A stretch of 34,142 bases of DNA. It comes from Singulisphaera sp. GP187 (GTDB lineage Bacteria > Planctomycetota > Phycisphaerae > Phycisphaerales > SM1A02). A program made the translations under genes and the position numbers. The DNA lies in NCBI GenBank assembly GCA_945868805.1, contig CAMBMO010000024.1:1-34142 (forward strand). Direction: 5' to 3'. Each line of letters begins with the position of its first letter. The first letter of the stretch is position 1. The notes below the pieces were generated by a model. That model was given only the letters and a program-made list of their open reading frames with translations. It had not been told where the DNA came from and ran no database searches. Below are positions 1-34,142 of the stretch, one piece after another.

Positions 1-88
1 CGAGATAAAAGAACTGAACGACAACGTGCGCCGCATTGCCGACGCGGCGCGGCCGCACTATGAGCGCCTAGCGGCGCATAAAATGTGA
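1..88 (+). CDS. C-terminal end of an unidentified protein (truncated by window edge)
   Basis: Reading from base 2 gives 28 open codons that end with TGA at 86-88. The peptide is helical in character, mixed charged and hydrophobic, ends in RPHYERLAAHKM, and reads like a natural protein end rather than noise. The start lies outside the window. Nothing specific can be said of its function. The IS3 left end begins about 22 bases after the stop, so the element landed just behind this gene. Confidence 0.5.
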   Translation, partial: EIKELNDNVRRIADAARPHYERLAAHKM

Positions 89-110
89 GACGCGCTGGTG
101 ACCTCCCTCC

Positions 111-133
111 GTGCCAATAATGATGAGGCACTT
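111..133 (+). repeat. IS3 left terminal inverted repeat
   Basis: This 23-base end pairs with 1640-1662 (17/23 identical after reverse complement). It also holds a short internal inverted repeat, GTGCC near its start and GGCAC near its end, which could fold or act as a two-part transposase binding site. Confidence 0.75.
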
Positions 134-174
134 CCCTACGCTCCAGACACTCTGGGCAAACAGGAGTCTCAATC

Positions 175-582
175 ATGGCAGAAAACCCGAAGAATCGACC
201 CAATCCAGCCTCGCTCGCACCTCGCACGACCCGACGACGTTTCAGCCACAGCGAGAAGTTGCGCATCGTCGAAGCCGCGGACCGTTGCACCAAGCCTGGT
301 GAACTCGGTCTGCTTCTGAGACGCGAGGGGCTCTTCTCATCGCATCTGGCAACCTGGCGCAGGTGGCGTCTGCGAATGCATCCAACGCTCGCTCCCAAGA
401 ACAAGCCGCCGACCGTCAGCCAGATTCGTCATGAGAAGGAACGGCTTGAGCGCGAGAACGCGCGCCTTCGCACGAAGCTCGAGCATGCCGAGAAATTGAT
501 CGCTCTTCAGAAAAAGATGTCGGGCATCCTGGATGCGATCGACCACGACGAGCGGCAATCCAGCGGAGGGAAACTGGCATGA
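175..582 (+). CDS. IS3-family transposase OrfA (helix-turn-helix protein)
   Basis: A 135-residue basic protein. Residues about 20-70 form the helix-turn-helix typical of IS3 OrfA (RRRFSHSEKLRIVEAAD followed by a WRRW segment), and residues about 85-120 form a leucine-zipper-like coiled coil (ERLERENARLRTKLEHAEKL). In the family OrfA binds the element ends and supplies the N-terminal part of an OrfAB fusion made by -1 frameshifting. The ATG has AGGAG eight bases upstream. This reading frame is intact; its partner orfB is not, so the protein is probably a remnant without transposition activity of its own. Confidence 0.9.
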   Translation: MAENPKNRPNPASLAPRTTRRRFSHSEKLRIVEAADRCTKPGELGLLLRREGLFSSHLATWRRWRLRMHPTLAPKNKPPTVSQIRHEKERLERENARLRTKLEHAEKLIALQKKMSGILDAIDHDERQSSGGKLA

Positions 583-1635
583 ATCTCGTCGATCAACACC
601 ATCATGATGTCGCCGTCGCACCCGCATGCGACGCGCTCGCAGTCTCGCGTGCGACGTGGTATCGAAGGCGCGCGAGGAATGCAAAATCTGTTTCTTGCGA
701 CGGAACTTCACTCATGGATGCCGCAAGGCGATTCCATCCACGTCGAATCTCGTGTCTGGATCGCACGCGCATTCTCAAGACTCTGTGCAGCGACCGCTTC
801 CTTGACATGACTCCGCGAGGCGCGCACGCGGCACTTCTTTCTCAAGGCACGTACCTGTGCTCGGTCCGAACGATGTATCGAATATTGGCTCAAAGCAAGG
901 CGATTCGCGAACGCCGTCGCATCGCGACGCATCCGAACGCCGAGATCCCACGGCTTCTCGCAACGCGCCCAAACCAAGTCTGGACCTGGGACATCACCAA
1001 ACTGCCGGCCGCCATCGGCGGCTATTACAACCTGTATGTCATCCTCGACCTCTACAGCAGGTGCGTTGTTGGATGGAGACTTTCACGCAGCGAATCCGGC
1101 GCGCTCGCTGCGATGTTCGTCAGGGAAACCATTCTCGCGCACGGCGTCGATCCGGATGGCTTGACCATTCACGCCGATCGTGGCGCGGCGATGACATCGC
1201 GGTCTCTCTCGCAGTGCCTTGCGGACATGAACATCACGCAGTCGCATTCACGACCACGAACGAGCAACGACAACGCATACTCCGAATCACAATTCAAAAC
1301 CTTGAAGTATTGACCCGCGTGGCCTGATCGGCGCATGACACATGACCTCCAGCGAGTGGCAAGACTGGTGTCCGATCGCATTCGATTGGTACAACAATCG
1401 ACATCACCACGAGGGCATCGCGTACTTCACGCCATCGCAAGTCCACCGAGGCGAGCATTTGCAACTTCATCGCGTTCGGCAGAATGCCCTCGACCAGTTT
1501 TGGAAGCAACACCCCGAACGATTTGTTCGTGGACGACCACAAGCACCATCCCTTCCCGACCAGGTCTGGATCAACCGACCGCAGTCACCTGAACAAACCA
1601 CGAACAAAACCGCCCAGAAAGTCGCAGTTTCATAA
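579..1635 (+). pseudogene. IS3-family transposase OrfB, broken by a nonsense codon and a frameshift
   Basis: The first part (579-1313, 244 residues) carries an HTH_21-like region and the rve integrase core with all three acidic residues: Asp in TWDITKL, Asp in IHADRGAA and Glu in NDNAYSESQFKTLKY. A TGA at 1311-1313 stands where the family normally has Arg in the KYRP motif, so CGA to TGA is the simplest change. The same frame still reads PAWPDR after the stop, as expected for IS3. Between about 1330 and 1342 the frame shifts by one, and the C-terminal part continues as WCPIAFDWYNNRHHHEGI and ERFVRGRPQAPSLPDQVW until 1635. Two lesions point to an old, inactive copy. Confidence 0.88.
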
Positions 1636-1639
1636 ACAA

Positions 1640-1662
1640 AAGTGTCTCAAAGGTATTGACAC
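1640..1662 (-). repeat. IS3 right terminal inverted repeat
   Basis: Reverse complement of this stretch matches the left end at 17 of 23 positions. Like the left end it has its own internal inverted repeat (GTGTC and GACAC); the arms have co-varied with the left copy (GTGCC/GGCAC), so the palindrome is conserved although the bases differ. Confidence 0.75.
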
Positions 1663-1957
1663 GTTCCGATCCCTGCGCCCCGGCTGCGTTTTTCAATAAA
1701 AACAAGGGTTCTTCATGTCGGGCATTATCTTCAAATCTCCCAAATCGGTGTGTCAACAAATCGTGCACCAGACCACCTGAAATCGAGGATTACTTCAGCG
1801 TCCTGCTACTTGGCGGATACGCTGCTATTGCATGAGACACAGACCCGGATCATGTGCTAGGTTGTCAACTCTGTTGGACAGTAGGCGATTTGTAAGGGGA
1901 TCTCATGCGAGTCTTATCTCAATCACACTTTGCTTTGTGAACGGTCGAACGGAAGTT
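1663..1957. other. Non-coding stretch between the IS and the Cys-rich gene
   Basis: About 295 bases without a supportable gene. It is visibly richer in A and T than the rest of the window. A small AT inverted repeat lies at 1688-1703 (GTTTTT, a four-base loop, AAAAAC). A promoter for the downstream genes is expected here, but no convincing -35/-10 pair could be picked. Confidence 0.4.
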
Positions 1958-2140
1958 ATGGCAAATATTCGCCCTCAGGGGCCGGTTGTATTGCAATGTT
2001 GGGGGTACTGCTCAAAGCTTCCAGGAATTGTCTGTACCCGGACTGGAATGGCGCAGTGTTGTTGTCAGAATTCCCTGGGAGGTTGGGATTGTGTTTGTCG
2101 ATATCCAATAGATTGCACAACGCAAAACAATTGCCAATGA
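1958..2140 (+). CDS. Small cysteine-rich protein of unknown function
   Basis: Sixty residues with ten cysteines, spaced as C-X3-C-X7-C-X7-CCC-X8-C-X-C-X5-C-X5-C, so one sixth of the protein is Cys. There is no signal peptide or membrane segment. The ATG at 1958 is preceded by GGAAG; the frame is open back to 1832, but the upstream residues look unlike protein and have no good start signal. The next gene starts 19 bases after the stop behind a strong ribosome binding site, so the two are probably co-transcribed. Metal binding, a disulfide-rich peptide or a modified-peptide precursor are all possible; no family was recognised and no modification enzyme lies nearby. Its tidy stop next to a well-spaced start and its biased composition support a real gene. 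Confidence 0.5.
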   Translation: MANIRPQGPVVLQCWGYCSKLPGIVCTRTGMAQCCCQNSLGGWDCVCRYPIDCTTQNNCQ

Positions 2141-2147
2141 TGGCTCG

Positions 2148-2153
2148 AAGGAG
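2148..2153 (+). promoter_or_regulatory. Strong Shine-Dalgarno for the gene at 2160
   Basis: AAGGAG lies six bases before the ATG at 2160, close to the ideal spacing, and fixes that start. It stands out because many core genes here have no recognisable Shine-Dalgarno. Confidence 0.7.
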
Positions 2154-2159
2154 AAAAAA

Positions 2160-2993
2160 ATGAAAGCTATGAATCATCCAGTTGTCACTTTTGTTGTGTT
2201 GGTGCTTGTTGGCGTGGGTGGGGGGTATGCGTGGTGGACGGCCGATGCAACCGTCGTCCGCCTGCCCGACGCTGATTTTTACCCAGCCGAAGTGCGCGAA
2301 ACGGCTGCGGAAGCACAAATGACGCTCGCGCCGTTTTCCACCATTTCTCTTCATGAAAAGGCGTTGATTCAGGAGCGCATCGATGTCGCGCTCGATCCGA
2401 CACGGGCGGTGCTTGGGTCTGCGACATCCGAGATCAGCGATATTGCATCACAGTTCATCGTCGCTCGATTCGGATCATCAACCGACGAATATTTGACACT
2501 CCGACTCTCCGCAGGGTGGACCCCAAAGTCGGATGCTGAAATCGAGATCGGGGGTTGTGAGAAGACACTCGAGTACGTTGGTCTCAATACAACAGGTGTT
2601 GGTGGAGATATTGCGACAGCGAGAGCGGTTTTGAATGGAATGGCAGCGGCCCCAGGCGGGCTCAATCGGTATGTGGGCATCCTTGACGGGGTCGAGGTAT
2701 TCGCTGCGGATATCACGCCAGCGAGTAGTAGGATGGGAGTGATCGAAGGCACACTCGGATCTTTAGTCTGGCAAGGAAGCGTGAGCCAAACTGGCCGATC
2801 ATGGCTCAAGCCGCCGACCGATCCAGACATGTCGGGCGACAGCGTTCGGATCGGATTCATTTTGGAATCCGAATCGGGATGGCGCAGTCCCTTCCAGATG
2901 GTCTTGAAGCGGACCTTGGGAAATTCAGGCTGGGTTCTGATTTCAGTTGATCGTTTCAATACCACTCAGGGATACGCATCGATCGAATGGTGA
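2160..2993 (+). CDS. Membrane-anchored protein of unknown function
   Basis: 277 residues. Residues about 7-27 form one hydrophobic segment (VVTFVVLVLVGVGGGYAW) that can act as an uncleaved signal anchor; the remaining 250 residues would face the outside of the cytoplasmic membrane. No catalytic motif or known domain was recognised; the body is a mix of predicted strands and short helices with only one cysteine. It follows the Cys-rich small gene by 19 bases, so an exported partner or receptor for that protein is a guess from context only. Codon use is more AT-rich than the metabolic genes of the window, which fits an accessory region. Confidence 0.7.
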   Translation: MKAMNHPVVTFVVLVLVGVGGGYAWWTADATVVRLPDADFYPAEVRETAAEAQMTLAPFSTISLHEKALIQERIDVALDPTRAVLGSATSEISDIASQFIVARFGSSTDEYLTLRLSAGWTPKSDAEIEIGGCEKTLEYVGLNTTGVGGDIATARAVLNGMAAAPGGLNRYVGILDGVEVFAADITPASSRMGVIEGTLGSLVWQGSVSQTGRSWLKPPTDPDMSGDSVRIGFILESESGWRSPFQMVLKRTLGNSGWVLISVDRFNTTQGYASIEW

Positions 2994-3071
2994 TGAATCG
3001 GTTCGAGCGTACGTTTATCGACTTCTGCGATGCCGTGAGTCCTGGTCGTTCCCGTTGCGCCATGTAATCCA

Positions 3072-3094
3072 CCTCGCTCCTCGCAGGAGCGGGG
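3072..3094. terminator. Hairpin between two convergent genes
   Basis: A ten-pair stem (3072-3081 with 3085-3094, one G-T pair) closes a three-base loop, in the 120-base gap between the stops at 2993 and 3114. There is no T-run on either side, so it could be a factor-assisted bidirectional terminator or only a chance hairpin. Confidence 0.35.
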
Positions 3095-3113
3095 AGGACA
3101 CAGAGCATTGCAT

Positions 3114-3839
3114 TCACGGCCTTGCACCAACCCCAGCGCCATTCGTCGGCGGGTGCGGGTCTGTCGGCGTCGGTGTAGGCATCTGGAGCGTCACGGGTTG
3201 AGATGAAATGCAGTCGATGGGCTTGAGTTGCGGGTGCTTACATGCCTCCAAGCCGTTGGGATCGATTTGGATCGTGAGACCATCACGAGGAATCTCGGCA
3301 AACTGGACGCCGAGTTCGACTGTTGCAGAACATCGCCCATTCTGATCTTCGGACACGCGATCATGCCGAAGATACATAGGGTCGATATCCGCACCTTCAG
3401 GAAGGATTGGGTCGACAACTCTCATCGTTTCACCAGTGTGTTGCTTCGCGCTTATCAGCTTCGAGGCATCGCCGAAGAGGAGAATCCTGTAGAGCTCGTC
3501 GGCGATTCGGCAAACGGTCTCGCGGTTCGGTCCAGAGAGTTCGACCGTGAGTTCGAGACTCCAACGCAAATCGCCGGCGAGTTGTTGCAAGCGATGGGCA
3601 TTGATGACGGTGATGGTGGCACACTCATCATCGTTGCGTGTCGCGACTCGTGGAGAGGGAGCGGCGGCGTTGTCCTCCAAAAGATTGCAAGAAGGTGTGC
3701 TGAAGAAAATAGCGATCAGAACAAGACTCCAAGCGGGTGCCGTAGCGCCGATCAAGGTCCACAGCCAACAGTTGGTTGTCGCAGATTCTTCCAATCGACA
3801 TTGCTCGACGGACTCATGTCGCGAATTTCGATGCTTCAT
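3114..3839 (-). CDS. Single-pass membrane protein of unknown function
   Basis: 241 residues. The ATG at 3839 has AGGAGG four bases upstream, a decisive start signal. Residues about 27-48 are hydrophobic (TLIGATAPAWSLVLIAIFF) and would anchor the protein; the N-terminal tail is short and basic, and the larger C-terminal part ends in a Pro/Thr-rich tail (PTPTPTDPHPPT). No domain was recognised. A plus-strand frame (3228-3857) overlaps it, but that frame lacks a start signal and reads less like a protein. The gene is convergent with the one ending at 2993 and divergent from the phosphoesterase starting at 3933, leaving 93 bases for two promoters. Confidence 0.6.
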   Translation of the reverse strand: MKHRNSRHESVEQCRLEESATTNCWLWTLIGATAPAWSLVLIAIFFSTPSCNLLEDNAAAPSPRVATRNDDECATITVINAHRLQQLAGDLRWSLELTVELSGPNRETVCRIADELYRILLFGDASKLISAKQHTGETMRVVDPILPEGADIDPMYLRHDRVSEDQNGRCSATVELGVQFAEIPRDGLTIQIDPNGLEACKHPQLKPIDCISSQPVTLQMPTPTPTDPHPPTNGAGVGARP

Positions 3840-3932
3840 GAAGCCTCCTGCGGGTGAGGGACCGTCGGTGAAAGAACGCGCGCACGAGAAATCCCCAAGC
3901 CAGAGCGTACAACCGCGATAGGCTTGGCGACC

Positions 3933-6632
3933 ATGCCGATTCGTTCCATCCTTGCGTCGATGCTTCTGATCCATCTAAGTGCGACTGCCTGCGCGCAAGT
4001 GCCGAGCGCGCCTCCAACCATTTCGACCGCTGCGGTTGTAGGGAAGACCGGCGTGAACCTCTATTACACACCCGCCAATCAGCGACTGACTCCGACGGGG
4101 ATGCAGGTCGAGTTACCTGGCATGCGTCCGCAGGTCATCGCGCTCAGCCCCGACGGGACCTTACTGGTGACTGCGGGAAAGACGCACGAGTTGATTGTGA
4201 TTGATCCGACTTCTGGGTCCATCAAGCAACGCGTCGCATTGCCATCGGAGCGCGAGCATGCGAGTTCGCCCGATGTGGCATCGCCGCGCTTCTTGAGTCC
4301 CGACAAGGATGGTCAAGTCAGTTTCACCGGCCTTGCATTTTCTTCGGATGGAACGCGCATCTACCTCTCGAATGTCAACGGAAGCGTGAAGGTCTTCGCG
4401 GTCGCGGACGGCACTGGTGTCACGGGGCTCTTCACGATTGCGCTACCAGATGCGAACGCTCCGCGGCGAGAAGAGGAGATCCCTGCCGGGCTCGCAGTTT
4501 CCTCGGACGGAGCGAAGTTGTATGTCTGCGGCAATCTCTCCAATCGATTGTTCGAGATCGACACGAAGGATGGCCGCGTCATTCGAACATGGGATGTCGG
4601 GGTAGCGCCCTTCGATGTCGCGCTCGTGGGGACGAAAGCATTTGTGAGCAATTGGGGCGGTCGCCGACCCGACGCGTCGTCGGTCACCGGACCCGCAGGA
4701 CGCGGCACGGTGGTGCGAGTCGATTCAATTCGCCACATTGCAAGCGAAGGATCGGTCAGCGTGATTGATCTTGCGGGCAGCGGTGCAACGGCCGAAGTCG
4801 TCACGGGAATTCACGCGAGCGCACTCGCAGTCTCGCCCGACAAGCGCTGGATCGTCGTCGCCAACACAGGATCGGACACGGTCAGCGTGATCGACACGAG
4901 CACGAACGCGATCGTTGAGACGATCTGGGCGCGCCAGAATCCTGCGGACCTGTTCGGCGCTCAACCCACCGCGCTTTGCTTTGACAAGTCGGGTGAGAAG
5001 CTCTTCGTTTGCAACGGCAGTCAGAACGCAGTTGCTGTTTTCGAGTTTGAACCTGCGCACTGCGAGCTTGAAGGACTCATCCCCGTGGCATGGTTTCCAG
5101 GTGCGATCGCGGCCGCGTCGAAGGGCGACCAGATCACGCTCTTTGTTGCCAACATCAAAGGCATCGGATCAACGAAGAAGTTTTTCCCTGGCGAGAAAGT
5201 CGAGCTGCAGTCGCGGCAGTATTTCGGGTCGCTGTCGATTGTCCCGATGCCTACGGTGGCAGAGTTGCTGCCGATGTCGCAGATCGCACTCGACAACATG
5301 CGATACGGATTGTTGGCCCAGGCGAAGTTGCCTGCGCGTCCAGACCAGCCTGGCCGCGCCGTTCCAGAACGCGTCGGCGAAGCGAGCCTCATCAAGCATG
5401 TCGTTTACATCGTGAAGGAGAACCGAACCTACGACCAAGTCTTCGGCGACGTCACGCAAGGGAAGGGTGATCCCACGCTTTGTGTCTACGGCGAGGAAGT
5501 CACTCCCAATCTGCACAAGATCGTTCGCGAGCATGTGCTGCTCGACAACACCTATTGCTCTGGGATTCTGAGCGCTGATGGTCACCAGTGGTGCGATACT
5601 GGATTGGCGACGGACTATGTTGAGCGGTCGTTCGCAGGATTCCCGCGCAGTTATCCCGATGGGATGGAACTCGACGGCGCGGATGCTCTGGCGTACTCGC
5701 CCGCGGGATTCATCTGGGACAACGCACTTGCGCATGGCAAGTCACTGCGGGTCTTTGGCGAATTCGCGATCACGAGCAAGCGCTGGGCCGATCCAGCGCG
5801 CAAAGGGAAAATCACCTCGCGAGATTGCCTTGAGGCTTTCAAGAGTTCAGATGGATCGATTGTCGTCGAGAGTCTCCCGACGATTGAGTCGCTTCGACCC
5901 TATCTCAGTTCGCGGGGCCCAGGATGGGACATGGACATTCCAGATGTCTGGCGCGCGCGCGAATTCCTCGCAGAACTCGGCGAGTACGAGAAGTCAGGCG
6001 CGATGCCCGACATGATCGTCCTCTGCCTTCCCAACGATCACACCAGCGGGACCAGCGCAGGGATGCCTACTCCAGCCGCGCAGGTCGCCGACAACGATCT
6101 CGCGTTCGGGCAGATCATCGAAGCACTCAGTCGAAGTTCGTTTTGGAAGGACACCTGCGTCTTCGCCATCGAGGATGATCCGCAGAACGGGTGGGATCAC
6201 ATCAGCGGATATCGCACGACCGCGTTCGTGATCAGCCCGTACACGAAGCGTGGCGCAGTCGTCAGCACGCAGTACAACCATACGAGCATCCTTCGGACGA
6301 TGGAACTGATGCTGGGGCTTCCGCCGATGAATCAGTTCGATGCGACGGCGACTCCCATGTTTGATTGCTTCACCGACATCGCGGACATGACGCCGTACGC
6401 AGCCGTTCAGAATCGCATTCCGCTCGATCAGATGAACCCAGATCCCAAAGCGATCAATGATTCACTGCTGCGTGAGCATGCGATTGCGTCTGCAAACTTG
6501 CCGCTCGAGAAACTCGATCAGTGTCCCGAAGATCTGCTCAACCGAATTCTCTGGCATGCTGCGAAGGGGTCTCGCGCGCCGTACCCAGTGTGGGCAGTCA
6601 CACTTGATGAGGAAGTCGAAGGTAGGGACTAG
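3933..6632 (+). CDS. Secreted YncE-like beta-propeller fused to an alkaline-phosphatase-superfamily phosphoesterase
   Basis: About 899 residues. It starts with a cleavable signal peptide (MPIRSILASMLLIHLSATAC). Residues about 40-460 are propeller repeats of the YVTN/YncE kind (IALSPDGTLLVTA, LAVSSDGAKLYVCG, LAVSPDKRWIVVANTGSDTV). From about 480 onward comes the phosphoesterase domain, opening with HVVYIVKENRTYDQVFGD and later NDHTSGTSAG and EDDPQNGWDHISGYR, which hold the metal ligands and nucleophile region of the AcpA/phospholipase-C-like family. Fusions of this kind are known in Planctomycetota and Acidobacteriota; the substrate is unknown. The ATG at 3933 is chosen because it sits directly before the signal peptide; a TTG at 3924 is an alternative. 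It is convergent with the TatD gene. Confidence 0.85.
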   Translation: MPIRSILASMLLIHLSATACAQVPSAPPTISTAAVVGKTGVNLYYTPANQRLTPTGMQVELPGMRPQVIALSPDGTLLVTAGKTHELIVIDPTSGSIKQRVALPSEREHASSPDVASPRFLSPDKDGQVSFTGLAFSSDGTRIYLSNVNGSVKVFAVADGTGVTGLFTIALPDANAPRREEEIPAGLAVSSDGAKLYVCGNLSNRLFEIDTKDGRVIRTWDVGVAPFDVALVGTKAFVSNWGGRRPDASSVTGPAGRGTVVRVDSIRHIASEGSVSVIDLAGSGATAEVVTGIHASALAVSPDKRWIVVANTGSDTVSVIDTSTNAIVETIWARQNPADLFGAQPTALCFDKSGEKLFVCNGSQNAVAVFEFEPAHCELEGLIPVAWFPGAIAAASKGDQITLFVANIKGIGSTKKFFPGEKVELQSRQYFGSLSIVPMPTVAELLPMSQIALDNMRYGLLAQAKLPARPDQPGRAVPERVGEASLIKHVVYIVKENRTYDQVFGDVTQGKGDPTLCVYGEEVTPNLHKIVREHVLLDNTYCSGILSADGHQWCDTGLATDYVERSFAGFPRSYPDGMELDGADALAYSPAGFIWDNALAHGKSLRVFGEFAITSKRWADPARKGKITSRDCLEAFKSSDGSIVVESLPTIESLRPYLSSRGPGWDMDIPDVWRAREFLAELGEYEKSGAMPDMIVLCLPNDHTSGTSAGMPTPAAQVADNDLAFGQIIEALSRSSFWKDTCVFAIEDDPQNGWDHISGYRTTAFVISPYTKRGAVVSTQYNHTSILRTMELMLGLPPMNQFDATATPMFDCFTDIADMTPYAAVQNRIPLDQMNPDPKAINDSLLREHAIASANLPLEKLDQCPEDLLNRILWHAAKGSRAPYPVWAVTLDEEVEGRD

Positions 6633-6644
6633 AGCAGGCAAGCC

Positions 6645-6672
6645 GAGTCGCAGTCGAGTCGAAGTCGAGTCG
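6645..6672 (+). repeat. Short 11-base tandem repeat between convergent stops
   Basis: GAGTCGCAGTC, then GAGTCGAAGTC, then a partial GAGTCG, in the 44-base gap between the stop of the phosphoesterase (6632) and that of the TatD hydrolase (6677). Probably slippage-derived filler; no hairpin with a T-run is present. Confidence 0.6.
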
Positions 6673-6676
6673 TCGC

Positions 6677-7471
6677 TCAGAAGCGAAACCGGCCCGACTG
6701 CGAGAGAAACTGCTGCGGATTGTCGAATGAGACCTTGCGAATGACTGCCTCCAATTGACCACGCCTGCGCATTTCTTCCCGGCACTTGGGTACTGCGAGC
6801 GGATCGCTGACTCCCCAGTCCGCGGCGGAATTGATCCACAAGCGCTCGGTGCCGTGCATCTCGAAGATGTCCGTTGCTCGCTGTGGGGTGCACTTCGTAT
6901 CGGGGTAGAGCGTCATCCCAGCCCAGAACCCGCGGTCAAGTACGAGCCGCACGGTGTGCTCTTCGACATGGTCGATCAGCACTCGACCAGGATCGACACC
7001 ATGATCCTGGATCGCATCCATGATGATGCGCGTGCCCTTGAGCTTGTCTTCGAGGTGTGGCGTGTGCACCAGGATGAGCAAGTTGCGACTCTTCGCAAGC
7101 GCAATGTGTTCGTTGAGCACAATGAGTTCGTTGCGCGAGTTCTTGTTGAGTCCAATCTCGCCGATGCCAAGCACGCTTGGTCGGTCGAGAAACTTCGGAA
7201 TTTCCGCGAGCACTTCACGCGCGAGCCCGATGTCCTCGCTCTCCTTTGGATTGATACACAGCCACGTGTGGTGACGGATGCCGAACTGCGCAGCACGCTT
7301 TGGTTCGGTGTCGGTCAGTTGCCCGAAATAGTCGACGAATCCTTGCGCACACGATCGGTCGTAGCCAGCCCAGAATGCCGGCTCGGTGATCGCAACACAA
7401 CCGGCCAGTGCCATGCGCTGGTAGTCGTCGGTCGTGCGCGAAACCATGTGAATGTGCGGATCGATGTACAT
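6677..7471 (-). CDS. TatD-family metal-dependent hydrolase, EboB-like
   Basis: 264 residues, full length. The amidohydrolase/TatD barrel is complete: DPHIH at residues 4-8, the Glu of LGIGEIGL, His of LVHTPH, His of LIDHVEE and the late Asp of [12 protein letters not shown]. The segments [17 protein letters not shown] and [17 protein letters not shown] fit the TatD branch found in ebo clusters rather than housekeeping TatD nuclease; this subgroup call is from memory of the family. Ebo genes are known from eustigmatophytes and many bacteria, and in cyanobacteria they take part in moving scytonemin precursors. It starts seven bases after the 110-residue gene and is last in a three-gene operon. 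The ATG at 7471 is chosen because the catalytic DPHIH normally lies at the very N-terminus. Confidence 0.82.
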
Positions 7472-7478
7472 GCAATTC

Positions 7479-7811
7479 TCAGCGTGGGGGCGCGATATGC
7501 GGCAGTGGAACAGCACCGATCGCACCTTTCATCCCAGCTTTTTCGATTGGTTCGATTGTGTGGTCGCTCCATAATTCCAGCGCTCGCCGCGTTCGCTCGG
7601 GTTTCCCGTCGCGGAGCAATTCGAGCGCGGCGCACAACGCACGGATTCGAACATCGATTGTCGTCGCGGAACCTGCGACTCCCTCGGACTTTGCGGCACG
7701 GTCGAATCGATCTAGAAACGCAGCGATATCGAGCAGCTTCGCGCGGTGCTCCAGAAAATACTGGTCCGCAATCTGACTTGCCTTCGGCGGGACGGGGGTC
7801 GGAGTCGACAT
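7479..7811 (-). CDS. Small helical protein between eboD-like and eboB-like genes
   Basis: 110 residues, mostly predicted helix, with no Cys motif, signal peptide or membrane segment. The core reads [20 protein letters not shown] and [20 protein letters not shown]. The frame is open much further upstream (to 8135), but that part is the shadow of the cyclase gene; the ATG at 7811 lies ten bases after the cyclase stop. It is too short for EboA, which is about twice this length, and no other Ebo family was recognised. Tight packing on both sides (ten and seven bases) indicates co-translation and probably a shared pathway. It may be a planctomycetal member of the ebo pathway; that is inference. 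Confidence 0.7.
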
Positions 7812-7821
7812 GAACTTGATG

Positions 7822-8955
7822 CTACGGCGCGAGGGCTCGGACGGACGCAGCCACGATCTTGTGATCCATCTGGTGCAGTTCGACTGAATCGCCGATCGAT
7901 CGCAGCATCGTGATATTGAATCGCCCGCCGAGATGCTCTCGAAACTCCTCGAGTCCGCGCACAAGTTGATCAGTCTGCGCGAGGAGCGGGTGCCATGTGG
8001 GAAGTCCCAACGCACGCAGGCAGGCGATGACCCGGTCCGTGTCCCTTCGTGCAAGGATCTTCGTCCCGACTGCGTACTCACAGTCGAGGGCGATACCGAT
8101 CGAAACCGCATCTCCGTGAGAGATCTCGTATCCACTCATCGATTCCAATTTGTGCGCTGCCCAATGACCGAAGTCGAGCGGTCGCGCTTCTTGAAGTTCA
8201 AATGGGTCGCCTCCTGTTGCGATGTGATCCAGATGAAGTCGGGCACTTCGAATGATGATCGGCATCGAAACAGCGAGATCGCGCTGGACAATCTGCTTCG
8301 AATCCGACTCAATCTGATCGAAGAGCGCGGGATCCTTCAGGCATGCAATCTTGACCGCCTCGCTGAAACCACAAAGGAACTGACCATCACTGAGAGTCGT
8401 CAGAAATCTCTCGTCCGCGACAACGGCCCATGGAACCGAAAATGTCCCCACAAAGTTCTTCTTGCCAAACTTGTTGAGGCCGTTTTTTACGCCCATCGCG
8501 GCGTCATCCATCGCCAGTGTCGTCGTTGGCATGCGAATGAGTCGTACGCCTCTGTGCGCGAGTGCGGCGCCAAATCCAACTGCATCAAGGACGGCGCCAC
8601 CACCGATAGCCAGCACAAAGCTCTTGCGGTCGATCCCGCACCGATCGGTCGCCGCAAGCACTTGCTCACACACATCGATTGAGTTCTTGGCATCCTCGCC
8701 ACCTGCGACGACTTCGACCAACTTCAGATCAGGAACGACCTCGCCCAAGCGAGACCGCGCGCCCAGATAATTCGCAAGTTGATCGCCCAGATCTGGGTGC
8801 AACGCATGAACACCCGAGTCGACGAAGGCAATCATGCGACGATTCGGTTCTCCATCGCAAATCGCGGCGAACGCGGAATTGTCAGGATGAAATGCATCGC
8901 GCGTGAAGCGCACCCGATGTTGGAGAGAGACATGAAATTTCGGGTCGAGTTGCAT
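7822..8955 (-). CDS. EboD-like sugar phosphate cyclase (3-dehydroquinate synthase superfamily)
   Basis: 377 residues. The fold signature is clear: GGEDAK at about 85-90, the NAD-binding GGGAVLD at 118-124, the PTTTLAMDDAAMGVK stretch at about 143-157, then KKNFVGTF. The metal ligands are present as Glu199 (GFSEAVKIA), His264 (DFGHWAAHKLE) and His280 (ISHGDAVSIG). Several positions differ from true AroB (GGGAVLDAVGF in place of the GGGVxGDLxGF pattern, and FGHWAAH in place of FGHTxGH), which suits the EboD/valiolone-synthase side of the superfamily. It heads a three-gene operon with the 110-residue protein and TatD-like EboB. No UbiA-like EboC or EboE lies adjacent, so a housekeeping AroB role cannot be excluded from sequence alone. 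Confidence 0.8.
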   Translation of the reverse strand: MQLDPKFHVSLQHRVRFTRDAFHPDNSAFAAICDGEPNRRMIAFVDSGVHALHPDLGDQLANYLGARSRLGEVVPDLKLVEVVAGGEDAKNSIDVCEQVLAATDRCGIDRKSFVLAIGGGAVLDAVGFGAALAHRGVRLIRMPTTTLAMDDAAMGVKNGLNKFGKKNFVGTFSVPWAVVADERFLTTLSDGQFLCGFSEAVKIACLKDPALFDQIESDSKQIVQRDLAVSMPIIIRSARLHLDHIATGGDPFELQEARPLDFGHWAAHKLESMSGYEISHGDAVSIGIALDCEYAVGTKILARRDTDRVIACLRALGLPTWHPLLAQTDQLVRGLEEFREHLGGRFNITMLRSIGDSVELHQMDHKIVAASVRALAP

Positions 8956-8999
8956 GGGTCTCGTCGATGCGGACGAATCGCAAGGATAGAGCCGATTGC

Positions 9000-9035
9000 A
9001 AAAAAAACACCACGGCGGAGGGCGTTCCGCCGTGG
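9000..9035 (-). terminator. Intrinsic terminator after the HtrA protease gene
   Basis: A perfect ten-base stem (9010-9019 with 9026-9035, CCACGGCGGA and its complement) with a six-base loop is followed on the minus strand by eight T residues (A-run 9000-9007 on the plus strand). It lies 64 bases past the protease stop and ends the long minus-strand run; the cyclase operon must have its own promoter in 8956-8999 or within this spacer. Confidence 0.92.
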
Positions 9036-9098
9036 CTTGGTACCCGCGAATACGCTTCGCAGGAGTCCCCGCAGTTCATGCGGGGAACAAGAGTTCGT

Positions 9099-10589
9099 CT
9101 AGGGAGTCGGCTGCAACACAGCGAGTCGCTTTGTGCGGTCCCTTTCGAAAATGATCCGGGTGGTCGTTGCGGAGTTGGATTTGGCGATCGCAGTTCGGAA
9201 ACCGTCAATGGTTTCGACGACGAATCCGTCGACTTCGCGAATGACATCGCCGCGTTTGAGTCCAGCAAGGAGTGCAGGGCTCCCATCACGCACCCGTTCG
9301 ATTCGCAGCCCCCCGCCCGTAGCGCCGAGTGCAGTCGTGGAGTCAGGGTCGAGCACTCGAATTTCGAGCCCGAGCGAATCCTCGATCGTCGGCGCGACGG
9401 GTTGGGGAACTGATGTGCTATTGGTCGACTCGCCGCCTCGGACTAATTTGGAATCAGGCGATGGTCGCTCGCCGAGTGTGGCGTGGGTCGTGATTGTCTT
9501 TCCGTCGCGAATGACACCAAGCGCGACGGGCTCTTCAGGAGTGCAGTTTGCGATTGTGCGCATGAAGTGAGCGCGCGTTGGTGTCGCCTCGCCGTCGATG
9601 GCGACGATGATGTCGCCGACTTCAATGCCAGCGCGGGCAGCAGGGGTTCCAGGAACCACACCTGCGACAAGAACACCGTCGGTTGAATCGTGCCCGACAC
9701 TCTTCGCGAGATCGCGGTCAAGTTCCCTTGTTGAGACTCCAAGCCAACCTCGTCGAACTTCTCTCCCTTGAGCGATTGACTCCGCGACTTTCTGCACGAC
9801 ATGGCTCGGGATTGCGAATCCAACGCCAGAGCTTCCGCCGGTCTGCGACGCGATTCCACTGTTGATTCCAACCACCTTTCCATCGAGGTCGATGAGCGGA
9901 CCACCGGAGTTTCCAGGATTGATCGCCGCGTCAGTCTGGATGTACTCCTCGAATGTCGAAAGCCCGAGTCCATCGCGACTCTTCGCGCTCACGATTCCAG
10001 CCGTCACGGAGTGTTCGAATCCGAACGGGCTTCCAATGGCGAGCACCCAGTCCCCAGTTTCGATTTCGCGGGAGTTTCCAAATGACGCCGCCTGCAGTTT
10101 CGTCGCCGCAATCCGGACGACCGCCAGGTCAGTTTCTCTGTCGGTTCCGACGATGGTCCCCTGAAATTTTCTCCCATCGAAGAGGCGAACCGTCACTTCG
10201 TCGCCACCCGAGACCACATGATTGTTCGTAATAATTAATCCATCTTCGGAGAGGATGACGCCGGTTCCCTCGCCGCGCACTTCACCTCGTTGGCGACCCC
10301 GGCCTTCACTTCGGTGTTCGGTTGCGAATGGCGGTCGATCGATGGTTGTGATTGCGACGACACTCGGACCAACTCGTTTCGCCACCTCGCGAAACGCTCT
10401 GGAAAGACTTCGGGCGTAGTGCAAATCGTCTGCGACATTGCCCTCTTGGGGATCGCCTCCGGATGCGGCGCCAGTCAGGGCACTCGCAATCGCCAATGCA
10501 ATGATTCGAGCTCGCCAAGGCGAGTGTCGAACTTGCGAAGCTAGAGATACAAGTGATTGGTTCCCAATTCCATCGCCCATAAAACCCAT
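9099..10589 (-). CDS. DegP/HtrA-family serine protease with two PDZ domains
   Basis: 496 residues. An N-terminal hydrophobic stretch (residues about 28-45) is a signal peptide or anchor, placing the protease in the periplasm. The trypsin-like domain has its full triad: His124 (TNNHVV), Asp154 (ETDLAVV) and Ser228 (INPGNSGGP). PDZ1 follows at about 275-365 (DGVLVAGVVPGTPAARAG) and PDZ2 at about 405-490 (GLRIERVRDGSPALLAGLKRGD). The family degrades or refolds damaged envelope proteins. The ATG at 10589 has AAGG immediately before it; the second ATG at 10580 has better spacing from that AAGG and is equally plausible. The gene follows the methyltransferase by 41 bases and ends at the terminator at 9000-9035. 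Confidence 0.93.
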   Translation of the reverse strand: MGFMGDGIGNQSLVSLASQVRHSPWRARIIALAIASALTGAASGGDPQEGNVADDLHYARSLSRAFREVAKRVGPSVVAITTIDRPPFATEHRSEGRGRQRGEVRGEGTGVILSEDGLIITNNHVVSGGDEVTVRLFDGRKFQGTIVGTDRETDLAVVRIAATKLQAASFGNSREIETGDWVLAIGSPFGFEHSVTAGIVSAKSRDGLGLSTFEEYIQTDAAINPGNSGGPLIDLDGKVVGINSGIASQTGGSSGVGFAIPSHVVQKVAESIAQGREVRRGWLGVSTRELDRDLAKSVGHDSTDGVLVAGVVPGTPAARAGIEVGDIIVAIDGEATPTRAHFMRTIANCTPEEPVALGVIRDGKTITTHATLGERPSPDSKLVRGGESTNSTSVPQPVAPTIEDSLGLEIRVLDPDSTTALGATGGGLRIERVRDGSPALLAGLKRGDVIREVDGFVVETIDGFRTAIAKSNSATTTRIIFERDRTKRLAVLQPTP

Positions 10590-10630
10590 CCTTTCGCTCG
10601 GCGTTGCTACGCACGAGCGGATTTAGTGGT

Positions 10631-11545
10631 TCAGAGAATCTTGACGATGGGATGCGCAATTCGGTGCAGGCAGATGCTTGCGGCAACTGCAGCATTGAGC
10701 GAGTCGACTGAATCCGCAATCGGAATTCGCACTCGGTGCGTGACGACTGCCATGACGGCAGGCGAAATGCCGTCGTGCTCGTTCCCGACGACCAACATCG
10801 TCGGGGGAGTCTCAATCCCTTGGCTTCGCTCAATCTGCGCATCAAATGTTGCGATGTCTTGCGCGTCGCGGGCGCAGTCCGCCGCGAGGACTCGAAGGAT
10901 TGGTCTCGTCGTGCGCAGGTGCATGATCGTGTGCGCGAGATCATCGCACCACGCATAAGGAATCGTTAGTGCATGCCCCATCGAAACGCGTAGCGACTTT
11001 CGATAGAGCGGGTCGTGCGAGTTGCGCGAGAGCAGGACGCCGCCGACGCCAAAGGCAGCGGCACCGCGAAAGAGTGCTCCGACATTGTCCATGTTGCTCA
11101 CGCTGTCGAGAGCGAGGAGCATTTTCGCGGTTGGGAATGGATGGTCGAAAGGCGATCGTTCATCGAGCGCCGATCGAAGCCCGATCGCAAGGACACCGCG
11201 GTGCAGATCGAATCCGGCGGTTTGTTCGAGGACAGCATCTTCGACTCTGAACAGGGGGGTTTGCGGTGATGCGCTCTGTGCGATCGCATGCGCGACGCGC
11301 TCTGCCATTCGCTGCGATGAAACAACGCTCTTGGTGATTCCAGCGATTGCGAGCATCCCGATGACGATGGGAATCGTCTCGCCAACGAAGAGCCCTTCGC
11401 TTCGCCGCGCACCGGACAAATCGCGCTCGCGCAGAAAGCGATAGTCGTCGAGGCGAGGATCGTGGAAGTCTGTCAGCGGCTTGTCGATCCCGCGCTCACT
11501 CACTGAATTGGACGGGGGTTTCGAGCAGAACACTTGATCGATCAT
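10631..11545 (-). CDS. SpoU/TrmH-family RNA 2'-O-methyltransferase
   Basis: 304 residues from the ATG at 11545. The SPOUT domain is complete in the C-terminal half: motif 1 DNVGALFRGAAAFGV, motif 2 LVVGNEHDGIS and motif 3 IPIADSVDSLNAAVAASI, which form the knotted SAM site and dimer interface. The family methylates a ribose of rRNA or tRNA; the target is not predictable here. The N-terminus is unusual: residues 7-19 are coded by one copy of a 41-base repeat shared with the end of the E2 gene, and residues 1-6 come from DNA that appears inserted. A GTG at 11503 is probably the original start; it would have overlapped the E2 stop by eight bases before the insertion. Confidence 0.88.
   Translation of the reverse strand: MIDQVFCSKPPSNSVSERGIDKPLTDFHDPRLDDYRFLRERDLSGARRSEGLFVGETIPIVIGMLAIAGITKSVVSSQRMAERVAHAIAQSASPQTPLFRVEDAVLEQTAGFDLHRGVLAIGLRSALDERSPFDHPFPTAKMLLALDSVSNMDNVGALFRGAAAFGVGGVLLSRNSHDPLYRKSLRVSMGHALTIPYAWCDDLAHTIMHLRTTRPILRVLAADCARDAQDIATFDAQIERSQGIETPPTMLVVGNEHDGISPAVMAVVTHRVRIPIADSVDSLNAAVAASICLHRIAHPIVKIL
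11489..11529. repeat. 41-bp perfect direct repeat, copy 1 (in the methyltransferase N-terminus)
   Basis: Identical over 41 bases to 12685-12725, in the same orientation. Here it codes, in a different frame from the E2 copy, for the start of the SpoU methyltransferase (SKPPSNSVSERG). It contains the probable original GTG start at 11501-11503. Confidence 0.93.
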
Positions 11546-11676
11546 AGGTCGAGCTCAGTTGGTTCTGAATCGAGAAGCTGTTGTGCAGTCGGTTGAGTAG
11601 ACTTTGAACATGGTGGCGGCTGGTGCCGCTGACTGTTGATCAGGTGCAGCGACACAACAATTGGGGAAACACTTTC

Positions 11677-12702
11677 ATGTCTGACTTTCATATTCGACAT
11701 CCAGATGGATCGATGTACGGTCCATATACCGTGGCGGAACTTCGGAAATACGCGAAGGACGGGAGGATTACGGCGGCTACGGAAATTTGCAGGGTCGGGA
11801 CCACAAAGTGGGTGAAAGCGAACCAAGTTCGAGGGCTCGGCGAGTTCGAACCGTCAGGCATACCTGCCTCTGGCGATGCTGGTGTCCCAGTTGAACCAGC
11901 GAAGGGAACACCAGAACCGATCGTTGCAGAGACCGCCTTCGCCGATAAGGAATTGCACGAGCCGGATCTTCCCCGAAAGCGTGCGCCTTCAACTTCCCCG
12001 GACAAGCAACTGCCGATCGGTGTCGTCGATCGGCTCCTTCGCGCAGCGTTTCAGTGGGCGAGATCCGTCTCGGTGGCAGTGATAGCACTCTGTGCGGTCG
12101 CAAGCATTTGTGCTGTGGCTCTTGGCGTCTACGCGATCATGCCGCAAACACCGAACTTTAGCAATTCATGTCCGACGCCAACGATGGGCGAATTTTCTGC
12201 TGCTTGGGCTGTCGATTCCGAGAATCAGCGGAACAATCGTCCTGAGTCAGAGGCTGGCGACGAAACGTCGCTCGGATCGATCGATCCATGCGAGGCACAT
12301 CGGGCGCGGGTGGTCTCGGTTGTCAAGAAACTAAAACTCGACGAGCAAGCCGTGTACGTCATTTGCCAAAAGGTGGTCGCCCTTCCCGAGGGGTGTCGCG
12401 AGCCATTCGTGAGTGGGTTTGTCGATTTCTCTTCGTCCTTCGCGGCGGCAGCCCCGACGAACGAGTCATGCACGGCAGCCGATGCGGCCAATTGGTACAT
12501 CAAGACATTCGAGTCCGGAGTGCTGAAAGCCCAATTCGAAGCCAATCAGCGAGAATTAGCGGCGGCGAAGCGTCGCGAATTGCTCCAGCCCGCACTCAGT
12601 ACGGTCGGTTTCGCGTTCGTCGGGTTGCTCAGTTTTCTTCTGCTCCCCCTCTTGATTCAGATCGAGCGAAACACCCGTCTCCAGCCCGCGCTCACTCACT
12701 GA
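11677..12702 (+). CDS. GYF_2/DUF4339 membrane protein (apparent insertion in the operon)
   Basis: 341 residues. Residues about 1-50 are a GYF_2 domain (HPDGSMYGPYTVAELRKYA, WVKANQVRGL), a small fold that in eukaryotes binds proline-rich peptides and in planctomycetes is often tied to membrane segments. Two transmembrane helices follow, at about residues 132-156 (SVAVIALCAVASICAVALGV) and near the C-terminus at about 308-330 (GLLSFLLLPLLIQI), with a 150-residue loop between. The ATG at 11677 has GGGG about ten bases upstream and begins right at the GYF domain. It runs against the surrounding minus-strand operon, and its last five codons and stop lie in copy 2 of the 41-bp repeat, overlapping the E2 gene tail to tail. 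Confidence 0.8.
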   Translation: MSDFHIRHPDGSMYGPYTVAELRKYAKDGRITAATEICRVGTTKWVKANQVRGLGEFEPSGIPASGDAGVPVEPAKGTPEPIVAETAFADKELHEPDLPRKRAPSTSPDKQLPIGVVDRLLRAAFQWARSVSVAVIALCAVASICAVALGVYAIMPQTPNFSNSCPTPTMGEFSAAWAVDSENQRNNRPESEAGDETSLGSIDPCEAHRARVVSVVKKLKLDEQAVYVICQKVVALPEGCREPFVSGFVDFSSSFAAAAPTNESCTAADAANWYIKTFESGVLKAQFEANQRELAAAKRRELLQPALSTVGFAFVGLLSFLLLPLLIQIERNTRLQPALTH

Positions 12703-12725
12703 ATTGGACGGGGGTTTCGAGCAGA
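12685..12725. repeat. 41-bp perfect direct repeat, copy 2 (E2 C-terminus)
   Basis: Identical to 11489-11529, 1196 bases away. On the minus strand it codes for the natural-looking E2 end LLETPVQFSE plus stop; on the plus strand it codes for the last residues (PALTH) and stop of the GYF protein. Confidence 0.93.
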
Positions 12726-14038
12726 CGAATCACTTCGCTCATGAAGCGAACAGCTTGCGCACCGTCCACGACTCGGTGGTCACAGGAGATTGAAAGTGGT
12801 AGGACAAGCCCCGCGTAGAACTTTCCGTCCTTTACCAGCACTCGTTCGCGTGCACGACCGACTGCGAGGATCGCGACCTCTGGATAGTTGATGATCGGTG
12901 TTGCGAACATCCCACCATAGGAACCGACATTTGAAATCGTAAACGTTCCGCCGAGAGACTCCTCTCGACTGATCGAGCGATCCTTGCACTTGCCCGCGAG
13001 TGTGCGAACGGCTGTGCCGAGCTCAACCGCCGACTTGCGATCCGCATCGCGAATGACGGGGACCATGAGTCCAGAATCGGTGTCGACAGCGATGCCGAGA
13101 TTGATCACGCCCTTGATCAGAATCTCGCTGTTCGCGTCATCGACATTGGCATTGAGTGCTGGGAAGGCGCGTAGTGCCTTGCAGACCGCAAGCATCACGA
13201 ATGGCAACATCGACAATTTTTCGCCGACGACCTTTGAATACTCGCGCCGTTTGAGATCGAGTTGCGTCACATCGGCTTCGTCGACCGCGGTGAAGTGCAC
13301 GGCGGTTTGAACGGATCGTGTGAGTGCCTCGGCAATCTTTCGACGAACGCCGCGGAAGGGGATGCGCTGCGAAACACCGTCTTTGTCGACAGGTGGAAGG
13401 ACAATTGGATCCGGAACCGCACGCGCGCTCGTAGCTCCGCCCGCGAATCCTCCAACATCGCTCGCCGTCACGCGACCTCCGCGTCCAGTGCCGTCCACAC
13501 GATTGATATCCACGGAAAGCTCTCGTGCGATTCGTCTCACCGCTGGAGTCGCGAGTGATTTGCCCTGCGGGGTTTTCACCGCACGGTGCTCTTCCTCGCG
13601 GCGAGCGAATCGATTGCCGACACTCAGCGTGCCTTGCATGCTTCCGACGACGGTCCCTTGATCCTCTGTCGGGTTCTTGGCTGGTGAAGGCACACCAGCG
13701 GCGACTTGTGCCGAAACACATGCCGGAGCATTCTCGCGCGACGGTGCGATCGCAGCGGGCGCGGATTTCGTCGCGTTCGTCGGGCCATATCGAACCAGCA
13801 CGGCCGCGACTTTGATGATGTCGCCTTCCTTGCCACAGAGTTCAGAGATCGTTCCAGCCCATGGACTCGGCACTTCGACAAGCGCTTTGTCCGTTTGCAT
13901 TTCCGCCATCGCCTGAGATTCCTTCACGGCATCGCCTGGCTTCACAAGCCATCGGATGAGTTCGGCCTCCACCAATCCCTCGCCGAGATCGGGAAGCAGG
14001 AAGTGGCTCTTATCCGCGGGTTGTTTGAGTCCAGCCAT
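12692..14038 (-). CDS. 2-oxoacid dehydrogenase E2 (dihydrolipoyl acyltransferase)
   Basis: 448 residues. The lipoyl domain is at about 11-85, with the lipoylated Lys51 in EMQTDKALVEV; the E3/E1-binding domain is at about 160-195 (LATPAVRRIARELSVDI, GTGRGGRVTASDV); the catalytic acyltransferase core runs from about 220 to the end, with His421 and Asp425 in SCDHRVVDG. A single lipoyl domain and the linked leucine dehydrogenase favour the branched-chain 2-oxoacid complex, but a pyruvate-specific complex cannot be excluded. It follows E1beta by 49 bases. The C-terminus and stop lie in the 41-bp repeat. The E3 gene is not in the window and must come from elsewhere. Confidence 0.93.
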   Translation of the reverse strand: MAGLKQPADKSHFLLPDLGEGLVEAELIRWLVKPGDAVKESQAMAEMQTDKALVEVPSPWAGTISELCGKEGDIIKVAAVLVRYGPTNATKSAPAAIAPSRENAPACVSAQVAAGVPSPAKNPTEDQGTVVGSMQGTLSVGNRFARREEEHRAVKTPQGKSLATPAVRRIARELSVDINRVDGTGRGGRVTASDVGGFAGGATSARAVPDPIVLPPVDKDGVSQRIPFRGVRRKIAEALTRSVQTAVHFTAVDEADVTQLDLKRREYSKVVGEKLSMLPFVMLAVCKALRAFPALNANVDDANSEILIKGVINLGIAVDTDSGLMVPVIRDADRKSAVELGTAVRTLAGKCKDRSISREESLGGTFTISNVGSYGGMFATPIINYPEVAILAVGRARERVLVKDGKFYAGLVLPLSISCDHRVVDGAQAVRFMSEVIRLLETPVQFSE

Positions 14039-14087
14039 AGGTGTTCAGGATAATAGGTGCTCAGGATAAGTGAGTGCGAAGCGTAAA

Positions 14088-15056
14088 TCAGAACGCGAAG
14101 AGGTCCTCGATCGCTCCGGTGATGCGGCTGGCGTCAGGCATGTAGTTGAGTTCTAACTTGTAGTAGGGCATGATCGTGTCAAAGCCCGTGACGCGCTGCA
14201 CCGGGGCTTCGAGATACAAGAAGCATCGCTCCATGATTTGTGCGGCAACTTCGGCACCCATTCCACCGGTCCGTGGCGCTTCGTGCACAACGACGCATCG
14301 GCCGGTCTTCTTGACGCTCGTCTCGATTGCTTCAAGGTCCATCGGAAAGATTGTGCGCAGATCGATCAGTTCGATCGAACGCGAAGACTTCTCGATGCTC
14401 TGCATGCACTGCAAGACACTCGCACCCCAACTGACAACGGTGAGTTCGGTGCCTTCGCAGACGACTCGCGCCTTTCCGATCGGAATGGTGTATTCATCTT
14501 CTGGAACTTCCTCGCGGAAGGCTCGGTAAACGCGCTTGGGTTCGAAAAAGATCACGGGATCCGGATCGCGAATCGCGCTGATCAGCAAACCCTTTGCGTC
14601 ATACGGCGAGCTTGGCATGACAACCTTGATGCCAGGCTGATGCGAGTAGATCGCTTCGGGCGAGTCGCTGTGAAGTTCAGGGGCGTGAATTCCGCCGCCG
14701 ACAGGAACACGAATCGTCAATGGCACGGTGAACGCGCCACGTGTGCGCGTACGCATGCGTGCTGCGTGACTGCAGATCTGGTCATACGCGGGACCGAGAA
14801 ACCCATCGAATTGAATCTCTGGGATCGGTCGCAGGCCAGCCATCGCGAGACCGATGGAAGTCCCAATGATTCCGCTCTCGGCGAGTGGCGTGTCGACGAC
14901 CCGTCGCGCACCGAAGCGCGCGTGCAGTCCTTCCGTCACTCGAAAGACGCCACCATTGACACCGACATCTTCACCGAGAATCAGGACGCGTTCGTCCTTC
15001 TCCATTTCCTGGATGAGCGCGAGGTTGATTGCTTGAACAAGATTGAGATTCGCCAT
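14088..15056 (-). CDS. 2-oxoacid dehydrogenase E1 beta subunit (transketolase-like)
   Basis: 322 residues, normal for the family. It opens with NLVQAINLALIQEMEKDERV and LGEDVGVNGGVFRVTEGL, the thiamine-diphosphate side of the E1beta fold, followed by DTPLAESGIIGTSIGLAMAG and, in the C-terminal domain, LIDLRTIFPMDLEAI and VVHEAPRTGGMGAEVAAQI. Together with E1alpha it forms the heterotetramer that decarboxylates the 2-oxoacid and passes the acyl group to E2. Its start lies two bases after the E1alpha stop, so the two are coupled. Branched-chain specificity is inferred from context. Confidence 0.94.
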   Translation of the reverse strand: MANLNLVQAINLALIQEMEKDERVLILGEDVGVNGGVFRVTEGLHARFGARRVVDTPLAESGIIGTSIGLAMAGLRPIPEIQFDGFLGPAYDQICSHAARMRTRTRGAFTVPLTIRVPVGGGIHAPELHSDSPEAIYSHQPGIKVVMPSSPYDAKGLLISAIRDPDPVIFFEPKRVYRAFREEVPEDEYTIPIGKARVVCEGTELTVVSWGASVLQCMQSIEKSSRSIELIDLRTIFPMDLEAIETSVKKTGRCVVVHEAPRTGGMGAEVAAQIMERCFLYLEAPVQRVTGFDTIMPYYKLELNYMPDASRITGAIEDLFAF

Positions 15057-15058
15057 GA

Positions 15059-16186
15059 TTAGTGTCCTCCCGCCCCAGGAGAAGCGGCAGTGGAAGTCAC
15101 CGTCGCTTCCGAAGCGAGCGAATGGGTCTGCATCGAATCGCGTTGCTGTGCGAGATCGGCTGGCAGTTCAGCGAAGGTGTAATTGAATGCGTCGGTGATG
15201 GGCGGAGCGGCGATTTCCTCGGCGCGCGTGACGGCTGCGTTCACTTCGATTTCGATGCGCTTCATCATGACCTCTTCCTTCGATGAATCCCAGCACTTTT
15301 GTCGTTCGAGGAACTTTCTCGTGCGCAAGAGCGGATCACGCAGTTTCCAGACATCGACTTCCGCTTGGTCGCGGTAACGGCGCGCGTCGTCCGCGGTGGT
15401 GTGGTCACCAAGTCGGTAAGTGACCATCTCGATGAATGTCGGACGCGACTCGGTTCGCGCTCGGTGTGCCGCCGCCTTGACGGCGTAGACACATGCGAAG
15501 ATGTCGTTGCCATCGACTTGAATGCACGGCATTCCATACGCAATCCCGCGCTGCGCAACGGTTGGTGCGCTGCACTGGATCTTGCCGGGAACGCTGATCG
15601 CCCAGAAATTGTTTTGGCAGCAAAAGACGACCGGAAGGTCGAGATTCGCGGCGAAATTCGCGGCTTCATGGAAGTCGCCCTCGCTTGTCGCGCCATCGCC
15701 GAAGAATGTGCACGCGATCTGCTTTTCGCCGCGGTACTTCGAAGCCCAGGCCAATCCCGCTGCGTGCAACATCTGCGTACCAATCGGAACCGCGATTGGA
15801 GTCGCGAAGTGCGGCCGAGGCATCGCGTTACCGCGCTCGTCACCCATCCAGTGGAGGAGGATCGACTCCATCGGAACGCCGCGCCAGAAGAGACCGCAAT
15901 TCTCGCGGTAGCAGGTGACCATCCAGTCATCCTTGTTCAGGACATACGCGGCGCCGAGGCTTGTCGCCTCCTGCCCCATGTTCTGCGGATAGGTGCCCAT
16001 TCGTCCCGATCGCTGCAGCTTGAACGCAACTTCGTCCAGATAGCGGCACGACGACATCGCCTCGTACAACTTGACGAGGTCCGCATCGGGTATCAACCCG
16101 GCGCCGAGTTTTTCGTCGTAGTTTCCATGCTCGTCGAGGATCGAGACTCGCTCGATTTCCAACTTCAAAATGCTCTTGATGGGCAT
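15059..16186 (-). CDS. 2-oxoacid dehydrogenase E1 alpha subunit (thiamine-diphosphate enzyme)
   Basis: 375 residues from the ATG at 16186. The thiamine-diphosphate motif is clear as GDGATSEGDFHEAANFA ending in NN (about residues 160-185), with YPQNMGQEATSLGAAYVL before it and the phosphorylation-loop-like YRLGDHTTADDARRYR after it. The frame runs on to 16618, but that part overlaps the gamma-glutamyltransferase and carries no family similarity; the ATG in MPIKSILKL fits the family N-terminus. No Shine-Dalgarno is visible. The sequence is as close to Gram-positive-type PdhA as to BkdA, so substrate choice rests on the neighbouring leucine dehydrogenase and acyl-CoA enzymes. Confidence 0.93.
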   Translation of the reverse strand: MPIKSILKLEIERVSILDEHGNYDEKLGAGLIPDADLVKLYEAMSSCRYLDEVAFKLQRSGRMGTYPQNMGQEATSLGAAYVLNKDDWMVTCYRENCGLFWRGVPMESILLHWMGDERGNAMPRPHFATPIAVPIGTQMLHAAGLAWASKYRGEKQIACTFFGDGATSEGDFHEAANFAANLDLPVVFCCQNNFWAISVPGKIQCSAPTVAQRGIAYGMPCIQVDGNDIFACVYAVKAAAHRARTESRPTFIEMVTYRLGDHTTADDARRYRDQAEVDVWKLRDPLLRTRKFLERQKCWDSSKEEVMMKRIEIEVNAAVTRAEEIAAPPITDAFNYTFAELPADLAQQRDSMQTHSLASEATVTSTAASPGAGGH

Positions 16187-16215
16187 GGAAAAAGTGTAGC
16201 GCAGGAGGGCGAAAT

Positions 16216-17850
16216 TCAACGAGCCGCGACGAGACCGTCCGCGCGTAGATCGCTCGCTCCCATCCAACCCGGGTTCATGCGAACAATCGCCTGTCCGCGA
16301 CCGAATGAGACAGTTCTTGCATCTGCGATCGTGATTTCGTGCCCACGTTGTCGCAATTGCGCAATCGTCGCGTCCGAGAATCCTGGCTCCAATTGCACTG
16401 TCTTTCCCTTCATCCACTGCCACCGCGGAGCATCGAGTGCCGCCTGCGGATTCTGCGCGAAGTCGACCATTCGTGTCACAACTTGCACATGACCTTGCGG
16501 CTGCATGAATCCTCCCATGACGCCGAATGCCATCGCGGGTTGTTCGCCTTGTGCTGTCGACTTTGTCAGGAATCCAGGAATGATCGTGTGATAGGGGAGC
16601 TTCGATGGTCCGACGCAATTGGGATGACCGACTTCAAGATTGAAGCACGCTCCGCGATTCTGCATCGCAATGCCAGTGCCCGGGATGACGACTCCTGATC
16701 CGAACCCCGTGTAGTTGCTCTGGATGAAAGAGACCATCATCCCATTGGAATCAGCGACGCAGAAGTACACGGTTCCTCCAGATCGAGGGATCCCCGCGCT
16801 GAAGTCCTGAGCCTTCGCGAGATCAATCCGCCGCGAAAGTTCGTCGAGTCGCGCCGGCGCAAGAATTTCTGTGGTCGAGATTCGCATGTGCGCGGGATCG
16901 CAAACATGCGCATGCGCATCCGCAAATCCCAGCTTGATCGCTTCGATGGCGATGTGAAGAACGTCGGGACAATCAGGCGAAAGATTGGAGAAATCGCGCC
17001 GCTCGAGGATGCCAAGCGCCACGAGTGCTGCGAGACCCTGCCCATTCGGAGCGATCTCGTGCAGACGGTAGCCCCTGTATCCGACTGAAATCGTCGGGGA
17101 AAAATCGGTCAAATGTGAGGCGAGATCTGCGGCGCGGAGGAGTCCACCACCGGCTCGCGACGCAGCGTCGATCGCCCTAGCGAGTTCCCCCTCGTACATC
17201 GCGCGCCCACCGCTCTGCGCGATCGATTCGAGAGTGCGCGCATGATCGGGGAGTTTCATCAGCGTTCCCGCGGGTGGTGCTTCGCCGTAAACAAGAAATG
17301 TCGCGCGCCACGCATCGGTGTTCGCACGTTTGGAGTACGCAGTGGCTGCTCGCGCCCACAATTGCGCGGTGAGTGGAGCCACCTGAAATCCGCCGCGTGC
17401 GTATTCAATCGCCGGAGCAAGCACTCGTTCAAACGGTAACTTTCCGAATCGCTTGTTCATGTCCGCCCACAACGCGACTTGCCCTGGCACGGTGACCGGA
17501 AGCCACCCATCAAGCGGAAACCGTTTTGCATCGCCAAGCTTCTCGGGTGTCAACAAGGCGGGGGAGCGACCGCTTCCGTTGAGTCCGTGAAGTGCAGTGC
17601 CATCCCACAGAATTGCGAACGCATCTCCACCGATTCCGTTTGTCGTCGGCTCGACAACGGTGAGCACTGCTGCGCAGGCAATCGCGGCATCGGCGGCTGA
17701 GCCCCCGGCCCGCAACATGTCCAGCCCCGCTTGAGCCGCGATGGGCTGACTTGCGGCAACCATTTCTTTACCAAAGACAAGTTGTCGTTGCGATGGATAT
17801 GGCAGATCGCCGCTCGAGGGAATCGAAGCTTGTAATTCGCCAGAATTCAT
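16216..17850 (-). CDS. Gamma-glutamyltransferase-family Ntn hydrolase
   Basis: 544 residues from the ATG at 17850. The large-subunit region has GKEMVAASQPIAAQAGLD, LRAGGSAADAAIACA and VVEPTTNGIGGDAFA; the autoprocessing site and nucleophile Thr are in SGGTVYFCVADSNG, followed by SNYTGFGSGVV and GVMGGFMQPQGHVQV in the small subunit. There is no signal peptide, so it is probably cytoplasmic, like the YwrD-like branch of the family, some members of which act on substrates other than glutathione. The frame extends upstream to 18045 but only over the neighbouring gene. It lies 29 bases before E1alpha and 49 bases after the membrane protein gene, inside the same run. Confidence 0.9.
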   Translation of the reverse strand: MNSGELQASIPSSGDLPYPSQRQLVFGKEMVAASQPIAAQAGLDMLRAGGSAADAAIACAAVLTVVEPTTNGIGGDAFAILWDGTALHGLNGSGRSPALLTPEKLGDAKRFPLDGWLPVTVPGQVALWADMNKRFGKLPFERVLAPAIEYARGGFQVAPLTAQLWARAATAYSKRANTDAWRATFLVYGEAPPAGTLMKLPDHARTLESIAQSGGRAMYEGELARAIDAASRAGGGLLRAADLASHLTDFSPTISVGYRGYRLHEIAPNGQGLAALVALGILERRDFSNLSPDCPDVLHIAIEAIKLGFADAHAHVCDPAHMRISTTEILAPARLDELSRRIDLAKAQDFSAGIPRSGGTVYFCVADSNGMMVSFIQSNYTGFGSGVVIPGTGIAMQNRGACFNLEVGHPNCVGPSKLPYHTIIPGFLTKSTAQGEQPAMAFGVMGGFMQPQGHVQVVTRMVDFAQNPQAALDAPRWQWMKGKTVQLEPGFSDATIAQLRQRGHEITIADARTVSFGRGQAIVRMNPGWMGASDLRADGLVAAR

Positions 17851-17899
17851 CTTGGAAAGAGTATGTCGCGCGCGCTTGCCAGATCTCGCTGCCAGATCG

Positions 17900-18682
17900 T
17901 CAGGACTTCGGGTCGTCGTCCAGCTCGACAGCCACGCCCGCTGGCGAGGATTCATCATTGAACTGCACGACAACCTTGATCGGTCGGCCCAAGACACCCG
18001 CGAGAAGCCCTTCGAAAAAACTCTGCGCCTTCTGTCGTGCTTCAATGCGCACTTCGGCGAGTGCGGGCTTGGACGAAGCGGACTCGATCACACTTCGCCG
18101 AATGAGCCGCTTCGCTTCATCGATATCGCCACCACTTGGAATCAGATGCTCGACCCAGTCATTGTCGATGTAGACGCGAATCTTGCTCGGATCTGATTGA
18201 ACTTCGACAACCTTGTCATTCACAACGGGCGGCGGAACGATCAGAAGTACCGCATCGTCCCCGAGTACGACGGCGGTCCAAGGTTGATCTGCCGGAAGGA
18301 TGTACTGCGCACGATTCTCCGGCACCGCGAGCATCACATGCACAGATCCGACGGGAATCGTGTAGCCGAATGATTCAATGGTTCTTTCGCGGTCGACTTG
18401 TACGGTCGTGTCGATGGTTCTCCATCCGACCAACAATCCGCCTTGCGGGCGAAGTTCACCGAGAGCGTTGGTGAGCGTCGTAGAGACAGTCGTCTGAAAC
18501 GGACTCAAGCGCAAGATCCAACCGCCGAGCATGCCGATTGGGTCGCATCCACGAAGCCAGACGATTGTGACGGTCGTCGCGATGACGAGGATCGTCAGCC
18601 CGCAACACCCTTTGGTTCCGCAGCACCCAGACCGTCGATTTGTGCGTGCGTGCGATGAAGTTGACCCAGAAGTGTCGCTCAT
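17900..18682 (-). CDS. Membrane-anchored protein, possibly DUF4230-like
   Basis: 260 residues from the ATG at 18682 (an ATG at 18715 is in frame). The N-terminal tail is Cys-rich (SGCCGTKGCCG) and leads into one transmembrane segment (LTILVIATTVTIVWL, about residues 30-46). The rest looks like an extracytoplasmic domain with LAVPENRAQYILP and VPPPVVNDKVVEVQSD, then a charged helix near residues 185-225. The arrangement of an anchor followed by a strand-rich domain with a proline-rich PPPVV strand resembles DUF4230, but this match is weak. Function is unknown. It stands first in the run to the oxoacid dehydrogenase genes, after a 245-base gap that must hold a promoter if the run is a separate unit. 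Confidence 0.7.
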   Translation of the reverse strand: MSDTSGSTSSHARTNRRSGCCGTKGCCGLTILVIATTVTIVWLRGCDPIGMLGGWILRLSPFQTTVSTTLTNALGELRPQGGLLVGWRTIDTTVQVDRERTIESFGYTIPVGSVHVMLAVPENRAQYILPADQPWTAVVLGDDAVLLIVPPPVVNDKVVEVQSDPSKIRVYIDNDWVEHLIPSGGDIDEAKRLIRRSVIESASSKPALAEVRIEARQKAQSFFEGLLAGVLGRPIKVVVQFNDESSPAGVAVELDDDPKS

Positions 18683-18927
18683 GATGTTCAGGATTCTACG
18701 TGTCGCGATCCGCATCCGTGGTCACGCTTCGGCATCTTTACTCACTTGCCGAGTTGGCAAAAATTCGTGATGAGGGCGAGATCGAAGTTCGGTGGATCGC
18801 CATTGCGAAGAACTAGCGTCCTCTGGAAACCGGTGCATTGAACGAAAAATCCGTGAAGTCGCTCTCGGACCTCAGGCGCAAATTAGGTGCAGACACAAAC
18901 TCGTGGAGAACCACCGTACCGTAGGAA

Positions 18928-20007
18928 TCAGCCAGTCGGAGCCAGATGTGCGCACTGTGCCTTGCGAGCAGCATCGATTCGACGCTTCGCATAAGCAATG
19001 GCAGCATCCGAGACGCTGTTTGTGTGAGCGGATTCGCGCATGACAGCGAGAGTCGTCTCTTCAATTGCGGTGACCTTTTGATCGATGGTTGCCTCGCTCA
19101 TTCCCAAGTGCAATCCACCAAGTCGGATGAGTCCGCCGGCGTTGGCGATGAAGTCGGGCGAATAGAGAATTCCTCGCTTCTTCAAAAAAGCACCGTCGGT
19201 CTGCGGATTCATGAGCTGATTGTTCGCGGTTCCACAGACGATGTCGCAGTGCAATCGCTCGACAGTCGCGTGATCGAGTACCCCACCCATGGCACACGGC
19301 GCCAGGATGTCGAGCTTTTCAGTGAAGAGATTGCGATCGTTTCCCAGCGCGACGCATCCGAGTTCTTCGACAGCGCGCTTCATCGTTGGCACATGCACAT
19401 CGGTCACCATGACGGCGGCGCCAGCGGATCGAAGTAGCTTCGCCAACTTGTATCCCGTTGCGCCACACCCCTGCACTCCGACCGAGAGGTTTGAGAAATC
19501 GACCTTGCGTCCGAGGTGGCGCAGACACGCTTTCATCGAATTGAAGCATCCAAGCGCGGTCCATGGACTCGGGTCGCCACCGTGAGAGACGGCTTCGCCA
19601 CCCATGATGTGACGGCACTCCTGCGCCATCCAGTCGCAGAATTGCGGACTCACACCGACGTCTTCGGCCGCGATGTACGAGCCACCGTGGCTCTCGACGA
19701 ATCGACCCATCGCTCGACCTTGTGCTTCGGTTGGTTGCTCGCCTTGCTTGTTCAGAAGAATGACACTCTTGCCACCTCCAAGCGCCAGATCAGCCGCCGC
19801 CGCCTTGTAGGTCATTCCCTCGGAGAGTCGCAAAACATCAAAGATCGCGTCATTCTCGTTTCCGTAGTAGAAGCGCCGAGTTCCACCAAGCGCATGCCCG
19901 AGGACGGTCGAGTGGATCGCGATGATCGCGCGCAATCCCGTGGCGGGATCGTTCGTGAAAGAGATGCGTTCGTGACCGTGCTGGACCATGCTTTCGAGAA
20001 TGTGCAT
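18928..20007 (-). CDS. Leucine dehydrogenase (Glu/Leu/Phe/Val dehydrogenase family)
   Basis: 359 residues, the usual LeuDH length. Lys68 (MTYKAAAADLAL) and catalytic Lys80 (GGGKSVI) sit at the family positions, with GGTRRFYYGN before and the dinucleotide-binding GVQGCGATGYKLAKLL at about residue 175-190. CGTANNQL and SPDFIANAGGLI complete the active site. The enzyme deaminates L-leucine, valine or isoleucine to the 2-oxoacid with NAD. Its place between acyl-CoA dehydrogenase and the 2-oxoacid dehydrogenase operon is the main reason to read this locus as branched-chain amino acid breakdown. The stop is followed by a 245-base gap without an obvious T-run hairpin. Confidence 0.93.
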   Translation of the reverse strand: MHILESMVQHGHERISFTNDPATGLRAIIAIHSTVLGHALGGTRRFYYGNENDAIFDVLRLSEGMTYKAAAADLALGGGKSVILLNKQGEQPTEAQGRAMGRFVESHGGSYIAAEDVGVSPQFCDWMAQECRHIMGGEAVSHGGDPSPWTALGCFNSMKACLRHLGRKVDFSNLSVGVQGCGATGYKLAKLLRSAGAAVMVTDVHVPTMKRAVEELGCVALGNDRNLFTEKLDILAPCAMGGVLDHATVERLHCDIVCGTANNQLMNPQTDGAFLKKRGILYSPDFIANAGGLIRLGGLHLGMSEATIDQKVTAIEETTLAVMRESAHTNSVSDAAIAYAKRRIDAARKAQCAHLAPTG

Positions 20008-20132
20008 TCAATGCTCCAATGAAGTAGATGAGAGAACGAGCGGTGAAACAGAACGCAGAAGGCTATCCGAGGGAGTCGTCGCAACCAAACCTATGGGAAA
20101 CTCGCGGATTCGCACCACGTCGGTCACGGTGA

Positions 20133-22100
20133 TCAGATCAACTTGCTGCCCGAAAACGCCGATCCGCTTCCAAAGTGCGGAATGCCTTGCTGCGGAGCGC
20201 CGTGATCCGCCATGGGCAGACCAGTCCCGCGCGCGGCGATCACCGGCGTGCGTTCCGGAATCGAATACTCAGCGTTGCTGAGTCCGTCTGCTTGTGCCAG
20301 GACGGACTCGGCGCAACCGCGCATCGTCGCATCGATGTTCCAGCGAAGACCTCGCACTTCCTCGTCGATGCTGGCGTTCGCGATCGCGCAGAGTGTCTCG
20401 ACGACGAGAAGTTCGTGCGCAAGCTGAGCGCCCTCGATTCCGCGTCCCGCTGGCTGGGAACGGATTCGCGAATCCAACTTGCTGAGCGTGCATGAAACCG
20501 CGTGGATCCACATGGCGCACTTCGAAAGTCGCGCCTGAATGAACTGATTCGCGATGAGACCTTCCTCGTGTTCCTTGAACATCATCTTGACGTTGTACGA
20601 GTGGTCGCGGATCCGGAACATGAGTTCCTGGGCGTGCTTCTGCAGTTTGGGATGGATCTTCGAAAAGCGCGGAACGGGTCGTCGCATGCCAAGGAAGAGT
20701 TCACCACCGATGCGCGCCGCGGCGCCGAGCTTCTTGAACGGCTTTGCCTTGATGGAAAGCATCCATTCGCCGAGTTGCTTTGATCCGTACGCGAAGACGA
20801 AGGAATGCATCACCTCGTTCGCGCCTTCCACGATCGTGTTGATACGAGAATCGCGCCATATTCGCTCGATATTGTTCTCGGTCATGTACGACTCACCACC
20901 AAGAATCTGCATCGCATCGTCGACGGTACGGAATCCGTACTCGCTGCAGAAGATCTTGCACATCGCAGTCTCGAGCATGATGTCTTCATCTCCGCGATCT
21001 AAGAACGCTGTCGTCATGTAGAGCATCGCGTCCATCGCGTAGATGTACGCCGCATCGCGGGCGAGTCGCTCCTTGACCAGATCGAATTCACCGAGCGGTC
21101 GATCGAATTGATACCGATACTTCGCCCATTTCGTCGCTTGCTCGAAGGCGTACTTCGCCCCACCGAGCATCCCAGCTGAGAGTGTGCAACGTCCGTAGTT
21201 CAGGCACGTCAATGCAACATTCAATCCGCGCCCTTCCTTCCAAAGGAGGTTCTCGCGAGGAACTTTGACATCCTTGAGGCGAATCCGTGCCTGCCATGTG
21301 CCGCGGATTCCGCACTTCGCGCGGTTGCGACTGAAGATGTCGACACCTTCCATGTCAGGGGTGCAGATGAGAGCCGTTACGGACTCTTTCGTCTTGCCTG
21401 TCTTAGGGTCCGTGACCATCTGTTTGCACATCACGGTGAAGAGACCACTGAGCGCAGCGGATGTTGCCCACTTCTTCTCGCCATTGAGGATGTAGTGCGA
21501 ACCATCGGCGCTGACTTCGCAGTGTGTTTCCTGTCCGCCCGCGTCGCAGCCGACATTGGGCTCACTCAGACAAAATGCGCTCAGCGTGTCCTTTGCGAGA
21601 CGGGGAAGAAACCGCGTCTTTTGCTCGGGAGTTCCGAAAAGCATCAGCGCCTTGCAGCCGATCGACTGATGTGCAGAGACCATGACTGCAGTCGATCCAC
21701 AGCTACGGCCGATCCGTTCGAGGACGCGGTTGTAACTGGTGATGCCGAAGCCACCACCGCCAAAGTCCGCTGAAATCGTCATGCCCAGCACGCCGAGGTT
21801 GAAGAGTTTTGTCACAACCCATTCAGGAATGTGTTGCTCCTGATCGATCTGATGGGTCGGGTGCTCGGACTTCAAGTATTCATCGAGTCGAGCCAGGAGT
21901 TCCTCGCATCGTCGTGCTTCGTCTGCGTTACTCGACGGGTATGGGAAGAGCAGATCCTCTCTAAAATTTCCCCAGAATGTGTTCTTGATCGCGCCCATCG
22001 TCGACGGATCTGGCCCCAACATCTCCTGCGCAGCCTCGATCTGCTTCCGATCGTTGGCGGAGATGTTCTTAAGACTGTCGGCGAGATTGGTTGTGGTCAT
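20133..22100 (-). CDS. Acyl-CoA dehydrogenase, VLCAD/ACAD9-like with C-terminal extension
   Basis: 655 residues, longer than the 380-400 of a short-chain enzyme. The N-terminal and middle domains are canonical (FGGGGFGITSYNRVLERIG, AFCLSEPNVGCDAGG, YILNGEKKWATSA), then the flavin-contacting core with YRYQFDRPLGEFDLVKERLA and QILGGESYMTENNIERIWRD. The likely catalytic Glu is in NTIVEGANEVM. From about residue 440 a 200-residue helical extension follows, as in the membrane-associated VLCAD group. It oxidises acyl-CoA to 2-enoyl-CoA with FAD and passes electrons to ETF. Whether it serves fatty acids or isovaleryl-type substrates is not decidable here. It lies 70 bases after the crotonase gene. 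Confidence 0.92.
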   Translation of the reverse strand: MTTTNLADSLKNISANDRKQIEAAQEMLGPDPSTMGAIKNTFWGNFREDLLFPYPSSNADEARRCEELLARLDEYLKSEHPTHQIDQEQHIPEWVVTKLFNLGVLGMTISADFGGGGFGITSYNRVLERIGRSCGSTAVMVSAHQSIGCKALMLFGTPEQKTRFLPRLAKDTLSAFCLSEPNVGCDAGGQETHCEVSADGSHYILNGEKKWATSAALSGLFTVMCKQMVTDPKTGKTKESVTALICTPDMEGVDIFSRNRAKCGIRGTWQARIRLKDVKVPRENLLWKEGRGLNVALTCLNYGRCTLSAGMLGGAKYAFEQATKWAKYRYQFDRPLGEFDLVKERLARDAAYIYAMDAMLYMTTAFLDRGDEDIMLETAMCKIFCSEYGFRTVDDAMQILGGESYMTENNIERIWRDSRINTIVEGANEVMHSFVFAYGSKQLGEWMLSIKAKPFKKLGAAARIGGELFLGMRRPVPRFSKIHPKLQKHAQELMFRIRDHSYNVKMMFKEHEEGLIANQFIQARLSKCAMWIHAVSCTLSKLDSRIRSQPAGRGIEGAQLAHELLVVETLCAIANASIDEEVRGLRWNIDATMRGCAESVLAQADGLSNAEYSIPERTPVIAARGTGLPMADHGAPQQGIPHFGSGSAFSGSKLI

Positions 22101-22170
22101 GTGGACTCCAATGGGGCTACGAAAATGGACTCAAACAATAGTCCATAGAGCGATTCGAGAGTAGTCCAAT

Positions 22171-23043
22171 TCAACGTGCCGGATTGAGGAATTGCGCCAG
22201 TTTCTCTCTCGCGACTGGCGTACTTCGTAGTGACACGAGGTGCGAACGCTCCGCGACAAGCGCGGCTTTCCAGCCACTTCGGACGCCAACCTCGACGCAG
22301 TCGATGACCGCAGCTGCAGCATCGGTCGGTGCAATCGCCGTCCGCGAAGCGGTGAGCGCATCGAGAATCGTGGAACCATTCTCCGCGTTGATTGCATTCG
22401 GTTGCGAACGTGGCGAAGTTCGTGGATGAGCGAGAAGCCAGTCGAGAGCAACTTGCATCGCATCCTCGCCTGCGGCAACCGAAACATCGAAGAGTCCGGC
22501 AGGGAGTGCCGAGACCGAATTCGTCAAGCCAGTTGCCGTTTGCGAAATCGCGGTCGCGGGATCGATTCGGCTCGGGAGCATTTGCGTCCCACCCCACCCA
22601 GGGCAGATTCCAAGACCGCACTCAGGAAGTCCAATACGCCACGGCTTGTCGGTCGGGCCTGGGAGGACGCCGACGATTCCGTCGCAGTGCATCGCTACCT
22701 CCAGACCACCTCCGAGCGCGGCCTTGTGGACAAGCGCGACCGTTGCGCATGGCGCAGTGAAGAACCGCGCGAATGCGTCTGAGCCTCGTTGGAGATATTG
22801 GTGCAGCGCAGCATCGTCAAGAACGTCGATCTCAGCGAGGTCCGCCCCCGCGACGAAGACACGCTCGCTCGCCGATCGAAGCACGATTCCATTGGGTCGT
22901 TGCGCAATGACGGCGTCGAGTGTCGTGGCGATTTCAGCAATCAACCACGAGTCGAGCACGACCACGCCACCACGTGGCTTCGATGGATTCGCCGTCAGCG
23001 AAACGATCGCAACACCGGCCGTTGTATGTTCGATTGGAAGCAT
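22171..23043 (-). CDS. Enoyl-CoA hydratase/isomerase, FadJ-like crotonase domain
   Basis: 290 residues. Both catalytic glutamates of crotonases are present: Glu115 in ALGGGLEVAMHCDG and Glu141 in GLPECGLGICPGWGGTQ. The oxyanion-hole loop SERVFVAGADLAEID and the GLPECGLGICPGWGGTQ stretch are like the N-terminal crotonase domain of FadB/FadJ, but the dehydrogenase half is absent. A spacer between the two glutamates is longer than usual by about six residues. It should hydrate trans-2-enoyl-CoA, the step after the acyl-CoA dehydrogenase encoded 70 bases downstream. It begins two bases after the upstream crotonase gene. Confidence 0.88.
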   Translation of the reverse strand: MLPIEHTTAGVAIVSLTANPSKPRGGVVVLDSWLIAEIATTLDAVIAQRPNGIVLRSASERVFVAGADLAEIDVLDDAALHQYLQRGSDAFARFFTAPCATVALVHKAALGGGLEVAMHCDGIVGVLPGPTDKPWRIGLPECGLGICPGWGGTQMLPSRIDPATAISQTATGLTNSVSALPAGLFDVSVAAGEDAMQVALDWLLAHPRTSPRSQPNAINAENGSTILDALTASRTAIAPTDAAAAVIDCVEVGVRSGWKAALVAERSHLVSLRSTPVAREKLAQFLNPAR

Positions 23044-23045
23044 CG

Positions 23046-23837
23046 CTACTTTCCCTTGGTGGAATCACTGGACTGCAAACTTTCGAAATATCGAGCAAGG
23101 TGTGCCTGTGCTTCCGGACCCGCAATCACTTTCGCAGAAAGTTCCGCAGCCTCACGCGCGACGCGCGCATCGTTCGAACCATCGAGTTCGTTCAGCATCT
23201 GCTTCGTGCATGCGAGCGCATTCCGCCCGCCTTTCAGGAGTCGAGCGACGAGATCCGTGACGGTCGAATCCAGCGCTGCGACATCCACACAGTGCGTCAC
23301 GAGCCCACGGGTGAACCCCTCGCTGCCATTCATCGTTGCACCTGCAAGTAGCATCGCTCGTGCGGGGCCCGCGCCAATCTTTTTGACGAGCCATGGCGCG
23401 ACGATTGCGGGGCAGACTCCAAGGTCGACTTCCGGATAGCCCAGCTTCGACTCGGGATGCGTAACGGCGAAGTCGCAGACAACGACGAGACCGCATCCGC
23501 CACCGATGGCGGCGCCCTGCACTCGGGCAATCGTCGGCACTGGAAGTTGCCGGAGTGCGAGAAGAGTCGTCGCAAGCTCGCCCAGCATGACGCCCATCTG
23601 AACCGGATCGTGGAGGACCGCTCGAAGATCCATCCCCGCACAGAAGGATTTCCCTTCGCCGGCAATGATGACAGCGCGCGCCTCGTTCGGAGCAGACTCG
23701 ATGCGCTTGGCGACCTGTTTGATCGCTAAGGCGAATTCCCGAATCAGCAAGTGGTCGAGGGCATTGCGAGCATCGGGGCGATTCAGCGTGATCGTCGCAC
23801 AGCTCTGGTCGATCGAAAGTCGAACGAGTTCGCTCAT
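23046..23837 (-). CDS. Crotonase-fold hydratase, LiuC-like (putative methylglutaconyl-CoA hydratase)
   Basis: 263 residues from the ATG at 23837; the frame upstream (to 23972) has no family similarity. The oxyanion loop is GEGKSFCAGMDLRAV. At the first catalytic Glu position it has Gly116 (GGGCGLVVVCDFAV), while the second Glu is kept as Glu136 (LGYPEVDLGVCPAIVAP). This pattern, with PAIVAP after it, resembles the LiuC group of Pseudomonas that hydrates 3-methylglutaconyl-CoA in leucine breakdown, which fits the neighbouring leucine dehydrogenase; the assignment is from memory of the family. It is paralogous to the gene at 24618-25424. Confidence 0.8.
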   Translation of the reverse strand: MSELVRLSIDQSCATITLNRPDARNALDHLLIREFALAIKQVAKRIESAPNEARAVIIAGEGKSFCAGMDLRAVLHDPVQMGVMLGELATTLLALRQLPVPTIARVQGAAIGGGCGLVVVCDFAVTHPESKLGYPEVDLGVCPAIVAPWLVKKIGAGPARAMLLAGATMNGSEGFTRGLVTHCVDVAALDSTVTDLVARLLKGGRNALACTKQMLNELDGSNDARVAREAAELSAKVIAGPEAQAHLARYFESLQSSDSTKGK

Positions 23838-23862
23838 ACGGGAAGAGTACGCAAAGCCCCAC

Positions 23863-24621
23863 TCAATACAGCGCAGCGCCGCATTCTGGGCAGCGAATAC
23901 TCCACATGTTGCCCTCGACAGGGTGTGAGCACTTCGGGCAGAGTCCTCGCGAGCGCCGCGACTTGCCGACAAGTTTCACTCGCTGACCCTCAAGCGTGCT
24001 GGCGATCCAGAACGCGCCAATCAGCACGGCACCGGCCACATAGAGCACTGGCCAGCACACGAGCGCATTGAAGATAAACGCCCACCAGTGAATCGATGGA
24101 GGCGATGGAGTGATTGAGAGGAGGGGAAGAATGATCTCTCGTTCGCGCCGATTCTTGATTCGAATTTCGCTCTCTGGATTCGGATCGATATCGAATGCCG
24201 CGATCATGGCTGCACGTTCGGCCGAGTCGTCGCCGATCGAATCGCCGATACGACGAAGGTCGATCCGCGTTGAAACAGTGCTTTCTTGTGAAGCACTCGG
24301 CCATCCCCACGCGGTGGTTTCTGCGATAACTTCGAAATTCGCATAGGGCCGGGAGTGCGCCCATCCCTCAATTCCGAACGGCTGGTCCATCGATTCGCCA
24401 GCGATTCGCCCTGCATCGTCATAGAACAATCGTCCACCGAGCTTTGCGACTTCGGTGTGCCGGACGACCATCCAATTCAGAAGGATCGAAGCGCAGAATC
24501 CCAATCCGAGCGCCCACACCAGATTAAGTGCCATAAGGCGCGTCCAGAGAGTTCGCGGACGATTTGCGGAGTGATAGTCGATCTCGCGGAGCATCCGACG
24601 AACTGATCGCAGTGGGTTCAA
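23863..24621 (-). CDS. Two-pass membrane protein with C-terminal zinc ribbon
   Basis: 252 residues. Transmembrane segments at about 29-51 (LMALNLVWALGLGFCASILL) and about 184-206 (FIFNALVCWPVLYVAGAVLI) flank a 130-residue external loop. The C-terminus is a zinc ribbon, CPKC ... CPEC, with 16 residues between the pairs, and would be cytoplasmic. No enzyme signature. The frame begins with TTG at 24621, overlapping the stop of the upstream crotonase gene (TTGA); the first ATG is at 24594. Small membrane proteins of this design are common in Phycisphaerae. Its position between two crotonase genes is odd; a role in the pathway is not implied by sequence. Confidence 0.78.
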   Translation of the reverse strand: MNPLRSVRRMLREIDYHSANRPRTLWTRLMALNLVWALGLGFCASILLNWMVVRHTEVAKLGGRLFYDDAGRIAGESMDQPFGIEGWAHSRPYANFEVIAETTAWGWPSASQESTVSTRIDLRRIGDSIGDDSAERAAMIAAFDIDPNPESEIRIKNRREREIILPLLSITPSPPSIHWWAFIFNALVCWPVLYVAGAVLIGAFWIASTLEGQRVKLVGKSRRSRGLCPKCSHPVEGNMWSIRCPECGAALY

Positions 24622-25424
24622 GTCGAGCCCTTCCGATCATTTCGACTCTTCCAGAACTCGTTGAGCAACGAAGTCGCCTCGGGTTCACGGGTGAGCGCGA
24701 TCGTCGCGTTAGTCGCGTCGAATGCGCGACGGCCGAGCGCGCCGTCGGGAGCCGTTCCGTCCACTTCGTTCAACCATTGCTTCGTCGCTCGAAGCGCAGT
24801 CGGTCCCTTCTTGATGAGACTCTCAGTGATGTCGCTTTCGAGCTGATGAAGTGATTGCTCGTCGGTGGCGATAAAATGAACGAGCCCAAGCTCTCGCGCC
24901 CGGCGTGCGTTGACGATCTCTCCCGACATTGTGAGCGCACGTGCGCCTCCTAGTCCGGAAGTTGCCATCAGGGTCGGCAAGCTCACCGCGGGTGAGATCC
25001 CGATTCGGTGCACTGGATATCCGAATGTCGCGGACTCGCTCGCGCAGACGATGTCACACGCCGCAACCAATGCGCAGCCACCCGCGAGCGCAGGCCCGTG
25101 CACTCGCGCGACAACGACCGCGGGAAGAGTGCGCAGCGAAGTCGCGAGTTTTCCGAGGCGATCCACGAATGACGCAAGGAGCGATGGGTCACAGACGCAC
25201 TGATTCAGGTCGAACCCCGCGCAGAATGCATTGCCATGCGAACGCAGGACGACGACGATCGTCTCGCCCCTCTGTGCACACTTTCGCGCAGTCTCGACAG
25301 CACGCTCGAGCGCATCGAACATCTCCAAGCTCAAGGCATTCTTCGTTGGAGGGTTGTTCAAAGTGATTGTGAATACCCCTCGATGGGAATGTGTCGGTAC
25401 GAGGTGATCGTCGCAAGGGGGCAT
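24618..25424 (-). CDS. Crotonase-fold protein lacking both catalytic glutamates
   Basis: 268 residues. The fold is well preserved: oxyanion loop SHGNAFCAGFDLNQC, ACDIVCASESATFGYP and the C-terminal LRATKQWLNEVDG shared with the paralogue at 23046-23837. The two positions that carry the catalytic glutamates in enoyl-CoA hydratase are Ala118 (AGGCALVAACD) and Val138 (FGYPVHRIGISPAV). It is therefore unlikely to hydrate by the standard mechanism; thioesterase, isomerase, decarboxylase or a structural partner role are possible, as other crotonases use different residues. It heads the minus-strand run, 56 bases from the divergent histidine phosphatase gene. Confidence 0.82.
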   Translation of the reverse strand: MPPCDDHLVPTHSHRGVFTITLNNPPTKNALSLEMFDALERAVETARKCAQRGETIVVVLRSHGNAFCAGFDLNQCVCDPSLLASFVDRLGKLATSLRTLPAVVVARVHGPALAGGCALVAACDIVCASESATFGYPVHRIGISPAVSLPTLMATSGLGGARALTMSGEIVNARRARELGLVHFIATDEQSLHQLESDITESLIKKGPTALRATKQWLNEVDGTAPDGALGRRAFDATNATIALTREPEATSLLNEFWKSRNDRKGST

Positions 25425-25480
25425 CGGGGTATTGTCGCCTGTCGGAATCGGATCGGGAGGGTAATGTCACGCTGAATCCC

Positions 25481-26074
25481 ATGACGGCACTCGCCCAACA
25501 GATCTGGATCGTGCGGCACTCGGACACGCAGTGGAGTCTGAACGGTCGTCACACGGGCCGAACGGATGTGCCGTTGACGTCTGGGGGGGTCGCGAAGGCC
25601 GAGCAACTTGCACCACGGTTGGCGAAGGAGAAGTTCGATCTCGTCCTTTCAAGTCCGGTCTCGCGCGCATTGGAGACGGCGCGTCATGCTGGCTTCGGCG
25701 CCCGCGTTGAACCCGACCCAGATCTTCTCGAGTGGGATTACGGCGAGTACGAGGGGTTGACTTCTGTGCAGATCGAATCGAATCACCCGGATTGGGATCT
25801 CTGGCGGGATGGTTGCCCCGGTGGCGAGACGATCGACCACGTCGCGGAACGCGCGCGATGTGTCATCGGACGATGTCTCGCGACACCTGGAAACACGCTC
25901 CTCTTTTCGCACGGACACTTTTCACGCATGATTGCAGCGATGTGGCTCGAACTTCCTCCTGCGCGCGGGAGAAGCTTCGGGCTCAAGGCTGGATCGATCA
26001 GCGTGCTTGGATTCGAACATTCCAATCGTGTGATTTGGCAGTGGGATCGAGTCGACGCTTTCGAGGGACACTGA
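25481..26074 (+). CDS. Histidine phosphatase superfamily (phosphoglycerate-mutase-like) protein
   Basis: 197 residues from the ATG at 25481. The phosphohistidine site is WIVRHSDTQWSLNGRHTGRTD, with RHS where RHG is usual; the supporting Arg, Glu (LLEWDYGEYEG) and second His (FSHGHFSRM) are in place. Members are phosphatases or mutases on small phospho-compounds; length and sequence fit a phosphatase of the PhoE/CobC kind better than glycolytic Gpm. The stop overlaps the MgtE start (TGATG), so the two are translationally coupled. An upstream GGGAGG at 25456-25461 fits a different ATG that opens only a three-codon frame. Confidence 0.85.
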   Translation: MTALAQQIWIVRHSDTQWSLNGRHTGRTDVPLTSGGVAKAEQLAPRLAKEKFDLVLSSPVSRALETARHAGFGARVEPDPDLLEWDYGEYEGLTSVQIESNHPDWDLWRDGCPGGETIDHVAERARCVIGRCLATPGNTLLFSHGHFSRMIAAMWLELPPARGRSFGLKAGSISVLGFEHSNRVIWQWDRVDAFEGH

Positions 26075-27561
26075 TGAGCCCCAGCAAGCGCGATCCAGCG
26101 GATTCCCATGACAGGAGTGACAGGAGTGACAGGCAGGCCAAGCATGCCCAACATGTTGAGTATGTCGAGCACGACGAGCTCGTCAGCGATCCACGAACCG
26201 AGACTCCTGAAGACGCGCGCGTCGATGACTTGATCGAGAGTGACGCGTCGCCGGAAGTGATCGCCGACGCCGTCGAACAGCAGGATGCCGCAGATGCCGC
26301 GACCACGCTCGAAACGCTCCCGCAGGAGGACGCCTCGGATGTCGTCAGCGAAATGGAAGTCGATGCGGCTGCCGATGCACTCAGTCACATGGCAGTACCG
26401 CTCGCCGTCAGTGTCATCGAAGACCTCATCGACGACGATCCGGCGTATGCGGGTCGAGTCCTGAGCGAGATGGCTCCCGATGACGCGACCGATCTGTTGC
26501 AGGCGCTTCCAAAGAACGACCGCGATCGGCTGCTCTCGATGATGGCTGCTGGGACGGCGCTGCGACTTCGCGAATTGATGGTGTATCCGCGCGAGAGTGC
26601 GGGTGGAATGATGACGACTCAGTATTTGTCGGTGCGCGAGCACGAGACCGTCGCTGAAGCGATCGAGCATATTCGCCGGGGCGATCCAATCGAGCACGCT
26701 CAGCAAGCGTTCGTGACGGATCGCAAAGGTCGGCTGAAGGGAGTCATCGGACTTCGAAAATTGCTCGTCTCTCGCGGATCAGAACTCATTGGCGATGTCT
26801 GCGAGCGACGAGTCGATGCCGTGAGTCCGGAAATAGACCGCGAATTGCTCGCGCATGAATTCGAAAGGTATGACTATCTCGAACTTCCAATCGTGGACAG
26901 CGACCAACGCTTGCTTGGCATCGTGACCGTTGACGATGTGATTGACATCATTCGGGCTGAGGGCACCGAGGATGCGCAGCGGATGGTGGGAGCGGGTAAG
27001 GAGGAGGGCGTTTATTCGACAGTTCGGCAGAAATTGCGAGGTCGATTCCCCTGGTTGATCGTCAACTTGTTCACGAGTGCCGTCGCGGCAGTGGTGGTCA
27101 TGCAGTTCGAAGGAGTGATCGTCGAGATCGCACTCCTCGCCGCGCTCATGCCGATCATCGCCAATCAATCTGGAAACGCCGGGCAGCAATCGCTGGCGGT
27201 GACCCTGCGCGGAATCGTGCTCGACCAGATTCGGCCGCGGCGCGCGTGGATCCACATTCGTCGCGAGATGACCGTCGGGCTTCTCAACGGACTCATTTGT
27301 GGCGTGTTCGTCGGTGGCGCTGTTTCGATCGCGCATGTCGCTCTTGGTCATTCCTGGCATCTCGGAGTCGTGATTGCCATCAGCATGGTCGCGACATTGA
27401 CCATTGGATGCGCGACAGGTAGCGCGATGCCCATCATTATGAAACGACTCGGATTCGACCCAGCAACAGCCTCGACCATCTTTCTGACCATGGTGACAGA
27501 TGCGATGAGTTTTTTCATCTTTCTCGGACTCGCCAGCCTCTTCTCGAAGTGGATCCACTGA
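26074..27561 (+). CDS. mgtE: MgtE-family magnesium channel/transporter
   Basis: 495 residues. An acidic, disordered N-terminal tail (about 1-60, rich in Asp, Glu, His) precedes the MgtE N domain (about 65-195, LETLPQEDASDVVSEM, AYAGRVLSEMAPDDATDLLQ), a CBS pair (about 200-315, GGMMTTQYLSV, LPIVDSDQRLLGIVTVDDV) and five transmembrane helices (about 335-493). The pore signature PIIANQSGNAGQQS and the gating helix with Asp in MVTDAMSFFIFLGL are intact. In this family the N and CBS domains bind Mg2+ and close the pore when Mg2+ is high. The start overlaps the previous stop by one base, and the sensor phosphatase follows after ten bases. Confidence 0.94.
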   Translation: MSPSKRDPADSHDRSDRSDRQAKHAQHVEYVEHDELVSDPRTETPEDARVDDLIESDASPEVIADAVEQQDAADAATTLETLPQEDASDVVSEMEVDAAADALSHMAVPLAVSVIEDLIDDDPAYAGRVLSEMAPDDATDLLQALPKNDRDRLLSMMAAGTALRLRELMVYPRESAGGMMTTQYLSVREHETVAEAIEHIRRGDPIEHAQQAFVTDRKGRLKGVIGLRKLLVSRGSELIGDVCERRVDAVSPEIDRELLAHEFERYDYLELPIVDSDQRLLGIVTVDDVIDIIRAEGTEDAQRMVGAGKEEGVYSTVRQKLRGRFPWLIVNLFTSAVAAVVVMQFEGVIVEIALLAALMPIIANQSGNAGQQSLAVTLRGIVLDQIRPRRAWIHIRREMTVGLLNGLICGVFVGGAVSIAHVALGHSWHLGVVIAISMVATLTIGCATGSAMPIIMKRLGFDPATASTIFLTMVTDAMSFFIFLGLASLFSKWIH

Positions 27562-27571
27562 CAGGAAATTT

Positions 27572-29587
27572 ATGCAACCAGCTGCAGACAACGTCGTTCA
27601 TCCACGCAACTCTCTCCGGCGGCGGCTCGTCGTACGGATCGGCGTGCCGCTCCTTGCGACATTCCTGGTGATGAGCGTGGTGCAGTTCAGGATCGACCGT
27701 GATTTTCTCGTCGAGTCACTTCGGCAAGAGATGCGCGCCGACGTGCAAATCGAGTGCCTCAGGCTCGAATCAAGTTTTCTCGCGATCGAACACGCCGTCG
27801 ACCTCCAGGCGTCAATTCTCCAGGCGGGATCCCCTCAGTTCCTGCCACTGGGCGATCCTGCGACGGGGGTCAAGATCGACACACTCCTCTGGACGATCTT
27901 GAAGTCGAACGAATTTGCCTTTGGCGCAGCATTCGCATTCGACCCGGGCACTGCGGGACTCAGCGCAATGGGCTTCGCACCCTATGTCTGTCGCGACCGC
28001 GATACCGCCGGCTTTCGAAGCGTCGATCTTGCGCCGGATGCGAAATACAACTACTCCAAGGCGGACTGGTTCATTGATGCGGGCGAAGCGCCGAGAGGAA
28101 CTTGGAGCGAACCATATTTTGACGAAGGTGGAGGCGACGAGTCCATGACGACCTATTCGATGCGGTTTCCCGCGACGAATGGACTGCCCGCAGGAGTCGC
28201 AACGACCGATGTCGCACTCCGGAAAATTTCCCAATCGCTTCAGGTTTACACGAAAAATTCCAGCTACGACTTCGCGCTCGTTTCAGCGGGAGGAAAGTTC
28301 ATCTCCTCGACGAACTCTGCCGCATGGATGAAGAGTGCGGGCGATTTCGAAGCAGGATCATTTGATCGCGAGCTGCTGGACGGTGTCGCGCAGTTCAGGA
28401 AGTCGCGCGAGGAATTCACGCGCATCGGAAGCTCTTCGCAGTGGACTTTCAGCGGTACCCGGCTGGTCTTTGCCGAAGTGCCTTCGAGCGATTGGGTGTT
28501 GGTCGGTTCATTTTCCGAGCGCTCACTCGTTCCTGGGATTGTGCACGCCTTGCTCCTCGGACCGGGGCTCTCATTGCTTGCGGCGGTGATCGCAATCGGA
28601 GTGCTCTGGCGATCCGCCGATCGAGCTGTCGCCCCCTTGAAGGGAGTTGTCGCCGCAATCGGCCGACTCTCGAAGGGCGATCTCTCGGCGCGCGCACCGT
28701 CGGGCGGACGGTTGGATGAAATTGGAATGTTGTCGCGCTCGTTCAATCGGATGGGCGACGAGTTGCAAGGTGCAATCGCGCAGCGCGAGGAGGCAGAGGC
28801 GAAACGATTGGCCGTTGAGGCACAGATCGAAGCGGCGCGGGATATTCAACGACTGCTTCTACCGCGAGGAGACTCCGAACTTGAGAGCCAAGATGAACGC
28901 GCGACGAGTGAGTTTGAAGGCACATCAATCGTGGCATTCAGTGTGCCGTCGAACGAGATCGCGGGCGACTTCTTCGACTGGTTCGCTCGTCCTGATGGGA
29001 CATTCGCGCTCGTGATCGCGGATGTTTGTGGACACGGATTGCCAGCGGCGATGATGATGGCCGTGTGCAGGACGCTCGTGCGCCGCGCGGCGATCGAAGA
29101 GGGAGATCCGAGTAGCGCGCTCGCGCGTGTCAACGAGGACCTGATCGCGCAAGCTCCGCAGACCAAGTTCACGACCGGGATATTGCTCTATGTTGACCCG
29201 CGTTCGGGCAAGATTCGCTACGCCAATGCCGGTCATCCCCCCGCGATCCTCGTGAGACGCGATGGATCGACTTCGCAAGTGATGGAGTCGACCGGGACTG
29301 TGCTCGGGTTGGAGCCAGCGGTTCAGTGGACGACCCAGGAGTTGCATCTTTCATCGGGCGATGACCTCGTGTTGATTTCCGATGGTGTGACCGAGGCGGC
29401 TCCACTCGGTGAGCGTTCGGGTGGATTGTTCGGTCCAGAACGAGCCGAGGCGGCCGTCGCAGCTGCATGCTCGGGCCGTCGACGCGACGCGCAAGTGATC
29501 GTTGAAGGACTGCTCGGCGCGGTTCGAGAGTGGTCGAAGAACAACCAAGATGACGACTTGACGATCATGACACTTAGTCGCACATGA
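27572..29587 (+). CDS. Membrane sensor phosphatase: Cache-like, HAMP and PP2C/SpoIIE (RsbU-like)
   Basis: 671 residues. A first transmembrane helix (about 20-38) and a second (about 330-352) enclose a 290-residue sensor with dCache-like features (KADWFIDAGEAPRGTWSEPY, SSDWVLVGSFSE). A HAMP domain (about 353-405, LDEIGMLSRSFNRMGDEL) leads through a coiled coil (EAKRLAVEAQIEAARDIQR) into the PP2C domain, with metal-binding Asp residues in AGDFFDW, IADVCGHG, SDGVTEA and DDDLTIMTL all present. In related systems such phosphatases act on anti-sigma-factor antagonists; no such partner is in the window. The ATG has AGGAAA four bases upstream. Confidence 0.92.
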   Translation: MQPAADNVVHPRNSLRRRLVVRIGVPLLATFLVMSVVQFRIDRDFLVESLRQEMRADVQIECLRLESSFLAIEHAVDLQASILQAGSPQFLPLGDPATGVKIDTLLWTILKSNEFAFGAAFAFDPGTAGLSAMGFAPYVCRDRDTAGFRSVDLAPDAKYNYSKADWFIDAGEAPRGTWSEPYFDEGGGDESMTTYSMRFPATNGLPAGVATTDVALRKISQSLQVYTKNSSYDFALVSAGGKFISSTNSAAWMKSAGDFEAGSFDRELLDGVAQFRKSREEFTRIGSSSQWTFSGTRLVFAEVPSSDWVLVGSFSERSLVPGIVHALLLGPGLSLLAAVIAIGVLWRSADRAVAPLKGVVAAIGRLSKGDLSARAPSGGRLDEIGMLSRSFNRMGDELQGAIAQREEAEAKRLAVEAQIEAARDIQRLLLPRGDSELESQDERATSEFEGTSIVAFSVPSNEIAGDFFDWFARPDGTFALVIADVCGHGLPAAMMMAVCRTLVRRAAIEEGDPSSALARVNEDLIAQAPQTKFTTGILLYVDPRSGKIRYANAGHPPAILVRRDGSTSQVMESTGTVLGLEPAVQWTTQELHLSSGDDLVLISDGVTEAAPLGERSGGLFGPERAEAAVAAACSGRRRDAQVIVEGLLGAVREWSKNNQDDDLTIMTLSRT

Positions 29588-29659
29588 GGATTGGACGGCT
29601 CTCTCTCGAGTTTCGTGAGTCGCATTGGGTACAGTGGACGCCGTCGAAAGGAAACGCGT

Positions 29660-29950
29660 ATGAATGCAGTCCCGCCACCAAACTCTCCCTTGCCTGTCAT
29701 GCCGTTGACACGACCGAAGCCAAAGGCTCGCGGCTTTCTCAATCCGGGCAAAGTTCGCGCCTTCGCGTTCTATGTCATTTCGCTGTGCATTCTCGTCAGC
29801 GTCGGCGCAAGCATTCTTGCAATCTGGGATTTTTCGAAGAACGATGCGCTCTGGCGAACGATTGCAACTTGCGTCGTCGTCGCGGGTGGGTGTGGCGTGT
29901 TCGCGATCATCAACATGAGTTTCGGCATTCAGCAAGACACGACCGGGTAA
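29660..29950 (+). CDS. Small two-pass membrane protein
   Basis: 96 residues from the ATG at 29660, which has AAAGGAAA about six bases upstream. After a proline-rich cytoplasmic N-terminus come two hydrophobic helices, about residues 34-58 (FYVISLCILVSVGASILAIW) and 70-90 (IATCVVVAGGCGVFAIIN). No family recognised. Its stop TAA shares a base with the next ATG (TAATG), so it is coupled to the GYF/DUF4190 gene. Confidence 0.72.
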   Translation: MNAVPPPNSPLPVMPLTRPKPKARGFLNPGKVRAFAFYVISLCILVSVGASILAIWDFSKNDALWRTIATCVVVAGGCGVFAIINMSFGIQQDTTG

Positions 29951-30441
29951 TGCAGATTTATGTGCGACAAGCTGGGGCGTTGACTGATCCGAACGGATTT
30001 GGGTCGGAGGGTCCGTACGGCGTCGATCAGATCAACGAGAAGATTCGAAGTGGCGAGATGGTTGGACGAGGCGCCTTCGCGTGGTACGAAGGTTGTGCCT
30101 GTTGGATCGCGCTCGACCGCATTCCTGGAGTCTTCATGGCACACCACCCGCCAGCGTTTTCCGTCGGTCCGCCACCTGCGCCGAGCGATGCGACTGGTGG
30201 TTTGATTCCATACAAGAATCCGATGGCACTGACTGGGTACTACATCGCCGTCTTCAGTCTGATCCCCGGAATCGGAATCCCGCTTGGAATTGTCGCGGTC
30301 GTGCTCGGCATCGTTGGACTGCGTCGAAGAAAGCTGATGCCGACGATTCGCGGTGCCGGTCACGCTTGGGTCGCAATCGTGCTGGGGTCTTTGTCGGTGG
30401 TGGGGCAATTCGTCATCATCGCTGTCTTGCTGCGGGGGTAA
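29950..30441 (+). CDS. GYF_2 plus DUF4190-like membrane protein
   Basis: 163 residues. A GYF_2-like domain (about 3-60, SEGPYGVDQINEKIRSGEMV, ACWIALDRIPGV) is joined by a proline-rich linker to two transmembrane helices of the DUF4190 kind (GYYIAVFSLIPGIGIPLGIV, HAWVAIVLGSLSVVGQFVII) with the basic LRRRK loop between them. Cellular role unknown. It overlaps the previous stop by one base and is followed after nine bases by a methyltransferase. It is the second GYF protein in the window, but its architecture differs from that of 11677-12702. Confidence 0.82.
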   Translation: MQIYVRQAGALTDPNGFGSEGPYGVDQINEKIRSGEMVGRGAFAWYEGCACWIALDRIPGVFMAHHPPAFSVGPPPAPSDATGGLIPYKNPMALTGYYIAVFSLIPGIGIPLGIVAVVLGIVGLRRRKLMPTIRGAGHAWVAIVLGSLSVVGQFVIIAVLLRG

Positions 30442-30449
30442 CTCACGCC

Positions 30450-31112
30450 ATGAGAGGGATGGCGTCTCGACCAAGTGGGTGTCGTGTTTGCGGAGATGAC
30501 GCCGTCGATCACTTCGCTTCGATCGATGGACTGGAGTATTGGCGTTGCCGTGCGTGCGAAGCGACTTTACTCGCTGACGCGCATTTACCAACGATCGAGC
30601 AAGAACGCGCTCGGTACGAACAGCATCGAAATGATCCTGGTGATCCTGCCTATCGGGAGTTCGTGGGGCAGGTCGTGCCTCATCTTCTTGCGCGCATCGC
30701 ACCAAGATCGGTCGGTTTGGATTATGGATGCGGACCGGGACCCGCGCTCGCGTCGATGCTTGTTGAAGCGGGGCACGAGATGCATCTCTTCGATCCGATC
30801 TTCGCGCCGGATGAGGGCGCGGGCGTGCTCTCGCGTACCTACGACTTTGTCACCTGCACAGAGACGGTCGAGCACTTTCACAATCCGCGCGCGGAGTTTC
30901 GGAAACTGCACGCGCTGCTTTGCCCTGGCGGTTGGCTGGCGATCATGACAAACTTTCAGAGAGACGATTCACAGTTCGCGCAGTGGCACTACCGGCGCGA
31001 TCCGACGCATGTCACGTTCTATCGTGAGACGACGTTTCGGATCATCGCCGCTGAGAGCGGCTGGCAGTGCGAGATTCCAGCGCGAAACATTGTGATGATG
31101 CAGGGTCGCTAA
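30450..31112 (+). CDS. Class I SAM-dependent methyltransferase with N-terminal zinc-binding Cys pairs
   Basis: 220 residues. The N-terminus has CRVCGDD and WRCRACEATLL, two CxxC pairs that probably bind zinc, then the Rossmann motif VGLDYGCGPGPALASMLVEA (about residue 83), the acidic HLFDP, and TCTETVEHFHNP. LHALLCPGGWLAIMT is motif post-I. This is the layout of the UbiG-like Methyltransf_11/23 group; the substrate is unknown. The ATG at 30450 has GGGGG about eleven bases upstream; an ATG at 30459 is possible. Ten bases separate its stop from that of gcvP on the other strand. Confidence 0.88.
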   Translation: MRGMASRPSGCRVCGDDAVDHFASIDGLEYWRCRACEATLLADAHLPTIEQERARYEQHRNDPGDPAYREFVGQVVPHLLARIAPRSVGLDYGCGPGPALASMLVEAGHEMHLFDPIFAPDEGAGVLSRTYDFVTCTETVEHFHNPRAEFRKLHALLCPGGWLAIMTNFQRDDSQFAQWHYRRDPTHVTFYRETTFRIIAAESGWQCEIPARNIVMMQGR

Positions 31113-31122
31113 AGAACTCAGC

Positions 31123-34086
31123 TCACGCATACGCGCTCATCCCGTCGCAGGTGCAGACGAGATTGCGATCACCGTATGGATTATCAACCCGTCCCACTGC
31201 GGGCCAGAATTTGTAATCCTTCAGCCAAGGCGCGGGGTAGGCGGCTTGCTCGCGCGAATATTTGTGCGGCCAGTTGTCCGCGCTCACGCATGCTGCAGTA
31301 TGCGGAGCATGCTTGAGCGGATTGTCGGCGCGATCCATAGTGCCCGCTTCGATTGCACGAATCTCGGTGCGAATGGCGATCAGCGCATCGCAGAAGCGAT
31401 CGAGCTCGGCGCGTGATTCGCTCTCGGTTGGCTCGATCATCAGTGTTCCGGGTTCTGGCCAGCTCATCGTCGGCGCATGGAATCCATAATCCATCAGTCG
31501 CTTGGCGACATCGTCAATCTTCACGCCTGCGGACTTCTCAAATCCTCTGCAATCGATGATGAACTCGTGCGCACATCGCCCATCCTTGTTGACATAGAGC
31601 ACGTCATAGTGGCTCGACAGTCGCTTCGCCATGTAGTTCGCGTTGAGAATCGCGACCTCGGTGGCACGGCGCAGACCATTTGCGCCCATCATCGCGATAT
31701 ACATCCACGAAATGAGCAGGATCGACGCACTGCCGTATGGAGCAGCTGAAATCGGACCAATCGCGTGACGACCCGCGCTCTCGGGTCGCAGGACGGGATG
31801 TCCAGGGAGGAAGTCCTTCAAGTGCGCCGCAACTCCGATGGGGCCCATGCCGGGTCCGCCACCACCGTGGGGGATGCAGAAAGTCTTGTGCAGATTCAAG
31901 TGGCAGACATCCGCGCCGATGTGCCCCGGGCTCGTCAACCCGACTTGCGCATTCATATTCGCGCCATCCATATAGACCTGACCGCCGTGCGCATGAACGA
32001 TTGCGCACGCCTGCGTGATCGTCTCTTCGAAGACTCCGTGCGTCGATGGATAGGTGATCATGCACGCTGCGAGATTTGCGGCGTGCGTTGTAGCCTTTGC
32101 TTCGAGATCGGCGAGGTCGATGTTGCCAGCATCATCACAGGCGACTGCGACGACCTTCATGCCTGCGACGACGGCACTGGCGGGATTCGTCCCGTGCGCC
32201 GAGACCGGAATGAGACAGACATCGCGATGGGCTTCGCCACGGTGTTCGTGAAATGCGCGAATGACCAAGAGCCCCGCGAACTCGCCTTGCGATCCAGCGT
32301 TGGGTTGCAAACTCATGCCGGCGAAGCCAGTGAGTTCGCAGAGCCAGGTTTCCAGCGTGCGAAAGACTTCTGCATATCCCTGCCACTGATTGCGTGGTGC
32401 AAAGGGGTGCATCTGCCCGAACTCGGGCCATGTCACTGGGATCATCTCGCTTGTCGCATTCAACTTCATCGTGCAGGATCCGAGCGTGATCATCGAGTGC
32501 ACGAGGCTGAGGTCTTTCGACGCGAGTCGATTGATGTATCGAAGCATCTCGTGCTCACCGTGATGCGAGTTGAAGACTTCGTTTTGCAAGATGGGCGTCG
32601 AGCGCGCGAGAGCAGGCGCAATGCAGCCAGTGGTCGAGGATGCCGTCGCAGCGACCGACGCCGCAGTGATCGAGGCGGGTGCGCCAAATACTTTGAGCAG
32701 CGCGTCAATGTCCTCGACCGCCGTCGCTTCGTCGAGCGTGATTCCCAGAGTGCCGTCGCCGTATGCGCGCAGGTTCATGCCGCGCGTTGCTGCGGTGGCG
32801 AAGATGTCGCCAGCAATAGGCATGCCGGCTGAAGAGCCGGGACTCAACCTCACCCGCAGCGTGTCGAAGAACGCTCCACTCCCGCAGTCGTGACCGCACT
32901 TGGCGAGTCCGCGAGCGAGTGTCAGCGTGAGCAGGTGCACGCGCTCTGCGATCTTGCGCAGTCCATCTGGACCGTGATAGACGCCGTACATGCCGGCCAT
33001 CACCGCGAGCAGAACTTGCGCGGTACAGATATTGCTCGTCGCACGGTCGCGTTTGATGTGTTGCTCGCGCGTTTGGATCGCCATGCGAAGTGCGCGGTTT
33101 CCGTGCACATCGCGCGAAACTCCGATGATGCGCCCAGGCAATTTGCGTGCATGCGTCTGGCTCGTGGCGATAAACGCAGCGTGTGGACCGCCGAATCCCA
33201 TGGGAACGCCGAATCGTTGAGTGCAGCCGACTGCGATGTCCGCTCCCCATGATGCTGGCGACGCGAGCAAGACCAGCGCAAGCGGATCGCACGCTACGAC
33301 GGTCATTGCTCCAGCTGCGCGCGTTGCAGCCGCAAGCGACTTGTAGCACTCGATGCGTCCATCGGTCGTTGGGTACTGCACCAGGACGCCGCAATAGCTC
33401 GCATCGGGCGTGAACTTGGCCGGATTGCCGACGACGACAGAAATACCAAGCCACTTCGCTCGGGTTTCGACGACCGCGATTGTTTGTGGATGGCAATCTT
33501 CAGCGACGAAGAACTTGCGACGCGTTTCGCCAGCGATCGCGCGCGACATATTCATCGCCTCTGCGGCGGCAGTACCTTCGTCGAGAAGCGATGCTCCGCA
33601 AAGAGGCAAGCCAGTCAAGTCCGCGATCATCGTTTGAAAATTGAGGAGCGCTTCAAGGCGCCCCTGCGCAACTTCTGCTTGGTATGGCGTGTACGCCGTG
33701 TACCACGCTGGATTCTCCAAGATATTCCGCTGGATCACACCCGGGACAATCGTGTCGACATAGCCCATGCCGATGAACGAGCGGTTGACGGTGTTCTTCT
33801 TCGCGAGGATCTTCAGCGCTGCGAGCGTCTCCGCCTCGCCACGTTGGGGATAGCGGTGCGTGTTCGTCGGATCGTCGATCACCATTGGCGTGGCGAGTCG
33901 AATCGACGGCGGGATAGTCGATGTCATCAACTCGTCAAGCGATCCGACGCCGAGCGTTGCAAGCATCGACGCGATATCCGTCTCGTCGAGCCCGACGTGG
34001 CGGCGGACAAATGTGTCGGTCGGGTCGAGAGGGCGGTTTGAGGTCGATGACGAGATGTTGGTACGCGAAGATTCGAGCATGGACAT
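31123..34086 (-). CDS. gcvP: Glycine dehydrogenase (decarboxylating), P-protein, full length
   Basis: 987 residues, the fused type in which the N- and C-terminal PLP folds are in one chain. The N-terminal half starts with [20 protein letters not shown] and has [20 protein letters not shown] and [21 protein letters not shown]. The C-terminal half has [26 protein letters not shown], and the PLP lysine Lys734 in [19 protein letters not shown]. It decarboxylates glycine and hands the aminomethyl group to the lipoyl H-protein; gcvT, gcvH and lpd are not in view. It starts 56 bases from the window edge, so upstream partners may lie beyond. Confidence 0.96.
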
Positions 34087-34096
34087 TGGTTTGATG

Positions 34097-34102
34097 AGTA
34101 TA
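34097..34102 (-). promoter_or_regulatory. Possible -10 element ahead of gcvP
   Basis: On the minus strand TATACT lies 10 bases before the gcvP ATG. No good -35 box is found at the right distance, and the transcript would have a leader of only a few bases. Weak evidence. Confidence 0.2.
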
Positions 34103-34142
34103 GGAAGGGGGCGAGTTGGATTTGATGGGCGGATAAGTCGTG

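Follow-up and report, generated by a model that had tools for sequence, protein, structure and literature searches.

A 1,155-bp segment carrying one gene, on the opposite strand, for a GYF-domain membrane protein was found between the gene for the E2 component of a 2-oxoacid dehydrogenase complex and spoU. Comparison with genomes of the same genus supports the conclusion that this segment entered the E2-spoU junction in this lineage and that the target was duplicated on entry. The event was probably a one-off insertion with a long (41-bp) target duplication. All coordinates refer to the window, which is the whole stretch of DNA that was analysed (34,142 bp). The features of the locus are as follows.

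10631–11503, minus strand: SpoU-family RNA methyltransferase (Pfam SpoU_methylase, E 1.1e-28), with the GTG start assigned by congener comparison
11489–11529: repeat copy 1 (41 bp, spoU side), containing the ancestral spoU GTG start (11503–11501, minus strand)
11530–12684: inserted segment (1,155 bp), missing from the E2-spoU site in 17 congeners
11541–11569, minus strand: weak sigma-70-like match inside the insert, a candidate for spoU (9 of 12 positions; consensus match only)
11677–12702, plus strand: GYF_2-domain gene, 341 amino acids (Pfam PF14237, E 1.1e-8; hydropathy; homologues)
12685–12725: repeat copy 2 (41 bp, E2 side), of which 34 bp encode the native C-terminus and stop of E2 and 7 bp are spacer; the last GYF codons also lie here
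12692–14038, minus strand: E2 component of a 2-oxoacid dehydrogenase complex, complete (Pfam 2-oxoacid_dh, E 6e-79; Biotin_lipoyl; E3_binding)

The two repeat copies lie in direct orientation and are identical at 41 of 41 bases. Their edges are sharp because the flanking bases differ: to the left of the copies 7 of 20 are alike, and to the right 4 of 20. The initial annotation had described identical 41-base copies with different flanks, and both this description and all of its coordinates held on re-examination. The repeat is the sole direct repeat of at least 17 bp within the window, and in 200 windows simulated with a second-order Markov model of the window statistics, the longest repeat per window measured 14–19 bp. 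The 33-base core of the repeat, searched with up to 3 mismatches, occurred twice in the 2.5-Mb draft genome, both times at the positions given above.

E2 and spoU follow each other in transcription order on the minus strand, with the GYF gene between them on the plus strand. The GYF and E2 genes are convergent, and their 3' ends overlap at 12692–12702. The GYF protein matched PF14237 with 35.1 bits (cut-off 25.8); the GYF_2 domain is N-terminal, and the hydropathy profile indicated two hydrophobic stretches at residues ~128–156 and ~305–329. The composition of the GYF gene (GC 0.574, GC3 0.607) is near that of E2 (GC 0.587, GC3 0.614). An open reading frame and Pfam search of the insert recognized no gene other than GYF, and thus neither a transposase nor a recombinase. 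The ends of the insert are not inverted repeats, as they are alike at 4 of 20 positions.

The state of the site before the insertion was examined by a DNA search of 41 genomes (our own, 18 congeners, and 22 further relatives). E2 and spoU adjoin each other without an insert in 17 of the 18 congeners; for the eighteenth (G018), this search matched neither gene. With tblastn on 22 loci (L003–L024), E2 was found in all 22 and an adjoining spoU in 18, namely the 17 congener loci (in one of which, L014, the contig stops inside spoU) and L020 from another genus. spoU was not found by tblastn in the stretch examined for L021–L024, which belong to further genera. The GYF gene was present at the junction in none of the 17 congeners that have both genes. 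The co-directional E2-spoU pair that had been proposed as the ancestral state was therefore seen in every congener with both genes, and the empty site that had been predicted for relatives was present in all 17. The opposite outcome, a GYF gene in place in relatives with no repeat, was searched for among the congeners and not found. The nearest of these genomes are ~74% identical to ours at the E2-spoU locus.

When our own flanks were joined at the repeat, the spoU GTG came to lie at −8 and overlapped the E2 TGA by 8 bases, exactly as had been claimed. The joined flanks aligned with the junctions of all 17 congeners from the E2 end into spoU, with gaps confined to the spacer, which differs in length and sequence across the congeners. 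A spoU-frame ATG, GTG, or TTG was located at −4 to +52 from the base after the E2 stop in 16 of the 17; the exception was L014, with a spoU-frame TTG at −29 alone. A stop/start overlap of the same kind (GTGA, 4 bp) was observed in two congeners (L011 and L013). The last E2 residues, which are coded in copy 2, resemble the E2 C-termini of the 17 congeners. The E2-coding part of the repeat (34 bp) is native to the target, because it aligned with the end of E2 in every one of these congeners. The other 7 bp (12685–12691) fall in the congener-variable spacer and were presumably also derived from the target.

The duplication left both old genes intact. E2 terminates in copy 2, which provides its normal C-terminus and stop, and copy 1 holds the spoU start, both as initially annotated; no codon was lost from either gene. 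Both kept complete ends because the duplicated stretch covers the whole overlap of the E2 stop and the spoU start. Copy 1 places 26 bases before the native spoU GTG, and since this ancestral GTG is retained, the new SpoU N-terminus that had been proposed is not needed. The reading frame is also open from an upstream ATG at 11545 (minus strand), and 14 extra SpoU residues result solely if this ATG is used. An overlapping gene pair stays whole only when the insertion duplicates the overlap, so survival may account in part for how long the duplication is. The 1.4 kb searched for sigma-70-like sites contained 1, with 0.2 expected; this weak site is so placed that it could drive spoU, which is now separated from the E2 gene.

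The incoming gene obtained its end from the target. The GYF reading frame runs into copy 2 and finishes there with the codons PALTH-stop, which agrees with the proposal that the duplication supplied its last codons and stop. The boundary between the insert and copy 2 lies two codons beyond the conserved end of the GYF protein. This end is formed by the strongly conserved stretch LLIQIERNTR, found in 14 of the 15 aligned rows (L080 has RNTG); the rows were drawn by motif search, and loci lacking the motif (L082 and L086) are absent from them. As the initial annotation had suggested comparing, the C-termini of the homologues do differ after RNTR: past the conserved end the tails vary freely in length and sequence (VV, TE, AH, SA, PMRL, AELVLD, and DQPDAV, and further AQLAAG, ATLEISREPR, ATLEISRKPR, and VRDPRTLEE). 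Because the tail is free, the stop was borrowed from the target at no visible cost to GYF. We also considered PALTH as a native GYF tail, since RNTRLQPALTH resembles RNTRPKAL plus one residue, with which three homologues from a single genus (G372, G499, and G500) finish. Yet the remaining homologues have tails of no fixed length or sequence, and the likeness is most simply taken as chance.

The GYF gene has a scattered distribution, as matches at E ≤ 1e-12 were obtained in 16 of the 181 family genomes, this one included, and in 3 of 397 genomes drawn from the class. A full-length relative occurs in 1 of the 18 congeners (drafts that are 70–97% complete): in G009, with 36% identity, at another place and without a long flanking repeat. 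In a further congener genome, G011, the relative is limited to the N-terminal part. No other GYF match was obtained in this genome. GYF loci were also inspected in other genomes (18 loci, several short or cut by contig ends), and no flanking repeat of at least 15 bp was detected around them at spacings of 300–8,000 bp. None of 48 GYF pattern matches in viral contigs was confirmed, and the 147 bp upstream of our GYF gene gave a best match of 17 bp among the other loci collected in the analysis.

Judged by the titles of the metagenome-assembled genomes (MAGs), 14 of 16 GYF loci are planctomycete (one Singulisphaera) and 2 are other. Contigs L090 and L096, titled as Acidimicrobiia and Bacteroidia MAGs, carry a planctomycete-type GYF gene, for which mis-binning is possible. 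In a separate comparison, made by eye, the GYF genes of L067/L069 (G011:C12) and L042 (G009:C23) began almost identically and had a similar gene directly before them, but the rest of the protein differed; the GYF domain of G011 sits on a different C-terminal region than that of G009, possibly through a domain swap. In L042, the start of the open reading frame at 9433–10635 (minus strand) resembles, by motif, an integron integrase N-terminus and is fused to an unrelated tail.

Among other explanations, site-specific integration fits best but is unlikely. Here, the 41-bp copies would be attL and attR, the 3' end of E2 the attachment site, and the element either shrunk to one cargo gene or moved in trans. 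Integrated elements whose att repeats lie where a gene ends leave that gene end intact. A pair of perfect direct repeats at the 3' end of a coding gene, with the gene kept whole, suits an att site, and such a repeat is what is seen at E2. However, GYF is the sole gene recognized in the insert, the longest inverted match within the 41-mer is 4 bp, and the repeat core has no third occurrence in the genome. The site is also empty in all congeners with both genes. As for the enzymes, this genome gave no match to the serine recombinase family PF00239 and encodes just two tyrosine recombinases (PF00589). Both are Xer-like; with the domain alone submitted, they were best matched by the XerC/XerD models, at scores below the cut-offs.

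Slightly less probable still is that a GYF-bearing circle or block already had the 41-mer and recombined there, by circle insertion or by tandem duplication with deletion, as has been proposed for transposed Arabidopsis genes (PMC2869330). This would yield an identical final structure, and the closeness of the GC3 values of GYF and E2 suits a local or close source. Against it, extra steps are required, together with a GYF copy beside an E2 end, and the genome contains neither a second GYF match nor a further repeat core.

Transposition of the IS1549/IS1634 type, with GYF as a passenger, is very improbable. It had initially been set aside on the grounds that the repeat is too long. Length alone does not exclude it, since these two members of the IS1634 family are described as producing direct repeats of 8–514 bp (PMC2266710). 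The transposase search covered the IS1634 family (NF033559) and DDE_Tnp_1. The former was not found in any of the 19 genus genomes, and the latter matched once in this genome (L210, G000:C47:515-904), in a sequence with two internal stops that is apparently the remnant of a dead insertion sequence. This broken remnant would speak for such transposition, but the insert has neither inverted repeats at its ends nor a recognized transposase gene, and its right end lies inside the GYF coding region.

An assembly artefact, in which contigs overlapping by a k-mer were misjoined around a foreign contig, is just as improbable. The draft genome consists of 47 contigs, adjacent contigs in de Bruijn assemblies often terminate in a common k-mer, and 41 is a k-mer size in use by assemblers. 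We compared all 94 contig ends for common termini of 15–300 bp and found 13 pairs with a common terminal sequence, which was 149 bp long in 10 of them and 124, 94, and 82 bp long in one pair each. The 41-bp repeat is thus below every join length and equal to none, which makes an artefact unlikely. In addition, the conserved GYF region is complete through its last conserved residue, and the composition of the insert matches its surroundings. These overlaps within the draft assembly answer the doubt largely, though not finally. Separately, the 13 overlapping pairs suggest a contig order for this genome, e.g., C11-C7-C19 and C2-C41-C45-C29.

The insertion stands alone in the DNA that was scanned. 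Perfect direct repeats of at least 22 bp and 200–10,000 bp apart were sought in 40 stretches of this genome (800 kb, about one third) and in 20 stretches of the congeners G005, G014, and G018 (399 kb). Matches were restricted to three stretches, and each was set aside. Those in L062 belong to neighboring genes with similar 3' ends and do not bracket a lone insert; the many repeats in L129, mostly multiples of 126 bp apart, are by eye internal repeats of protein genes; and those in L130 come from two similar neighboring genes. When the first 400 kb was scanned at 20 bp or more, nothing besides L062 was found except repeats less than 200 bp apart. Because no second lone gene bracketed by repeats was detected in the 800 kb of this genome and the 399 kb of the three congeners, a recurrent process is not shown. 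L062 also contains, at 4974–7528, a 35-bp repeat that looks hairpin-like by eye and lies just past the ends of two neighboring genes.

Returning to insertion with a long target duplication, we infer that neither a transposase nor an integrase took part. Canonical end joining is likewise unsupported, because Ku was found in none of the 19 genus genomes; the same search over 14 control genomes did detect it in Bacillus subtilis. With transposition, site-specific integration, and Ku joining disfavored, what remains is staggered-break fill-in by another joining route, a template switch during replication, or recombination involving DNA that already bore the 41-mer. In the proposed course of events, the GYF membrane-protein gene, together with its 5' region, would have landed reversed between E2 and spoU, with 41 bp doubled, and the new gene would have acquired its stop from the E2-side copy. 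This could have occurred at a break whose ends were staggered by ~41 nt and were filled in around the captured fragment. Alternatively, a replication fork may have switched to the GYF donor and come back 41 nt behind its exit point. Taken together as repair, fill-in and template switching are probably the route by which the gene arrived.

Single genes without mobility enzymes of their own do appear in new places. With its sharp bounds and an empty site in 17 relatives, the present case tells strain comparisons precisely where to look. It illustrates that a duplicated overlap allows entry into a tightly packed gene pair with both neighbors unbroken, and that the landing site can supply the stop codon of the incoming gene. 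As a tentative generalization, which we would not yet favor, bacteria lacking Ku or a matching transposase may insert ordinary single genes through general repair, with duplications of tens of bases, and overlapping gene pairs may act as traps in which solely insertions with a duplication spanning the overlap are retained. If such a general repair route were true, the cases from Helicobacter pylori discussed below would exemplify something widespread and would not be peculiar to restriction-modification genes.

Several known systems leave a comparable structure. From elements flanked by att repeats, this locus differs in that no integrase was recognized in the insert and the genome has no further copy of the repeat core. 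IS1549 and IS1634 likewise generate long direct repeats upon insertion (PMC2266710), but these are insertion sequences with a transposase, and here neither a transposase gene nor inverted ends were seen. Closer is the Arabidopsis study: of 126 transposed single genes, 18 were flanked by direct repeats of >30 bp, and in 13 of these 18 the repeat matched the orthologous target site (PMC2869330). As at our locus, a single gene lies between long direct repeats, most of which match the target; the differences are that Arabidopsis is a eukaryote, that donor copies and tandem duplications are known for some of its genes, and that circle insertion was proposed. The same study mentions the H. pylori cases.

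The closest match is the 'insertion with long target duplication' that papers citing Nobusato et al. 2000 (Gene 259:99) report from the comparison of H. pylori strains 26695 and J99 (PMC1643837, PMC3031569, and PMC2749054). According to these papers, the inserts in H. pylori are frequently restriction-modification genes. In both bacteria, the insertion was recognized by comparing related genomes and is accompanied by a long target duplication. In our own reading of the pattern as cited, its features are found here: the insert is absent from the site in relatives (17 of 18 congeners), 34 of the 41 bp are traced to the target, and the insert has no recognized transposase. Unlike the H. pylori cases as reported there, the inserted gene encodes a GYF membrane protein, the planctomycete host belongs to a different phylum, and what was duplicated at the target is the overlap of two genes. 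Most likely, therefore, this locus is an example of an already reported pattern, with a gene and a phylum that are new relative to the H. pylori cases described in those papers.
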